The notes under the pieces: model-generated | What the model saw: only the letters and a program-made list of their open reading frames with translations | Database searches by the model: none | What the model was told of the DNA's origin: nothing | Shown: piece by piece, positions 1-64,000 of the stretch | Layout of the letters: each line of letters starts with the position of its first letter | Numbering within the stretch: the stretch's first letter is position 1 | From: Myxococcaceae bacterium | Lineage (GTDB): Bacteria; Myxococcota; Myxococcia; Myxococcales; Myxococcaceae | DNA length: 64,000 nt | Direction: 5' to 3' | Assembly: GCA_017881265.1 (NCBI GenBank) | Contig: JADGRA010000051.1 | Location: 1 to 64,000 of the forward strand | Position numbers and translations under genes: made by a program

Positions 1-805
1 CGCCCTTACTGGGCGAGTTGGTGATGGAGACACGGAAGTCGTCGGGCATGGGGACGCCCGCCGCTGCGGCCGAGGTGGCCTCGATGGTCGGCTTCACATA
101 GGTGCCGTCCACATTCTTAATGGAGGCGACGCTGAGCTGGTTTTGGTTGGCGTAGGCGAGCTCGACGTAGCCGATGGCCCCGGGGGCCTGCTTCACCAGC
201 CCGGTCACTCCTTCGTTGCCCTTGCCACCCAGACCAGTGGGCCATTTGACACTCTTTCCGGCGCCCACCTTCGCTTTGAAGTCAGGGGACACCTTGGCCA
301 GGTAGTCGGTGAAGACGTACGTCGTTCCGGAGCCGTCGGACCTCGAGGCCACCGCGATGGCCGTGTCCGGCAGCTTCACCCCGGGGTTGTCTGCGGCGAT
401 GGCCGGGTCATTCCACTTGGAGATGGTGCCCAGGAAAATCCCCGCCAGGGTCGGCCCGGAGAGGTTGACCGCCGGGACGCCCGGCAGGTTGTAGGCCACC
501 ACCACCGCCCCCAGTACAGTGGGGAGGTTGAGGAGGCCCGGGGCCTTGGCCATCTCGTCGTCATTCAGCGGTGCGTCCGAGGCTCCGAAGTCCACCGTCT
601 TCTCCGTAATCTGCTTGATGCCCCCGCCCGACCCGATGGACTGGTAGTTGAACTTCAGGTTGGGGAAGAGCTTGTTGTACTCGCTAAACCATTTTGAATA
701 GAGCGGAAACGGGAAGGTCGCGCCAGCTCCATTGATGAGCAGGCTTCCCTGGGCCAGGGCAGCGCCGGTGACGGCCAGGGTGAGGGCGAGGGTCAGCTTC
801 TTCAT
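1..805 (-). CDS. pstS: Phosphate ABC transporter substrate-binding protein PstS (partial, 3' end outside window)
   Basis: Periplasmic phosphate-binding component of the high-affinity Pst uptake system. The ATG at 805 opens a Sec signal peptide (MKKLTLALTLAVTGAALAQG), followed by the PstS family opening GAGATFPFPLYSKWF. Further family blocks are visible: YQSIGSGGGIKQI, VDFGASDAPL, the IFLGTISKWNDPAI segment and the phosphate-loop-like ASRSDGSGTTYVFTDYL. About 268 codons are present; complete proteins run to about 330-350 residues, so the C-terminus lies beyond base 1. Three 11-bp direct repeats resembling a Pho box lie 53 bases upstream, and phoR-phoB follow on the same strand, so PhoB control is likely. 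The rest of the pst operon would lie outside the window. Confidence 0.95.
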   Translation of the reverse strand, partial: MKKLTLALTLAVTGAALAQGSLLINGAGATFPFPLYSKWFSEYNKLFPNLKFNYQSIGSGGGIKQITEKTVDFGASDAPLNDDEMAKAPGLLNLPTVLGAVVVAYNLPGVPAVNLSGPTLAGIFLGTISKWNDPAIAADNPGVKLPDTAIAVASRSDGSGTTYVFTDYLAKVSPDFKAKVGAGKSVKWPTGLGGKGNEGVTGLVKQAPGAIGYVELAYANQNQLSVASIKNVDGTYVKPTIEATSAAAAGVPMPDDFRVSITNSPSKG

Positions 806-857
806 GTTTCACTCCGAGGATGGCAGGGGCCAAAGTTGCGGGCCTTCTGTACCCAGC

Positions 858-890
858 GCTTGGTGACGGTCTTGTGACCAGAGTGTGAAG
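858..890 (-). promoter_or_regulatory. Pho-box-like triple 11-bp direct repeat upstream of pstS
   Basis: Read on the minus strand, three consecutive 11-mers run CTTCACACTCT, GGTCACAAGAC, CGTCACCAAGC. They share TCAC at the same register, so the core recurs exactly every 11 bases. This matches the architecture of PhoB sites (tandem 11-bp half-sites) although the core is TCAC(A/C) rather than the enteric TGTCAT. A possible -10 (TACAGA) begins about 6-7 bases after the last repeat, as expected when the box replaces the -35. Similarity to the site before phoB supports the call. Confidence 0.55.
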
Positions 891-909
891 CCTTTGGCAG
901 TGCGGGCAT

Positions 910-2253
910 TTAGCCCCTGTCGTCGCCGGGACGCCCCATGTCCTCCCCACAAACGTCTTGCGGGCCAAGCCCGGAGGACAGTTCCGCGTCGGTCTGCGCC
1001 GCCGCCTCCGACGCCGTCGGCCGCCCCTCCCCGGTGGGCAGCCTGTCCACCCGGGCCAGGCCCGGAAAAAGACGCAGCCACAGCGCCACCACCGCCAGCG
1101 TCCCCAGTCCGCCCAGGACGACGGCCCGCACCGCCCCAAACCACTGGGCCGTCAGTCCGGACTCGAATTCACCCAATTCATTGCTGGCGCCGATGAACAA
1201 CATGTTGACGGCGTTGACGCGCCCCCGCATCTCCGGAGGCGGGGAGATTTGCACCAGCGTCAACCGGACGAAGACGGAGGCCATGTCGGCCGCGCCCATG
1301 ACGGCCAGCAGCAAAAGCGACACGGGGAAGCTGCGCGACAGCCCGAAGCCCACCGTGGCCAGGCCAAACACGGCCACGCCCAGAAGCATGGTGGGGCCGG
1401 CGCGCCTTCTGAGGGGGTGGCGGGCGAGCCACAGCCCGGTGAGGCCGGCCCCCACCGCCGGGGCGCCGCGTAGAAGGCCGAGGCCCTGGGGCCCACAGGC
1501 CAGCACGTCCTGGGCAAACACAGGCATGAGGGCTACCGCGCCGCCCAGCAGGACGGCGAAGAGGTCCAGGGAGATGCAGCCGAGGATGACTTTGTCCGCC
1601 CAGACGTAGCGCACACCGGCCATGACGGTGGCCCAGGAGACGGCCCGCGGCTCACGCTTCTCCACCCGCGGGTGCAAGCCGAGGAGGGCCCAGATGTCCA
1701 CCACGGCCAGGGCGGCGGCGAGGAAGTAGACGGGTTCCGCGTTGCCCACCCAGGCGTAGAGAAGCCCGCCCAGGGCGGGGCCGGCGATGCTGCCCACCTG
1801 GAAGACGGAGGAGTTGATGGCCACCGCGCTGCCGAAGGACGCGGCCGGCACCAGGGACGGCATGAGGGCCTGGGCGGCGGGGGCGTTGAAGGCGCGGGCG
1901 GAACCCAGAAGCACCAGCACGGCGTAGATGGCCCACAGGGGCGGCGCGCCGCGCAGGCCGGCCAGCCCGAGGCACAGCGCCACCACGCCGAAGAGGGCGT
2001 GGCACACCAACACAATCCGCTTCCGGTCGACGTGGTCCGCCACCGTCCCGGCCACAAGCGACAGCCCGAGGGAGGGGAGAAACTGGGCCAGGCCCACCAA
2101 GCCCAAGGACAGCGGGGCATGCGTCAGGGCGTACACCTGCCAGCCCACCGCCACGGACGTCGTTTCCAGCACCAGGATGGCCAGAAGGCGCGACAGCAGA
2201 AAGCGCCGGAATTGCCGCGCCTCCGGAGCGCGGAGCGAGAAGGCGGTGGCCAC
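910..2253 (-). CDS. MFS transporter (EntS/DHA3-like drug or siderophore exporter)
   Basis: Major facilitator superfamily inner-membrane carrier, 447 residues from a GTG at 2253; a GGAAGG purine run lies 12 bases upstream. The N-terminal half has the typical pattern of DHA3 exporters: SLGLVGLAQFLPSLGLSLVAG, then a VADHVDRKRIVLV loop (motif A-like D-x-x-D-R-K-R) between membrane segments 2 and 3. Around twelve hydrophobic segments can be counted. The C-terminal half carries FVRLTLVQISPPPEMRGRVN, typical of the EntS/tetracycline-like subgroup. Substrate cannot be told from sequence. It lies between pstS and a phosphoesterase gene on the same strand, but nothing in it is specific to phosphate. 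Confidence 0.85.
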   Translation of the reverse strand: MATAFSLRAPEARQFRRFLLSRLLAILVLETTSVAVGWQVYALTHAPLSLGLVGLAQFLPSLGLSLVAGTVADHVDRKRIVLVCHALFGVVALCLGLAGLRGAPPLWAIYAVLVLLGSARAFNAPAAQALMPSLVPAASFGSAVAINSSVFQVGSIAGPALGGLLYAWVGNAEPVYFLAAALAVVDIWALLGLHPRVEKREPRAVSWATVMAGVRYVWADKVILGCISLDLFAVLLGGAVALMPVFAQDVLACGPQGLGLLRGAPAVGAGLTGLWLARHPLRRRAGPTMLLGVAVFGLATVGFGLSRSFPVSLLLLAVMGAADMASVFVRLTLVQISPPPEMRGRVNAVNMLFIGASNELGEFESGLTAQWFGAVRAVVLGGLGTLAVVALWLRLFPGLARVDRLPTGEGRPTASEAAAQTDAELSSGLGPQDVCGEDMGRPGDDRG

Positions 2254-2270
2254 GGGAGGTAGGCGCCTTC

Positions 2271-3197
2271 CTAACGCATGCCGGCGGGCGGGTCGGCAAT
2301 TTCCCCGCATGCCTCGACCGCCGGGTGCTCTCCGGAGTCGCTGGACTCGACCGGTTCCGCCGCCGTTTCCTGGTGCGGCTGCGCGCCAGGCGCGGGGGGC
2401 GAGGGCGTCAAAAGGCGCACCGGGCCCGGGGGAGGCAGGCCGGAGTGCCGGCGGGCGGCCTCCGCCAGGGCGGTGTGGTGGCGGTAGCGCCCTTCCAGAA
2501 GCTTGTGGATGAGGAGGGGCCCGCCCGGCACCCGTCGGGCCAGCAAGGCCTGGGTGGCGTGGCGGACGGCATAGCGCACCCGGCGGATTTGCACGCGCCA
2601 GCCCCGGGGCGTCCAGGTGAAGAGGCCGTACGCTGCCCGGGCGTCCCCGTCCCGCGGAATGCCGGCGGAGGCCACGTCCGCCAGCAGCATGCGCCCCAGC
2701 CGCCGGCGGTAGGGGAAGTGCAGGTGCCCGAAGGCGCACGCGGCGGCGTCCAGGTGGGCGAAGTAGCGCCGCAGCGTCGCCTCGTCCAAGGTGGGCTCGA
2801 GCGAGTCTTCCAGGTTTCTCGGGTTGGCGTGGCAGATGTAAAGGTCCTGCCCGCGCCGCGGGCCGTAGCGGACGCTGAAGGGGAACTCCGCCAGCTTCTG
2901 CACCAGGGCGGGGCCCAGCTGCTCGCGCGTCCAGTCCAGAAGTTCCGTCTTCCAGTGCTCGCGCTCCCGGTACGCCCCGCCCAGGTAGACGTCGGCGACG
3001 TAGGCGTCGGTGTTTCCGATGAGGAGGGCGTTGCACCGCCCCAGCAGCAGCTCCAGCGTCTCTCGGGGATGGGCGCCCCGCAGCACCAAGTCCCCGGCGG
3101 CCACCACCACGTCTGCGCCGTGCTGGCCCACGTCGGCCAGCACCGCCTCACAGGCGGGGAGATTCCCGTGGATGTCCGCGAGGATGGCGACCCGCAT
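2271..3197 (-). CDS. Calcineurin-like metallophosphoesterase
   Basis: A 308-residue cytoplasmic metallophosphoesterase of the YfcE/MJ0936-like group. The dinuclear-metal motifs are in order: DIHGN (residues 8-12), GDLV, GNTD, the CHANP histidine and GHLH. The family usually has 160-250 residues; here a C-terminal tail rich in Pro, Ala and Glu follows the domain. I chose the ATG at 3197 because the DxH strand begins directly after it; an in-frame start 36 bases upstream adds only non-conserved residues. The natural substrate of such enzymes is not predictable. It sits between the MFS gene and phoR on the same strand, 17 bases ahead of the MFS gene, which suggests co-transcription. Confidence 0.82.
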   Translation of the reverse strand: MRVAILADIHGNLPACEAVLADVGQHGADVVVAAGDLVLRGAHPRETLELLLGRCNALLIGNTDAYVADVYLGGAYREREHWKTELLDWTREQLGPALVQKLAEFPFSVRYGPRRGQDLYICHANPRNLEDSLEPTLDEATLRRYFAHLDAAACAFGHLHFPYRRRLGRMLLADVASAGIPRDGDARAAYGLFTWTPRGWRVQIRRVRYAVRHATQALLARRVPGGPLLIHKLLEGRYRHHTALAEAARRHSGLPPPGPVRLLTPSPPAPGAQPHQETAAEPVESSDSGEHPAVEACGEIADPPAGMR

Positions 3198-3275
3198 GAA
3201 CCCGCTTCCCGTACAACGGACAGTGTAGTCCAAACACCGACTTCCGGGGGGTGCCAGGGGAAGCGCCGGGGGGGC

Positions 3276-4547
3276 TTAGGCCGCAGACAGCGTGACGGTG
3301 AAGGTGCTTCCCAGCCCCAGCTGGCTCTGCACCCGCACGTCACCTCCCATGGCGGACACCAGGTGGCGGACAATACTGAGGCCGAGGCCCGTGCCGCCCA
3401 TCTCCCGGCTGCGGCCCCGGTCCGCCCGGTAGAACCGTTCGAAGAGGCGGGGCAGGTGCTTGGCTTCAATGCCCAGGCCGGTGTCGCGCACGGACAGCTC
3501 CACCCGCATCGCCTCCTGCCGGGCCGTCAATTCCACGGCCCCCCCCTCCGGGGTGTACTTGACGGCGTTGTCCAAGAGGTTGACCAGCACTTGCTCGAGC
3601 GCCTTGGCGTCGGCCTGCGCCGCCAGCCCCGGGGCGACGCGGTGGGTGATGGAGATGTGCTTGGCGGTGGCCCGCGGCTCCACCGCCTCGGCCGCCCGGG
3701 CCACCACCTCGCTCACCGCCACCGCGCCGACGGTGAGGGGGCGCTCCTTGGCGTCCAGCCGGGAGAGTTCGAGCAAGTCGCTCACCAGTTCACTCAGCCG
3801 CTCGGACTGCCGGTGGATGATGTCCACCATCTGTGGGCCGTGCACCGCGTCCGATAGCGCCCCGGACTGCAGCGTCTCGGCGTAGCCGAGGATGGCGGCG
3901 ATGGGGGTGCGCAGCTCATGGCTGACGTTGGCGACGAAGTCCTGGCGCACGCGCTCCAGGCGTTTGAGTTCCGTGACGTCCCGGAAGACGGCCGCGCTGC
4001 CGGGCAGGCCCCCGCCCAGGGGCGCAACCTGCACCTCCAGCACGCGGGGGCGCGGCCCCTCCATCACCACCTCCACCACCGAGGAGGTCCCCGCCGCGCA
4101 GGCGCGCAGCACCGCTTCGTGCAGCTCTCCCTTGCGGACGAGGAACAGCGGGCGCTTGCCCACCACCTCCTGGCCCGCGTCCAGGAGCCGGCGCAGCGCA
4201 GCGTTGTGGCGCACCACGGCGCCCGAGGCGTCGGTAATCCACACGCCGTCGGCGATGCCTTCCAGCGCCGCCGCCAGCACGCGCTCCTCGTAGGCGGCCG
4301 CGTCGCGTTCGGCCTGGGTGGCCCGGTCCTTCGCCGCCGCGTCGGAGGCTGCGGCTTCCAACACCCGGACGCGCTCGCCACGGGCCAGCAGTGCCAGCAC
4401 CGCGCCGACGGCCCCGGCGGCCAGCGCGGCGAGGAGGGCCGTCCGCAGCCCGGACGTCAGCGCGCCCACCAGCCCGGCGGCCAGCGCGGGGCCGAGGACC
4501 GCGAGCAGAAGCCAGGGGCTTCGCCCTGCCGCGCCGGCTGCCGTCAC
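3276..4547 (-). CDS. phoR: Phosphate-regulon sensor histidine kinase PhoR
   Basis: Membrane sensor kinase of the PhoR-PhoB pair, 423 residues. The GTG at 4547 overlaps the phoB stop (GTGA), so the two are translationally coupled. Two hydrophobic segments (about 11-30 and 34-54) are followed by a short coiled stretch, a PAS domain (about 90-190, GVWITDASGAVVRHN), the HisKA H-box with His210 (NVSHELRTP), the N-box NLLDNAVKY, and ATP-lid glycine motifs DTGLGI and GTGLGLSIV. Lack of a large periplasmic loop is normal for PhoR, which senses the Pst/PhoU state. Pairing with phoB and nearby pstS supports phosphate signalling. Confidence 0.93.
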   Translation of the reverse strand: MTAAGAAGRSPWLLLAVLGPALAAGLVGALTSGLRTALLAALAAGAVGAVLALLARGERVRVLEAAASDAAAKDRATQAERDAAAYEERVLAAALEGIADGVWITDASGAVVRHNAALRRLLDAGQEVVGKRPLFLVRKGELHEAVLRACAAGTSSVVEVVMEGPRPRVLEVQVAPLGGGLPGSAAVFRDVTELKRLERVRQDFVANVSHELRTPIAAILGYAETLQSGALSDAVHGPQMVDIIHRQSERLSELVSDLLELSRLDAKERPLTVGAVAVSEVVARAAEAVEPRATAKHISITHRVAPGLAAQADAKALEQVLVNLLDNAVKYTPEGGAVELTARQEAMRVELSVRDTGLGIEAKHLPRLFERFYRADRGRSREMGGTGLGLSIVRHLVSAMGGDVRVQSQLGLGSTFTVTLSAA

Positions 4548-5236
4548 GCCTCGCGGTCGGGGCTTGCCAGCTTGTAGCCGACTCCTCGGACCGTCTCGAT
4601 GACTTCCCCCGCAGGGCCAAGCTTCTCCCGCAGCCGCTTGATGTGGGTGTCCACCGTGCGTGTCGTAATCTCCGCCTCGATGCCCCACACGTCCGAGAGG
4701 AGGACTTCCCGCGTCTGGACGCGGCCCGGGCGTTCCAGAAGCGTCTTGAGGAGGCGGAACTCGAGCGCGGTGAGGGCCACCTCGGCGTCCGCGACGCGGA
4801 CTTCGTGGCGGGCCGGGTCGAGCTGGATGGTGCCGGCGGCCAGGGCGGAGGAGCCCTCGGAGTCGCTGGCCAGGCGGCGCAGGACGGCCTTCACCCGGAG
4901 AATGAGCTCCCGGACGCTGAAGGGCTTCACCACGTAGTCGTCCGCCCCCATCTCCAGTCCCTGGACGCGGTCCTGTTCCTGCCCCTTGGCCGTCACCATG
5001 ACGACGGCGGTGCGTCGCAGGTTGGGGTCCTCCTTCACCAGGCGCAGCACCTCGCTGCCGGGTAAGTCCGGAAGCATGAGGTCCAACAGCACCAGCTCCG
5101 GTTTGAAGCTCTTGGCCTTGGCCAGTGCCGCCGCCCCGGTGTGGGTGACTTCCGTTTCGTATCCAGCGGCGGTGAGGTTGTAGGTGAGCAGGTGCGCCAG
5201 GTCCTGCTCGTCCTCGACGATGAGAATCCGTGACAC
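4544..5236 (-). CDS. phoB: Phosphate-regulon response regulator PhoB
   Basis: OmpR/PhoB-class transcription factor, 230 residues, the usual length. The receiver domain has the acidic pocket IVEDEQD, phosphoacceptor Asp52 (LLDLMLPD), the conserved Thr (VTAKG) and Lys (VVKPFS). The C-terminal winged helix has TALEFRLLKTLLERPGR and the recognition segment TRTVDTHIKRLREKLG. The gene ends in a GTGA overlap with phoR. Two 11-bp repeats like those before pstS lie about 87 bases upstream, suggesting autoregulation. Confidence 0.95.
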   Translation of the reverse strand: MSRILIVEDEQDLAHLLTYNLTAAGYETEVTHTGAAALAKAKSFKPELVLLDLMLPDLPGSEVLRLVKEDPNLRRTAVVMVTAKGQEQDRVQGLEMGADDYVVKPFSVRELILRVKAVLRRLASDSEGSSALAAGTIQLDPARHEVRVADAEVALTALEFRLLKTLLERPGRVQTREVLLSDVWGIEAEITTRTVDTHIKRLREKLGPAGEVIETVRGVGYKLASPDREA

Positions 5237-5322
5237 GTGCAGGCTCGCTTCCGCGGAGGAGGAGGGAAGTTTCCCCCCCTCGGGGACAACCCGGCCCTCT
5301 CACTAGCAGACCCCTCCCACCT

Positions 5323-5344
5323 TGCCGGTGACGCTTTTGTGTCG
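5323..5344 (-). promoter_or_regulatory. Pho-box-like two-repeat site upstream of phoB
   Basis: On the minus strand two adjacent 11-mers read CGACACAAAAG and CGTCACCGGCA; CGxCAC recurs with an 11-base period. Core and spacing match the triple repeat before pstS. A TAGTGA element about 15 bases downstream could be the -10. The site lies in the 211-base divergent region between phoB and the DUF177/fab operon promoter. Confidence 0.5.
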
Positions 5345-5374
5345 CGCTGCCCTCGCCCATGCAACAGGGCTGCG

Positions 5375-5403
5375 TTGACAGGGGGGGGCACCGAGCCTAA
5401 GGT
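5375..5403 (+). promoter_or_regulatory. Housekeeping sigma promoter of the DUF177-rpmF-plsX-fab operon
   Basis: A consensus -35 TTGACA (5375-5380), a 17-base spacer that includes a run of eight G, and a -10 TAAGGT (5398-5403). The first gene starts at 5448, giving a leader of about 38 bases. This is the best promoter-like match in the window and heads a run of eight same-strand genes. Confidence 0.7.
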
Positions 5404-5447
5404 GCGCGCCTTTTTCCGCCAGGGCTGTTCTCCGGGGCGGTGCGCCC

Positions 5448-6023
5448 ATGGTTGTCCAAGTCGAGCAGATTCGCGAGGGAGGCCTCACCCTCACCCAGCC
5501 CCTCGCCCAGCCGTTCTTGGCCGAGGTGCTCGCGGACGCGGTGCGCGAGGGCTTTTCCCCGGCCGCCGCCTCGCAGCTGACGGCGAAGCTGCTGCGGACG
5601 GCCGGCGGGCGGGTGCTTCTGGAGGGCCAAACCGACTTGAGTTTGGTGGCCCCCTGCAAGCGCTGTGCGACGGAGGTGCGCCTGACGGTGCCGGTGCACT
5701 TCACCCTCACCCTGGTGCCGGCCCCGGTGGAACGGGACCGTCCGGCGGCGGACGACGACTCGGACGGGTCCGAGGCGGAGTCCAGCGGCAGCTTTGAATT
5801 GGCCGAGGCGGACCTGGACGTCTACCGCGGCAAGCAGATTGACCTGGACCCCATTGTCCGCGAGCAGGTATTGCTGTCGCTGCCCATGCACGTGGTTTGC
5901 CGCGAGGACTGCCGGGGCCTGTGCGGTATGTGCGGCCAGAATTTGAACGAGACGGCGTGTGGCTGCGAGAGCAAGCGGGTCGACCCGCGGCTCGCGGTCC
6001 TCAAGGACATCAAGCTGAACTAG
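5448..6023 (+). CDS. DUF177 (YceD-family) protein preceding rpmF
   Basis: A 191-residue protein of the DUF177/YceD family, which is nearly always encoded just before rpmF and is linked to 23S rRNA accumulation. Visible marks are the PCKRCATEV cysteine pair and the C-terminal CREDCRGLCGMCG / CGC cysteines, a likely zinc-binding region, followed by DPRLAVLKDIK. A low-complexity acidic insert (DDDSDGSEAES) separates the halves. rpmF begins 12 bases after the stop. The precise molecular role is not established. Confidence 0.88.
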   Translation: MVVQVEQIREGGLTLTQPLAQPFLAEVLADAVREGFSPAAASQLTAKLLRTAGGRVLLEGQTDLSLVAPCKRCATEVRLTVPVHFTLTLVPAPVERDRPAADDDSDGSEAESSGSFELAEADLDVYRGKQIDLDPIVREQVLLSLPMHVVCREDCRGLCGMCGQNLNETACGCESKRVDPRLAVLKDIKLN

Positions 6024-6035
6024 GAGCAGTCGGAC

Positions 6036-6218
6036 ATGGGCGTTCCCAAGAAGCGGACTTCGAAAATGCGACGCAACCGTCGCCGCGCCGCAAACAGCAA
6101 CCTCAAGGTGGCGGTGCAAGTCATCGCCTGCCCCCAGTGCAAGGAACCGGTGCTGCCGCACCGGGCCTGCCCGGCCTGTGGCTTCTACAAGGGCCGCGAG
6201 GTCGTCAAGGTCGAGTAG
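6036..6218 (+). CDS. rpmF: 50S ribosomal protein L32
   Basis: Small basic large-subunit protein, 60 residues. The N-terminus MGVPKKRTSKMRRNRRRA is diagnostic for bL32, and two CxxC pairs (CPQC, CPAC) form the zinc ribbon of the C+ type. The stop codon TAG is followed immediately by the plsX GTG. L32 joined to lipid synthesis genes is the common bacterial arrangement. Confidence 0.98.
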   Translation: MGVPKKRTSKMRRNRRRAANSNLKVAVQVIACPQCKEPVLPHRACPACGFYKGREVVKVE

Positions 6219-7274
6219 GTGCGCCTCGCTCTCGACGCGATGGGTGGGGACACCGGCCCCGCCGCCGTCGTCGCGGGCGCGCTCCACTTCGCCGCCGCCC
6301 ACCCGGACGTCAGCCTGGTGCTGGTGGGGGACGAGTCCCAGGTCCGTGGCGCGCTTCCCGCGCGCCTTCCCGCCAACGTGCGCCTGCACCACGCCTCCCA
6401 GGTGGTGGGGATGGAGGAGCACGCCCTGGCCGCCGTCCGCGCCAAGCGCGATGCCTCGGTGCGGGTGTGCTTCGAGTTGGTCAAACGCCGCGAGGCCGAC
6501 GCCGCCGTCACCGCCGGCCACTCCGGCGCGGCCATGGCCGCGGCGCTGGCGGTGCTGGGCCGGCTTCCCGGCGTGGAGAGACCGGCGCTGGCCGCCCTCT
6601 TCCCCGCCCTGGGCGCGAGCGGGCGCTGCCTTCTTTTGGACGTGGGGGCCAATGCCGAGTGCCGGCCAAGCCACCTGGCCCAGTTCGCCGTGCTGGGCGC
6701 GGCCTACGTGCGGGCCTGCCACGCGGTGGCTTCCCCGCGCGTCGCGGTGCTGAGCAACGGCGAGGAGGAGAGCAAGGGGACGCCGCTCACCAAGGGGGCG
6801 CTGGCCCTGCTGAAGCAGAGCGACCTCGACTTCCGCGGCTACGCCGAGGGGAAGGACCTCTTCAGCGGCGCCTTCGACGTCCTCGTCACCGACGGCTTCA
6901 CCGGCAACGCCGTGCTGAAGGCCTCCGAAGGCGTCGCCGCTGGACTGACGGGCCTTCTGCAGCAGGCCGTGCACCAGGCCCACCTGCCGTCCCGGCTGGG
7001 CGGGCTTCTGCTGCGGCCCACCCTGGCCGCCCTGGGCCGGCTGGTGGACGCCTCGGAGGTGGGCGGGGTGCCCCTCCTCGGCATCGCCGGGGTGGGCGTC
7101 ATTGCGCATGGGCGGTCGAGCCCGCGGGCCATCTCCTCTGCGCTGCGGGTGGCGCGCCGGACAGTGGAGGCGGATTTGGAAGGCACCCTGGCGTCGGCCG
7201 TTGCAGCCGCCCGCGGCTGGCTCGCGACGCGGGCCGTCAAGGGCGCGAAAGGGAAGACACCAGAGGGCTTTTGA
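6219..7274 (+). CDS. plsX: Phosphate acyltransferase PlsX
   Basis: Converts acyl-ACP to acyl-phosphate, the first step of phospholipid synthesis in the PlsX/PlsY route; a peripheral membrane enzyme. 351 residues from a GTG that directly abuts the rpmF stop. The family signature LALDAMGGDTGP is at the N-terminus, with VTAGHSGA, LDVGANAECRP, LSNGEEESKGT and VTDGFTGNAVLK further on, all conserved PlsX blocks. Usual family length is 330-350. Confidence 0.97.
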   Translation: MRLALDAMGGDTGPAAVVAGALHFAAAHPDVSLVLVGDESQVRGALPARLPANVRLHHASQVVGMEEHALAAVRAKRDASVRVCFELVKRREADAAVTAGHSGAAMAAALAVLGRLPGVERPALAALFPALGASGRCLLLDVGANAECRPSHLAQFAVLGAAYVRACHAVASPRVAVLSNGEEESKGTPLTKGALALLKQSDLDFRGYAEGKDLFSGAFDVLVTDGFTGNAVLKASEGVAAGLTGLLQQAVHQAHLPSRLGGLLLRPTLAALGRLVDASEVGGVPLLGIAGVGVIAHGRSSPRAISSALRVARRTVEADLEGTLASAVAAARGWLATRAVKGAKGKTPEGF

Positions 7275-7329
7275 GGGTACGAGAGGTGGGGTAGCAGACG
7301 CTTCTTTGGGCGGACGGAAAGGAACGACG

Positions 7330-8313
7330 GTGCTTCGCACGCGGATTCTCGGCACCGGGGGCTACGCTCCGGAGAAGGTCCTGAGCAACCAAGACCTGGA
7401 GAAGCTGGTCGCGACCTCGGACAGCTGGATTACCGAGCGCACCGGCATCCGCGAGCGCCGCATCGCCGCCGACGGCGAGCTCACCTCGGACATGGCCGTC
7501 AAGGCCTCGGTGCGGGCGCTGGAGATGGCCCACACCCGGGCCGAAGATTTGGAGATGATTGTCCTCGGCACCATTTCCCCTGACATGCCGATGCCCAGCT
7601 GCGCGGCCTTCGTCCAGGCCAAGCTGGGCGCGAAGAAGGCCTTCGCCTTCGACGTCTCCGCCGCCTGCGCCGGAAGCCTGTACGCCCTGGCCATCGCCGA
7701 CCAGTTCATCCAGACGGGGAAGGTGAAGCGCGCGCTGGTGGTGGGGGTGGAGCTTCTGAGTCGCCTCCTCGACTGGACCGACCGCAACACCTGCGTCCTC
7801 TTCGGCGACGCGGCCGGCGCCATGGTGGTCGGTCCCTCCGACGACCCGGCCCGGGGACTTCTCTCCACCCACCTGCACACCGACGGCGCGGCTGCCGAGA
7901 CGCTGTGCATTCCGGGCGGCGGCAGCAAGCACCCGCAGTCCGAGGACGTGCTGGCGCGGAAGCTGAACAAGGTGTCGATGCAGGGCCGCGAGGTCTACAA
8001 GTACGCCGTCCGCGCGCTGCCGGACGCGGTGCAGGAGGCCCTGGCCGCCAACGGACTGGCGGCCGACTCCATCGACCACGTCATCGCCCACCAGGCCAAC
8101 TTGAGGATTATTGAGTCGGTCATGGACCGTCTCGGCATCCCGCTCGAGAAGTGCTGGCTCAACATCGCCCGCTACGGCAACACCTCCTCCGCCTCGCTCC
8201 CCATCACTCTGGACGAGGCCAACCGCGCCGGGCGTCTCAAGCCGGGAGACCTCATCGCGATGATGTCCATCGGCGCGGGCATGGCCTGGGGCAGCGCCCT
8301 GGTGCGCTGGTAG
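7330..8313 (+). CDS. fabH: Beta-ketoacyl-ACP synthase III FabH
   Basis: Initiates fatty acid synthesis by condensing acyl-CoA with malonyl-ACP. 327 residues from the GTG at 7330, chosen because LRTRILGTGGYAPEKVLSN is the canonical N-terminus; longer in-frame starts run back into plsX. The catalytic triad is present: Cys113 (VSAACAGSLYAL), His in IAHQAN, and Asn in YGNTSSAS. It lies 55 bases after plsX in the same operon. Confidence 0.97.
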   Translation: MLRTRILGTGGYAPEKVLSNQDLEKLVATSDSWITERTGIRERRIAADGELTSDMAVKASVRALEMAHTRAEDLEMIVLGTISPDMPMPSCAAFVQAKLGAKKAFAFDVSAACAGSLYALAIADQFIQTGKVKRALVVGVELLSRLLDWTDRNTCVLFGDAAGAMVVGPSDDPARGLLSTHLHTDGAAAETLCIPGGGSKHPQSEDVLARKLNKVSMQGREVYKYAVRALPDAVQEALAANGLAADSIDHVIAHQANLRIIESVMDRLGIPLEKCWLNIARYGNTSSASLPITLDEANRAGRLKPGDLIAMMSIGAGMAWGSALVRW

Positions 8314-8323
8314 ACGACGGACC

Positions 8324-9259
8324 ATGCGGACCGCGTTGCTTTTCCCGGGCCAGGGCAGTCAGGCGGTGGGGATGGGCCAGTCGCTGGCCCAGGCCTTCCC
8401 CGAGGCGCGCGCCGTCTTCGCTGCCGTGGATGACGCCCTGGGCGAGAGGCTGTCTACCTTGTGCTTCGAGGGCCCGGCGGAGGCGCTCGCCCTGACCGCC
8501 AACACCCAGCCGGCCATCCTCGCCGTCAGCCTGGCGGCCCACGCGGTGTGGGCGGCCCGGGCGCCGGCGCCGGCTTATGTGGCGGGCCACTCCCTGGGGG
8601 AGTACTCGGCCCTCGTCGCCGCGGGCGCCCTCGGCCTGGCCGACGCCGCCCGCGCGGTACGTTCCCGGGGCCTGTACATGCAGGAGGCCGTCCCGAAGGG
8701 TGAAGGGGCGATGGCGGCCGTGCTGGGGCTGGACGCGGCAAAGGTGGCGGAGGTGTGCCGCGCCGTCGCCGGGGAGGACGTGCTGGCGCCGGCCAACTAC
8801 AACACCCCAGAGCAGACGGTGGTGGCCGGGCATGCCCGGGCCGTCGAGCGGGCGGGGCCCCGCTTCAAGGAGGCGGGGGCCAAGCGCGTGGTGCCCCTCA
8901 ACGTCTCCGCCCCCTTCCACTGCGCCCTCATGGCGCCGGTGGTGCCGCGACTCAAGGCCGTCCTGGACGCGGTGCGCGTGCAGGCGCTGGGCGTCAGCGT
9001 CGTCACCAACGTGGAGGCGAAAGCAAATGCCGAGGCGGCCCGGGTGGTGCCGCTTCTGCTTCAGCAGGTGACGGCGCCGGTGCGCTGGGTGGAATGCGTC
9101 CAGGCCATGGTGGCGGCCGGGGTGACGCGCATGGTGGAGCTCGGCCCCGGGCGGGTGCTGAGTGGCCTCGTCCGCAGCACGTCCCGGGCGGTGGAAATCC
9201 TCAACGTCGAGGACGCGGCGTCGCTCGAGAAGGCGCTGGCCGCGGTGGCAGGGCCATGA
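8324..9259 (+). CDS. fabD: Malonyl-CoA:ACP transacylase FabD
   Basis: Loads malonyl groups onto acyl carrier protein. 311 residues, the usual length. The N-terminal FPGQGSQAVGMG loop, active-site Ser90 in AGHSLGEYSAL, the QTVVAG strand and the catalytic His in NVSAPFHCALM are all visible. The stop overlaps the fabG start (ATGA), indicating translational coupling. Confidence 0.97.
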   Translation: MRTALLFPGQGSQAVGMGQSLAQAFPEARAVFAAVDDALGERLSTLCFEGPAEALALTANTQPAILAVSLAAHAVWAARAPAPAYVAGHSLGEYSALVAAGALGLADAARAVRSRGLYMQEAVPKGEGAMAAVLGLDAAKVAEVCRAVAGEDVLAPANYNTPEQTVVAGHARAVERAGPRFKEAGAKRVVPLNVSAPFHCALMAPVVPRLKAVLDAVRVQALGVSVVTNVEAKANAEAARVVPLLLQQVTAPVRWVECVQAMVAAGVTRMVELGPGRVLSGLVRSTSRAVEILNVEDAASLEKALAAVAGP

Positions 9260-9990
9260 CGTTGTCCGGCAAGGTGGTGCTGGTGACGGGCGGCTCGCGC
9301 GGCATTGGGCGCGCCTGCGCGGTGGCCTTCGCCAAGGAAGGCGCGACGGTGGTGCTGACGTACGCCGGCAACGACGCGGCGGCCGAGGAGGCGGTGCGTC
9401 TGGCCGGGGAACGCGCGCGGGCGGTGAAGTTCGACGTGGCGGACACCGCGGCGTGCGCCGGGTGCGTGGAGGACGTCGTGCTGAAGCACGGGCACTTGGA
9501 CGTCCTGGTCAACAACGCCGGCGTGGCGGTGGATGGCCTTTTGGTGCGGGTCAAGGACGAGGACTGGGACCGCCAGCTGGACACCAACCTCAAGGGCGCC
9601 TTCGCGCTGGCGCGGGCCGCCGCCCGGCCGATGATGAAGCAGCGCTCGGGCGCCATCATCAATCTGGTTTCGGTGGTGGGCGAGATGGGCAACGCCGGCC
9701 AGGCGGCCTACGCCGCGAGCAAGGCCGGCCTCATCGGGCTGACCAAGGCGCTGGCGCACGAGCTGGCCAGCCGTAACATTCGCGTCAATGCGGTGTCCCC
9801 TGGCTTCATCGAGACGGACATGACGTCGAAGGTTTCCGCGGACATGCGCACGCGGCTATTGCAGGCCATCCCACTCGGGCGGCTGGGGACGGCCGACGAG
9901 GTTGCCGCTTGCGTGCTGTTTCTGGCCAGTGACGCTGCGTCTTACATCACAGGAGAAGTGCTGAAGGTGAACGGCGGCATGTACATGTAG
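9256..9990 (+). CDS. fabG: 3-oxoacyl-ACP reductase FabG
   Basis: NADPH-dependent short-chain dehydrogenase that reduces beta-ketoacyl-ACP. 244 residues. Cofactor loop [10 protein letters not shown] (11-20), NNAG (87-90), and the catalytic Ser139, Tyr152, Lys156 in order. The tail [14 protein letters not shown] is the standard FabG C-terminus. The ATG at 9256 overlaps the fabD stop. Confidence 0.97.
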
Positions 9991-10009
9991 CAGGCCCGCC
10001 TGTTATACG
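9980..10009 (+). promoter_or_regulatory. Possible internal promoter for acpP
   Basis: TGTACA (9980-9985), an 18-base spacer and TATACG (10004-10009) sit across the end of fabG and the 89-base gap before acpP. Each hexamer matches four of six consensus bases. A GCCGAG/CTCGGC hairpin with an 8-base loop follows near 10015-10034. Extra acpP transcription is common because ACP is so abundant; the site itself is only a pattern match. Confidence 0.35.
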
Positions 10010-10079
10010 CGCCGGCCGAGAACGGGTCCTCGGCGGGCGGCATTGCAGAGGACTCACGGCAGTACCGGAGGCTAACGAC

Positions 10080-10322
10080 ATGTCGACGAGCGCAATCGAG
10101 GCGAAGGTCAAGTCCATCATCGCCGACCAGCTGGGGGTGGGCGAGGATGAGATCAAGCCGGAGTCGTCGTTCATCGAGGACCTCGGGGCGGATAGCCTCG
10201 ACATCGTCGAGCTGGTCATGGCGATGGAAGAGGAATTCGAGGTGGAGATTCCCGACGAGGAAGCGGAGAACATCAAGACCGTCGGGGACGCCATCAACTA
10301 CATCAACTCCCACAAGAAGTAG
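10080..10322 (+). CDS. acpP: Acyl carrier protein
   Basis: Carrier of growing acyl chains on 4'-phosphopantetheine. 80 residues, strongly acidic. The attachment Ser39 lies in the invariant [17 protein letters not shown] block, and helix III ([18 protein letters not shown]) is typical. A GGAGG lies 8 bases upstream of the ATG (CGGAGGCTAACGAC). It stands between fabG and fabF as in most bacteria. Confidence 0.98.
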
Positions 10323-10334
10323 GACGTCGCGTCC

Positions 10335-11594
10335 GTGGCTGCCCGGCGCATCGTCATCACTGGAACTGGCCTCATCACCGCCCTCGGGACGGGGACGGAG
10401 AAGACTTGGTCCGGCCTCCTTACTGGCAAGTCCGCCGTCGGGCCCGTCACGCGCTTCGATGCGAGGCAGCTCTCGGCCCGCATCGCTGGCGAGGTGAAGG
10501 ACTTCAACCCCGAGGCCTGGGGGATGGACCGCCGCGAGTCGCGCCGAATGGACCTCTTCACCCAGTACGCGGTGGCGGCCAGCGAGATGGCGATGCGCGA
10601 GAGCGGCCTGCCCATCGGCACCGACAAGCCGCACGGGTATGAGCCGGAGAAGGTGGCCGTCATCATCGGCTCCGGCATCGGCGGCATCGGCTCGCTCGAG
10701 GAGCAGCACAAGCGGGCGCTGGAGAAGGGCTTCGACCGCATTTCGCCGTTCTTCATCCTGCAGATGATTATTAATATGGCCCCGGGCCACGTCAGCATCC
10801 GCTACGGCGCCAAGGGCCCCAACTGGTCCCCGGTGTCGGCCTGCGCCACCAGCGCGCACGCCATCGGCGAGGCGGTGAAGTCCATCCGACTCGGCGAGAC
10901 GGATGCCGCCATCGCCGGCGGTGCCGAGGCGAGCATTACGCCCTTGTCCATCGGCGGCTTCGCCGTGATGAAGGCCCTCAGCACGCGCAATGACGACCCC
11001 TCCGGGGCCAGCCGCCCCTTCGACAAGGACCGTGACGGCTTCGTCATGGGGGAGGGCGCCGGGATTGTCGTCCTCGAGGAGATGGAGCATGCCCGCCGCC
11101 GCGGGGCGCCCATCCTGGCCGAGGTGGTGGGCTACGGCGCCAACTCCGACGCCTTCCATGAGACGCAGCCCGCCCCGGAAGGGGAGGGGGCGGGGCGCTG
11201 CATGCGCCTGGCCCTGAAGGACGCCGGCATGGCGCCCGAGGAGATTGGGTACGTGAATGCCCACGGCACCTCGACGCCCTTCAACGACGCCAACGAGACG
11301 AAGGCCATCAAGACCGTCTTCGGGGCGCATGCGAAAAAACTCATGGTCAGCTCCACCAAGTCCATGACGGCCCACATGCTGGGCGCTGCCGGCGGGGCCG
11401 AGGCGGTGGTGAGCGCGCTGGTGCTGGCGCGCGGGGTCATCCCGCCCACCGCCAACTACACCACGCCCGACCCGGAATGTGACCTGGACTACGTGCCCAA
11501 CACCCCGCGCGAGGTCCGCGTCAACGCCGTGCTGAGCAATTCCTTCGGCTTCGGCGGCACCAACGCCGTCCTCATCTTCAAGCGCTTCAAGTAG
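10335..11594 (+). CDS. fabF: 3-oxoacyl-ACP synthase II FabF
   Basis: Elongating condensing enzyme of type II fatty acid synthesis. 419 residues from a GTG, 12 bases after acpP. Nucleophile Cys170 in [15 protein letters not shown]; the two catalytic histidines in [11 protein letters not shown] and the [12 protein letters not shown] region; C-terminal [14 protein letters not shown]. Family length is about 410-415. Last gene of the promoter-proximal fab run. Confidence 0.97.
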
Positions 11595-11611
11595 CAGTCG
11601 CTTCCGCCCGG

Positions 11612-11627
11612 GCGACGGAGACGTCGC
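11612..11627 (+). other. Small hairpin between fabF and glyA
   Basis: Inverted repeat GCGACG-GAGA-CGTCGC (6-bp stem, 4-base loop) in the 60-base gap. It has no following T-run, so it is at most a weak or Rho-assisted terminator or attenuator. A TAGAGT element (11638-11643) 11 bases before the glyA start could be a -10, but no good -35 is visible. Confidence 0.3.
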
Positions 11628-11654
11628 GCTCCTGGGGTAGAGTCCCCAGCCGCC

Positions 11655-12908
11655 ATGGACGCCTTCCCCACCCTCGCCCAAGTCGATCCCGAAATCTCCG
11701 ACCTCATCCGTCGGGAGATGCTGCGCCAGGAGGAGGGGCTGGAGCTCATCGCCTCGGAGAACTTCGTCAGCCGCGCGGTGATGGCGGCCGCGGGCTCCGT
11801 CCTCACCAACAAGTACGCAGAAGGCTACCCCGGCCGCCGCTACTACGGCGGCTGCGAGGTGGTGGACGTCGTCGAGACGCTGGCCATCCAGCGCGCCCGT
11901 GCCCTCTTCGGCGCGGAGGCCGTCAACGTCCAGCCCCACTCCGGCAGCCAGGCCAACATGGCGGCCTACATGGCGCTGATGGCGCCGGGGGACACGCTGC
12001 TCTCCCTGGACCTCAACTCCGGGGGCCACCTCACCCACGGCATGTCCCTGAATTTCAGCGGCAAGCTGTACAAGGTGGTGCACTACGGCCTGGACCCCAA
12101 GACCGAGCGCATCGACATGGCGCAGGTGCGACGCCTCGCCCTGGAAGCCCGTCCCAAGGTGCTGGTGGTGGGCGCCTCGGCCTACAGCCGGACGCTGGAC
12201 TTCGCCGCCTTCCGGGAAGTGGCGGATGCTGCTGGGGCCGCGCTGGTGGTGGACATGGCCCACATTGCCGGCCTGGTGGCGGCCGGAGAACACCCCTCCC
12301 CGGTCCCGCTGGCCGAGGTGGTGACGACCACCACCCACAAGACGCTGCGCGGCCCCCGTGGGGGCCTGGTCCTGTCCAAGGAAGCGCACGCCAAGGCCAT
12401 CAACTCCAACGTCTTCCCCGGCATCCAGGGCGGCCCGCTGATGCACATTATTGCGGCCAAGGCCGTCGCCTTCCAGGAAGCGCTGCAGCCCGACTTCAAG
12501 CTGTACCAGCGGCAGATTGTGAAGAATGCCCAGGCGCTGGCCGAGGCGCTGGTCCGCGCCGGCTGCCGCCTCGTCTCCGGCGGCACCGACAACCACCTGA
12601 TGCTGGTGGACTTGCGCCCCAAGCACCTGACGGGCAAGGCGGCGGAGGCCGCGCTCGACAAGGCCGGCATCACTGTCAACAAGAACATGATTCCCTTCGA
12701 CCCGGAGAAGCCGATGGTGACGTCCGGCATCCGCGTCGGGACGCCCGCCCTCACCAGCCGGGGCATGCGGGAGACGGAAATGGCCCAGGTGGGCGCCCTC
12801 CTTGGCGAGGCCCTGGACTCGGCCTCCGACGACGCGGCGCTGGCGCGCGTCCGCGGGAAGGTGCGGGACCTGGCCCACAGCTTCCCCCTTTACACCGGGC
12901 GGCTGTAA
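11655..12908 (+). CDS. glyA: Serine hydroxymethyltransferase
   Basis: PLP enzyme interconverting serine and glycine and feeding one-carbon units to tetrahydrofolate. 417 residues, the standard bacterial length. Family blocks: [32 protein letters not shown], the cofactor region [19 protein letters not shown] and the Schiff-base Lys229 in [14 protein letters not shown]. It precedes nrdR and ribD on the same strand, an order common in Myxococcota and other proteobacteria. Confidence 0.98.
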
Positions 12909-12936
12909 GCCCAAGCCACGCCCCTCCCCAGGCCCC

Positions 12937-13434
12937 ATGCGCTGTCCCTACTGTCACGGCGCGGAAAACAAGGTGCTCGACAGCCGCGAGTCCCAGGAGG
13001 GCGCCGTGACGCGGCGCCGGCGGGAGTGCTTGGCCTGCAAGCGCCGCTTCACCACCTACGAGAGGGTGGAGGAGCTGATGCCGCTGGTGGTGAAGAAGGA
13101 CGGGCGGAGGGAACCGTTCGACCGCGACAAGCTGCTGCTGGGCCTGAAGAAGGCCGTCGAGAAACGCCCCGTCTCGATGGACCAGCTGGAGGAGTTGGTG
13201 GGCGCGGTGGAAGGGCGGCTGCAGGCCCTGGGCGAGAAGGAGATTCCCTCCAGCGCCGTGGGGGAGGACGTCATGCGGCGGTTGCGGGAGCTGGACGAGG
13301 TGGCGTACGTCCGCTTCGCGTCCGTCTACCGAAGCTTTCGCGACATTGCCGAATTCATGACCGAGTTGAAGGACCTCCTGGATGACCCCACCCGTCCCCC
13401 CTCCCGCAAGCGAGAGCGCGCCGGGAAGCCCTGA
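12937..13434 (+). CDS. nrdR: Transcriptional repressor NrdR
   Basis: Nucleotide-sensing repressor of ribonucleotide reductase genes. 165 residues. The N-terminal zinc ribbon [18 protein letters not shown]... [19 protein letters not shown] contains the four cysteines, followed by an ATP-cone ([20 protein letters not shown]). The ATG at 12937 gives the canonical MRCPYC start. The last 53 bases overlap ribD in another frame. No NrdR box was recognised here; its targets should lie elsewhere. Confidence 0.96.
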
Positions 13435-14545
13435 GCCCGCGGCCCCGCCGGCTGCGGAGCGCTTCATGCGCGAGGCGCTGGCCGAGGCGCGGCGGGGGCT
13501 TGGCCGCACGCACCCCAACCCGTGCGTCGGCGCCGTGGTGGTGTGGGACGGCCAGGTGGTGGGCCGGGGACACCACGCCCAGGCCGGGGCGCCGCACGCC
13601 GAGGTGCTGGCCCTGGCCGAGGCCGGGGCGCTGGCGCACGGGGCGGACCTCTACACGACGCTGGAACCGTGCGACCATTACGGCCGGACGCCGCCCTGTA
13701 GCCGGGCCATTCTGGATGCGGGCGTGGCCCGCGTGGTGTCAGCGTCTTCGGACCCCAACCCGCTGGTGAATGGCAAGGGCCTGGCCCGGCTGCGCGATGC
13801 CGGCGTCGCCGTCGTCACCGGGGTGCTGAAGGAGGAGGCCGACGCCCTGAACCGTCCCTTCTTCAAGGCCATGCGCACCGGCCTGCCGTTTCTGACGCTG
13901 AAGGTGGCGGTGACGCTGGACGGAAAGCTGGCCACCGCCAGCGGCGACAGTGCCTGGGTGAGTGGAGAGGAGTCGCGCGCCGACGTCCACCAGCTGCGCA
14001 GCCTGGTGGACGCTGTGCTGGTGGGCACCGGCACGGTGCGCGCGGATGACCCGCGCCTGACGGCGCGCCTGGCCAGCGGCGACGGCCGCAATCCGCTGCG
14101 CCTGGTGCTGGACACCGAAGGACAGCTTGCGCTGTCGTCGCGCGTCTTCCACCAGCCGGACGCCGACAGGACGGTGGTGGTGTGCGCGGAGGACAAAGCC
14201 CAGGACGCCCAGGCGCGCCTGGCCCCCACCCACGCCCGCGTGTGGGGGGTGCCGCGGGCCCCGGGCGGCATCGCGCTGGAGGCGGTGCTGCGACGGCTGG
14301 TGGAGGAGGGCGGACTACACCTGCTGGTGGAAGGCGGCGCGCAGCTGTTTGCCTCGCTGGTGGCCGCCCGGCTGCCCGACGCGCTGGTGCTGTACCTGGC
14401 GCCCAAGCTGCTGGGGGGCGATGCGAAGTCCTGGCTGGGCCGGTTGGGCCTGCAGCGCATGGGGGAGGCGGTGCCGCTTCAGGTGGAGGACGTCACCCAG
14501 GTGGGTGGCGACGTCCGGGTGCGGGCACGTTTCCTCTGGCCCTAG
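13382..14545 (+). CDS. ribD: Bifunctional pyrimidine deaminase/reductase RibD
   Basis: Second and third steps of riboflavin synthesis. 387 residues. The deaminase zinc site is visible as [11 protein letters not shown] and [12 protein letters not shown]; the NADPH reductase half follows ([38 protein letters not shown]). The ATG at 13382 overlaps nrdR by 53 bases. I prefer it to the ATG at 13466 because [13 protein letters not shown] aligns with an internal position of E. coli RibD, so a few residues must precede it. The added segment is Pro/Ala-rich. The other rib genes resume at 21319 after an intervening block. Confidence 0.94.
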
Positions 14546-14594
14546 GGGCGTCGACGGGGCCCCGGGCTGGACGCTACGCTTGCAGACACCCCCT

Positions 14595-16391
14595 GTGAGT
14601 GACACCCCCTCGCCCCAGCCCGGAATGGCCGCCGGGCCCAAGGCCTCCGCGCGCGCCGCGTGGGGGCTGGCCGCGGCCGTGCTTCTGCTGCTGGGGGGCG
14701 TCGGCATGTGGGCTGCCGTCCGCCGGCAAGGGCCCAGTGCCGCCGGGGCGCCCGCCGAAACGGAGGCCCGGGCCCTGGCGGCGCGCCCGCCGGCCCCGGG
14801 GGCGGCGGAGGCCTACCTGCAGGGCATGGCCCTCATGCAGCAGTACCGCTGGGCGGAGGCGGTGCCTCTCTTCCAGAAGGCCTCGGCGCTGGACCCCGCC
14901 TTCGCGCTGCCGCCGTTGCGGCGGACGGTGGCCCTCTTCTTCCTCGGCAACAGCACGGACGTGTACACCGCCATGCAGGACGCCATCCGGCTGTCCGCGG
15001 GCGCCCCGGACGACATTCGCCTGCGGGTGGAGCCGCACGCCTTCTGGGGCCAGAACCAGTGGGACAAGTGCGCGGCGGCGGCCCGGGCGCTGCGCGACCG
15101 CGAACCGGACAACTTCGAGGCCCTGCTTCCCTCCCTCCTCCTCACCGGCTGCGTGCCGGCGCCGGAGTCCCTGGCCGTCATGGCGCGGGCGCGGGCGAGC
15201 GCGTCGCCGGTGACGCGGGATGCGCGTTTCGACTTGATGGAGGCCCGGCTGGCCTTCGCCGAGCACGAGGACAGGCGGGCCGAGGAGGCCCTCGACCGCG
15301 CCGAGCCGAAGGTGCAGGGCCCCGACAACCGCTTCCTCCGCGCGGCGCTGCTGCGCCAGCGCAGCTTGCTTGCCGCCCGCGGGGGCCACTTCGACGTGGC
15401 GCTGAACCTCCTCACGCGGGCGGAGAAGACGTACGTGGACGGTGGCCATGCCTTTGAAGCCGCCCGGGTGGCCAGCGAGCGTGCCGAGGTGCTGGAGGGT
15501 AAGGGCGAGTTTCTCGCAGCGGCGGTCGAGTTCGAGCGCCAGCTGACGCTGCTGGAGGCCTTTGGCGCCACCTACGCCGCCGTGCTTGCCGCCCGGAACG
15601 GGGCCGCGGACTACCTGGCGGCGGGAGAGCCAGAGCGCGCCGCCGCGCTGCTGGCGCGGGTGAAGGGTTACCCCGAGAGAATTCTGGCCAACCACGCCGA
15701 GGTGTTTGCCAGCTTCGGCCTCGTGGCGCTGGAGCGCGGAGACATGCCCGGTGCGGCGGCCATGGTGGAGCCGGCGCTGATGAGTCTTTCCAAGGACACC
15801 AGTTCCAGCGAGCCCGTGCTGCTGGCCGCCCGCGTCGAGCGCGAGGAGGACAGGCCCCAGGCCGCCCGCGAACGTCTGGAGGCGGCCACCGCGCTTCTGG
15901 CGCAGGATGAAGTGCAGGCGCTTCTGGCCGAGCTGCTGCTGGACAGTCACGACGCAGCCGGGGCGAAGCGCGTCATCGACGGGCTGTCCACGGACGCCCT
16001 GCCGCACGCGCAAGCGCTGCGCCTGCGCGCGCGCGGCCGGCGGGAGGCGGGGCAGGCAGCCGCCGCGACGGCCACTGCCTCCGACGCCGTGGAGGCGGCC
16101 CGGGCGACGCACCAGGTGCCGGTGCTGCAGTCCGCGCTGCTGGAACTAGCCCGGGCCCAGCTCGCCTCCGGCGGGGCCGCGGCGGCCGCGGCCCTCCTTG
16201 GGGAGTTACACGCCCAGGCCCAAAGCCACGGCGCGGGCCGCCTGCTCCTCGAGGTCAAGCTGGCCGAGGTGCAGGCCCTGCCCCGGGGCTCCACCGAGCG
16301 CACCCAGCGCGCGCGGGCACTCGTCACCGAGGCAAAGGCAGCCGGTTTCCTGCGCCTGGCCCGGCTGGCCGAAGCAGCCGCGTCGCATTAA
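14595..16391 (+). CDS. TPR-repeat membrane-anchored protein, unknown function
   Basis: About 598 residues. A single hydrophobic segment near the N-terminus (about residues 20-37, WGLAAAVLLLLGGVGMWAAV) suggests an inner-membrane anchor with the rest in the periplasm. The remainder is Ala-rich helical hairpins that read as degenerate tetratricopeptide repeats (AEAYLQGMALMQQYRWAEA ... ASALDPAFALPPL). Similar regions occur as sensory halves of myxobacterial Ser/Thr kinases, but no kinase domain is present here. The start is uncertain: GTG 14595 or ATG 14625, neither with a strong ribosome-binding site. It begins 49 bases after ribD on the same strand. Confidence 0.72.
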   Translation: MSDTPSPQPGMAAGPKASARAAWGLAAAVLLLLGGVGMWAAVRRQGPSAAGAPAETEARALAARPPAPGAAEAYLQGMALMQQYRWAEAVPLFQKASALDPAFALPPLRRTVALFFLGNSTDVYTAMQDAIRLSAGAPDDIRLRVEPHAFWGQNQWDKCAAAARALRDREPDNFEALLPSLLLTGCVPAPESLAVMARARASASPVTRDARFDLMEARLAFAEHEDRRAEEALDRAEPKVQGPDNRFLRAALLRQRSLLAARGGHFDVALNLLTRAEKTYVDGGHAFEAARVASERAEVLEGKGEFLAAAVEFERQLTLLEAFGATYAAVLAARNGAADYLAAGEPERAAALLARVKGYPERILANHAEVFASFGLVALERGDMPGAAAMVEPALMSLSKDTSSSEPVLLAARVEREEDRPQAARERLEAATALLAQDEVQALLAELLLDSHDAAGAKRVIDGLSTDALPHAQALRLRARGRREAGQAAAATATASDAVEAARATHQVPVLQSALLELARAQLASGGAAAAAALLGELHAQAQSHGAGRLLLEVKLAEVQALPRGSTERTQRARALVTEAKAAGFLRLARLAEAAASH

Positions 16392-16664
16392 TGGCCGCGC
16401 CGAAACGCTCGGCGTAAGGCCGGGCAGTCCCCCGCCCAAGCGGCGGCGCAGAAACGCTACGCAGCGCGCCGTCGCCCGTCCTCCGCTCACCTAAGCAGTC
16501 CGGACTCCCGTATGGCTCACTGCGAAACGCCTGCGCTCGCGTCGCAGGCAAACGCCTGGACGCGCAACTCCTTCACTCATCCGAGGCTGGTCTGTCCTGA
16601 CAAAGACAATCGGCGCCAGAAATGCATGTTTTGGGGGTCATCTCCCGGACCGTCGAGGTGCGAC
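16392..16664. other. Intergenic stretch with a 7-bp hairpin
   Basis: 273 bases with no convincing gene. An inverted repeat GCCTGCG - 7 bases - CGCAGGC lies at 16529-16549 and is flanked by AAACGCC copies on the downstream side. There is no T-run, so it is not a classical terminator. GC content falls towards the next gene, consistent with a promoter region, but I could not identify clear hexamers. Confidence 0.35.
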
Positions 16665-17183
16665 ATGCGTTCAACCGTCGCCCTGATGCTCGTTGTGTTT
16701 GGCTTTTCCGCCGCCGGTTGCTCGCTCATCTACACGAAAGGGCCGCAGCCAGACGTGAAGCCGCCGCCGCCGTGCACGACCTCGAACAGCTTCCCCACCG
16801 CCGATGCTGTCCTCGCCGCCGTCTCGGTCGCCGCCGTCGTCGCCGGAGCCGTCGTCTACGCCAGCGGAACGACCAAGCAATGTTCCGGCGGGGAGTGGTT
16901 CTGTGGGTTCAGTGAGCAGGTGGGCGGAGGCGGCGCGATGGTCATTGGCGGGATAACCACGCTCATCTTCACCCCATCGGCCATCGTCGGTTACATGCGA
17001 ACCGCCGATTGTCGAGCATGGCTCGAGGCGAACCCACAGTACGCTCCACCGCCGGCCCCGCCCGAGTCGTCCACGCTTGCGGTCTCCCTGCCCGGCTGCG
17101 CAGCTCCCGGCGATGCCCCGCGTGTCTGCTCTGCAGCGACTCCATCGCTGGGTGCAGCCGTCCCCGAGCAGGCACTGCATTGA
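16665..17183 (+). CDS. Hypothetical lipoprotein
   Basis: 172 residues. The N-terminus MRSTVALMLVVFGFSAAGC is a type II signal peptide with the lipobox ending at Cys19. A GAGGTG ribosome-binding site lies 4 bases before the ATG, which decides this start over an earlier in-frame ATG at 16512. After a Pro-rich linker come two small hydrophobic segments (AVLAAVSVAAVVAGAVVYAS and AMVIGGITTLIFTPSAIVGY), so part may embed in a membrane. No family recognised. It is followed by a beta-barrel-like gene and, with it, looks less GC-biased than its neighbours. Confidence 0.7.
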   Translation: MRSTVALMLVVFGFSAAGCSLIYTKGPQPDVKPPPPCTTSNSFPTADAVLAAVSVAAVVAGAVVYASGTTKQCSGGEWFCGFSEQVGGGGAMVIGGITTLIFTPSAIVGYMRTADCRAWLEANPQYAPPPAPPESSTLAVSLPGCAAPGDAPRVCSAATPSLGAAVPEQALH

Positions 17184-17197
17184 GAAAGGAGCGGAAG

Positions 17198-17437
17198 ATG
17201 GGCGGGACGCGCCCAGCCATTGCTGGCTGTTCGGTGCAACACTTTGAGTTCCAAACCAAACCGTTTCCGCAAGTCGTTGGCAGCGACGGCCAGCCGGGTT
17301 GGGAAATTCCTCGCCGCAACCACAAGGCGTACCGCTCGGGCATTGGGTTAACAGATGCGTGCGATTCTGAGTCTGGTCCTCGTGCTCTGTTTGCTGAACG
17401 AGCACACCGCAGAGGCGGCGGAGCCGACGCCCTTTGA
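17198..17437 (+). CDS. Possible small ORF with strong Shine-Dalgarno, doubtful
   Basis: 79 codons from an ATG preceded by AAAGGAGCGGAAG, one of the strongest ribosome-binding sites in the region. The product resembles nothing I know and the reading frame runs 83 bases into the next gene. It could be a leader that couples translation to the downstream gene, whose own ribosome-binding site is poor, or a decayed gene. No coding signal beyond the start context supports it. Confidence 0.2.
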   Translation: MGGTRPAIAGCSVQHFEFQTKPFPQVVGSDGQPGWEIPRRNHKAYRSGIGLTDACDSESGPRALFAERAHRRGGGADAL

Positions 17438-17975
17438 CCGGCCCGGGCTCGAGCTCGGCCCTCAGGCTGGTGGTTACCAGTTCCTTCCGAGCTGGCCCGC
17501 CGGATACGGCGCTAAGGCTGCCCCGTGGGGCTGGTTCATCGGTGGGGAGGTCCGGTGGCGGCTCAACGCGAACCTCGGCATCGGCGGCACCGTCACGTAC
17601 GCCACCGCTAGCGCGACACTGCCGGCCTACTCGATTGGGTACACGTTCACCGAGGTGCTGGCATCGTTCGAGGTGTCGTGGCGTTTTGTTGCCCACCCAG
17701 CCGTGCGCCCATGGGTCGGCCTCGGCATGGGGCTTGGCTCCTTTCGGTATGTAGAGACCGGCGATAACGCGTGGGAGTCCAGCTACTTCGAGTTCCAGTA
17801 CCTCCGGGTCCGCGGAGGCGTGGACTTCACGCTGGCCCGGATGGCATTGGGCGTGTGGGTCGGCTGGGGCCTGGGCCTGACCGCCTCGTCCCTTGAAGCT
17901 ACGCAGCCGGCGATGAGCCTCCAGATTGGCGTTCGTGTCCTTTTCGACCTGACGTCGCAGGGCCCACTGCTCTAA
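17355..17975 (+). CDS. Outer-membrane beta-barrel family protein, unknown
   Basis: 206 residues. Signal peptide MRAILSLVLVLCLLNEHTAEA. The mature part alternates hydrophobic and polar residues in about eight amphipathic strands with short turns (GWFIGGEVRWRLNANLGIGG, VRPWVGLGMGLGSFRYVE, MALGVWVGWGLGL), typical of small 8-stranded outer-membrane barrels. An in-frame TAA just upstream fixes the earliest possible start at 17355; no good Shine-Dalgarno is visible. It pairs with the lipoprotein gene upstream. Role unknown. Confidence 0.72.
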   Translation: MRAILSLVLVLCLLNEHTAEAAEPTPFDRPGLELGPQAGGYQFLPSWPAGYGAKAAPWGWFIGGEVRWRLNANLGIGGTVTYATASATLPAYSIGYTFTEVLASFEVSWRFVAHPAVRPWVGLGMGLGSFRYVETGDNAWESSYFEFQYLRVRGGVDFTLARMALGVWVGWGLGLTASSLEATQPAMSLQIGVRVLFDLTSQGPLL

Positions 17976-18110
17976 GAAAACAAAAGGCTCAAGACTGAGA
18001 CTTTGCGCACGGATGTTGCGCCGACGGCGACGGAGCTGCCTTCGTTCGTCCCATTCGCCCAAGCACTGCTGTGAGGCTCGCAATGGTTGGCGTGGCCAAC
18101 GAAAGCCCCC

Positions 18111-18958
18111 TCAGCCGGCCCCTGGCTTCCCGGCGCGGAGCGCGTGCGCGAGGGCTTGCGCCGCGCGGCCCTTTCGGTTGAGCGCCGGGGCAAGGGCGGA
18201 CGCCAGGCCGGGCCAGACGGTGACGAGGCGCGCCAGGGCCCCCGGTGGAAGGGCAGAGTCGCCTCCAGCGGGCGGTGGGGGAGGACCTTTTCCAAAAGGA
18301 CGCGGTGAATGTCCTGCACCGTCAGGGGGCGGCTCCCGGAGAAGGTGAGGGCGGCCTCGGGGTAGTCCACCTGCAACTCCAGCATGGGCGTCTGCACGGC
18401 GTCTGGGAGCACCACCGTCACCGCGACGCCATGCGGCTTCAGCTCCTGGGCCGAGGCCAGGGAAAAGGCGCGCACGGCAAATTTCGTCGCGCTGTACAGC
18501 GTCAGCCCGGGCACCGGCGCCAGCGAGGCCAAGGAGCCGAAATTGACAATGTGCCCCTGCCGCTGCGCGACGAAGTAACGCCCCAGGGCGCGTGTCCCGT
18601 GCACGACGCCCTTCAGGTTGGTGTCAACGTGCTTGTCCACCTCCGCGGCGTCCGCCTCCCAGCCGGCCCCCGGCTTCAGGTAGGCGGCCACGTTGAGGAG
18701 GACGTTCACCCGGCCGAAGCGTGCCAGCGCCGGGCCCAGGGCCGCCTCCCAGTCGGCGGGCACACGCACGTCGAAGGGATGGCAAAGCACCGCCTCCTCG
18801 GCCCAGCCATCCTCCACGCGGGCACGCCCAAGGCCTTCGGCGTTCACGTCGGCGGCAAGCACGCGGTGCCCGGCGGCCGAAAGGGCGCCGGCCAGGTGCC
18901 GGCCGATGCCGCTGGCCGCCCCGGTGAGGAGAAACACCTGCGTCAGGGACTCCGTCAT
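18111..18958 (-). pseudogene. Short-chain dehydrogenase/reductase with a frameshift near its 3' end
   Basis: NAD(P)-dependent SDR. The ATG at 18958 overlaps the stop of the upstream small gene (ATGA). Motifs: cofactor loop TGAASGIGRHLA, NVAAYLKPGAG (in place of NNAG), catalytic Ser in NFGSLASLAPV and Tyr/Lys in YSATKFAVRAFS. The frame is normal to HRGP at 18239-18243, a run of five C on the plus strand. There the coding frame appears to shift by one base: the shifted frame reads GALARLVTVWPGLASALAPA and stops sensibly at 18111. The uncorrected frame runs to 17972 through unrelated residues and overlaps the convergent barrel gene. It is either a real frameshift or a homopolymer error; the catalytic core is intact. 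Confidence 0.7.
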
Positions 18959-19254
18959 GGGGCCCACGGCCAGCGCGCGTGAAACCACTTCTCCGTCCGC
19001 CGGGCGAAGGTCTGCACTTCTGCGTCCGGTGGCGTCGCGCCAAAGCGCAGGGGCAGCTCGGCCGCAAGCCAGGCGGCGGCCTCCTCCGGCCCCGCGCCTG
19101 CGTCCAGGCGGTGGATGAAGGGAAACAGCAGCTGGAAGTACTCCTCCTGGGGCCCGCCGGCCGCCACCAGGCCCACCGGGTCCCAGTCCACCAGCTTTTC
19201 CTGGAGTTCGTCGTGGGCCTGCTTCCAGTCCTGCTTGCTCTGTAGCGAAGGCAT
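18955..19254 (-). CDS. Conserved-looking small hypothetical protein
   Basis: 99 residues with a very good ribosome-binding site (AAAGGAGG, 12 bases before the ATG). Sequence is amphipathic helical with several aromatic residues (DWKQAHDELQEKL, EEYFQLLFPFIHRLD, KWFHARWPWAP) and no membrane segment. Its stop overlaps the SDR start, and it lies 39 bases after the M3 peptidase gene, so the three probably form one minus-strand operon. I do not recognise a family. Confidence 0.6.
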   Translation of the reverse strand: MPSLQSKQDWKQAHDELQEKLVDWDPVGLVAAGGPQEEYFQLLFPFIHRLDAGAGPEEAAAWLAAELPLRFGATPPDAEVQTFARRTEKWFHARWPWAP

Positions 19255-19293
19255 GTGGCCACTGCCTCCTTTGCGGGGGTGGCCCCGCGTATT

Positions 19294-21213
<1,920 letters not shown>

Positions 21214-21258
21214 GGGGTTGTCTTCTACCGCGGACGCTAGCAGGCGGCCCCGGAACAC

Positions 21259-21284
21259 TTGCAGGGGAAGTTGCGCGTTATAAA
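21259..21284 (+). promoter_or_regulatory. Weak promoter candidate for ribE
   Basis: TTGCAG (21259-21264) and TATAAA (21279-21284) lie in the 105-base divergent gap before ribE. The -10 is good, but the spacer is only 14 bases, so either the true -35 is elsewhere or the match is fortuitous. No FMN riboswitch sequence is present. Confidence 0.3.
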
Positions 21285-21318
21285 TGAGTGCGCAGGCCGC
21301 TCCCGACTTCCACCTTCC

Positions 21319-21963
21319 ATGTTCACCGGGCTCATCCAGGACGTCGGCGTCGTCGAGCGGGTGCAGCCCGGCGCCACCACGGACGTGTGGGTGCGGACGG
21401 CGCTGGGCGCGGAAGGCTTCGCTCTCGGCGAGTCCATCGCCGTCGACGGCGTCTGCCTGACGGTGGTGGAGCGTTCCGCCACCACCTTCCGGGTGCAGGC
21501 CGGGCCGGAGACGTTGCGGCGCACCACCCTGGGCGCGCTGCAGGCGGGGGCCCGGGTGCACCTGGAGCGGGCGCTGCGGCTGTCCGACCGGCTGGGTGGG
21601 CACCTTGTCCTCGGGCACGTGGACGCCGTCAGCACGGTGCTGTCCAGCCGTCCGGAAGGTGGGGCGGTGGTGCTGGACGTCAGCCTGCCCGAGGCCCTGG
21701 CCCAATTCTTCATCGAGAAGGGTTCCGTCGCCCTGGACGGCGTCAGCCTCACCGTCAACCGCCTCGGCGCGCAGGACTTCTCGGTGGCCCTCATCCCGGA
21801 GACACAGGCCCGTACCACCCTGGGACACAAGTCCGCCGGGACCCGGGTGAACGTCGAGGCCGACGTCATCGGCAAGTACGTGGCCCGCCTGGTGCGCCCT
21901 GGCGCGGGCGGCGGCCTGTCGTTGGACGTGTTAAGGGCAAAGGGTTTTGGCGTGGCGGAGTAA
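21319..21963 (+). CDS. ribE: Riboflavin synthase (alpha chain type)
   Basis: Dismutates two 6,7-dimethyl-8-ribityllumazine molecules to riboflavin. 214 residues, built of two homologous barrels. The N-terminus MFTGLIQDVG is diagnostic, with SIAVDGVCLTV in the first repeat, the corresponding GSVALDGVSLTVN in the second, and GHLVLGHVD between them. It begins the ribE-ribBA-ribH-nusB run. Confidence 0.97.
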   Translation: MFTGLIQDVGVVERVQPGATTDVWVRTALGAEGFALGESIAVDGVCLTVVERSATTFRVQAGPETLRRTTLGALQAGARVHLERALRLSDRLGGHLVLGHVDAVSTVLSSRPEGGAVVLDVSLPEALAQFFIEKGSVALDGVSLTVNRLGAQDFSVALIPETQARTTLGHKSAGTRVNVEADVIGKYVARLVRPGAGGGLSLDVLRAKGFGVAE

Positions 21964-21983
21964 GCCCCCTCTAGGGAGTCTTG

Positions 21984-23165
21984 ATGGCGCGGCGTCTGGA
22001 AGAGGTGGGCAGGATCGCGCTCGTCGAGCGCGCCCTGAGCGACATTCGCAAGGGGAAGATGGTTGTCCTGACCGACGACGAGGACCGCGAGAACGAGGGC
22101 GACCTGGTCATGGCCGCTGCCAAAGTGACGCCGGCCGCCATCAACTTCATGGCCACCCATGGCCGGGGCCTAATCTGCCTTTCCCTCACCGACGACCGGC
22201 TGCGCCAGCTCAACCTGCCCCTGATGGTGCATGACAACACCTCGCCCTTCGGCACCGCCTTCACCGTCTCCATCGAGGCGGCCCGGGGCGTCACCACCGG
22301 CATCTCCGCCGCCGACCGCGCGCGCACCATCCAGGCCGCGGTGGCCCCGGACGCCAAGCCGGGGGACCTCGTCCGTCCGGGGCACATCTTCCCGCTGCGG
22401 GCGCGCGAGGGCGGGGTGCTGGTGCGCACCGGCCAGACGGAAGGTTCCGTGGACCTCGCCCGCCTGGCGGGCCTTCCGCCCGCGGGCGTCATCTGCGAGG
22501 TGATGAATCCCGATGGCAGCATGGCCCGCCGGCCGGAGCTGCTGCGCTTCACCCGCCGGCACCGCCTCACCCTCCTGTCCGTGGCGGACCTCATCCGCTA
22601 CCGGCTGCAGCACGACCGCCTGGTGCGCCGCGTCGCCTCGACGGTGCTGGAACGGGCCGGGCAGGGCAGCTGGCAGGCGCATGCCTACGCCAGCGACGTG
22701 GACGGCGCGGTGCACGTGGCCCTGGTGAAGGGGGACGTCACCGGCACCAGGCCCGTCTTGACGAGGGTGCACCGGGCCTGCCCGGTGGGGGACGTCTTCC
22801 GCAGCGTCGCCTGTGACTGTGGCGCCCAGCTGGAGGCCGCCCTGTCGGCCATCGCCGAGGCGGGGCGGGGGGTGCTGGTGTACCTGCGGCGGGACGAGCC
22901 GGCGGCGCAGGCGCTGGAGTGCACCCACAAGGTGTCGGCCGAGGCGCGCTCCGCCAGCTCCGACGACCGGGGCCGGCTGCGCGAGTTCGGCATCGGCGCG
23001 CAGGTACTGAAGGACCTAGGCCTGCGCCGGCTGAAGCTGCTCACCAACAACCCGAAGAAGATTGTGGGCCTGGAGAGCTACTCCCTGGAGATTGTCGAGC
23101 AGGTGCCGCTGGGCGGGAGCGCCCCGGCACCGAGGCGTGCCCTGGCACGCGTCCGCGCCCGGTAG
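21984..23165 (+). CDS. ribBA: 3,4-dihydroxy-2-butanone-4-phosphate synthase with degenerate GTP cyclohydrolase II domain
   Basis: 393 residues from the ATG at 21984 (GGGAG 5 bases before the adjacent in-frame TTG). The RibB half is intact: [41 protein letters not shown]. The C-terminal half is GTP cyclohydrolase II-like and keeps the zinc cysteines ([21 protein letters not shown]) and the tail [14 protein letters not shown]. The catalytic loop normally reading QEGRGIGL is absent: after VLVYLRR comes [16 protein letters not shown], with no frameshift. So RibB activity is expected and RibA activity doubtful. This resembles the described RibBX arrangement, in which a separate RibA supplies the first step. 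Confidence 0.9.
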
Positions 23166-23185
23166 TGCAAACTGAAGGAACGTCC

Positions 23186-23668
23186 ATGTCCCCCGTCTTC
23201 GAAGGCCACTTCATCGCCCCCAAGGGGCGTTTCGCGCTGTGCGTCTCGCGCTGGAACGGCCCCATCACCGAGCAGCTGCGGGCCGGGGCCGAGGATGCCC
23301 TCGTCCGGCATGGCGTGGCCCACGGGGACGTCGACGTCTACAAGGTGCCGGGGACCTTCGAGTTGCCCGGGCTGGTGCGCCGGCTGGCGGAGGGCGGCCA
23401 GTACGTCGGGGTGGTGGCGCTCGGCTGCGTCATCCGCGGGGGAACGCCGCACTTCGAGTACGTGGCCTCCGAGGCGGTCAAGGGCATCGGCCAGGTGGCC
23501 CTGCAGGCCGGCTGCGCCGTCACCATGGGCGTCCTCACCTGCGACACCGTGGAGCAGGCGGTGGACCGCGCGGGGATGAAGTCCGGCAACAAGGGGGCCG
23601 AGGCGGCCATGGCGTGCCTCGAGATGGTGAACCTCTACGCGCGGCTCCACCCCGCCAAGAAGCGGTAG
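23186..23668 (+). CDS. ribH: 6,7-dimethyl-8-ribityllumazine synthase
   Basis: Condenses the RibB and RibD products to lumazine; assembles into pentamers or capsids. 160 residues. Substrate loop SRWNGPITEQL, KVPGTFELP, and the catalytic histidine in the GGTPHFEYVASEA segment, all in register. nusB starts 2 bases after its stop, the usual pairing. Confidence 0.97.
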   Translation: MSPVFEGHFIAPKGRFALCVSRWNGPITEQLRAGAEDALVRHGVAHGDVDVYKVPGTFELPGLVRRLAEGGQYVGVVALGCVIRGGTPHFEYVASEAVKGIGQVALQAGCAVTMGVLTCDTVEQAVDRAGMKSGNKGAEAAMACLEMVNLYARLHPAKKR

Positions 23669-23670
23669 CC

Positions 23671-24102
23671 ATGGGGGCCCGGCGCACCGGACGCGAGCGC
23701 GCGCTGCAGGCGCTTTACCAGCTGGAGATGGGCTCGCTCGAGCCCGAGGCGGCCCTGGAGATGGCCTGGGCCTCGGCCCCCGAGGAGGAGGGGACGGCCA
23801 AGGCCCAGGCCGACGCGCGCGCCTTCGCGCGCGAGCTGGTGGAGGGTGTGGGCGGGCACCGCGAGGAGATTGACCGCCTCATCGAGGAACACAGCCATAA
23901 CTGGCGGCTGGACCGCATGGCGCGGGTCGACCGCAGCGTCCTCCGGGTGGCCGTCTACGAATTGCGCTTTCGCGAGGACATTCCCAAGAAGGTGACGTTG
24001 AACGAGGCGGTGGAGCTGGGCAAGCGCTACGGGACCGAGGAGTCCTCGGCGTTCATCAACGGCGTCCTGGACCGGATTGCGCTGGCGGTGGGAAAGGCAT
24101 GA
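23671..24102 (+). CDS. nusB: Transcription antitermination factor NusB
   Basis: All-helical RNA-binding protein acting with NusE (S10) in rRNA antitermination. 143 residues. The Arg-rich N-terminal helix (GARRTGRERALQALYQLEMG), the DRMARVDRSVLRVAVYEL core and the closing NEAVELGKRYGTEESSAFINGVLDRI are canonical. The stop overlaps the next start (ATGA). Confidence 0.96.
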   Translation: MGARRTGRERALQALYQLEMGSLEPEAALEMAWASAPEEEGTAKAQADARAFARELVEGVGGHREEIDRLIEEHSHNWRLDRMARVDRSVLRVAVYELRFREDIPKKVTLNEAVELGKRYGTEESSAFINGVLDRIALAVGKA

Positions 24103-24584
24103 GCAGCGTCAGCACCCACGAGTTGTCGCTGGAGACGCTGGACGGCCTCGACTCGGTGGACACGCTGTGCCTCTTCGTCGCCGAGGACGAGCGTCCCTTG
24201 AAGGGTGTCTCGGGCCTCTCCGACTGGCGGCTGTGCGGGCAGCTGTCGCGGCTGCTGGTGGACGGCTTCTTCTCCGGCGCGGCGGACGACTCGGTGCTGC
24301 TGCCGTCCGGGGGACGCATCGGCCCAGGGCGGATTGTGGTGTTTGGTCTGGGCCGGCGCGAGGCGCTGTCCGACGGGCCGGCGCTGGGGGCCCGCCTGGC
24401 GGCCGCCGGGGCCGTCCTCGACCGCGCCGGAGCGGTCTCGGTGGCGCTGGAAGTGCCCGGCGCCGGACAGCTTCCCGACGGCGAGCGGCTGCGCGCGCTG
24501 CGGACGGGCTTCCTGCCCGCCTTCCACGGCCGGCATGTGGCAGTGCTGGGCAGCAAGGCCTTCCAGCAGCTGCTCTCGGACTGA
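24099..24584 (+). CDS. M17 peptidase N-terminal-domain protein (no catalytic domain)
   Basis: 161 residues resembling the N-terminal alpha/beta domain of leucyl aminopeptidases: LCLFVAEDERPLKGVSGL, GRIGPGRIVVFGLGRR, LEVPGAG. The C-terminal M17 catalytic domain, which holds the two metals, is absent, so it is not a peptidase. Overlap with nusB by 4 bases indicates co-translation. The same frame continues after the stop into a DUF1345 remnant, but that is unrelated sequence. The stand-alone N-domain is probably a ligand- or protein-binding module; function unknown. Confidence 0.7.
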   Translation: MSSVSTHELSLETLDGLDSVDTLCLFVAEDERPLKGVSGLSDWRLCGQLSRLLVDGFFSGAADDSVLLPSGGRIGPGRIVVFGLGRREALSDGPALGARLAAAGAVLDRAGAVSVALEVPGAGQLPDGERLRALRTGFLPAFHGRHVAVLGSKAFQQLLSD

Positions 24585-24599
24585 GTCGCCGCTCGGCCC

Positions 24600-24776
24600 T
24601 GCCTGCTGGACTTCGCCTACTTCTCCTTCACGGTGGGAATGACGTTTCAGGTGTCGGACGTCATCGTCACCAGCACTGCGATGCGTCGCACGGTGCTGGG
24701 ACAGGGAGTGCTCTCCTTCGCGTACAACACGGCTGTCCTCGCTTTCTGCCTGCAGCTCATTTTTGGAGCGCTGTAA
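24600..24776 (+). pseudogene. C-terminal remnant of a DUF1345 membrane protein
   Basis: From 24603 the frame reads LLDFAYFSFTVGMTFQVSDV and continues through TSTAMRRTVLGQGVLSFAYN to LAFCLQLIFGAL and a TAA at 24774. This is the conserved C-terminal end of DUF1345 (four- to five-TM) proteins, which are normally about 200-230 residues. There is no start codon with a ribosome-binding site and the upstream part is missing, so it is a relic left by a deletion whose other edge is the preceding gene. Confidence 0.65.
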
Positions 24777-24865
24777 GGGGCGGCGGGCCTCCCCCGGTGG
24801 TGGGTGTGGACGGCTGGGGCCGCGTGTCTGCTAGCGTGGGCAAAGGCGTCTGGCCGTGAAGGGAA

Positions 24866-25240
24866 ATGGGTTACAAGGTTCTCATCGTCGAGGACTCCGA
24901 GGCGTCGCGGGACTACCTGGCGACGGCGGTGACGTCCTTCGACGGGGTTGAAGTCGTCACCACGGACCGGGGCTTCGAGGCGCTCAAGCTTTTGCCCCTG
25001 CACCGCTTCGACCTCATCATCACCGACATCCAGATGCCGGACATCAACGGGTTGGAGCTCATCAACTTCGTCAAGAAGAACCCCAACTACCGCCACACCC
25101 CTCTCTTCATCGTCACCGCCGAGGGGCGCGAGCAGGACCGGGCGCGCGGCCTGGCGCTGGGGGCAGCGGAGTACCTGGTGAAGCCGGTGAAGGTGGAGGA
25201 CTTGGTGGGGCTGCTCCGGCGCTACCTCGAGCTCGCGTGA
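24866..25240 (+). CDS. CheY-like single-domain response regulator
   Basis: 124 residues, receiver domain only. Acidic pocket Glu9-Asp10 (IVEDSEAS), phosphoacceptor Asp54 (IITDIQMPDING), the conserved Thr in IVTAEGREQ and Lys in YLVKPVK. Its stop overlaps the CheA start (GTGA). It is the first gene of the chemosensory cluster. The output target is not encoded next to it, so it could act on motility or on gene expression elsewhere. Confidence 0.93.
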   Translation: MGYKVLIVEDSEASRDYLATAVTSFDGVEVVTTDRGFEALKLLPLHRFDLIITDIQMPDINGLELINFVKKNPNYRHTPLFIVTAEGREQDRARGLALGAAEYLVKPVKVEDLVGLLRRYLELA

Positions 25241-27315
25241 GTACCGACCGGCCGCTGTCGGACTTCGTTGCTGAAGCGGTCGAGACGGCCGAGGCCCTCG
25301 GCCGGGAGCTGCTGCGCCTGGACGCCTCCGCCGACGGCGAGCCGTCCCCGGCCATCCTCAACGCTGTCTTCCGGCACGCCCACTCCTTGAAGGGACTGGC
25401 TGCCCTGTACGGCCAGGCCACCATGGCGGACCTGGCCCACACCACCGAGGACCTCCTCGACCGGCTGCGGCTGGGGCGGCTGCGGCTGCGCGAGCCGGTG
25501 GTGGACGCGCTCAGCGAGGCGGTGGAGTTGCTGCAGCGGCTGGCGGTGGCCGCCGAGTCCGGCCTGGACGCCCATTTGCAAACGGCCGTGGACACGCTGC
25601 TGTCGCGCGTGCACCAGCTCGCCCAGGTACCGGAGCGCGTCAGCCCGGACCTCCTGCAGCGCTTGGAACTTTCCCCGGACGTCCGCGGCGTGCTGACCGA
25701 GTACGAGGAGCACCGCCTGCGGGAAACCCTGCGGCGGCGCGCCCTCGTCTGGCGCTTCAGCGTGCGCTGGCCGCTGGAGGACTTCGACAAGCACCTGCCG
25801 GCCCTGGTGGAACGTCTGGCCCCCTACGGGGAAGTCATCGCCACGCTGCCCGGCCACGCGGTGGATGACCCCACCGCCATCTGCTTCGAGTTGTTGATTG
25901 GCTCCGCGGCCGGCGAGGAACGGCTGGCCGCCGCCCTGGCCCCGGACCGGGGGGCGTTGTCGGTGGTGCCCTTCCGCAAGCGCCGCTCGCGCGTGGACCT
26001 GGCGCAGCTGGCCGGGCGGCAGGAGCGCCCGGCCGAGGTGGAGGCCGCCCCGCCGGCGGCGGAGGTCGAGGGCCCGCTGCGCGGCAGCAGCCGGACGGTG
26101 CGTGTCGACATCGAAAGACTGGATGAGATGATGAATGCGGTGGGGGAGCTGCGCCTCATCGCCGCCAACCTCCAGCGCCTGGCCGACGGGGCGACCGCCC
26201 CGGGCGTCCTGCAGCTGCCCCGGGCTTTCGGGGCCGACCTGCTGAAGGACCAGCGGCAGATGGCGCGACGACTGGACGCACTGCAGTCCGGCCTCCTCGC
26301 GGCGCGCATGGTGCCGCTCGACCAGGTGTTCGAGCGGCTGCAGCGCCTGGTGCGCCGGGTGGCGCGCGAGGCGGGCAAGGAACTCGAGCTCCTCACGCGC
26401 GGCGGGGACGTGGAGCTGGACAAACTGATTGTCGAGCAGCTTTCGGACCCGCTGATGCACCTGCTCCGCAACGCCATTGACCACGGCATCGAGACGCCGG
26501 CCGAGCGCGAGAAGGCGGCCAAGACCCGGCGCGGTCGCCTCACCCTCACCGCGCGGCCCTCCGGCGCGCACGTCGTCATCGAGGTGCGCGACGACGGGCG
26601 GGGCGTCAACACCGCGCGGGTGCGGGAAGTGGCCCTGGAGCGCGGGCTCCTCACCCCGGAGCAGGCGGCGGACGCCTCCCCCCGGTCGCTGCACCGGCTT
26701 CTCTTCACGCCCGGCTTCTCCACCGCGCGCAGCATCAGCTCGCTGTCCGGCCGGGGCGTCGGGCTGGACGTCGTCCACACCAACCTGGCGCGGCTGTCCG
26801 GCGTCATCGACGTGGAGAGCGTCTCCGGCCTGGGGACGTGCTTCCGCCTCACCCTACCGCTCACCCTGGCCATGGTGCGGGGTTTGATTGTGCGGGTCAG
26901 TGGCCGCACCTACGCCATCCCCCTCAACGGCGTGGTGGAGATTCTGGCGCTGGGCCCGGAGGCCGTGCACACCCGCGGCGGGCGCGAGTCCATCCTGGTG
27001 CGCGGCACCGCGCTGCCCCTGGTGCGGCTGGCACGCCTCTTCCGCCTGCCCGAGGTGGAGCTGCAGCGAAGAAACGTGGTGGTGGTGGGGCTGGCCCAGG
27101 AACGCCTGGGGCTGGCCGTGGATGAGTTGCTCGGCCAGGCGGACATGGTGACCAAGCCCCTCGGAGAGCGCCTCGCCCGGGTGGAGGGCATCGCCGGCGT
27201 GGCGGACCTCGGCAACCGGCGCACCGTGCTGGTGCTGGACGTGGCGGCCCTCATTGGGGAGGCGCTGCATGCGCCCGGCCCCGGCGCCGACGCGCGCCTC
27301 GCCCTTCCCGAATGA
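25237..27315 (+). CDS. cheA: Chemosensory histidine kinase CheA
   Basis: 692 residues from GTG 25237. Domains in order: HPt with phosphoacceptor His49 (FRHAHSLKG); a variable regulator-binding linker; the dimerisation helices (RTVRVDIERLDEMMNAVGEL); HATPase with N-box LLRNAIDHGIE, G1 DDGRGVN and G2 GRGVGLDVV; and a C-terminal CheW-like domain ending in VLDVAALIGEA. All catalytic motifs are present. It overlaps both the upstream regulator and the downstream cheW by 4 bases. No methyl-accepting receptor, CheR, CheB or CheD gene is adjacent. Confidence 0.95.
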   Translation: MSTDRPLSDFVAEAVETAEALGRELLRLDASADGEPSPAILNAVFRHAHSLKGLAALYGQATMADLAHTTEDLLDRLRLGRLRLREPVVDALSEAVELLQRLAVAAESGLDAHLQTAVDTLLSRVHQLAQVPERVSPDLLQRLELSPDVRGVLTEYEEHRLRETLRRRALVWRFSVRWPLEDFDKHLPALVERLAPYGEVIATLPGHAVDDPTAICFELLIGSAAGEERLAAALAPDRGALSVVPFRKRRSRVDLAQLAGRQERPAEVEAAPPAAEVEGPLRGSSRTVRVDIERLDEMMNAVGELRLIAANLQRLADGATAPGVLQLPRAFGADLLKDQRQMARRLDALQSGLLAARMVPLDQVFERLQRLVRRVAREAGKELELLTRGGDVELDKLIVEQLSDPLMHLLRNAIDHGIETPAEREKAAKTRRGRLTLTARPSGAHVVIEVRDDGRGVNTARVREVALERGLLTPEQAADASPRSLHRLLFTPGFSTARSISSLSGRGVGLDVVHTNLARLSGVIDVESVSGLGTCFRLTLPLTLAMVRGLIVRVSGRTYAIPLNGVVEILALGPEAVHTRGGRESILVRGTALPLVRLARLFRLPEVELQRRNVVVVGLAQERLGLAVDELLGQADMVTKPLGERLARVEGIAGVADLGNRRTVLVLDVAALIGEALHAPGPGADARLALPE

Positions 27316-27890
27316 GAAGCGGGCCGGACTCCCCGCTGGCGCCGTCCCTGCAGGCGCGCCTCCGGGCCTTTCGCTACCGGCCGGACGAGGACATCTCCGG
27401 GCTGTTGCTTCCGGAGGCGGGCGAGCCGCCGGTGGCGGCGGCCCCGGCCGCCGAGGTCCCGCGGGAGTACCTCTCGTTCGAGTTGCAGGAGACGACGTAC
27501 GCGGTGCCACTCTCCGCGGTGCTGGAAATCCTCCGCGCCCGTCCCCTGGTGGAGATTCCGCGCGCCCGGGGCGCGCTTTTGGGGGTGGTGGACCTCCGCG
27601 GCAGCGTGACGCCGGTGTACGACTTGGCCTTCGGGCTTCTTTTGCGTCGGCAGCTGCGCAAGGTGGCTGGCCCGGAGGAGGAGTGCGAGAAGGTGCCGCG
27701 GGAGGCACGCATCCTCGTCGCCCGCACCGCAGCGGGTCCGGCCGGAATGTGGGTGGACAGGGTGCGGGACGTGGTGCGGCTACCGCCCAGCAGCGTGGAG
27801 GCAGTCTCCGGCGACGGACCGGTGGTGGGCCGCGCCCTGGTGGCGCAGAAGCCGCTGGTGCTGCTGGAGCTGGAGAAGGTGCCCCTCTAG
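27312..27890 (+). CDS. CheW-like coupling protein, first copy
   Basis: 192 residues. A 50-residue N-terminal extension (possible helix and Ala/Pro linker) precedes a CheW domain that opens with EYLSFELQETTYAVPLSAV, with the family loop LLGVVDLRGSVTPVYDLAF. The domain normally links receptors to CheA. The ATG overlaps the cheA stop. The extension is longer than in enteric CheW (167 residues). Confidence 0.85.
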   Translation: MRSGPDSPLAPSLQARLRAFRYRPDEDISGLLLPEAGEPPVAAAPAAEVPREYLSFELQETTYAVPLSAVLEILRARPLVEIPRARGALLGVVDLRGSVTPVYDLAFGLLLRRQLRKVAGPEEECEKVPREARILVARTAAGPAGMWVDRVRDVVRLPPSSVEAVSGDGPVVGRALVAQKPLVLLELEKVPL

Positions 27891-28355
27891 GTGAGGCCCG
27901 GGCGTCCAGAGGACGAGGTGTTGGAACTCTTCACCTTCGCGGTGGGGGCGCACCGCTACGCCGTGGACTTGGCCCGGGTGGACGAGGTGCTGCCGGACAC
28001 GCCGGTGCAGCCGGTGCCGGAGGCGCACGCCCCGGTCGAAGGCTGCATCCGGCTGCGGGGTGAGCGCGTGCCGGTGGTGGCGCTGCGCGCCGCCCTGGGC
28101 GAGTCAGCGGCCCCGGAGGGCAGCCGCCCTGGGCTTCTGGTGTGCTGGCTGGGCCGGCGCCGGGTGGCCTTCGCCATGGACGGGGTGGGGGGCGTGGTGC
28201 CGGTGGCCGTCAGCGCGGTGCGGGTGCCGGGCGCGGCCGAGGCCGTCCCGCGCGGGGTGGTGGCGGTGTGGGCCCAGCCGCCCGGGGTCACGCTGCTTCT
28301 GGACATGCTGCAGCTGCTGGGGGGGAAGTCGCCGTCCGTGCCAGGGAGAGGGTAG
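27891..28355 (+). CDS. CheW-like protein, second copy (divergent)
   Basis: 154 residues from a GTG that abuts the previous stop. Opening LELFTFAVGAHRYAVDLARVDEVL and the GCIRLRGERVPVVALRAALG turn identify a CheW domain, more divergent than the first copy. Two unequal CheW copies beside one CheA suggest coupling to two receptor types, or one copy working as a scaffold. No neighbours indicate the receptor. Confidence 0.78.
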   Translation: MRPGRPEDEVLELFTFAVGAHRYAVDLARVDEVLPDTPVQPVPEAHAPVEGCIRLRGERVPVVALRAALGESAAPEGSRPGLLVCWLGRRRVAFAMDGVGGVVPVAVSAVRVPGAAEAVPRGVVAVWAQPPGVTLLLDMLQLLGGKSPSVPGRG

Positions 28356-28368
28356 AGTCTTCCTCCAG

Positions 28369-28752
28369 TTGGGGACGGTTGGCTTCCGCGCACTGGTGGT
28401 GGACGACTCGCTGGCGCAGCGCCGGCGGCTGGTGGCTGTCCTTCACACCCTGGGCGCCGCCGCCTGTGACGAGGCCGAGGACGGGGCAGAGGGCCTGAAG
28501 CGCTTCTCCGAGGCCGAGTACGACGTCGTCCTTACCGACTTGAACATGCCGCTGGTGGACGGCCTGAAACTCATCCACCACATCCGCGCCGGCGACCGGC
28601 GCCCGGACGTGCCCATCGTCGTGGTCACCACCGAGGCCGGGGAGACCGACCGCTCGCGAGCCATGGCCCTGGGCGCCAGTGCCTACCTGCTCAAGCCCAT
28701 TCACGCGGCCCGCGTCTCCTCGGCCGTGAAGGACTTGCTCGGCCTGCCATGA
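28369..28752 (+). CDS. CheY-like response regulator, second copy
   Basis: 127 residues from a TTG at 28369. This is the only start that keeps the first strand FRALVVDDSL while lying after the cheW stop; the purine run GGGAGAGG is about 20 bases upstream, so the start is tentative. Receiver features: Asp12-Asp13, phosphoacceptor Asp57 (VLTDLNMPLVDG), Thr in VVTTEAGETD and Lys in YLLKPIH. The stop overlaps the ABC ATPase start (ATGA), tying the chemosensory genes to the transporter. Confidence 0.85.
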   Translation: MGTVGFRALVVDDSLAQRRRLVAVLHTLGAAACDEAEDGAEGLKRFSEAEYDVVLTDLNMPLVDGLKLIHHIRAGDRRPDVPIVVVTTEAGETDRSRAMALGASAYLLKPIHAARVSSAVKDLLGLP

Positions 28753-29492
28753 CGGCGCAGCTGGAGGTGCGCGGGCTTGGCCGTAGCTACGGGGACTTCC
28801 GCGCCGTGGAGGGCCTGGACTTCCAGGTGGCGGCCGGCGAGGTGCTGGGGCTGGTGGGTCCCAACGGCGCCGGGAAAACCACCACGCTGCGCTGCCTGGC
28901 CGGCATCCTGCCCCCCACGGCGGGCAGCGTGCGCATCGGCGGGCATGACGTGCAGCGCGAGCCGGTGGCCGCCAAACGGGCCCTGGCCTACCTGCCCGAT
29001 GAGCCGCGTCTCTTCGAGTACCTCACCGTGTGGGAACACCTGAACTTCGCCGCGCGCCTGTACGGGGTACGGGACTGGGAGGCCGAGGGCCGGGCGCTCC
29101 TGGCGACGCTGGAACTGGAAGGCAAGGAGTCCGCGCTGCCCGGGGAACTGTCGCGCGGGATGAAGCAGAAGCTGTCCATCGCCTGCGGCTTTCTGCACCG
29201 GCCGGCGCTGGTGCTGCTGGATGAACCGCTGACCGGCCTGGACCCCTTGGGAATTCGCCGGATGAAGGAGGCCCTGCGCCACCGGGCCGAGTCCGGGGCG
29301 GCCCTGGTGCTCTCCTCGCACCTGCTGCCGCTGGTCGAGGAGCTGTGCAGCCGCGTCCTCATACTCGCCCGCGGCCGCGCAGTGGCGCTGGGCACGGTGG
29401 CGGAAATCCGTGCCCAGGCGGGCGCCGCCGGCAGCTCGCTGGAGGACCTGTTTCTCGCCGTCACTGCCGAAGAGGCTGGCGGCCAGCGGTGA
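28749..29492 (+). CDS. ABC transporter ATP-binding protein
   Basis: 247 residues, export-type ABC ATPase (CcmA/DrrA-like). Walker A GPNGAGKTTT, signature LSRGMKQKL, Walker B LVLLDEPLTGLDP and the H-loop SSHLLP. It overlaps the response regulator gene before it and the permease gene after it by 4 bases each, so the permease is its partner. Substrate unknown; the family includes gliding-motility and drug exporters. Confidence 0.92.
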   Translation: MTAQLEVRGLGRSYGDFRAVEGLDFQVAAGEVLGLVGPNGAGKTTTLRCLAGILPPTAGSVRIGGHDVQREPVAAKRALAYLPDEPRLFEYLTVWEHLNFAARLYGVRDWEAEGRALLATLELEGKESALPGELSRGMKQKLSIACGFLHRPALVLLDEPLTGLDPLGIRRMKEALRHRAESGAALVLSSHLLPLVEELCSRVLILARGRAVALGTVAEIRAQAGAAGSSLEDLFLAVTAEEAGGQR

Positions 29493-31255
29493 GCCTGGTT
29501 CGGGCAGGCGCCTTCCTGGTGGCTGCCTCGGCGCGCAACCGGGTGCTGCAGGCCGTCCGGAAGCTCCGCGAGCCGCGCTACCTGGTGGGCGCGGCCGCCA
29601 TGGCGCTGTACCTGTGGAGCTTCCTCCTCCGCGGGGCGGTGCGCAGCCACACGGAGACCGGGCTTCTGCCCGTGCAGACCCACGGCGCCGTCCGGCTGGC
29701 CCTGGAACTCGCGGTGACGGCCATCGGCGCCCTGGCCGTGTTTTCCACCTGGACGCTGGGCAAGGACAAGCTGTCCTTCTCCTTCAATGAGGCCGAGGTG
29801 ACGTGGCTGCTCAGTGGCCCCCTCAGCCGGCGCGCCGTCGTCCGCTACAAGGTGGGCGTCGGCCTGTTGCGGACGCTGCTCAGTGCGGTGCTGGTGACGC
29901 TGCTGTTTCGCCGGGGCCTGGCCGCCGCACTGCTACCCCTGGTGCTGGCCACTGCCCTCGGCTTCAGCCTGGTGTGGCTGCACTCGGCCCTCGCCTCCCT
30001 GGTGCGCGTCGGCTGGCACCACGCCGGGACGTCCCTGCAGCGGCGGACGCTGCTGGGCGGCCTCTTGCTGGCCGGCGTCGCGGGCCTCGTCTTTCGCGGG
30101 CTGCGCGCGGCAGGCCCCGTGCCCAGCTTCGCGCTGGAAGCCAACTTCGCCCTGGAGAAGCAGGCCCTCCTCGCGAACGGCACCGCCTGGCTGGGCCGGT
30201 TTGCCGGCGCCCCGGCCGTCGCCTGGGCGCGGTTGCCCGCCCGGGCGGTGCTGGACAGCGCCAGCGCGCGAAGCTTGGCGGAGGCCCTCGGCCCGCTGGC
30301 CGTGCTGGCTGGCTTCGCCGTGCTTCTCTTGACGGCGGTGCTGGTGCTGGACGTGCCGCTGGAGGAGGCGGCGCTTGCCTCCGCCGAGCGGCGCGCGCGC
30401 CTGGAAGCACGCCGCCGGCGCCGCGGGCTGCCGACACCGCGCTTGTCGCGGCTGCCCCGGCTGCGCGCTACCGGGGCGCCGGAGCTGGCACTGGCCTGGA
30501 AGAACTGGGCGGCCCTCCGGCGACTGTACGGCGCCGGCCTCGGCGTGCTGCTGGGCAGTCTCGGCGTCGGCGCGGGCCTGACGGCCTGGGCGGTGCTGCG
30601 CCGGACGCACGCCGGGGACTGGCGGCTGCTCGCCTCGCTGGTGGCCCTGCTGTTCGCCGTCTTCACCTTCTTCTTCGGGCCCCTCAGCACGCGCACGGAC
30701 TTGCGCGCGGACTTAAGACGGCTGGACGTGCTGCGGACGTTGCCCCTCAGCGGACTTCAGGTGGTGCGCGGGGAGTTGCTGGCGCCCTTCCTCCTCCTCG
30801 GCGCCACGGAGGTGGCCCTCCTGGTGCTGTCGCTGGGGCTGTCGGCGGGCAGTCCCTTGCGCGGCTTCCCCTTGGCGGCCCGCCTGGGCTGGACGGCGGG
30901 CCTGGCGCTGCTGCTGCCGGCCGCGACCGCGTCCCTGTTGGTGGTCCAGAATGCGGCGGCCCTCGTCTTCCCCAGCCTCCTGGTGGACGACGAGGAGCGG
31001 GCGCCGCGGGGGGTGGAGGCCACCGGCAGCCGCCTCATCAGCCTCGGGGCCTCGCTGCTGCTTCTGCTGGTGGGCCTTCTTCCTGCCGGTGTGCTGGGCG
31101 TCCTGGTCGGCCTGGCCGCGCGCTGGGGAGGCGTCGGGCCGCTGTCCGCCACCCTCGGCTGCGCGTGTGCAGCCGCCGTGCTGGCGGTGGAAATTCACCT
31201 CGCCCTCCTCCTCATGGGGCGCGGGCTGGAACGGCTCGACCCCACCCGGGCTTAG
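29489..31255 (+). CDS. ABC exporter permease
   Basis: 588 residues from GTG 29489, which overlaps the ATPase stop. About a dozen hydrophobic segments. A cytoplasmic loop rich in Arg/Ala (ERRARLEARRRRRGLPTPRL) divides the protein into two halves. The N-terminal region (FNEAEVTWLLSGPLSRRAVV) resembles putative ABC exporter subunits in which both membrane halves are fused. Substrate cannot be inferred. Confidence 0.85.
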   Translation: MSLVRAGAFLVAASARNRVLQAVRKLREPRYLVGAAAMALYLWSFLLRGAVRSHTETGLLPVQTHGAVRLALELAVTAIGALAVFSTWTLGKDKLSFSFNEAEVTWLLSGPLSRRAVVRYKVGVGLLRTLLSAVLVTLLFRRGLAAALLPLVLATALGFSLVWLHSALASLVRVGWHHAGTSLQRRTLLGGLLLAGVAGLVFRGLRAAGPVPSFALEANFALEKQALLANGTAWLGRFAGAPAVAWARLPARAVLDSASARSLAEALGPLAVLAGFAVLLLTAVLVLDVPLEEAALASAERRARLEARRRRRGLPTPRLSRLPRLRATGAPELALAWKNWAALRRLYGAGLGVLLGSLGVGAGLTAWAVLRRTHAGDWRLLASLVALLFAVFTFFFGPLSTRTDLRADLRRLDVLRTLPLSGLQVVRGELLAPFLLLGATEVALLVLSLGLSAGSPLRGFPLAARLGWTAGLALLLPAATASLLVVQNAAALVFPSLLVDDEERAPRGVEATGSRLISLGASLLLLLVGLLPAGVLGVLVGLAARWGGVGPLSATLGCACAAAVLAVEIHLALLLMGRGLERLDPTRA

Positions 31256-31333
31256 GCAAAGGGAGCGGCTTCCATCGCCGTCAGTGTCATGCAAGAACGC
31301 TGGGCTTAGCCGTCTCCTCTTCAAGGCGAGGTC

Positions 31334-31711
31334 TTGTCGCCCGTGCGCTTCCTCTTGCGGCTCCTCATCACCGCCGTGGCGCTGTGGGTGGCCACCCGGG
31401 TGGTGCCCGGCATCCACTCCACCGGGAGCCCGGTGGCCCTCCTCGGCGTGGCGCTCGTCTTCGGCGTCGTCAACGCCTTCCTCGGCACCCTCATCAAGCT
31501 GTTCACCCTGCCCCTCACCGTCCTCACCCTGGGGCTGTTCGCCCTCGTCATCAACGCCTTCCTCCTCTTCCTCACCGCCCAGCTGTCGCAGTCCCTGGGC
31601 CTTGGCTTCTCGGTGGCCGGCTTCGTCCCGGCCTTCTGGGGGGCGCTCGTCATCGGCTTGACGCGCGCCGTGCTGCACCTCTTCCTCTCCGAGTCGAAGC
31701 AGCACGGCTAG
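31334..31711 (+). CDS. Phage holin superfamily IV-type (YvlD-like) membrane protein
   Basis: 125 residues, four transmembrane segments filling most of the chain. The signature GVVNAFLGTLIKLFTLPLT and VINAFLLFLTAQL identify the four-TM PF04020 family, cellular membrane proteins despite the name. Start is TTG 31334 or GTG 31343; a GGCGAGG lies just before both. No lysin or phage gene nearby, so no prophage is implied. Confidence 0.88.
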   Translation: MSPVRFLLRLLITAVALWVATRVVPGIHSTGSPVALLGVALVFGVVNAFLGTLIKLFTLPLTVLTLGLFALVINAFLLFLTAQLSQSLGLGFSVAGFVPAFWGALVIGLTRAVLHLFLSESKQHG

Positions 31712-31806
31712 GGCCGGGCTTCCCCCCCCCCAGGGTGCTCTCCGCCGGGGCGGGGCGCCTGACTTTTCTCCAAGACGGCCTCGTCCGCCGCAGCCACTAA
31801 GGGTAC

Positions 31807-32016
31807 GTGGAAGGGGACAGCCTCTCAGAGAATATGGAGGAGGACTTGGTTGCCGGACGCGTCGCCATCGACCGCTACCGAGAGATGGCCCGCAACTTCT
31901 CGGCCTTCGAGACCACCATGCGCAAGCTGCTGGAGGAGATACAGGCCGAGGAGGAGGACCCCGCCGATGACCTGGCGGACCTCCTCGACCAGCTGCCGAA
32001 GCGGCTGAAGCCCTGA
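31807..32016 (+). CDS. Small acidic hypothetical protein
   Basis: 69 residues from GTG 31807, or 60 from ATG 31834. Predicted helical with heptad-like leucines and a Glu/Asp-rich centre (KLLEEIQAEEEDPADDLADL), so it may be a coiled-coil adaptor. No known family. It ends inside a palindrome shared with the convergent asnS gene. A preceding run of ten or more C and a TAAGGG element hint at its own promoter, without a good -35. Confidence 0.5.
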   Translation: MEGDSLSENMEEDLVAGRVAIDRYREMARNFSAFETTMRKLLEEIQAEEEDPADDLADLLDQLPKRLKP

Positions 32017-32036
32017 CGGCGGCCCTTCTGTCAGGG
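32011..32036. terminator. Hairpin over the stop codons of two convergent genes
   Basis: CCCTGAC - 12 bases - GTCAGGG, a perfect 7-bp stem. The TGA of the small plus-strand gene lies in the left arm and the TGA of asnS (minus) in the right arm. It could act as a bidirectional terminator or 3' stabiliser; there is no T-run on either side. Confidence 0.45.
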
Positions 32037-33335
32037 AGTGATGCGCTCCATCATCCGCGCGAAGGGGATGGTCTCCCGCACGTGGTGCAGCCCGCACAGC
32101 CAGCCCACCGTGCGCTCCACGCCGAGGCCGAAGCCGGCGTGGGGCACGCTGCCGTAGCGGCGGAGGTCGAGGTACCAGCCGAAGGCTTCCTTCGGCAGGT
32201 GGTGCTCCTCAATCCGGGCCTCCAGCGTGGCCAGGTCATCCTCGCGCTGCCCGCCGCCAATAATCTCCCCGTACCCCTCCGGGGCCAGCACGTCCATGCC
32301 CAGGGCCACCTTGGGGTTGGCCGGGTCGCGCTTGAAGTAGAAGGCCTTCAAGTCGGTGGGGTAGCGGTGGACGATGACCGGCCGGTCAAACTGGTTGGCC
32401 AGCACCGTCTCCTCGTCGCCGCCGAAGTCATCCCCCCACTGGGCGGGGTGGCCGGCCTTCTGCAGCCTTTCAATGGCCTCGCTGTAGGTAATGCGGGGAA
32501 AGGGCGCCTTCACCGCCTCCAGCTTGCTGGTGTCGCGCTCCAGGACACCCTTCAGCTCGGCCCCGTGCTTCTCCAGGACGCGCTGCACCACGCTGGACAC
32601 CAGGCGCTCGGCCAGCACCATGTCCTCCTCCAGTGTCATGTAGGCCACCTCCGGCTCCACCATCCAGAACTCGGTGAGGTGGCGGCGCGTCTTGCTCTTC
32701 TCGGCGCGGAAAGTGGGGCCGAAGCAGTAGGCCTTGCCCAGGGCCATGGCCGCCGCCTCCATGTACAGCTGCCCGGACTGGGTGAGGTAGGCCTGGCCGA
32801 GGTCGAAGTAGGGCACCTCGAAGAGGGTGGAGGTCCCCTCGCAGGCCGCCGGAGTGAAAATCGGCGCGTCGACGAGGGTGAAGCCGTCGTTGTCGAAGAA
32901 GTCGCGGATGGCCTTCACCACCGTGGCGCGCACGCGGAGGATGACGTTCTGCCGGGTGCTGCGCAGCCATAGGTGGCGGTTCTCCATCAGGTACGCCACC
33001 CCATGTTCCTTCGGCGTAATCGGGTAGCCGTCGGCGGCGTGCACCACCTGCAGGTCCTTCACCCCCAACTCAAAGCCCAAGGGGCTACGGGCGTCCTTGC
33101 GGACGGTGCCACGCACCAGAAGCGACGTCTCCTGGCCCAGGTGGTCGGCCTGCGTGAAGAGCTCCGGGGAGACGTCCCCCTTGAAGACGACGGCCTGGAT
33201 GATGCCGCTGCCGTCGCGCAGCTGCAGGAAGTGCAGCTTGCCGCTGGAGCGCCGGCTGTAGAGCCAGCCGCGCAGCTCCACGTCCTGGTTTTCGTACTGG
33301 GCGATGTCCGCGATGCGGACCACGGGTAGGGCCAT
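32031..33335 (-). CDS. asnS: Asparaginyl-tRNA synthetase
   Basis: Class IIb aminoacyl-tRNA synthetase, 434 residues. The N-terminal OB fold ([21 protein letters not shown]) is followed by motif 2 ([20 protein letters not shown]) and motif 3 with the AsnRS-specific end [19 protein letters not shown] and [12 protein letters not shown]. The ATG at 33335 starts a normal N-terminus; an upstream GTG adds non-conserved residues. Divergent from leuS. Confidence 0.97.
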
Positions 33336-33447
33336 GGCGGCGCTGCTCGTAACAGATGCCGGGGCCTGGAGGCCACCCATCTGCCGCAACCCCTGGGGGG
33401 CCGACGGCAGGCGCGCCGCCCCCCGGGGATGGCTCCCGTGGGGGAGA

Positions 33448-33476
33448 TTGCGCGACGCCCAGGCGGGCCGTATGAG
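33448..33476 (+). promoter_or_regulatory. Candidate leuS promoter
   Basis: TTGCGC (33448-33453), 17-base spacer, TATGAG (33471-33476), in the divergent asnS/leuS gap. The leuS ATG at 33488 would leave a leader of about 5-6 bases, so either the start is slightly later or initiation is near-leaderless. Confidence 0.4.
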
Positions 33477-33487
33477 AGACGGCTTCT

Positions 33488-35989
33488 ATGAACGAGCGTT
33501 ACGAGCCGAGGGCCATCGAGCCGAAGTGGCAGGCACGGTGGGCGGCGGAGGGAGTCTTCCGGGCGGACGGGCTGGCCGGTGCTCCGAAGAAGTACGTGCT
33601 GGAAATGCTGCCGTACCCCAGTGGCGCCATGCACATGGGGCACGTGCGCAACTACCTCATCGGCGACGTCTTCGCCCGCTACTACCGCATGCGCGGCTTC
33701 GACGTGCTGCACCCCATGGGGTGGGACGCCTTCGGGCTACCGGCGGAGAACGCCGCCATCAAGGAGGGCGTGCACCCGGCCATCCGCACCAAGGAGAACA
33801 TCGAGGGCTTCCGCGCTGAGATGGCCAGCCTCGGCTACAGCTACGACTGGACGCGGGAGATTGCCACCAGCGACCCGGCCTACTACCGGTGGAACCAGTG
33901 GTTCTTCCTGCGGCTGCTCGAGCGGAAGATGGTGTACCGCCGCTTCTCCAAGGTGAATTGGTGCCCGAGCTGCCTCACCGTCATCGCCAATGAACAGGTG
34001 AAGGACGGACGCTGCGAACGCTGTGAGTCGGTGGTGGTGGAGCGGGAGATGCCGGAATGGGCCTTCCGGATTACGCGCAACAGCCAGGACTTGCTCGACG
34101 GGCTGGACCGCCTGCCCGAGTGGCCCGACCGCATCCTGGCCATGCAGCGCAACTGGATTGGCCGGAGCGACGGCACCGAGTGCGACTTCGTCCTGGAGGA
34201 CGGCCGCGGGGCGGTGCGGGTGTTCACCACCCGCATCGACACCGTCTTCGGCTGCACCTACCTGGTGCTGGCCCCGGAGCACCCGCTGGTGGACGGGCTG
34301 GCCACCGGCCCGGACAGGGCCGCGGTGCGCGCCTTCGTCGAGAAGATGGCCAACACCCCGCGCGGCGAGCGCACCGCGGAGGCCGGCACCAAGGAGGGCG
34401 TCTTCACCGGCGCCTACGCGCGGCATCCCTTCACCGGGGACGCGGTGCCCATCTGGATTGCCAATTTCGTCCTGGCCGACTACGGCACCGGCGCCGTCAT
34501 GGCCGTCCCGGGCCACGACAGCCGCGACTTCGCCTTCGCCCGCGCCTACCGCCTGCCCATCCGCCAGGTGGTGCAGCCGGCCGGCCCTGGCCACAAACCC
34601 CTCGGGCCCACCGACAGCTGGACGGAGCCCTTCACCGACGACGGCGTGCTTTTGGACAGCGGCATCTACTCGGGCCTTCCGTCGGCCGAGGCCCGCCACC
34701 GCCTGACGGCGGAGTTGCAGCGCCGCGGCCTCGGCACGGCCAAGGTGACGTACCGGCAGAAGGACTGGGGCTTCTCGCGCCAGCGCTACTGGGGCACGCC
34801 CATCCCCATTGTCTACTGCGAGAAGTGTGACCCGGAGCGGCACGGCATTCCCGTGCCGGATGACCAGCTGCCGGTGCGCCTGCCGGACATCGACGTCGAG
34901 AGCGTCCTCACCGGCAAGGGCGAGCCGCCGCTGGCCAAGGTGCCTTCCTTCGTCAACACCACCTGTCCGCGCTGCGGTGGCCCGGCGCGGCGGGAGGTGG
35001 AAACCATGGACACCTTCGTCGACTCCTGCTGGTACTACGCGCGCTACCTCTCGCCCAACCTGGACACCGCGCCCTTCGACGCCGCCCTGGCCTCGGCCTG
35101 GCTGCCGGTGGACGTCTACGTCGGCGGCCCCGAGCACGCGGTCATGCACCTGCTGTATTTCCGCTTCTGGAGCCGGTGGATGAAGATTCTCGGTCTGTCC
35201 CCGGTGGATGAACCGGTGACGCGCTTGATTACCCAAGGCATCGTCAATGGCCCGGACGGACGGAAGATGTCCAAGCGCTGGGGCAACGTGGTGGCCCCGA
35301 GCAGCATTGTCGGCCGCTACGGCGCGGACACCGTCCGCACCTACGTCCTCTTCGCCGGGCCGCCCGAGCGCGATTTCGACTGGAGCGACGACCAGGTGGA
35401 AGGTGCGCACCGCTTCCTCAAGCGGCTGTGGGCACTGGCGTCCACCCACCATGCGGCCGCCGCCGCGGCGCGCCACGCCGGCCCCTGGGAGGGGAGGGCG
35501 CTGGAGATTCGACGGCTGGCCCACAAGTGCGTGCGCCGGGTGGGGGAGTCCATTGAAAGACTCTCCTTCAACACCGCCATCGCCGGCGTCATGGAGTGTC
35601 TGAATGGCCTCGGCGTCGTGGAGACGCTGGGCAGCGAGGCCGAGAAGGCCGCCATGGGGGAAGCGATGAGGCTTCTGGCGCTGGTGCTGACGCCGTTTGC
35701 CCCGCACCTGTGCGAGGAGATTGCAGAGGCCTACGGGGCGACGGAGTGCACCGTGACACAGCCGTGGCCCGCGTACGAGGCGGCCCTCGTCGTCGACGAC
35801 GTGCTGCCGTATGCGGTGCAAGTCAACGGCAAGCTGCGGGCCGAGGTGCAGCTGCCGGCCTCCGCCGGCGAGGCCGAGGTGCGGGCGGCGGCCGAGGCGG
35901 AGGCGCGCGTGCAGGCGCACCTGACGGGGCGCTTCGTCCGCAAGGTGGTCTTTGTCCCACGCCGCCTCATCAACTTCGTGGTGGGGTGA
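33488..35989 (+). CDS. leuS: Leucyl-tRNA synthetase
   Basis: Class Ia synthetase, 833 residues. The HIGH-type motif is PYPSGAMHMGHVRNY, the CP1 editing domain has the threonine-rich VFTTRIDTVFGCTYLVLAPEHPL and GTGAVMAVPGHDSRD, and KMSKS reads DGRKMSKRWGNVV. The C-terminal tRNA-binding region ends with YAVQVNGKLRAEVQ and RKVVFVPRRLINFVV. Usual bacterial length 820-880. Its stop overlaps the lptE start. Confidence 0.98.
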   Translation: MNERYEPRAIEPKWQARWAAEGVFRADGLAGAPKKYVLEMLPYPSGAMHMGHVRNYLIGDVFARYYRMRGFDVLHPMGWDAFGLPAENAAIKEGVHPAIRTKENIEGFRAEMASLGYSYDWTREIATSDPAYYRWNQWFFLRLLERKMVYRRFSKVNWCPSCLTVIANEQVKDGRCERCESVVVEREMPEWAFRITRNSQDLLDGLDRLPEWPDRILAMQRNWIGRSDGTECDFVLEDGRGAVRVFTTRIDTVFGCTYLVLAPEHPLVDGLATGPDRAAVRAFVEKMANTPRGERTAEAGTKEGVFTGAYARHPFTGDAVPIWIANFVLADYGTGAVMAVPGHDSRDFAFARAYRLPIRQVVQPAGPGHKPLGPTDSWTEPFTDDGVLLDSGIYSGLPSAEARHRLTAELQRRGLGTAKVTYRQKDWGFSRQRYWGTPIPIVYCEKCDPERHGIPVPDDQLPVRLPDIDVESVLTGKGEPPLAKVPSFVNTTCPRCGGPARREVETMDTFVDSCWYYARYLSPNLDTAPFDAALASAWLPVDVYVGGPEHAVMHLLYFRFWSRWMKILGLSPVDEPVTRLITQGIVNGPDGRKMSKRWGNVVAPSSIVGRYGADTVRTYVLFAGPPERDFDWSDDQVEGAHRFLKRLWALASTHHAAAAAARHAGPWEGRALEIRRLAHKCVRRVGESIERLSFNTAIAGVMECLNGLGVVETLGSEAEKAAMGEAMRLLALVLTPFAPHLCEEIAEAYGATECTVTQPWPAYEAALVVDDVLPYAVQVNGKLRAEVQLPASAGEAEVRAAAEAEARVQAHLTGRFVRKVVFVPRRLINFVVG

Positions 35990-36492
35990 GGGTGCGGCGC
36001 CCGCTGGCCCTGGGACTGCTTGTCGTCGGGTGCGGCTACCACTTCACCGCCGGCGGCCCGGGCTTTGCTGGGGGCACCCGGCCGGTGTTTGTCCCGACGG
36101 TGGTGAACAAGACGTCCGAGGCCGGGCTGGAAGTCGTCTTCACCGACGCGCTGCGCGAGCAGCTGGGCCGGGTGGGCGTCCTCGGCGGGGAAAGCAGCCC
36201 GGCGCACCTGGACGGAGAAATTCTCGCGGTGAGTGCCGCGCCGGCCGTCCTCTCCAGTTCCAGCGCGCCCCGTCCGCTGCAGCCCGTCAGCTACCGCGTG
36301 CACGTGGTGATGCGGGTGAAGCTGTACCGCGGCACGGAACTGCTGACGCAAACCGACGTGGCCGGGGACGAGGATTACCTGCAGGGACAGCGCCCGGACA
36401 TCCTCACCGTGGAAGCCAACCGGGTGGCGGCGCTGAGGCGCCTCGCCGCCGCGCTGGCCCAGGACGCCTACGTGCGGCTGGCGGCCGGCTGA
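35986..36492 (+). CDS. lptE: LPS-assembly lipoprotein LptE
   Basis: Outer-membrane lipoprotein that plugs LptD during lipopolysaccharide insertion. 168 residues from GTG 35986 (GTGA overlap with leuS) or 166 from GTG 35992. The short signal peptide ends in LLVVGC, followed by GYHFTAGG, the LptE family hallmark after the lipidated cysteine, and PVFVPTVVNKTSEAGLEVVFTDALR. leuS-lptE adjacency is a widespread gene order. The 3' end overlaps the convergent rpsT by 25 bases. Confidence 0.88.
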   Translation: MRVRRPLALGLLVVGCGYHFTAGGPGFAGGTRPVFVPTVVNKTSEAGLEVVFTDALREQLGRVGVLGGESSPAHLDGEILAVSAAPAVLSSSSAPRPLQPVSYRVHVVMRVKLYRGTELLTQTDVAGDEDYLQGQRPDILTVEANRVAALRRLAAALAQDAYVRLAAG

Positions 36493-36746
36493 GCCTTGAG
36501 GGCGCGCGCCAGTCGGGAAATGCGCCGCGCGGCGTTGCGCTTGTGAAGGACGCCCTTGCTGGCGGCCGTGCTCAACGTCTTCATCGCATCGCGTAGCGCC
36601 TGCTGCGACGCGGCAACGTCCTTGGTGGCGAAGGCTTCGCGGGCTTGCTTCACCGCGGACTTCACCTGGGTCCGCACCGACTGGTTGCGCGCACGCCGCA
36701 CGCCATTCTGTCGGGCACGCTTCTCGGCTGACTTCGTGTTGGCCAC
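36468..36746 (-). CDS. rpsT: 30S ribosomal protein S20
   Basis: 92 residues from a GTG with GGAGCGGAC before it. The start VANTKSAEKRARQNGVRRARN is the canonical bS20 N-terminus and the rest is Arg/Lys/Ala helices. A slightly long tail (ARALKAQPAASRT) runs into the convergent lptE gene. Confidence 0.96.
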   Translation of the reverse strand: MANTKSAEKRARQNGVRRARNQSVRTQVKSAVKQAREAFATKDVAASQQALRDAMKTLSTAASKGVLHKRNAARRISRLARALKAQPAASRT

Positions 36747-36787
36747 GTCCGCTCCAGCAGCTGCGAAAAAGGTGGGAAAGGGGGCCC

Positions 36788-36816
36788 TCAGTACCGGACC
36801 CAAGGGGGGGCGTCAA
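36788..36816 (-). promoter_or_regulatory. rpsT promoter
   Basis: Read on the minus strand: TTGACG (36816-36811), 17-base spacer containing a C7 run, TACTGA (36793-36788). The start codon at 36746 leaves a leader of about 35 bases. The -35 and spacing match the fab operon promoter closely. Confidence 0.55.
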
Positions 36817-37002
36817 GCTGGTCCCTCCCCAGCCGCGCCCCGGCCCGCGGTGGCGGCGCTGCCTGTGGAGAAACCCGGGCGTCTGCGCGCTAACCCTCGG
36901 GCAGCAAAGGGCGAGTGCACGTGCTGCAGGAAGCGGCACGGCCGCGCGCCGCCCGAGCCGTCGCCTCACCGCTGTCACCTCCCACAAGCTTGCCCCCAGG
37001 TT

Positions 37003-38187
37003 TCAGACAGGTCCTGTGGGAAGCGCAGCCTGCTCGACCGCAGAGGTACGACACCTCACCACCACTGAATGACCCGGGTCAGAGAAGACGCAGGCCCCTT
37101 CTGCGACGTCGTCCACCGTCCCGCCCGCTGTGCGCAGCGCTTTCAGAAGGCGCGGGACGTCCACCAGAAGGCGCGCGTCGAGCTCCGCCGGGTGGCCACT
37201 TGGCCCGACGACGAAGGACAGCGCGACGCCGCCCGTCTCGCAGCGCACGGCCCTCTCCTCCACCGTGACGGCCCAGCCCAAAAGCGGCCCCACCGTCTGC
37301 CAAAAGGCGGGACTGTGGGTGGCCACGGGCAGCCGGACCGCCACCACCTCGGCCTGCGGCCGGTGCAACGGGCGGGGCAGCGCCGCCTCCTCGGCCTTCG
37401 CCTGCACCCACAGGGCCTCCATCTGCGCCAGGGTGGCGGTGCCGAAGGGGACGCCCTGGGCCAAAAGGCCGCGCTCCACCACGTGGAAGCGTTCTGTGAA
37501 GCGGCGGTTGGCCGCCCGCAGCGCGTCCTCGGCCGGCGTGGCTAGAAAGCGGGCCAGGTTGGCCAGGCTGAAGAGGACGTCCCCCAATTCGTGTTCCACC
37601 GCCGCCGGGCGCCCGGAGGCGATGGCCCCGTCGAGTTCCCGCAGCTCCTCCTCCAGCTTGCGCCGCACTTGCGCCACGTCCGGCCAGTCGAAGCCGATGC
37701 GCGAGGCCTTCTCGCCCAGGCGCTCGGCGCGCAGCAGCGCCGGCGCCGCCGACGGCACGCCGTCCAGCACGGACCCCACCTTGCCCGTCTTCTCCAGCCG
37801 CTCCTCGGCCTTCAGCCGGGCCCAGTTGGCCAGCACCTGCTCGGCCCCCGCCACGTGCAGCGCGCCGAAGACGTGCGGGTGGCGGCGGGTGATTTTTTCC
37901 GAGATGGCATCCGCCACGTCGGCCAGCTGGAATTCCCCAATCTCGCTCGCCAGCTGCGTGTGAAAGACAATCTGGAAGAGGAGGTCCCCCAGCTCCTCGC
38001 ACAGGGCGCGCCACGCGCCACCCTCCGAGATGCGGTCCATCTCGTCCAGCACTTCATAGGTTTCCTCCACCAGGTAGGGCCGCAGGCTCCGCAAGTTCTG
38101 AGCCCGGTCCCAGGGACAGCCGCCCTCGGCGCGCAAGCGCGCCATGATGGCCTGAAGTTTTTCCACTGCCTCGCCCGTGCGTGCCAT
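37003..38187 (-). CDS. mazG: MazG nucleoside triphosphate pyrophosphohydrolase with C-terminal glyoxalase-like domain
   Basis: House-cleaning NTP pyrophosphatase. 394 residues against about 260 in E. coli. Residues 1-270 carry the two MazG repeats: first with EETYEVLDEM and CEELGDLLFQIVFH (the ExxE and ExxD metal motif), second with LEEELRELDGAI and HELGDVLFSLANLARF. After LWVQAKAEEAA a further ~110 residues read as a glyoxalase/VOC half (AEVVAVRLPVATHSPAFW; ACVFSDPGHSVVVRC) without an obvious first metal histidine. It starts 14 bases after the SulP stop, so the two are co-transcribed. MazG domain sure; VOC assignment moderate. Confidence 0.88.
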   Translation of the reverse strand: MARTGEAVEKLQAIMARLRAEGGCPWDRAQNLRSLRPYLVEETYEVLDEMDRISEGGAWRALCEELGDLLFQIVFHTQLASEIGEFQLADVADAISEKITRRHPHVFGALHVAGAEQVLANWARLKAEERLEKTGKVGSVLDGVPSAAPALLRAERLGEKASRIGFDWPDVAQVRRKLEEELRELDGAIASGRPAAVEHELGDVLFSLANLARFLATPAEDALRAANRRFTERFHVVERGLLAQGVPFGTATLAQMEALWVQAKAEEAALPRPLHRPQAEVVAVRLPVATHSPAFWQTVGPLLGWAVTVEERAVRCETGGVALSFVVGPSGHPAELDARLLVDVPRLLKALRTAGGTVDDVAEGACVFSDPGHSVVVRCRTSAVEQAALPTGPV

Positions 38188-38201
38188 GCGCCCTGCCAGG
38201 G

Positions 38202-39911
38202 CTAGCACGCCGGAGCGACGGGTTGGCGGCTGTCGAGCAGCTGCAGCGTCTCGGCCACTGTCAGCCGCGCGGCCGCGTCCACCAACAGCGAGGCGAGGCC
38301 CTGCCGCAAAAGGTCCACGCGCGCCCGGTGGTGCACGTCGGCCAGCAACAGCTCGAGTCCGCGGGCGCGCAACTCCGACTGGAGGCGCCGCATCATGTCT
38401 CCGGCGGAGACGTCCAGGTCCGTGGTGAAGCTCATGTCCAGAAGGAGGCGCCGGAGGCCGGGCGGCGCGGCGGCCGCGGCGGCAAGAATGCGCGCTTCCA
38501 CCGACTCGGTGTTGAAGTAGAGAAGGGGCCCGTCGACGCGCAGCACCAGCGTCCCCGGCGGGCGCCGGGCCTCCGGGTGCCGGGCGCGGTCCGCGTACTG
38601 CAGCGCCCCCTCCAGCGCGCCGAGCTCCGAGACGCCCAAGGAGGCCTCGGCCCGGAGGATGAGGGCCAAAGACAGCAGCGCCGCCACCAGCACGCCCTGG
38701 AGGATGCCGAGGTACACCACCCCGACGCCGGCCACCGCTGCCACCGCCAGCGCGCTGGGACTCACCCGGGCCAGGCGCACCAATTCCGTCACGTCCAGAA
38801 GCCGGGTGACGGAGGCCACCACCAGCGCGGCCAGCGTGGCCCGCGGAAGCCAGGAAAAGGCGCCCACCAGGAAGAGGAGGAGGAGCGCCAGCCAGCCGGA
38901 CGTCACCACCAGCGACAGCGGCGTCCGCGCGCCAGCCCGGGAATTCACCGCGGTTTGAGAGAAGCCCCCGCCGGCCGGGTAGCCCTGGGTGAAGGCCAGC
39001 ACCGCGTTGGACGCGCCCAGCGCCAGCAGTTCCTGGTTGGCGTCCACCTTTTCCTCCGTGCTGGAGGCGAAGGCCCGTGCGCTCGCCATGCCCTCGAGGT
39101 AGGCCAGAAGGAAGCAGGCCAGGGCCAGCGGGAAAAGCTGCCGCACTTCCTGCACGTCCACCGCCGGCAGGACGAGGTGGGGAAGGCCCCGGGGCACCGG
39201 CCCCACCAGCGGCACGCCCCGGGCCTGTAGCCCCCACAGCACGGCAGCCCCGGTGGCGGCGAGTACCACCAGAAGCCCTGCCGGCAGCCGCGGCCACTGC
39301 CGCTGTCCCACTTCCAGAAGCAGAAGGCACCCGAGGCCGACCGCCAACACCCACGGCTGGGCCTGCCGCGCGTGCTGCAGCAGGTGCCAGGCCCGCGACA
39401 GCGTGTCATGCCCGCCCGGGGGGACACCCAACAGGGCGGGCAGCTGCGTCACGGTGATGACCAGGGCGGCGCCAAACTTGTACCCGGTGAGGACGGGCTG
39501 GCTGAGGAAGTGGGCGATGCCGCCCCAGCGCAGGGCCCCGGCTGCCAGCGCCAATGCGCCGACGAGGAGCGCGGCCGTCCCGGCCAGCGCCGCGTAGCGG
39601 TGGGCGTCGCCGGCGGCCAGCGGCGCCACGCTGGTGGCCACCACCAGCGAGATGGCCGACGTCGGCCCCAGGGACAGCCGCCGCGACGTCCCCAGGGCGG
39701 CGTACACCAGCCCGCCGAAAAGGTAGCCCGACAGGCCGGCCACCGGTGGCAGGCCGGCCAGCAGCGCATAGGCCACCGCGTTGGGGACGGCGTAGGCGGC
39801 CAGCGTCGTCCCGGCCAGCACGTCCGGCAACAGCCACGCCCGCTGGTAGCCGGGGAGCCAGCGAAACACGGGAAGCGCAGCAGCGAGGCGTCGCATGGGT
39901 GGCCGAGACAA
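38202..39911 (-). CDS. SulP-family anion transporter with STAS domain
   Basis: 569 residues (564 if the ATG at 39896 is used; the TTG at 39911 has AAGG 5 bases before it). SulP hallmarks: PDVLAGTTLAAYAVPNAVAYA in TM1, GLPPVAGLSGYLFGGLVYAALGTSRRLSLGPTSAIS across TM2-3 (split here by family loops), and about twelve segments in all. The cytoplasmic STAS domain begins near VLRVDGPLLYFNTESVEARI and contains LLLDMSFTTDLDVSAGDMM. Substrate may be sulfate, bicarbonate or another anion. Followed 14 bases later by mazG. Confidence 0.9.
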   Translation of the reverse strand: MSRPPMRRLAAALPVFRWLPGYQRAWLLPDVLAGTTLAAYAVPNAVAYALLAGLPPVAGLSGYLFGGLVYAALGTSRRLSLGPTSAISLVVATSVAPLAAGDAHRYAALAGTAALLVGALALAAGALRWGGIAHFLSQPVLTGYKFGAALVITVTQLPALLGVPPGGHDTLSRAWHLLQHARQAQPWVLAVGLGCLLLLEVGQRQWPRLPAGLLVVLAATGAAVLWGLQARGVPLVGPVPRGLPHLVLPAVDVQEVRQLFPLALACFLLAYLEGMASARAFASSTEEKVDANQELLALGASNAVLAFTQGYPAGGGFSQTAVNSRAGARTPLSLVVTSGWLALLLLFLVGAFSWLPRATLAALVVASVTRLLDVTELVRLARVSPSALAVAAVAGVGVVYLGILQGVLVAALLSLALILRAEASLGVSELGALEGALQYADRARHPEARRPPGTLVLRVDGPLLYFNTESVEARILAAAAAAPPGLRRLLLDMSFTTDLDVSAGDMMRRLQSELRARGLELLLADVHHRARVDLLRQGLASLLVDAAARLTVAETLQLLDSRQPVAPAC

Positions 39912-39990
39912 GGAGGCCTTCTGCAGCTTAGCCAGGCTGGCTGCCGCGCTCCCCGGCGGGGCGCCTCGGGCGTCGCGGGAGGGGCCGAGG

Positions 39991-40560
39991 CTACTGGAAG
40001 AGTTCGCCTACCGGGACAATGCGTACGTCGTCCTCTCCGCGCGCACCGAACGGCAGGGTGGCGACGACCGTATCCTCCGCCGTCACCGCCGCGGGAGGCA
40101 CCTGGGCTTTGCCCTGCGCGTCCTTGGGCAGGCTGCGCGGCGAGGGGGCGTTGGCCAGAATGGCCTGCTTCAGGGCCGACGCGTCGGGGGTGACGATGAC
40201 GATTTGCACGTCCTCCGGGTGCACCCAGCGGCGCCAGGCGTCATTCACCTGGGCTGTTGTCACCCCGGGCAGCGCCGCGTGCCAGCCCTTCAGGAAGTGC
40301 TTCACGTCGAGGAACTGGTCATCCAGCGCGTAGCCCAGCTTGCGTGCGTCCGTCTGGGCGAAGAGCAGCACGTAGCCGTCGAGGAAGCTCCGCGTTCGCG
40401 CGACTTCTTGGTCGGAGAAGGGCTCTTTCCCCACCGAGCGCGGTAACTCATAGAGCGCCGCGCGCAGGGCGAAGAGGGCGTTGTCGTGCTGCACCGGGCG
40501 AAGCCAGATGCTGAAGGCCTGCTGCCGGCGGGCCACGGGGAGGCCAACCTCCTTCGAGCG
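39991..40560 (-). pseudogene. C-terminal remnant of an M16 zinc peptidase
   Basis: About 189 residues. RSKEVGLPVARRQQAFSIWL and ALRAALYELPRSVGKEPFSD match the last part of the non-catalytic M16C half of large M16 peptidases, down to the normal C-terminus EDDVRIVPVGELFQ. The catalytic HxxEH half and about 700 residues are missing; an in-frame stop lies near 40596. A GTG at 40536 could start translation, but the fragment cannot be an active peptidase. A deletion relic is the simplest reading. Confidence 0.7.
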
Positions 40561-40614
40561 CGGGGGGTGCGGGGCCGCTCGGGATTAGCGCGACCGGCCC
40601 CCGGAGCAACAAGG

Positions 40615-40634
40615 CCGGTGTAAGCCGACACCGG
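40615..40634. other. Hairpin upstream of the TPR/zinc-ribbon gene
   Basis: CCGGTGT - AAGCCG - ACACCGG, perfect 7-bp stem with a 6-base loop, in the 165-base gap between the M16 remnant and the gene at 40726. It could be a relic terminator of something deleted or an operator. No T-run. Confidence 0.3.
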
Positions 40635-40685
40635 GGCCGGTGGTCGGTCGCCACGGGTCCAAAGGCACTCCAGCGGTGCGAAGCA

Positions 40686-40713
40686 TTGCGGTGCGCCATT
40701 GCTCGCGTAGGAT
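40686..40713 (+). promoter_or_regulatory. Candidate promoter of the 40726 gene
   Basis: TTGCGG (40686-40691), 16-base spacer, TAGGAT (40708-40713). Transcription would begin about 6 bases before the ATG at 40726, so the message would be almost leaderless. Confidence 0.4.
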
Positions 40714-40725
40714 GACGGCCTAAGC

Positions 40726-42816
40726 ATGCGTCTCTTTGGCCCCCGCGGCACGTGCGCGCTTGCCGCATTGCTGGCGCTGCTTCTGGCGCGAGCGGCGCTC
40801 GCTCAGGTGGAGCCGTCGCGCCCGGTGGAGGAGCTCGAGCAGGAGCCTCCCCGGCGGCCGCCGCCGCGAAAACCCGTGCCACCGCCCCCCGAGGCGCCCG
40901 TCGTCCCGCGGGCGGCCGCGCCGCGCGCCCCCGAGACGGTTGCACCCAAGCCGGCCGAGCCGCCGGCAGCCGCCCCGGTAGCGGCGCGGCCCCTGCCCCT
41001 TCCCATTCTCCCCACGGCCGGCGATTCGGAGCTGCTCGCCACGTTCCGCCGCTGGCAGCAGGCCGAGCGCGACGGGGCCAGCCGCGTGGCGGAGGGGGCA
41101 CGCAGTGAGCTGCTCAGCCTGCGCGAGGAGCTGGGCGTCTCGGACCTGGAACCGATGAGTGTGGCCATGCTGCGCGCCGCCGCCGAACGCAGAAAGCGCG
41201 AGGACAACCGGGGCAGCGTGGAACTGGCGACCACCGCGGCGGCGCTCTCCCCCAACGTCCCGTACGTCTACCTCGGGCTGGCCCGCGCGCAGCTGGCGGA
41301 GGAGCCGCTGGCCTGGGGCCGGGTGTGGACGTCCCTCAAGACGGCCGCCCGGGCCTTCTGGGAGGACCCGCGCTACGCACGCGCTGGCCTGGGCGACCTC
41401 GGCACCGCCTTGCTCTTCGCCTGGGTGGCGACGGCGGTGGCGGCCATGGCGGTGCTGTTCCTCCGGCACGCGCCGCTGCTGTTCCACGACGTGCACCACC
41501 TCTTCCCCCGGGCCGTGGCGCGCTGGCAGACGGCCGCGCTGGTGCTGCTGCTCTTGCTGCTGCCGTTGGTGTTTCACCTCGGCCTGGCGGTGGAACTCCT
41601 CGTGGTGCTGGCCGCCCTCACCCTTTACCTGTCTGCCACCGAGCGCGTGGTGGCCCTCGTCCTGGTGGCCGGCCTCGGAGTCGTTCCGCTGGCGGCCGGG
41701 GGGCTCGCCTCGGCCACCGCCTTCGCGGGGACGCCGGCCGAGGACGTCTACCTTCTGGAACGCGGCGGGCTGGAAGCGGCCGCCGCCGCGGCGCAGGTCC
41801 GCTCGCGGGGCAATTCCACCTTTCAGGAGCTGTACGCGCTTGGCCGGTATGAAGCTCGCCGGGGCCACCTGGCCGAGGCCGAGGTGGCCTTCAACGCGGC
41901 CGCCGCCCAACGCCCGGCCGACGCGCGCCTCCTCACTCAGGAGGGCAACCTCGCCTTCGTGCAGGGAAAGCTGGACGCTGCCGCCCAGCTGTACGGTCGG
42001 GCCAGCGAGGCCAACCCCACGCTGGTCGAGGCGTACTGGAATGCGGCCAAGCTGCACCGGCGCCGCGCCCGCACGATGAATGACGACACGGTGGGGGCGG
42101 AGCTCGACCGCGCCCAGACCGCGATGGCCTCCGCCCTGCGCCTGGATGAACGCCTCGCCCAGCGCCAGGACCCGCCGGACGACAAGCCCCTCATGAATCG
42201 CCTCCTGCTCAGCCCGGCCCTGTCTCCGGTCGACCTCTCCACGCTGGCGGACGTGCAGGGGCGCGCGGCGCGGGTCCGGGCGCAGGCCTCGGCCACCCTG
42301 CTCGGCGGACTCGATGCGTCCACCGGGGCCCTGGTGCCGCTGTTGGTGGGGGCCCTTTTGGTGGCCTTCGGCCTGTGGCGCGCCGGGCGCGGGGTGAGCC
42401 ACGCCTGCGACAAGTGCGGCCGGCCGGTGTGCCGCCTTTGTGACCCGCAGCTGAGCGTGGGCAGCCAGTTCTGCGCCCAGTGCGTCAACGTCTTTGCCCG
42501 GCGCGGCGTCGTCCCGCCCCTTCTCAAGGTCAACAAGGAGATGGAGGTGCGCCGCCACCGCGCCCGCTCCAGCCGGATCGCCTACGGCTTGGGCCTCGTG
42601 TGCGGCGGGCTGGGCCACGTCTTCAGCGGCGCGGCCCTGCGCGGCACCGGGTACGCCTTCCTCTTCCTGTTTGCCGCGGCCTGCGTCGTCACCCGCGAGG
42701 GTGTGCTGCGCGCCCCGTACGGTCCGGCCCCGGAGTTGCTCCGGCTGGTACCGCTCGCCCTGCTGGCGGCGGCGGTGGCCTTCTTCTCCCTGCGCGGTCT
42801 CTCCCGGAAGGCCTAG
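40726..42816 (+). CDS. TPR and zinc-ribbon multi-pass membrane protein
   Basis: 696 residues. Signal peptide (CALAALLALLLARAALA), a long Pro-rich linker (about 30-100), helical repeats, then a cluster of hydrophobic segments (about 220-340), a second TPR block (about 345-460), a hydrophobic helix, and a four-cysteine zinc ribbon CDKCGRPVCRLC...CAQC (about 564-586) followed by more membrane segments. No enzymatic motif. The zinc-ribbon plus TPR plan suggests a protein-assembly or scaffold role. Its stop is 10 bases before the DUF4388 gene, so they are probably co-transcribed. Confidence 0.75.
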   Translation: MRLFGPRGTCALAALLALLLARAALAQVEPSRPVEELEQEPPRRPPPRKPVPPPPEAPVVPRAAAPRAPETVAPKPAEPPAAAPVAARPLPLPILPTAGDSELLATFRRWQQAERDGASRVAEGARSELLSLREELGVSDLEPMSVAMLRAAAERRKREDNRGSVELATTAAALSPNVPYVYLGLARAQLAEEPLAWGRVWTSLKTAARAFWEDPRYARAGLGDLGTALLFAWVATAVAAMAVLFLRHAPLLFHDVHHLFPRAVARWQTAALVLLLLLLPLVFHLGLAVELLVVLAALTLYLSATERVVALVLVAGLGVVPLAAGGLASATAFAGTPAEDVYLLERGGLEAAAAAAQVRSRGNSTFQELYALGRYEARRGHLAEAEVAFNAAAAQRPADARLLTQEGNLAFVQGKLDAAAQLYGRASEANPTLVEAYWNAAKLHRRRARTMNDDTVGAELDRAQTAMASALRLDERLAQRQDPPDDKPLMNRLLLSPALSPVDLSTLADVQGRAARVRAQASATLLGGLDASTGALVPLLVGALLVAFGLWRAGRGVSHACDKCGRPVCRLCDPQLSVGSQFCAQCVNVFARRGVVPPLLKVNKEMEVRRHRARSSRIAYGLGLVCGGLGHVFSGAALRGTGYAFLFLFAAACVVTREGVLRAPYGPAPELLRLVPLALLAAAVAFFSLRGLSRKA

Positions 42817-42826
42817 AGGACGCGCC

Positions 42827-43975
42827 ATGGCACTCAACGGGACGCTGCGGGACTTCGGCATCGCGGACATCCTGCAGCTCATCGCCCAGCAGCAGAAGAC
42901 GGGCACCTTGCACCTCGAGGCCAAGGACCAGGAGGTGCACATCGGCTTTCAGGACGGCGTCATCGTGCAGGCCGAGAGCGCCACGCGGCGCAAGAAGGAC
43001 CTGTTCGGGACCATGCTGGTGCGCGCGGAGATTATTACCGAGCAGCAGCTGGAGGAGGCGCTCGAGACGCAGAAGCGCACGCTGCAGCGCCTGGGTGACG
43101 TGCTGGTGAGCACCGGCGTCATCACCAAGGAGCGCTACCGGCAGATGGCGCAGCTGCAGTTCAATGAAACCCTGTACCGCCTCTTCTCCTGGAAGAGCGG
43201 CACGTACGCCTTCGAGCAGGAAGCCGTCCACTATGACCCGGCTGACGTCACTCCGGTGCGCGCCGAGTCGGTGCTCATGGAGGGCTTCCGGATGGTGGAC
43301 GAGTGGCCCGTCATCCGAAAGCGCATCCCCCGCTACGACATGGTCTTCGAGAAGGCCAAGGAGCTGCCAGCGGCGCGGGGCGAGCTGAACGAGGGCGGCG
43401 AGGAGCGGCGCGGCCGGGGCGACTTCGCCTCCTTTGGCGAGGCCGAGCGGCGCATCTACGCGCTGGTGACGCCGGTGCGCGACGTGCGCAAACTCATCGA
43501 CCTGTCCTGCCTGGGCGAGTTCGAAACCTGCAAGGCGCTCTGCAACCTCGTCAACCTCGACTACCTGAAGGCCCTGCCGGCCCTGGGAGACCCGGACCCG
43601 CTGCAGGACGAGGTCAGCGTGCTCGACCGCGTGCGCGGCACGCTGGGGCGCATCGCCGTCAGCACCGTCGTCCTCGCCGGCCTGGTGCTGGTGGCCGTCA
43701 GCAGCAACCTCAACCCGTGGAGCCTCTCGGGCTCGGCGCGGACGGGCTTCGAGGAGTCGGCCGTCCAGCAGGCGGTGGCCCGGGCCCAGGTGAGCCGCCT
43801 CGAAGCGGCGCTGGACGTCTACCGGCTGGAAAAAGGGGAGTACCCACCCTCGCTGCAGGCCCTGGTGGACACATCCCTGGTGAGCCCGAGCGACCTGCGT
43901 TACCCCTGGCGCGACCCCTACTACTACCGCCGGGTGGCGCCCCAGCGGTTCATCCTCCTGCCTCCCCTCAGGTAG
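42827..43975 (+). CDS. DUF4388 protein with a C-terminal pseudopilin (GspG-like) segment
   Basis: 382 residues from ATG 42827. Residues 1-100 are DUF4388 (MALNGTLRDFGIADILQLIA; QKTGTLHLEAKDQEVHIGFQ), a domain frequent in myxobacterial and other delta-type signalling proteins. A middle helical region resembles the GspE N-domain-like fold (AEIITEQQLEEALETQK). A transmembrane helix lies near 270-290 (IAVSTVVLAGLVLVAV). The tail has ALDVYRLEKGEYPPSLQALV and LRYPWRDPYYYRR, the soluble core pattern of type II secretion major pseudopilins. Function unknown. Just upstream of phoH. Confidence 0.78.
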   Translation: MALNGTLRDFGIADILQLIAQQQKTGTLHLEAKDQEVHIGFQDGVIVQAESATRRKKDLFGTMLVRAEIITEQQLEEALETQKRTLQRLGDVLVSTGVITKERYRQMAQLQFNETLYRLFSWKSGTYAFEQEAVHYDPADVTPVRAESVLMEGFRMVDEWPVIRKRIPRYDMVFEKAKELPAARGELNEGGEERRGRGDFASFGEAERRIYALVTPVRDVRKLIDLSCLGEFETCKALCNLVNLDYLKALPALGDPDPLQDEVSVLDRVRGTLGRIAVSTVVLAGLVLVAVSSNLNPWSLSGSARTGFEESAVQQAVARAQVSRLEAALDVYRLEKGEYPPSLQALVDTSLVSPSDLRYPWRDPYYYRRVAPQRFILLPPLR

Positions 43976-43978
43976 AGT
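43949..43978 (+). promoter_or_regulatory. Weak promoter candidate for phoH
   Basis: TTCATC (43949-43954), 18-base spacer, TAGAGT (43973-43978), overlapping the end of the preceding gene. TAGAGT-type -10 elements recur before glyA and the second CheY-like gene. The -35 is poor. Confidence 0.25.
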
Positions 43979-44006
43979 CCCTTTCCCCCCGGGGGAGAGA
44001 GGCCCG

Positions 44007-45122
44007 TTGCCCCTGGGGACCCCCGAAAGAAAGCGCACGTTGGCTTCCCACCGTCCTGCCCAGGCTCGCGTTCCCACGGCCAAGCTGGAGCTGCGGGACA
44101 GCGACGTCGCGCTGGCCCTGGGCGGCCACCAGGGGGAAAACCTGAAGGTGCTGGAGCGGCGCCTCGGCGTGCGCGTCGGCCAGCGCGGCACGGAATTGCA
44201 CCTGTCGGGCCCGGCCGAGGCGGTGGGCTTCGCCACGCGGCTTCTGGAACAGCTGGAGCGCGCGGTGCTGGCCGGCCGACCGGTGTACCGCGAGGACGTT
44301 GAGCAGGCCATCAAGGTGCTCGGACGCGACGGGGAGGTGGAGGACCTGGCGGACCTCTACTCGGGCGTCGTCCTCGGCCGCTCCGGACGCCAGGTGGTGC
44401 CGAAGAGTCTGACGCAGAAGCACTACGTCGAGGCCATCCGCACCCACGACATCGTCTTCGGCATCGGCCCGGCCGGCACGGGAAAGACGTACCTGGCCAT
44501 GGCCATGGCGGTGGCCGCGCTGCAGGAGCGCAAGGTGAAGCGGATTATTCTCGCCCGGCCGGCGGTCGAGGCGGGCGAGAAGCTGGGCTTTCTCCCGGGA
44601 GACCTGGCCGAGAAGGTGAATCCCTACCTGCGCCCTTTGTACGACGCCCTGCACGACATGATGGACCCGGCGCGGGCCGTCCAGCTGGTGGAGCAGGGCA
44701 CGGTGGAGGTGGCCCCGCTGGCCTTCATGCGCGGGCGCACCCTCAACGACGCCTTCGTCATCCTCGACGAGGCGCAGAACACCACCGTCGAGCAGATGAA
44801 GATGTTTCTCACCCGCCTCGGCTTCCACAGCAAGGCCGTCATCACCGGGGACGTGACGCAGGTGGACCTCCCCACGGGCCGTCCCTCCGGCCTCTCCCAC
44901 GCCCAGACGCTGCTGGCGGACGTCCCCGGCATCGCCTTCACCCATTTCACCGAGCTGGACGTGGTGCGCCACCCGCTGGTGCAAGCCGTCATCCGCGCCT
45001 ACGCCCGCGACGAAGCCGAGGCCCAGGCGCGCCGGGCCGAGGAGGCGCAGCCGCCCGCTGAGGTCCGCAAGGCCCAGGGCGAGACGCCCGGAAGCATTGG
45101 CCCCGGCAGTGTGCCTCCTTGA
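44007..45122 (+). CDS. phoH: PhoH-like ATPase
   Basis: Cytoplasmic P-loop ATPase of the PhoH/YbeZ family, associated with RNA metabolism and usually encoded next to ybeY. 371 residues from TTG 44007, supported by the purine-rich GGGGGAGAGAGG upstream. A KH-like RNA-binding segment is at the N-terminus ([20 protein letters not shown]), Walker A at [13 protein letters not shown], Walker B at [11 protein letters not shown] and the sensor segment [12 protein letters not shown]. Family length 320-350; the tail is Ala/Glu/Pro-rich. Confidence 0.94.
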
Positions 45123-45210
45123 GGCACGTCCCCCTCCCGTCTTAGCGTCCCAGGGCAGGGCTTGCCCCCCCCCACCGTCGCCAGCCTTTCCCCGCTTGCC
45201 GCAGGGCCCC

Positions 45211-47622
45211 ATGCCACCTCCCTCCCCTGAAAGCGCCCCTCCGGAGGCTCCCCCCCCGGCGGCGCCCCCCGGTGGTGAGCGCACGACGCCGGGATTCGCC
45301 CTGGTGCTGCTGGTGCTGGTGGCCGCCGCGGCCTCCCTGGCGCTCACCCGGGGGCTGACGGCCCAGGCCGTTCCGGAACTCGGGGCGGCCGACGTGGGCA
45401 AGCCCTTCCAGAGCACCAGCCCGGCCGGGTTGAAGGCGGCGCGGGACTACGACGTCGTGGACCGAGGACGCACTGAGGTGCGGCGGCTGGAGGCCCGGTC
45501 CAGCGTCCTCAGCGTCTACGACTACAACCCCGGGGTGCTGGTGGAGGCGCGGGCGGCGCTCCACGAGGCCTTCTCGGAGCTGCGCGCCACACTCGCGCGC
45601 CTGGAGCCCGAGACACGCACCGGGACACGCGCCCGCCGCGCGGGGCCCCCGGAATCCTCCCTGGGCCTTCTGGCCGTCCGCGAGGCCTTCGAAAAGCGCC
45701 TCTTCCCGCTCGAGGACGAGGACTTCCAGGCCCTGGTCCAGGCGCACGCGTCGCGCGAGAGCCAGGATGCGGTGGACGCGCTGCTGCAGCACGCCTACCT
45801 CTCGCCGGTGGTGGCCTCGCGCGAGGAACTCGGCAGTGCGAGCGCCCTGGCCGTGCGCCAGCTCGGCGAGGGGGTGGAACGCATCACGTCGCCATCGACG
45901 CCGTCCGTCCTCGACGTGCGCGAGGCGCGCGCCGAGGTCGAGCGCTTCGCCTCGCTTCCGGGAAACCTGCTGCCCGACGCGCCCGCGGCGCTCCGCCGCG
46001 CGGTGCTGCGGCTCGCCAAACGGCTGGTGCGTCCGGACCTCACCGTCAACACCGCGGAAACCGAGGCCCGCCGGACGGCGGCCGCCGCGGCGGTGAAGGA
46101 CGCCATCATCCAGGTGAAGCGCGGACAGAAAGTCATTGGCGACGGGGACCTAGTGACCGAGGACCACCTGCGACTCCTTGAGGCCATGCGCGCCCAGAGC
46201 GACCAGCTGGACCGCGTGCAGGTCCAGCTCGGGGCGATGGGGGTGGTGGCGCTCCTCCTCTGGGCGGCCTGGAGTTTCCAGCGCCGGGCCTTCAGCCAGC
46301 GCCGGCGCCCGTCGCGCCGGGACGCGCTGCTGCTCAGCGTCGTGCTGGTGGGCGTGCTGGCCGGCTGCCGGCTGTGGATGCTGCTGGCGGAGGCGCTGCA
46401 CGACCGGTCCGGCCGCATCCCGCTGGAGGCCCTCTACGCCCTCATGCCGGTGGCGGCCGGCGCCATGCTGGTGCGCTTCGTGCTGGATGCCCGGGCGGCG
46501 CTCTTCTTCTCGGTGGTGGCGTCCTGCCTGTTGGGAGTCATGCTGGGCAACTCCGTCCCCTGGGCCATCTTCGCTCTGGTGGGCTCACTGGTGGCGGCGG
46601 ACCACATTGGCCGGGCCAAGGACCGGGCCGGCATCTTCCGGGCGGGCGTCGCAGTGGGGCTGGCCTCGGCGGCGGTGCTGGCAGCCTTCGCGCTCGCCGA
46701 CGGGAAGGGGACGCTGCAGGACACGGCAGTGACGGCGGGCTTCGCGCTGGTGGGCACGGCCATCGGCGTGCCGATGGCCGTCCTCGCCCTGACGCCGCTG
46801 GTGGAAGTCGTCTTCGGCTATGCCAGCGACTTGCGACTGCTGGAGCTTGCCAACCTCAATCACCCGGCGCTGAAGGAACTGATTGTCCGCAGCCCGGGCA
46901 CCTACCACCACAGCATCCTCGTCGGCAGCCTGGTGGAGTCGGTGGCGGAGGAGATTGGCTGCAACCCGCTGCTGGCCCGGACGTGCGCCTACTACCACGA
47001 CATCGGCAAGGGGAAGAATCCGCTGTACTTCGGGGAGAACCAGAAGGGGGAAAACCCCCACGACTGCCTGGCGCCGGCCATGAGTGCCGTCATCATCAAG
47101 CGCCACGTCACCGACGGGCTGGAGCTCGCCCGGCAATACCGGCTGCCCCGGGCCGTCGTCGACGTCATCGCCCAGCACCACGGAAGCCGTCTGGTGGGCT
47201 ACTTCCACCACAAGGCGCTCCGCGAGCTTGAGCAGCGCGAGGGCAGCCCGGCCCCGGACGAGGCCATCTACCGCTACCCCGGCCCCAAGCCGCAATTCCG
47301 GGAGGCGGCGCTGGTGATGATTGCCGATGCCGTCGAGGCGGCTAGCCGCTCCATGCCCGAACCCACCCGGGAGGAATTGCAGGCCCTCGTCCAGCGCATC
47401 ATCAACGTCGTCTTCAGCGAGGGACAGCTGGACGAGTGCGACTTGACGCTGCGGGACCTCAACGTGCTGGCCCGTTCTTTCCTGCACACCCTGGAAGCCA
47501 TCTACCACGCCCGGCCGGAGTACCCGCCGGGGGCGGTGGGCGGCCGTCCGCAGCAACTCGGCCTCGCCTCGGTGGTGGCCGAGTCGCGCCGCGCTGGCGG
47601 GACGCCGCCCGCGCGCCGCTAG
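45211..47622 (+). CDS. 7TM-HD family phosphohydrolase (PgpH/YqfF type)
   Basis: 803 residues. A short Pro-rich N-terminus and one TM segment (ALVLLVLVAAAASLAL) lead into an extracytoplasmic 7TMR-HDED sensor region (VGKPFQSTSPAGLKAARDYD; LTVNTAETEARR), then about seven TM segments and a cytoplasmic HD domain: SPGTYHHSILVGSLVE, CAYYHDIGKGKNPLYFGENQ, VVDVIAQHHGSRLVGYFHH. Relatives hydrolyse cyclic di-AMP, but the substrate here is untested. The usual order phoH - this gene - ybeY is interrupted downstream by two extra genes. Confidence 0.93.
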   Translation: MPPPSPESAPPEAPPPAAPPGGERTTPGFALVLLVLVAAAASLALTRGLTAQAVPELGAADVGKPFQSTSPAGLKAARDYDVVDRGRTEVRRLEARSSVLSVYDYNPGVLVEARAALHEAFSELRATLARLEPETRTGTRARRAGPPESSLGLLAVREAFEKRLFPLEDEDFQALVQAHASRESQDAVDALLQHAYLSPVVASREELGSASALAVRQLGEGVERITSPSTPSVLDVREARAEVERFASLPGNLLPDAPAALRRAVLRLAKRLVRPDLTVNTAETEARRTAAAAAVKDAIIQVKRGQKVIGDGDLVTEDHLRLLEAMRAQSDQLDRVQVQLGAMGVVALLLWAAWSFQRRAFSQRRRPSRRDALLLSVVLVGVLAGCRLWMLLAEALHDRSGRIPLEALYALMPVAAGAMLVRFVLDARAALFFSVVASCLLGVMLGNSVPWAIFALVGSLVAADHIGRAKDRAGIFRAGVAVGLASAAVLAAFALADGKGTLQDTAVTAGFALVGTAIGVPMAVLALTPLVEVVFGYASDLRLLELANLNHPALKELIVRSPGTYHHSILVGSLVESVAEEIGCNPLLARTCAYYHDIGKGKNPLYFGENQKGENPHDCLAPAMSAVIIKRHVTDGLELARQYRLPRAVVDVIAQHHGSRLVGYFHHKALRELEQREGSPAPDEAIYRYPGPKPQFREAALVMIADAVEAASRSMPEPTREELQALVQRIINVVFSEGQLDECDLTLRDLNVLARSFLHTLEAIYHARPEYPPGAVGGRPQQLGLASVVAESRRAGGTPPARR

Positions 47623-47954
47623 CCGACGGCTTCGCGGGCCGCGCCTTCGGCCGGCCCGACCAGGCGCCGGCACGCCGACCGCGGCCCCGAGGTGAGGGCG
47701 GCCTTTGGACGGGGCCATTCCCACGGAGACGTCCTTGGGCAGCGAGAACTCGCTCCGCAGAATTTTCGCCGTGACGCTTAGGCCAGGGCCACTGGGGACA
47801 GCAGGTTTTGACGGAAGACCTCGCTCACCGGGCGCCTGGGACCCGGTCGGCACGACTACCTGCTGCACGTAAATACGGGAGTTATCAAACACGACACGTA
47901 AGTCGTAGGTGTCCGAGCAGGTGTCAAGTGCCCTAGGCTCCTCGCCGAAAGCCC
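47623..47954. other. 332-base gap with no clear gene
   Basis: No convincing plus-strand gene. On the minus strand one open frame from about 47950 to 47690 reads like protein (LDTCSDTYDLRVVFDNSRIY followed by VQQVVVPTG; later VTAKILRSEFSLPKDVSVGM) but then continues as antisense to the HD gene, so any real gene would have lost its 3' end. A small inverted repeat ACGAC-ACGTAA-GTCGT lies at 47891-47906 in a locally AT-richer patch that may be the promoter of the next gene. Confidence 0.4.
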
Positions 47955-48311
47955 GTGGCCCCCAAGAGCGACAGCGCCCTGCCTCCCTGGACGTTTCTCA
48001 CCAACCACGCGCACGTGCTGCTGTGCGTCTGGGAGGACGCCGACGCCCGGGTGCGCGACATCGCCCCCAAGGTGGGCATCACCGAGCGCGCCGTGCAGCG
48101 CATCCTCCGCGAGCTGGAGGGCGAAGGGTACCTGCAGCGCCAGCGGGTGGGCCGTCGCAACCGCTACAGCGTGCGGGCCGAGCTGCCGTTCCGCCATCCG
48201 CTCGAGCGGCACGAACGGATTGCCGTCCTCCTCACCCTGGTGGCCGCACGGCGCCGGAACCCGGGGCGCCCGGGGGCCGCGCGCCGCCCGGCTCGCACCG
48301 AGCGGGCCTGA
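47955..48311 (+). CDS. Winged-helix transcriptional regulator
   Basis: 118 residues from GTG 47955. Residues 10-75 form a winged helix-turn-helix: FLTNHAHVLLCVWEDADARV, recognition region VRDIAPKVGITERAVQRILRE and the wing GYLQRQRVGRRNRYSV. The last 35 residues are Arg/Pro-rich. Similar short proteins exist in archaea and bacteria as MarR/ArsR-like regulators without a ligand domain. A perfect 21-bp palindrome lies 54 bases downstream, before the next gene, and is a plausible operator. Confidence 0.75.
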   Translation: MAPKSDSALPPWTFLTNHAHVLLCVWEDADARVRDIAPKVGITERAVQRILRELEGEGYLQRQRVGRRNRYSVRAELPFRHPLERHERIAVLLTLVAARRRNPGRPGAARRPARTERA

Positions 48312-48365
48312 GGGCCCGTCCCCACCGTCCCCGCGCGCAGTCGCTTTTCCAGGCCGGTCCAGGCT

Positions 48366-48386
48366 TTACTTCCTCCGAGGAAGTAA
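48366..48386. promoter_or_regulatory. Perfect 21-bp palindrome, possible operator
   Basis: TTACTTCCTC-C-GAGGAAGTAA: two exact 10-base arms around a single base. Its AT-rich ends contrast with the surrounding GC. The arms could form only a strained hairpin, so a dimeric repressor site is more likely than a terminator. It lies between the regulator gene and the DUF6623 gene, 87 bases before the latter. Confidence 0.6.
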
Positions 48387-48472
48387 TGGGGGCAGGGGAG
48401 GGGCTGGCGGCCTCGCCCCACAGGTGGCGTCGCGGCCCTGCTGACTGTCCGCCCTTCCTGGGGAGGTGGCCG

Positions 48473-48979
48473 GTGCTCAAGGCAGAAATGTGGGTGCACG
48501 GCACGGCGTTCCAGCCGGAGGAGCCGGTGGTGTTCTCAGCGCGTCGGGGCTGGGGAGGCTTCTTCCGCGGCAACCCGTCCGTCTACGACAAGCTGTCGCA
48601 CCAGTGGGCCGGGCCGCTCAGTGTCACCCATTGGTTTCATGTCGCGGTGCCCACCCCGGTCATCCTCGACGGCGTGCGGCCGCGCTTCACGCGGCTATTT
48701 CTTCTGTACCACGCAGACCAGGCGTGGCTGCGGCAGGTGCACCTATGGGACGGGCCGCGCCGGGTGCACGGCTTCGACCTCTCGGGCGTCAACGCCACCG
48801 GCACGCACCAGCACGAGCTGGACGACTTGAATACCTTTCGCCTGGACGAGAGCCGCACCATCCGCTTCGCCCTGGGCATCTCAGTGCAGGTGGAGTTCCA
48901 GCGCGGACAGCTCTCCAACCTGCACCTGGGGGGAGGGGAGATTCTCTTCAGCGCCGCCGGCGCGGACTTCGAGGTCTAG
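48473..48979 (+). CDS. DUF6623 family protein
   Basis: 168 residues from GTG 48473 (GGGGAGG 6 bases before it); ATG 48488 with AAGG upstream is an alternative. The pattern MWVHGTAFQPEEP, RRGWGGFFRG, HWFHVAVPTPVILDGVRPR, VHLWDGPRRVHGFDLSG and FALGISVQVEF corresponds to DUF6623, a beta-rich soluble domain of unknown function. No signal peptide. ybeY begins directly after its stop. It and the regulator interrupt an otherwise conserved cluster. Confidence 0.78.
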   Translation: MLKAEMWVHGTAFQPEEPVVFSARRGWGGFFRGNPSVYDKLSHQWAGPLSVTHWFHVAVPTPVILDGVRPRFTRLFLLYHADQAWLRQVHLWDGPRRVHGFDLSGVNATGTHQHELDDLNTFRLDESRTIRFALGISVQVEFQRGQLSNLHLGGGEILFSAAGADFEV

Positions 48980-49465
48980 TTGGGCGCCGCCCGTAACCAG
49001 ATTGACGTCTTCGTGGAACACCCCTCGGCCGGCCGGTGGGGCGAGCACCTCGAGGAGAAGGCCAAGCGCCTGGCGCGCAAGCTGGATTTGCGCAGCGTAG
49101 CGCTCGCGGTGACGCTCACCACCGACGCGCACATCCGCACCCTCAACCGACGCTGGCGCCTGAAGAACCACGCCACCGACGTCCTCAGCTTCCCCGGCGG
49201 ACCGCCGCCGCCTGGCTGGCCCGGGCCGCTGGTGCTGGGCGACGTCGTCATCTCCCTGGACACGGCGCGGCGGGCGGCGAAGCACGAGGGACGGCGTCTC
49301 GCCGACGAGCTCGACCGCTACCTGGCCCACGGGCTGCTCCACCTTCTGGGGCATGACCACCACCGGCCGCCTGCTGCCCGCCGGATGGCCACCCTCGAGG
49401 ACCGCCTCCTTGGAGGCCCGGGCATGGTGCGGGCTGTCGTCCCGCCGCCTCGCCGCCGCCGTTGA
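48980..49465 (+). CDS. ybeY: Endoribonuclease YbeY
   Basis: Zinc-dependent RNase for 16S rRNA 3' maturation and ribosome quality control. 161 residues from a TTG with GAGG 5 bases before it. Metal site HGLLHLLGHDHH is clear (family HGxLHLxGYDH), as are RTLNRRWRLKNHATDVLSFP and LGDVVISLDTARR. phoH is its usual neighbour. Confidence 0.93.
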   Translation: MGAARNQIDVFVEHPSAGRWGEHLEEKAKRLARKLDLRSVALAVTLTTDAHIRTLNRRWRLKNHATDVLSFPGGPPPPGWPGPLVLGDVVISLDTARRAAKHEGRRLADELDRYLAHGLLHLLGHDHHRPPAARRMATLEDRLLGGPGMVRAVVPPPRRRR

Positions 49466-49582
49466 AGGGGCCCCCGCCCGGGCCGTCCCTGGCCCCTGGG
49501 CGTCGCGGGGGCCGGGCCGTCGTGAGGGCGTCGCATTGCCCCTGGGGCACTTTCTGCTAGAGGGGGCAGCCGCCCCCCGCGC

Positions 49583-51310
49583 ATGGCCACAGCCCTCCCC
49601 CCTTCTTCCACACCGGCCGCCGTCACCGCCGCGGACGTGGGCCCACGGCCCCAGCGCCTCCTCACGCTGCGACGTCTCGGACTGCTTTTGCTGTCGGGCC
49701 TTCTGGGCGCTGCGGCCTTCCCGCTCGCCTTCCCCTTCGGGCCCCGGCGCGAACTGTTCGCCAGCGGCGTCCTGGAACCGCTTGCCTTTGTGTGCCTCGT
49801 CCCCCTGCTGTGGGCCCTGCGGGGGCTTTCTACCCGCAAGGCCTTCGCCGCCGGGCTGCTGGCGGGCGTCGCCTTCTTCAACGGCACCTTCTGGTGGGTC
49901 AACGTGGCGATGACCGCCTTTGGCGGCATGCCCAACTACCTCAGCATCCCGGCGCTCGAGCTCCTCATCCTCTACTGCGCCGTCCACTGGGCGCTCGGCG
50001 CCTGGGCCATCCACACCATGGACGTGCACCTGGGCTGGCCGGCCGGCTGGACGGTGGGCCCGGTGTGGATGGCCATCGAGTTGCTCCGCAACTACTCCCT
50101 CTCCGGCTACCCGTGGACCAACCTCGGCTACTCCCAGGCGCGCAACCTCTACTTCAGCCAGATTGCCTCCCTGGCCGGTGTCTACGGCATTGTCCTCGCC
50201 TTGGGCGTGGTGAATGGCGCCCTGTACGAATCGCTTCGCTGGCGCCTCCTTCAGGAGCGGCTGGTGCCCCGCGCGCTCCTTTCGACCGCGGGCGGGGTGC
50301 TGGTGCTGGGGCACCTGTATGGGGCCTGGCGCGTGCACAAGTGGGACGCCCTCATCGCCGCCGCCCCCACGGTGCGCGTGGCGGTGGTGCAGGGCAACAT
50401 CGACCAGAAGCTGAAGATGGTGCAGGGCAGCCGGGCGGGCCTCATCCTCGGCCGGTACGTGCCGGCCACGGCGGCGGCGGACGCCGCCGGGGCGGAGCTG
50501 GTGGTGTGGCCCGAGGCGGCCTACCCCCTGGCCTTCCCCACCGGGGTGACGTCCGTCGAGGGCGCCGGCCTCGACGGCGTCCTCAGCAAGTCGCGGCTCC
50601 TAATCGGCGTGGACGTCTATGACCCGCGCGATTTGCGCCGGGGCAATGAGAATGCCGCCTTCCTGGTGGGCCCGGGGCTGGCGATTGAGCACCATTGCGT
50701 GAAGCACCACCTGGTGCCCTTCGGCGAGTACATGCCGCTCCACATGGACGAGTGGCTTCCCATCCAGAACCTGGTGCCGGGCACCTTCGCACCGGGGGCC
50801 GACCTCAGTCCGGCGCTGCTGCGGCGGCAGCAGGGACCGCCGGTGAAGCTGGGCATCGAGATTTGCTACGACGCCATCTTCCCCGAAATCTCGCGGGAGC
50901 TGGTCCAGCGCGGCGCCGACGTTCTGGTCAACATGACGAACGACGCCTGGTACGGCTTCTCCTCGGCCAACTTCCAGTTCCTCCGCAAGGTGGCCATGCG
51001 CAGCGTCGAGACCGGCCGGCCCTTCGCCCGGGCGGCAAACACCGGGGTGAGTGCCTTCATCGACCCGCTGGGGCGGGTGAGCCAGGCCACCTCCATCGGG
51101 CTGACCGAGAGCGACCGGCCCCGGGTGACGGCGGCGGAACTGGTGGGCCCGGAGTGGCGGATGGCCGACCTGCCGCTGCTGAAAGAAACCACGGTCTACG
51201 TTGCCCTCGGCGACATTCCCGCCTACCTTGCGTCGCTCTTTTCGGTGGGCGGCACCCTGCTGGCGCTCGTCCGCGCCCGTCGGAAGCGCCGACCGGCCGA
51301 GGCCACCTGA
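49583..51310 (+). CDS. lnt: Apolipoprotein N-acyltransferase
   Basis: Adds the third acyl chain to lipoproteins in the inner membrane. 575 residues. N-terminal membrane segments, then a nitrilase-fold catalytic domain with the Glu in VVWPEAAYP, the Lys in CVKHHLVPFGEYMPL and the nucleophilic Cys in GIEICYDAIFPE. NMTNDAWYG is also conserved. A C-terminal membrane segment follows. Next to prfB and upstream of the Lol genes, a sensible context for lipoprotein biogenesis. Confidence 0.96.
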   Translation: MATALPPSSTPAAVTAADVGPRPQRLLTLRRLGLLLLSGLLGAAAFPLAFPFGPRRELFASGVLEPLAFVCLVPLLWALRGLSTRKAFAAGLLAGVAFFNGTFWWVNVAMTAFGGMPNYLSIPALELLILYCAVHWALGAWAIHTMDVHLGWPAGWTVGPVWMAIELLRNYSLSGYPWTNLGYSQARNLYFSQIASLAGVYGIVLALGVVNGALYESLRWRLLQERLVPRALLSTAGGVLVLGHLYGAWRVHKWDALIAAAPTVRVAVVQGNIDQKLKMVQGSRAGLILGRYVPATAAADAAGAELVVWPEAAYPLAFPTGVTSVEGAGLDGVLSKSRLLIGVDVYDPRDLRRGNENAAFLVGPGLAIEHHCVKHHLVPFGEYMPLHMDEWLPIQNLVPGTFAPGADLSPALLRRQQGPPVKLGIEICYDAIFPEISRELVQRGADVLVNMTNDAWYGFSSANFQFLRKVAMRSVETGRPFARAANTGVSAFIDPLGRVSQATSIGLTESDRPRVTAAELVGPEWRMADLPLLKETTVYVALGDIPAYLASLFSVGGTLLALVRARRKRRPAEAT

Positions 51311-51319
51311 GGAACCCGC

Positions 51320-52439
51320 ATGCCAGTGGACGTGAATGAACAGCTGAAGGCACTCGAGGCGCGACTGCAGGCGCTCCGGGGGACTCTTTGACGTCGACCG
51401 CAAGCGGTCGCGCATCGCGCAAATCGAGCGCGACGCCTCCCAGCCCGACTTCTGGAACGACAACGCCAAGGCGCAGGGCGTCCTGAAGGAAAAGGCCCAG
51501 CTCGAAGCCACGGTGGCGTCGGTGGAGCGCATTCACTCCGGGCTCCAGGACGTCCAGGCCCTCTTTGAGCTGGCCGCCGAGGCCGACGACGCGGCCACCC
51601 GCGCCGAGGCCGAGGGGCAGCTTTCGGCCCTCACCGCGGAGGTCGAGAAGCTCGAGCTGCGGCGGATGCTCTCCGGCGAGAACGACGCCGCCAACTGCTA
51701 CATGGACATCAACGCCGGCGCCGGGGGCACCGAGTCTATGGACTGGGCGGCGATGCTCCTCCGCATGTACACCCGCTTCGCCGAGAGCAAGGGCTGGACC
51801 GTGGAAATCAACGACTTCGTCGCCGGCGAGGAAGCCGGGGTGAAGAACGTCTCGGTCCGGATTGTCGGCGAGAATGCCTACGGCTACCTGAAGGCGGAGA
51901 ACGGGGTGCACCGGCTGGTGCGCATCAGCCCCTTCGACGCCAACGCCCGGCGCCAGACGTCCTTCGCCTCGGTGTCCGTTTACCCAGAGTTGGACGACGA
52001 CATCGTCATCGACATTCCGGAGAAAGACGTCCGGGTGGACGTCTACCGGGCGAGCGGCGCCGGCGGCCAGAAGGTGAACAAGACGTCCTCCGCGGTGCGC
52101 CTCACCCACGTCCCCTCCGGCATCACGGTGGCCATGCAGAACGAGCGAAGCCAGCACGCCAACCGCGACATGGCGTGGAAGATTCTCCGGTCCCGGCTCT
52201 TTGACCTGGAGATGAAGAAGCGGGACAAGGCCCGCGAGGAGGTCGAGTCGCAGAAGAAGGACATCGCCTTCGGGTCGCAAATCCGCTCCTACGTGCTGGC
52301 CCCCTACCGGCTGGTGAAGGACTTGCGCACCGGCGTGGAGACGGGAAACGTCGACGCCGTTCTCGACGGGGACCTGGACGACTTCATTACCGCTCAGCTG
52401 CTGGGGGTGAAGAACCCGGCCCGGGCGCTGCCGGAATAG
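51320..52439 (+). CDS. prfB: Peptide chain release factor 2, programmed +1 frameshift
   Basis: Recognises UGA and UAA stop codons. Translation starts at ATG 51320 and meets an in-frame TGA at codon 24 (51389-51391). The ribosome must skip one base at CTT-TGA-C to continue in the downstream frame from 51390, giving a 372-residue protein. Motifs: the anticodon-like SPF in VRISPFDANARRQTSF and the GGQ loop GAGGQKVNKTSSAVRLTH. Both halves are needed; it is not a pseudogene. Confidence 0.97.
51376..51392 (+). promoter_or_regulatory. prfB autoregulatory frameshift site
   Basis: The sequence CGGGGGACTCTTTGAC matches the classical AGGGGGTATCTTTGAC: an internal Shine-Dalgarno (GGGGG), a short spacer, the slippery CTT, the UGA stop and a following C that weakens termination. 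Low RF2 promotes the shift, so RF2 controls its own synthesis. Confidence 0.93.
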
Positions 52440-52455
52440 CGAGGTTGCCCCCACC

Positions 52456-53967
52456 ATGGCCGACGAGACGACAGACAAGGAGCAGGAGCTCATCACCGCT
52501 CGGCTGGAGAAGGCCAAGGGGTGGCGGGCGCTCGGGCTCGACCCGTACGGCAACGGCTTTCGTCCCGAGCACCTGGCTGCCGACATTCTCCGCATCCACG
52601 GCGGGCAGAGTGCCGAGGAACTGGACGCCGCCCCCCACCGCTACACCGTCGCCGGCCGTGTCGTCGCCATCCGCTCCTTCGGCAAGGCGGCCTTCCTCAA
52701 GCTGCGCGACCGCTCGGGGGAAATCCAGGTGCACGTCAAGCAGGACGCGCTGGGCGAGGCCTATGAGAGGTTCCGCCTCACCGACGTGGGGGACTTCGTC
52801 GGCGTCACCGGCAACCTGTTTCGCAGCAAGACGGGCGAGCTCACCCTGGCCTGCACCGCCTACCTGCCGCTCACCAAGGCGGTGCGGCCGCTGCCGGAGA
52901 AGTGGCACGGGCTGCAGGACCAGGAGTTGCGCTACCGCCAGCGCTACCTGGACCTGGTGGCCAACCCGGCCGTGAAGCAGAGCTTCCTGCGGCGGACGGA
53001 GCTGGTGCGCTTTCTCCGGGCGTTCCTCGACGAGCGAGGCTTCGTCGAAGTGGAGACGCCGATGATGCACAGCCTCGTCTCGGGTGCCGCCGCCCGCCCC
53101 TTCGTCACCCACCACAATGCACTGGATGTGGACCTCTTTTTGCGCATCGCTCCCGAGCTCTACCTGAAGCGGCTGGTGGTGGGGGGGTTCGAGCGGGTGT
53201 ACGAAATCAACCGGAACTTCCGCAACGAGGGGCTGTCCACCCGCCACAACCCCGAATTCACCATGCTGGAGTTCTACCAGGCCTACGCCACCTACCAGGA
53301 CCTGATGACGCTGACCGAGGAGATGGTGGGCGAGGCGGCGGTGCGGGTGACCGGCTCCACCGCCGTCACCTACCAGGGCACGCCGCTGTCCTTCGCCAAG
53401 GGCTGGCGTCGCCTCCCGATGGCCGAGGCGGTACGCGAGGCGGCCCCGGCCCTGCAGGACAAGGACACCCGCGATGCCGGGGCGCTGCAGCATGAGCTGC
53501 GCCACCACGTCTCGGCGGCCGAGGCCGAGGCGGCGGAGAAGCGCAATGCCGGCGAGCTGCTCGGGCAGCTGTTTGGGCTGCTGGTCGAGCCCACCCTCGC
53601 CCAGCCCACCTTCGTGACGCACTTCCCCACCGCCATCAGCCCGCTGTCGCGGCGCAGCGACGCCGACCCGGAAATTGCCGACCGCTTTGAATTGTTCGTC
53701 GCTGGGAGGGAAATCGCCAACGGCTTCTCCGAGTTGAACGACCCGGCGGACCAGCGGCAGCGCTTCCTCGAGCAGGTGGCAGCCAAGGAGCGGGGGCAGG
53801 CGGAAACCATGGACTACGACGAGGATTACGTCCGGGCCCTGGAGCATGGCCTGCCGCCCACCGCCGGCGAGGGCATCGGCATTGACCGGCTGGTGATGCT
53901 GCTGACGGACGCGCCTTCCATCCGCGACGTCATCCTCTTCCCGCTGCTTCGCCCGCAGGGCCGATGA
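52456..53967 (+). CDS. lysS: Lysyl-tRNA synthetase (class II)
   Basis: 503 residues. N-terminal OB fold (YTVAGRVVAIRSFGKAAFLK), then class II motif 1 (FLDERGFVEVETPMM), motif 2 (YEINRNFRNEGLSTRHNPEF) and motif 3 (GEGIGIDRLVMLLTDAPSIR). prfB-lysS adjacency is typical. The stop overlaps the lolC start (ATGA). Confidence 0.98.
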   Translation: MADETTDKEQELITARLEKAKGWRALGLDPYGNGFRPEHLAADILRIHGGQSAEELDAAPHRYTVAGRVVAIRSFGKAAFLKLRDRSGEIQVHVKQDALGEAYERFRLTDVGDFVGVTGNLFRSKTGELTLACTAYLPLTKAVRPLPEKWHGLQDQELRYRQRYLDLVANPAVKQSFLRRTELVRFLRAFLDERGFVEVETPMMHSLVSGAAARPFVTHHNALDVDLFLRIAPELYLKRLVVGGFERVYEINRNFRNEGLSTRHNPEFTMLEFYQAYATYQDLMTLTEEMVGEAAVRVTGSTAVTYQGTPLSFAKGWRRLPMAEAVREAAPALQDKDTRDAGALQHELRHHVSAAEAEAAEKRNAGELLGQLFGLLVEPTLAQPTFVTHFPTAISPLSRRSDADPEIADRFELFVAGREIANGFSELNDPADQRQRFLEQVAAKERGQAETMDYDEDYVRALEHGLPPTAGEGIGIDRLVMLLTDAPSIRDVILFPLLRPQGR

Positions 53968-56312
53968 ATTCCGACACCGCCACGCTGGCGCTGTCGGAGG
54001 TGGAGCGGCCCCGCTGGGCGCTGCGCGCGGCCGCCGTGCTGCTGCTGTCGGTTGGCGCCGGGCTGCTGCTATTGGCGGTGCGTCAGGCCGGCGCGGGCGA
54101 TGGTCTGTTCTCCGCGCTTGCCCTGTTGGCCCCGGGCTGGGGCGGCCTGGTGCAGGCGGGCCTGGGCCTTCTGCGCGCCGCCCACCGGGCGCCGCCGGTG
54201 GCGCTGGCATTGCCCTGGCGGTGGATTCTGGCCGGGGCGGTGGGCTGGTGTCTGGGCTGGGCGCTTCTGGCCTTCAGCATCCCCAAGGCGCAGGCCAAGG
54301 ACGAGGCGCCCAGCGCCGCGGCCGACTCGCCCTTGTACCCGCCGCTAGCCGCCTGGCGGGACTTCTCGCCCGCCACCTTCGCCGCCTACGCCGTCGCCAT
54401 CCTCGGCGGCGAGGTGGTGCTGGTGCTGCTGCAGACGTTTCTGGCCAGCGGCGCCCGCGGACTGGGCATGGCGGCCCCCAGTGCCTTCGTCCTCTCGCTG
54501 CTGGCGGCGGTGCTGGTGGCCTTCGCCGCCGGTGCCTTCGGTGCCGCCCGCGCCCGGCGGCTGGCCGCCCCCGAGGCCACCATCGCCGTCCTCTACCTCG
54601 GGACTCCCCTGCCGGTGCTTCTCACCCTGCTGCCCAACTTCCCGCGGGCGGCGCTGTGGGTGGGCTACCGCTTCCGGGAAATCACCTACGTGGCCGAACT
54701 GATTGGCCGGCCGGAAATTGCTTACTGGCTCACCTTCACCCTCCTCGTCGTGGCGCTGGCGCTCGGCATCCTCTCCGGCTTCGTCGCCGGCGGCAGCGGG
54801 ACGCTGGACTTGAGCACCGGCTTCGAATTGTTCGTCGCGGCGCGCCACGTCCAGGTGTTCCGCCCCCGGCTGCTGTTCGGCGGGCTGTTGGTGTTGCTGC
54901 TCGGCGTCGTCCCGCCGCTGCTGGTGCTGGCCGTGCTGCGCGCTGCCGACGCTGCGGTGGAGCGCACCCGCATCCGGGCCTTGGGCCTGAAGGACCCGAT
55001 GCTGGCGGCGGCCGCGCAGCGGGCCTGGGCGGAGAAGGCGCAGACGGCCACCGCGATGATGACGGCGCTCAGCGTGGGCGGCGTCGGGGTCGGCGTGATG
55101 GCCCTCATCATCGTGCTGTCGGTGATGAGCGGCTTCGAGGCCGACCTGCAGACGAAGATTCTCGGCACCAACGCCCACGTGGTGGTCCTCAAGTACACCG
55201 ACAACGGCGCCATGCCGGAGTACGCCGAGGTGGTGAAGAAGGTGGAGGGCCTGCGCGGCGTCATCGGCGTGACCCCCTTCATCTTCGGGCAGGTGATGAT
55301 TGCGTCCGAGGGGAACGTCGACGGGACGATTATTAAGGGCATCGACCCGGCCAGCGTCGGCAGCGTCACCGACCTGCCGAAGAACGTGCTTCCCGGCGGC
55401 AACATTGACTGGCTGACGCAGCCCAATTCCATCCCCGTGCATCGCCCGGCGCGGCCGCGCGCAGCGACGGACGCCGATGACGAGGTGGTGCACCACACGC
55501 CCGGCGGCACCGAACCCGTGCTTCCCGGCATCCTTCTGGGGCGGGAGCTGGCCGCTTCCTTGCGAGTGCTGGTGGGCGACCGGGTGACGGCGGTCTCGCC
55601 GCTGGGCGGGGGGATGGGGCCGACCGGTCCGGTGCCACGCAGCCGCGCCTTCCGGGTGGCCGGCATCTTCTACACCGGCATGTATGAATACGACTCGAAG
55701 TTCGCCTACATCTCCCTCGGGGAGGCGCAGAGCTTCCTCGACGTGAAGGGAGCGACCGGCGTCGAGTTGAAGGTGGCCGACGTGGACGACGCGCGGCGCA
55801 TTTCCGGTGCCGCGCTCCAGGCCCTGGACGGCTACCCCTACCGCACCAAGGACTGGGGAGAGATGAACCGCAACCTCTTCTCCGCGCTGCGGCTGGAGAA
55901 GCTGATGATGGGAATCATTCTGACCATCATCGTGATTGTGGCCGCCGGGTTGATTGTGGCGACGGTCACCATGCTGGTGCTGGAGAAGCGGAAGGAAATC
56001 TCCGTCCTCAAGGCGCTCGGCGTCCCGGACAGCGGGGTGGTGAAGATTTTTCTCGCCGAGGGACTGCAGATTGGACTGGCCGGCGGGCTGCTGGGCCTTT
56101 TGTCGGGCCTCGCCTGGTGCCTCTTCATCGAGAAGGTGGGGCTGAGGATGGACCCGCAGGTCTATTACATCCACTCGCTTCCGGTGAAAGTGGAGCCGCT
56201 GCAGACGGCCCTCGCCGTCGTCATCGCCGTGCTGGTGTCCTACCTGGCCTCGGTGTTCCCCGCCCTCCGGGCCGCGCAGGTGGAGCCGGTGGAAGGCCTG
56301 AAGGCGGAATAG
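53964..56312 (+). CDS. lolC: LolC/LolE-family lipoprotein-releasing permease with long N-terminal membrane extension
   Basis: Permease of the Lol complex that extracts lipoproteins from the inner membrane. 782 residues, nearly double the usual 400. The LolC core is recognisable as [11 protein letters not shown], then [20 protein letters not shown] and [20 protein letters not shown], and the C-terminal FtsX segments with [16 protein letters not shown]. Before it, about 280 residues hold some six hydrophobic segments unrelated to LolC. A further ~60-residue hydrophobic insert splits FELFVAARH from the first core helix. lolD follows after 2 bases. Confidence 0.88.
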
Positions 56313-56314
56313 GC

Positions 56315-56989
56315 ATGGCGCTGGTCGAGATTCGGGACGTCTTCAAGAGCTACTGGCTGCACGGCAAGCGCATCGACGTGCTGAGTGGCGTCTCGCTCGA
56401 CATTGAACGGGGCGAGCTGGTCAGCCTGGTGGGCGCCTCCGGTGCGGGGAAAAGCACCTTCCTGCACGTCCTGGGCACCCTCGACGCCCCGGTGGCGGGT
56501 TCGCTGCACTTCGACGGGACGAGCGTCTTCGAGCTGAGCGACGCGGGGCTGGCGCGCTTTCGAAACCGCACCATCGGATTCGTCTTCCAGAGCCACTTCC
56601 TGCTGCCGGAATTCACGGCGCTGGAAAACGTGGCCATGCCGGCGCTGGTCCAGCGGGTCGACCGCGCGGCGGCGCTGGCGCAGGCGCGCGCCCTGCTGGA
56701 ACGCGTGGGCCTCGGCGCGCGCCTGGACCATCGCCCCGGGGAATTGTCCGGTGGCGAGGCCCAGCGCGTAGCCCTCGCCCGGGCGCTCGTCCTGCAACCG
56801 GCGCTGTTGCTGGCGGATGAGCCGACGGGCAACTTGGACCCAGCGACGGGGGAGGGCATCCACCAGCTGCTGCGCGAGGTGAACCGCGACCTGGGCATCA
56901 CCATGGTGGTGGTGACGCACAATGAAGTCCTGGCGCGCTCCATGCCGCGGCAGCTGCGTCTTCAGGCGGGCAAGGTGCTGCGGGCGTGA
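56315..56989 (+). CDS. lolD: Lipoprotein-releasing ATPase LolD
   Basis: 224 residues. Walker [11 protein letters not shown], signature [15 protein letters not shown], Walker [15 protein letters not shown]-loop VVTHNE, with the MacB/LolD-type Q-loop [18 protein letters not shown]. It powers the adjacent LolC permease. The last four bases (GTGA) contain the bamA start. Confidence 0.95.
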
Positions 56990-59544
56990 GTGGCGCAGCG
57001 CTGGTTTTCCCATTGTCGGGCGCGTCGTGCGTCCCCTACAGTGCGCGCCCCTCCCTGGACGCCCGCGCACCGAGGTTCACCGTTTCCGCCCGCACGACGA
57101 CGACCGCCGCCCTGTGCCTGGCCGCCGCCTTGCTGGCCGCCGCCTCGCCGGCGCGCGCTCAGACGGCGACGGCCGATACGCCGTCCGCCGCCGGCTCGGA
57201 CACCATTACGGAAATCCGCGTCGAGGGAAACCAGCGGGTCGAGCCGGCAGCCGTCGCCCGCGCGCTGAAAAACCGGGTCGGCAGCCGCTATGACCCGGGC
57301 CTCACCGGGGCGGACCTCCAGGGCCTGTGGGCCCTCGGCTACTTCGCCGACATCCAGCTGCTGACCCAGGTGCTGCCTCAGGGAGGGCTGGCCTACATCG
57401 TCCGCGTCATCGAGCGGCCCTCGGTGCGCGAGGTGAAGCTGGAGGGCAACGAGGAACTCAACAAGGACGACTTCAAGGACGACATCGACATCAAGAAGTA
57501 CTCCATCCTCGACATGGACGCGGTCCGCCGCAATGCGAAGAAGGTCCAGGCCAAGTACCTGGAGAAGGGCTACTTCCTCGCCGAGGTGACCTTCCGGGTG
57601 GATCCGGTGCTGCCCACCGACGCCCAGGCGGCCAAGGAGGTGAAGCAGTCCAAGGCGAGCGCCAACCTCGCCCCCATCACGGCGGCCGCCGAGCAGGTGG
57701 ATGTCGTCATCGTCATCAATGAGCACGCCAAGGTGCAGGTGAAGTCCATCAGCCTCATCGGCGCGATCCGGGTCTCGCCCGAGGAGCTCAAGGCGCAGAT
57801 GGCCACCCACGAGGGCAGCTACCTGTCCTTCATCACCCAGGAAGGCACCTACCGCGAGGAACTGTTCCAGCGCGACCTGGCCGTCATCGAGGCGGCCTAC
57901 TACGACCGCGGCTACCTCCAGGTGAAGGTGGAGAAACCCTCCGTTTCTTTGTCCCCGGACAAGAAGCTCATCTTCATCGACATCCGCATCGAGGAAGGCG
58001 ACCCTTACCGGATTTCGAAAATCGACTTCGCCGGTGACCTCCTCTTCCCCAAGGAGGAATTGCGGCTGCACATCGTCAGCCGGGAAGGGGAGTACTTCAG
58101 CCGCCAAGCCATCCTCCACGACGACCAGGCCCTGTCGGAGCTGTACCAGGACCGCGGCTACGCCTACGCCAACTGGGCCCCGGAGACGGTGGTCGACCCG
58201 GTGGCCAAGACGGTGGCGCTCACCTTCACCGTCCAGCAGGGCAAGCCGCAGACCATCGAGACCATCAGCATCGTCGGGAACACCAAGACGCGGGACCGCG
58301 TCATCCGGCGCGAGCTGCGCATCTACGAGGGCGAGCTGTTCCGCGGGACAGGCATGCGCGTCAGCAAGGAGCGCATCACCGCGCTGGGCTTCTTCGAGAC
58401 GGTGGAAATCAACTTCAAGCCGGGCCACGACGACAGCCACATCGCAGTGACGGTGGAGGTGAAGGAGAAGGCCACCGGCACCTTCCAGGTGGGCGCCGGC
58501 TTCTCCTCGGTGGAGAGCTTCATCTTCACGGCCCAGGTCAGTCAGAGCAACTTCCTCGGCTGGGGCAACACCGCCTCGCTGTCTGCGCAGGTGTCCGGGC
58601 TGCGGCAGCTCTTCACCGCCTCCTTCTTCGAGCCCTACTTCCTCGACAGCGACTTCATCTTCACGCTCGACCTGTTCCGCACGCAGATTGACTCCTACGA
58701 CTTCACGCGCCAGTCGGTGGGCGGCGCCATCGGCTGGGGCTACCACCTCCTCGACGACCTGACTGCCGCCCTCACCTACACGCTGGAGGGCGTCTCGGCC
58801 ATCCCGGGCGGCTCGGGCGTCAACGGCGGAAACATCCCCACCTCCGGTGCCATCCCCTCGCCGGCCAACCGCTTTCGGTCCGGGCTGACGAGTTCGGTAC
58901 GCCTCAGCCTCACCTACGACCGGCGTGACAACCGGCTCTACCCCACCAAGGGCATGCTCTTGTTCGGCTCGGCGGAGGTGGCGCCGAGCTGGCTCGGCGG
59001 CAACTTCAACTTCGCCCGTTTCCAGGCCTACACCCGCTTCTACATCCCGCTGCCGCTGGGGCTCATCTTCAAGACGCAGTTCACCATTGGCTACATCGCC
59101 GAACTCAACTCGTCCAACCCGCTGCCCATCTCCGAGCAGTACCTCCTCGGTGGCATCAACAGCCTGCGGGGCTACACCCTCAACAGCATCTCGCCGACGT
59201 TGCTGGTCGGCACGCTGGCCCGGGGCGACTTCGTCGCCAGCCGGTTCACGGTGGGCGGAAACAAGGAATTCATCGCCAACTTCGAGCTGGAAATCCCCAT
59301 CATCCCCAAGGCCGGCGTGCGTGGCGTGGTCTTCTTCGACGCGGGCAACGTCTTCGCCGTGGACGCCAACTTCTTCCAGGACCGGCAGTACAAGCTGCCG
59401 CTGGGGCTGTTTCTGGCCACCGGCTTCGGCGTCCGCTGGTTTTCGCCGGTGGGGCCGCTCCGCTTCGAGTGGGGCATCCCGCTCACCCCCCGCCCCCAGG
59501 ACCAGGGCGTCCTCTTCGAATTCACCATCGGCAACTCCTTCTAG
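56986..59544 (+). CDS. bamA: Outer-membrane protein assembly factor BamA
   Basis: Central beta-barrel insertase. 852 residues as drawn from GTG 56986. A signal-like hydrophobic stretch ([19 protein letters not shown]) ends near residue 58, so the N-region is unusually long; no other in-frame ATG or GTG exists before it. Five POTRA domains follow ([53 protein letters not shown] among them), then the barrel with [14 protein letters not shown] (the loop 6 RGF/Y motif) and a terminal Phe ([10 protein letters not shown]). Start position uncertain, identity certain. Confidence 0.95.
57013..57042 (+). promoter_or_regulatory. Possible bamA promoter inside its annotated 5' end
   Basis: TTGTCG (57013-57018), 18-base spacer, TACAGT (57037-57042). 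If real, transcripts would begin near 57049, downstream of the GTG used for the coding call, leaving no standard start codon before the signal peptide. Confidence 0.3.
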
Positions 59545-59633
59545 GCGCCACGCCCCCCACGGCAGGCGGCCCCCCCTGTGGCACCCCAAGATGGTGCTTG
59601 GCCGCCGCGGAGCCATGGAAGCGACTTGTCTCC

Positions 59634-59663
59634 TTGACGGCGCCGGGCGGCCGCCTCTAGTGT
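59634..59663 (+). promoter_or_regulatory. Promoter of the skp-lpxD-fabZ-lpxA-lpxI run
   Basis: TTGACG (59634-59639), 18-base spacer, TAGTGT (59658-59663), in the 238-base gap after bamA. The leader to the skp ATG at 59783 is about 113 bases. The -35 is the same as that of rpsT. Confidence 0.45.
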
Positions 59664-59782
59664 GCGCGCACTTTTTTGGAGGCCGTCCGCCGGGACCCTC
59701 CGTTGGCCGTCGAGTTCCCGAAAGAAGGGGGCCCTGGGCGGCAAGCCTTTCCGGCTTTCCTCACATTGGAGCGCACATCCCC

Positions 59783-60376
59783 ATGCCGTCCCGTCAAATG
59801 CTCGTGGCCCTGCTCGCCGGCCTCTCCCTTCTGGCCCCTCGCATCGCTCACGCAGCGGAACTGAAAATCGCCTACGTCGACCTGCAGCGCGCCTTCGCCG
59901 AGGTGGACGAAGGCAAGGCGGCCAAGGCCAAGCTGGAGCAGATGCGCGACGCCAAGCAGAAGGAGCTCGACAAGGAGCAGGAGGGCCTCAAGAAGGAGAA
60001 GGACACCTTCGAGAAGCAGATGGCCACCATGACCGACAGTGCCCGCCAGCAGCAGGGCACCGAGCTGCAGAAGAAGCTGTATGACTTGCAGCAGCGCTTC
60101 GAGAAGGGGCGCGCGGAGCTGGCGCAGACCGAGCGCGAGACCCTCAGCGGCATCCTCGGCAAGATGCAGCCCATCATCCAGACCATCGCCCAGCGCGACG
60201 GCTTCACCATGGTGTTCGAAAAGACCGACTCCGGCCTGCTCTACGCCCCGGCCAGCCTGGACATCACCAATGAATTGATTCGGCTCTTCAACGAGAAGTA
60301 CAAGGTGGCCGGCGGCACGTCCAGCTCCACGAAGAAGTCGAGCGCGACGCCCACCGCGCCCGCGACGCCCAAGTAA
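59783..60376 (+). CDS. skp: OmpH/Skp-family periplasmic chaperone
   Basis: 197 residues. Signal peptide MPSRQMLVALLAGLSLLAPR ending after AHAA, the conserved first strand LKIAYVDLQRAFAEVDEGKA, then a long Lys/Glu-rich coiled coil (the tentacle arms), closing with ERDGFTMVFEK-like QRDGFTMVFEKTDSGLLYA and a Ser/Thr/Lys/Pro-rich tail. It holds unfolded barrel proteins on their way to BamA, encoded just upstream. Confidence 0.92.
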   Translation: MPSRQMLVALLAGLSLLAPRIAHAAELKIAYVDLQRAFAEVDEGKAAKAKLEQMRDAKQKELDKEQEGLKKEKDTFEKQMATMTDSARQQQGTELQKKLYDLQQRFEKGRAELAQTERETLSGILGKMQPIIQTIAQRDGFTMVFEKTDSGLLYAPASLDITNELIRLFNEKYKVAGGTSSSTKKSSATPTAPATPK

Positions 60377-60397
60377 GGTAGGCCCAAGGACTCTCCC

Positions 60398-61444
60398 ATG
60401 GCCGCACGGCCACTGGCCGAGCTCGTCGCGCACGTCGGTGGACGGCTTCGGGGCGATGGCTCGCTCCTCATCCACGGCGTCGAAGGGCTGGCCGAGGCCG
60501 GCCCCTCGGACCTGTCCTTCTACGCCAGTCACCGCTACCGGGAGGCCCTCGCCGCGACGCGTGCCGCCGCGGTGCTGGTGCCCTTGGGGGAGGAGGACCT
60601 CCGTCCGGACCTCAGCCTGGTGGCGGTGCCCAGCCCGCACCTGGCCTACGCCCGCATCTCGGCGCTGTTTCACCCGGTGGCGCGACCGCCGCCGGGGGTG
60701 AGTCCCAAGGCCAACGTCCACCCGACGGCCCGCATCCACCCCGGGGCCTGCGTCCTGGCCTTCGCCACGGTGGAGGCCGAGGCCGAGGTGGCCGAAGGCG
60801 CCGTCCTCCACCCCGGCGTCTACGTCGGGGCCGGGGCGCGCATCGGCCGGGACTGCACCCTGCACCCCCAAGTCACGGTGGCCGAGCGCTGCGTGCTGGG
60901 TGAGCGCGTCGTCTTGCACCCGTCGGCCGTGGTGGGGGCGGACGGCTTCGGCTTCGCCTTCGACGCCGAGGCCCGGGCCCACATCAAGGTGCCCCAGGCC
61001 GGCATTGTCCGCATCGAGGACGACGTGGAGGTGGGGGCCTGCAGCTGCATCGACCGGGCCACCACCGGGGAAACCGTCATCGGCCGGGGCACGAAAATCG
61101 ACAACCTGGTGCAAGTCGCGCACAACGTCCGGGTGGGTCCGCTCTCCATCCTCTGCGCCCAGGTGGGCATCTCCGGCTCCTCTGAGCTCGGCACCGGCGT
61201 GGTGCTGGCGGGGCAGGTGGGCGTGTCCGGCCACCTCACTGTCGGCGATGGGGCGCGCGTGCAGGCGCAGAGCGGACTGGCTCAGGACGTGGCCCCGGGC
61301 GCCACTGTGGCCGGCTCGCCGGCGGTCGACCACTGGACGTGGCTCCGCCTGTCGGTGGCGCTGCCCCGGCTGATGGAGCTGATGCGGGAAGTGCGCGGGT
61401 TGCGCTCTCGCCTCGAGGCGCTCGAGAAGGAGACAAAGCCGTGA
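60398..61444 (+). CDS. lpxD: UDP-3-O-acylglucosamine N-acyltransferase LpxD
   Basis: Third step of lipid A synthesis. 348 residues. N-terminal uridine-binding domain (GVEGLAEAGPSDLSFYASHR), then a left-handed beta-helix of hexapeptide repeats, with the catalytic histidine in TKIDNLVQVAHNVRVG and conserved FGFAFD. Ends in a coiled helix (LRSRLEALEKETKP). Stop overlaps the fabZ start by one base (TGATG). Confidence 0.97.
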   Translation: MAARPLAELVAHVGGRLRGDGSLLIHGVEGLAEAGPSDLSFYASHRYREALAATRAAAVLVPLGEEDLRPDLSLVAVPSPHLAYARISALFHPVARPPPGVSPKANVHPTARIHPGACVLAFATVEAEAEVAEGAVLHPGVYVGAGARIGRDCTLHPQVTVAERCVLGERVVLHPSAVVGADGFGFAFDAEARAHIKVPQAGIVRIEDDVEVGACSCIDRATTGETVIGRGTKIDNLVQVAHNVRVGPLSILCAQVGISGSSELGTGVVLAGQVGVSGHLTVGDGARVQAQSGLAQDVAPGATVAGSPAVDHWTWLRLSVALPRLMELMREVRGLRSRLEALEKETKP

Positions 61445-61890
61445 TGGACGTCCAGGAAATCCAACGCCTGCTGCCGCACCGCTTTCCCTTCCTCCTCGTC
61501 GACCGGGTGGTGGAGCTCCTGCCCGGCGAGCGCCTGGTGGCCTACAAGAATGTCAGCGCCGGCGAGCCCTTCTTTCAGGGCCACTTCCCCGGCCACCCCG
61601 TCATGCCGGGCGTGCTGGTGCTGGAGGCGCTGGCGCAGGCCAGCGCTATCCTCTGCTACAGCAGCACCGGCTTCGACCCGGAGAAGAAGGTGACGTACCT
61701 CATGGCCATCGACGGGGCGCGCTTCCGCCGCCCGGTGGTGCCCGGGGACCGGCTGCAGCTGGACGTGAGGGTGCTGCGCCTCAAGTCGGCGGTGGTGAAG
61801 AGCCGGGGGGTGGCCTCGGTGGACGGCCTGGTGGTGGCCGAGGGGGAATTCCTGGCCACCGTGGTGGACAAGGACGCCGCCGGGAAATGA
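61444..61890 (+). CDS. fabZ: 3-hydroxyacyl-ACP dehydratase FabZ
   Basis: Hot-dog fold dehydratase of fatty acid synthesis. 148 residues from ATG 61444. Signature LLPHRFPFLLVDRV, catalytic His in FFQGHFPGHPVMPGVLVLEA with the partner Glu in the following helix. Encoded within the lpx operon as in most Gram-negatives, balancing acyl chains for lipid A and membranes. ATGA overlap with lpxA. Confidence 0.97.
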   Translation: MDVQEIQRLLPHRFPFLLVDRVVELLPGERLVAYKNVSAGEPFFQGHFPGHPVMPGVLVLEALAQASAILCYSSTGFDPEKKVTYLMAIDGARFRRPVVPGDRLQLDVRVLRLKSAVVKSRGVASVDGLVVAEGEFLATVVDKDAAGK

Positions 61891-62675
61891 GCAGCCCCGG
61901 ACCCATCCTCCACCCCACCGCCATCATCGCTCCGGGGGCCGAGCTGCACCCCACGGTGCAGGTGGGGCCTTTCGCCGTCATTGGCCCCCAGGTGCGCATC
62001 GGCGCGGGCTCCTCGGTCGGCCCGCACGCCGTGGTGGAGGGGCGCACCACGCTGGGGGAGAAGAACCGCGTCTTCCAGTTCGCCTCGGTGGGGGCCATCC
62101 CCCAGGACCTCAAGTACGCCGGTGAGGCCACCGCCCTCGTCATCGGCGACGGCAACCAAATCCGCGAATTCACCACCCTGCACATCGGCACCTCCGGCGG
62201 GGGCGGCGTCACGCGGATTGGGAACAACAACCTCTTCATGGCCTACAGCCACGTTGCCCACGACAGCCAGGTTGGCAATCGCTGCGTCTTCGCCAACGGC
62301 GCGACGCTGGCCGGGCACGTGGAGGTGGGCGACTTCGTCACCTTGGGCGGGCTGTCCGCGGTGCACCAGTTCACCCGCATCGGCGCGCACGCCTTCATTG
62401 CCGGTGGGGCGATGGTGGTGATGGACATTCCCCCCTACTGCATTGCCCAGGGCGACCGGGCCGAGCTGGCCGGCCTCAACGTCGTCGGCCTGCAGCGTCA
62501 CGGCTTCACCGAGGAGCAGCTGGCCCGCGTCAAGGACGCCTACCGCGTTCTCTTCCGTTCCAAGCTGCCGCTGGAGGAGGCCGTCGCCCGGCTGCGGGCG
62601 GACTTCGGCGGCCAGCCCGAGGTCGACCGGCTGCTCGACTTCGTCACCACCACCAAGCGCGGGCTCGCGCGCTAG
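61887..62675 (+). CDS. lpxA: UDP-N-acetylglucosamine acyltransferase LpxA
   Basis: First step of lipid A synthesis. 262 residues. Hexapeptide beta-helix with IHPTA-like opening (ILHPTAIIAPGAELHPTVQV), the catalytic His in MAYSHVAHDSQVGN, GLSAVHQFTRIGAHAFIAGG, and the C-terminal helical tail (GLNVVGLQRHGFTEEQL). Confidence 0.97.
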   Translation: MSSPGPILHPTAIIAPGAELHPTVQVGPFAVIGPQVRIGAGSSVGPHAVVEGRTTLGEKNRVFQFASVGAIPQDLKYAGEATALVIGDGNQIREFTTLHIGTSGGGGVTRIGNNNLFMAYSHVAHDSQVGNRCVFANGATLAGHVEVGDFVTLGGLSAVHQFTRIGAHAFIAGGAMVVMDIPPYCIAQGDRAELAGLNVVGLQRHGFTEEQLARVKDAYRVLFRSKLPLEEAVARLRADFGGQPEVDRLLDFVTTTKRGLAR

Positions 62676-62688
62676 GGCGCCCCTTCCC

Positions 62689-63513
62689 GTGGCAGTCATC
62701 GGCCTCATCGCCGGAAACGGGATGCTTCCCCGGCTGTTCGCCCGGGCGGCCCGGGCCCGGGGCCTGTCGGTGGTGGTGGCCGCCCACCGCGGCGAGACGG
62801 ACCCCGCCCTGGCCGGGGAGGTGGACTCTCTCGCCTGGGTGCGGGTAGGGCAGCTGGCCCGCATCCAGGGCATTCTCCGGCGGGCCGGCGTCGAGGAAGC
62901 GGTGCTGGCCGGCGGCTTCCGGAGAATGCGCGCGGTGGCCGAACTGCGCCCGGACTTCGGCCTCGTCCGCGTCCTGGCCCGGCTGCGCAGCATCCGTGAC
63001 GACGCCTTCCTGCGTGCGGTGGCCGAGGACTTCGAGGCGCACGGCATCCGGATTGTTTCCCCGGCCAGCTACCTTTCGGAGTTGCTGGCGCCGGCCGGGC
63101 GACTGGCGGGCCCGGAGCTGGACGCCGGCCTGCGCCGGGACGTGGAGTTGGGCAGCGAGGTGGCGGCCGCCCTGGGCCGGGCCGACGTCGGCCAGACGGT
63201 GGTGGTGAAGGACGGGCACGTGCTGGCGCTGGAGGCGGTGGAGGGCACCGACGCCTGCATCCGCCGGGGGGCTTCCTTGGGCGGCCGGGGCGTGGTGGTG
63301 GTGAAGCGCCTCAAGCCCGGCCAGGACGAGCGCTTCGACTTGCCGGCGGTGGGCCCCGGGACGGTGGACGTCATGGCCGAGGTGGGCGCGCGCGTCCTCG
63401 CCGTGGAAGCGGGGAAAACCCTCCTCCTCGAAGCGGACCGCCTGCTGGCGACGGCCGAGCGCGCCCGCATCACCGTGGTGGCCCTGGAGTCCGGCACTCC
63501 CGCCCCTCCCTAG
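62689..63513 (+). CDS. lpxI: UDP-2,3-diacylglucosamine pyrophosphatase LpxI
   Basis: Hydrolyses UDP-diacylglucosamine to lipid X, replacing LpxH in many alphaproteobacteria and myxobacteria. 274 residues from GTG 62689. N-terminal VIGLIAGNGMLPRLFARAAR, then LGKVLGQILKILRRA-type segment VGQLARIQGILRRAGVEEAV, and C-terminal VVVKDGHVLALEAVEGTDAC, all family marks. 13 bases after lpxA. Confidence 0.93.
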   Translation: MAVIGLIAGNGMLPRLFARAARARGLSVVVAAHRGETDPALAGEVDSLAWVRVGQLARIQGILRRAGVEEAVLAGGFRRMRAVAELRPDFGLVRVLARLRSIRDDAFLRAVAEDFEAHGIRIVSPASYLSELLAPAGRLAGPELDAGLRRDVELGSEVAAALGRADVGQTVVVKDGHVLALEAVEGTDACIRRGASLGGRGVVVVKRLKPGQDERFDLPAVGPGTVDVMAEVGARVLAVEAGKTLLLEADRLLATAERARITVVALESGTPAPP

Positions 63514-63695
63514 CGCCCCGTCGGCCAGGCTGGCGTTGCGTTTGCGAGGCCCTTTCCCTGTCGGGTTTTTTGACGCTCCGGCCTGCGCACCGCCCGTGCG
63601 CACGCCAGCCGCCACCTCGCCTTGCCCTCGCCCACGGTGCTGACTAGGTGTTGGCCGAGGCGAGTGGCCAGTCGCATTCGGGAGGGGAGCCCTTC

Positions 63696-64000
63696 ATGCA
63701 CCGCGCATCGCGCGCCGTCTTGTCGCCCGGCGGCCCCGTCCGGCCCACACGCTGGACACGCCGCCCCTTTGCCGTGGGCGGCAGGAGGACGCCGCGCGCC
63801 GCGGTGGCGGTGCTGGCCGGAGTGCCTGTCCTCGCGATGGGGGCCCGGCCCGGTGGGTCCACCGTCGCCAGTGCCCAATCAGCGGGCAAGGAGGAGCGGG
63901 CCATGACAGCAGGCGAAGGCATCATCAGCAGGGCGAGCACCCGGCCGGTGCTAGAGACGCTCGACCGACTGGAGGGCGTCCTTCGTAGCAAGGGCATCAC
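63696..64000 (+). CDS. DUF302 domain protein (partial, runs off window end)
   Basis: 101 codons visible. A strong GGGAGGGGAG precedes ATG 63696. An Arg-rich N-region and hydrophobic stretch (RAAVAVLAGVPVLAMGA) suggest an export signal. After residue 70 the sequence EGIISRASTRPVLETLDRLE followed by GVLRSKGIT matches the opening of DUF302, a small domain of unknown function. A second in-frame ATG at 63903 would give a cytoplasmic form. The C-terminus is outside the window. Preceded by a 182-base gap without a clear promoter or terminator. Confidence 0.7.
   Translation, partial: MHRASRAVLSPGGPVRPTRWTRRPFAVGGRRTPRAAVAVLAGVPVLAMGARPGGSTVASAQSAGKEERAMTAGEGIISRASTRPVLETLDRLEGVLRSKGI

Follow-up and report, generated by a model that had tools for sequence, protein, structure and literature searches.

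A Che8-derived chemosensory core without adaptation enzymes, and its probable remote receptor, in a member of the Myxococcaceae

We consider it likely that a seven-gene locus in a draft Myxococcaceae genome is the core of the family's Che8 chemosensory system, from which a block of HEAT-repeat, CheR and CheB genes was lost, and which works without adaptation under a receptor encoded at a distance. Pathways of the Che8 type are ancient and occur widely among Myxococcota and Desulfuromonadales. What stands out here is a natural deletion of adaptation enzymes which, with matching decay in a single remote MCP, points to the receptor of Che8. The family allows arrays with and without methylation adaptation to be compared at short evolutionary distance.

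Results

Organization of the locus

The window, the whole stretch of 64,000 nucleotides that was analysed, comes from a draft genome (G000) of 4.44 Mb in 81 contigs, estimated to be 95.7% complete. Seven genes were mapped by open reading frame calls, sequence and Pfam, and are listed with the point at which relatives carry additional genes.

24866 to 25240, plus strand: CheY (Y1); PF00072, 4.4e-26; position of CheY8b, MXAN_4759
25237 to 27315, plus strand: CheA; Hpt, H-kinase_dim, HATPase_c and CheW domains; GTG start; position of CheA8, MXAN_4758
27312 to 27890, plus strand: CheW (W1); PF01584, 3.9e-21; position of CheW8b
27891 to 28355, plus strand: CheW (W2); PF01584, 3.3e-23; GTG start, alternative GTG at 27918; position of CheW8a
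28356 to 28368, no strand: deletion point, where relatives carry genes for a HEAT-repeat protein, CheR and CheB (about 3.9 kb)
28369 to 28752, plus strand: CheY (Y2); PF00072, 3.8e-25; position of CheY8a, MXAN_4751
28749 to 29492, plus strand: ABC ATPase; PF00005, 2.2e-30; facultative neighbour
29489 to 31255, plus strand: multi-pass ABC permease; PF16962, barely above its cut-off

This succession of CheY, CheA, two CheW, CheY and an ABC pair had been proposed in the first-pass annotation, and both open reading frames and Pfam bear it out. Its count of 4-bp overlaps was exact: there are four, between Y1 and CheA, CheA and W1, Y2 and the ATPase, and the ATPase and the permease. Short overlaps of this kind are ordinary and common inside bacterial operons. 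W1 and W2 abut (0 bp), the GTG of W2 lying directly behind the stop of W1, and 13 bp separate W2 from Y2, whose start is most likely the TTG at 28369. The phospho-acceptor histidine and the N and G box motifs of CheA are intact, as is the receiver aspartate at the locus, and Y1 is 55-75% identical to its counterpart in most relatives. As had been stated earlier, no receptor, CheR or CheB gene was found inside the cluster by open reading frames and Pfam. Rfam gave no match in the window.

The locus is preceded by ribBA, ribH, nusB and a stand-alone M17 domain, and downstream of it come a gene for a membrane protein resembling holins, then asnS and leuS. The M17 gene (24099-24584 of the window) encodes an aminopeptidase N-terminal domain alone, without the catalytic domain; between nusB and cheY it is kept family-wide under purifying selection.

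Relation to Che8

The comparison set for the family comprised 96 genomes from 26 genera. A single CheA8 match per genome was obtained for 89 of these genomes, belonging to 23 of the genera (E <= 1e-115), and the match sits at the same locus in every genome where the region was fetched. The window locus occupies the conserved position behind ribH and nusB, keeps the order CheY-CheA-CheW-CheW...CheY, has a CheA of the same orthologous group and lacks an MCP gene in the operon, with receptors encoded elsewhere. In relatives within the family, the succession of the genes and the sizes of their products agree with M. xanthus Che8 from MXAN_4759 down to MXAN_4751 (PMC3945109). The putative assignment draws on gene order, protein lengths and relatives, the sequences compared being those of relatives other than MXAN_4758 itself. 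Two features of a full Che8 operon are missing, CheR with CheB and the HEAT-repeat protein; the methylation enzymes and receptor methylation sites of a classical adapting pathway are missing as well. Because CheR and CheB are absent from both operon and genome, the locus is classed as a shortened derivative of Che8 and not as a complete member. Outside the family, loci of Desulfuromonadales, Polyangia and other groups share much of the order, with CheA about 40% identical.

Loss of the HEAT-CheR-CheB block

Relatives with a contig spanning the region have CheY, CheA, CheW, CheW, a HEAT-repeat protein of about 658 aa, CheR, CheB and CheY, sometimes with extra genes between them. One such extra gene, seen mainly in Myxococcus-type genomes and placed between those for CheW and the HEAT protein, encodes about 125 aa that match no Pfam family (L141:7731-8093).

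The three genes are missing between W2 and Y2 not only in G000 but also in G006 and G102 (L125 and L180), two separate assemblies from another genus, so that the lineage comprises three genomes and two genera. In a tree built from seven proteins encoded at the locus, and dominated by the Che proteins, these genomes form one group with support 1.0, and a single loss is therefore the simplest reading. No HEAT orthologue was found in any of the three, the best matches scoring 48-51 bits as against 519 in G008, and a genome-wide domain search of G000 detected neither a CheR domain nor a CheB methylesterase domain.

These results bear on whether the gap is an artefact of assembly. A draft in 81 contigs might lose genes, but the same order without the three genes recurs in both genomes of the other genus and the CheR and CheB domains are absent throughout G000, which makes an artefact extremely improbable. 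We conclude that the missing CheR and CheB reflect a lineage-specific deletion, not the original design. Two other explanations were rejected: a move of CheR and CheB elsewhere in G000, since no such domain was found genome-wide, and a lost receptor as the missing gene of about 658 aa between CheW2 and CheR, which Pfam identifies as a HEAT-repeat protein.

A candidate receptor on another contig

G000 encodes three MCPs, all on contigs other than that of the locus. One belongs to a Dif-type cluster (L009), and the second resembles McpK and carries a solute-binding domain (L011). The third is a protein of 676 aa with two predicted membrane segments (C1:23252-25279); its size, the arrangement of its domains and its relative location on the map of G022 suggest that it probably corresponds to M. 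xanthus McpJ (MXAN_5907).

We compared the distribution of this C1-type MCP with that of CheA8. Among 40 relatives, it is present in 26 of the 27 with CheA8 and in none of the 13 without (Fisher 1e-9, relatedness ignored), the one exception, G002, being a genome only 78% complete. The two were lost together in several families (e.g. G012 and G020; G032 and G037; G036; G038). McpK, taken as a control, showed four mismatches with CheA8 as against one for the C1-type MCP, and three of the four fell in complete genomes. Across the family set, CheA8 occurs in 89 genomes and the C1-type MCP in 88, with five mismatches (G002, G045, G049, G068 and G106) that may in part be due to incompleteness and to a limit of 12 candidates scored per genome. 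Three small genomes of the same family (G020, G104 and G105, 2.1-2.7 Mb) have neither Che8 nor the MCP.

Further evidence came from distant loci that carry MCPs inside a Che8-type operon, three in Nitrospirota (L062-L064) and one in a Deltaproteobacterium (L053). Their MCPs score 220-320 bits against the C1-type MCP, compared with 125-160 against McpK and 75-103 against DifA, a gap that is absent for most MCPs near other CheAs. The three Nitrospirota loci have the Che8-type order plus MCPs, in one case with a phosphonate-binding domain as well as a sensor domain of the 40H class. The first-pass annotation had counted receptors just outside an ancestral locus against its own reading of the module, and this is largely what the ancestral-type Nitrospirota loci show, with receptors inside the operon.

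A remotely encoded receptor has a precedent in Geobacter, where the MCP EsnA, encoded away from its cluster, binds the cluster CheW and CheA (EsnB and EsnC) in two-hybrid assays (PMC5585712). Taken together, the data indicate that the gene for the Che8 receptor of G000 probably lies in another part of the genome.

Decay of the adaptation regions in the C1-type MCP

Columns of the C1-type MCP were scored where conserved in >=85% of 26 orthologues from other genomes. This choice somewhat favours the 26, while the contrast between regions is independent of it. In G000, G006 and G102, the N-terminal adaptation helix kept 0.64, 0.68 and 0.73 of its columns, respectively, as against 0.92-1.00 in the 26 orthologues, and the C-terminal adaptation helix kept 0.67 in all three as against 0.87-1.00. 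The hairpin tip, which binds CheA and CheW, kept 0.89-0.92 (0.94-1.00 in the 26). At the sites themselves, VEETSSSM and AEESSSSI have become VEEARGVI and AEEGTATA in G000. The signalling domain of McpK, in comparison, kept a normal 0.92 in the same three genomes.

The McpK result also bears on whether the core has come under a Dif-type or McpK-type receptor borrowed from another system, as the first-pass annotation had allowed. These are the sole other MCPs of G000. However, the McpK signalling domain shows no change to match, no McpK was found in the Che8-positive genomes G025, G027 and G033, and the literature assigns DifA and McpK to class 44H, which is distinct from that of the 40H receptors (PMC3945109). 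Borrowing is accordingly quite unlikely. Of the earlier suggestion, the part that placed the receptor elsewhere stands, with the MCP on C1 as the candidate, while recruitment from the Dif or McpK systems is improbable; the Dif-type and McpK-type MCPs may serve as extra inputs to a core that would respond to the C1-type MCP.

We tentatively suggest, as a possibility on the doubtful side, that the HEAT protein, CheR and CheB make up one adaptation unit in systems of the Che8 type, in which the HEAT protein docks the enzymes at the receptor. Loss of the block would then have left an adaptation-free switch and a receptor that sheds its methylation sites.

Selection on the remaining Che genes

CheA, W1, W2 and Y2 were accelerated on the stem of the G000, G006 and G102 lineage; the neighbouring ribBA, ribH and nusB were not. 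Within CheA, the P1 domain was kept (0.94-0.97) and the catalytic motifs are intact, with most change in P2 and the linker, P3 and P5. The faster change in P2, P3 and P5 may reflect declining function or a switch of partner.

Such acceleration, like the decayed adaptation regions of the receptor, would be expected if the locus were a decaying remnant that has not signalled since the block was lost. That is improbable: all open reading frames are intact in three genomes split by long branches, the phospho-acceptor histidine and ATP-binding motifs of CheA persist, and the receptor tip is mostly kept. Moreover, comparison of G006 with G102 gave a dN/dS of 0.17 in CheA and of 0.08-0.24 in the other Che genes, similar to intact lineages. 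Because of this purifying selection in the sister pair, the Che system appears to have remained in use after the loss in the genus of G006 and G102, and we extend this reading to G000.

The ABC pair is an optional neighbour

The first-pass annotation had suggested that the pathway controls the ABC exporter. Phosphorylated CheY2 would then gate or assemble the transporter, and translational coupling would match the amounts of the two. In agreement with this, Y2 and the ATPase overlap by 4 bp in G008 as well as in the window, the pair stands directly behind Y2 in 41 fetched relatives from six genera, and all permease-positive genomes of the family have Che8. However, the overlap occurs in only that one of the 41 relatives, the other 40 having a gap of 13-75 bp. 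A permease orthologue was detected in 66 of the 96 family genomes and 11 of the 26 genera, as against 23 genera for CheA8. The first-pass annotation had counted Che genes conserved without the pair in most relatives against its own reading, and this largely applies. In genera g8 and g12, the pair and Che8 are distant from each other. The sister genus g7 and G089 both retain Che8, but the search gave no permease orthologue in either. A different, unrelated gene occupies the place in other genera. The pair is thus not kept wherever the Che genes are, as a chemosensory-controlled exporter would require, and control of the exporter is unlikely.

Two observations concern the site itself. In G089, from a Myxococcus-type genus (L224), the pair has been lost beside an intact Che8. 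The unrelated protein that replaces the pair after CheY in other genera has 650-690 aa (L127:390-2465 and L134:11251-13239), is probably secreted and has no Pfam or NCBIfam match.

The ATPase is only generically A/DrrA-like and the permease gave no match among solved structures; therefore, no substrate is proposed. The pair seems to be weakly linked to the pathway, an optional operon neighbour in some genera rather than a part of the conserved machine, and nothing singles it out as a target, although it may play a part in this organism.

Discussion

From gene order, the deletion, the absence of CheR and CheB, MCP co-distribution, decay of the adaptation regions and selection in the sister pair, all read from sequence, we infer a receptor-kinase pairing, a loss of adaptation, a flow of phosphate and an output. 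By way of the two CheW proteins, the membrane MCP encoded on C1 would bind CheA8 and set its autophosphorylation. CheY1 and CheY2 would then receive phosphate from CheA8, as orphan regulators perhaps do too. Since neither a methyltransferase nor a methylesterase is present, the receptor would no longer adapt and the output would track the level of the signal.

A role other than classical taxis, as proposed in the first-pass annotation, is plausible from the literature on Che8 and Esn-type systems. Deletion of cheA8 in M. xanthus affected fruiting and groEL transcription (PMC3945109, PMC9040617), and the Geobacter Esn system affects biofilm growth on electrodes (PMC5585712).

Comparison with known systems

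The closest known system is M. xanthus Che8 (MXAN_4751-4759; PMC3945109), which shares the order CheY, CheA, CheW, CheW, CheY, an operon without an MCP gene and a CheA without a receiver domain. Unlike the window locus, it has CheR8, CheB8 and a HEAT protein (MXAN_4754, inferred from gene order), and its CheA8 has 862 aa as against 692 aa here. M. xanthus Che7 likewise ties a HEAT-repeat protein to a chemosensory pathway (PMC9040617), but has its own MCP, whereas the window locus has lost the HEAT gene. On HEAT partners of Che7 and Che8, our literature search found one indirect statement (PMC9040617).

The 'group beta' clusters of Geobacter lack an MCP gene, and related clusters are described for M. 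xanthus, Stigmatella and Anaeromyxobacter (PMC2577667). Like the window locus, the group beta and Esn clusters have CheA and two CheW proteins with an MCP, EsnA, encoded elsewhere (PMC2577667, PMC5585712). However, they have CheR and CheB, and their CheA and CheW genes are separated by one for an AAA ATPase; the window locus has neither feature, and their CheA is only about 40% identical to ours. GSU2222 would fall in a group beta-type cluster, as both show an ATPase gene at this point. The HEAT gene and leuS are also present in the Desulfuromonadales loci that we examined.

Chemotaxis in Helicobacter pylori likewise operates without CheR and CheB, and its receptor TlpD lacks canonical methylation sites (PMC12871147). 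The H. pylori pathway, however, serves flagellar taxis and its gene order is unrelated to Che8. In contrast to H. pylori, the loss described here is recent, and is visible against close relatives in which the system is intact.
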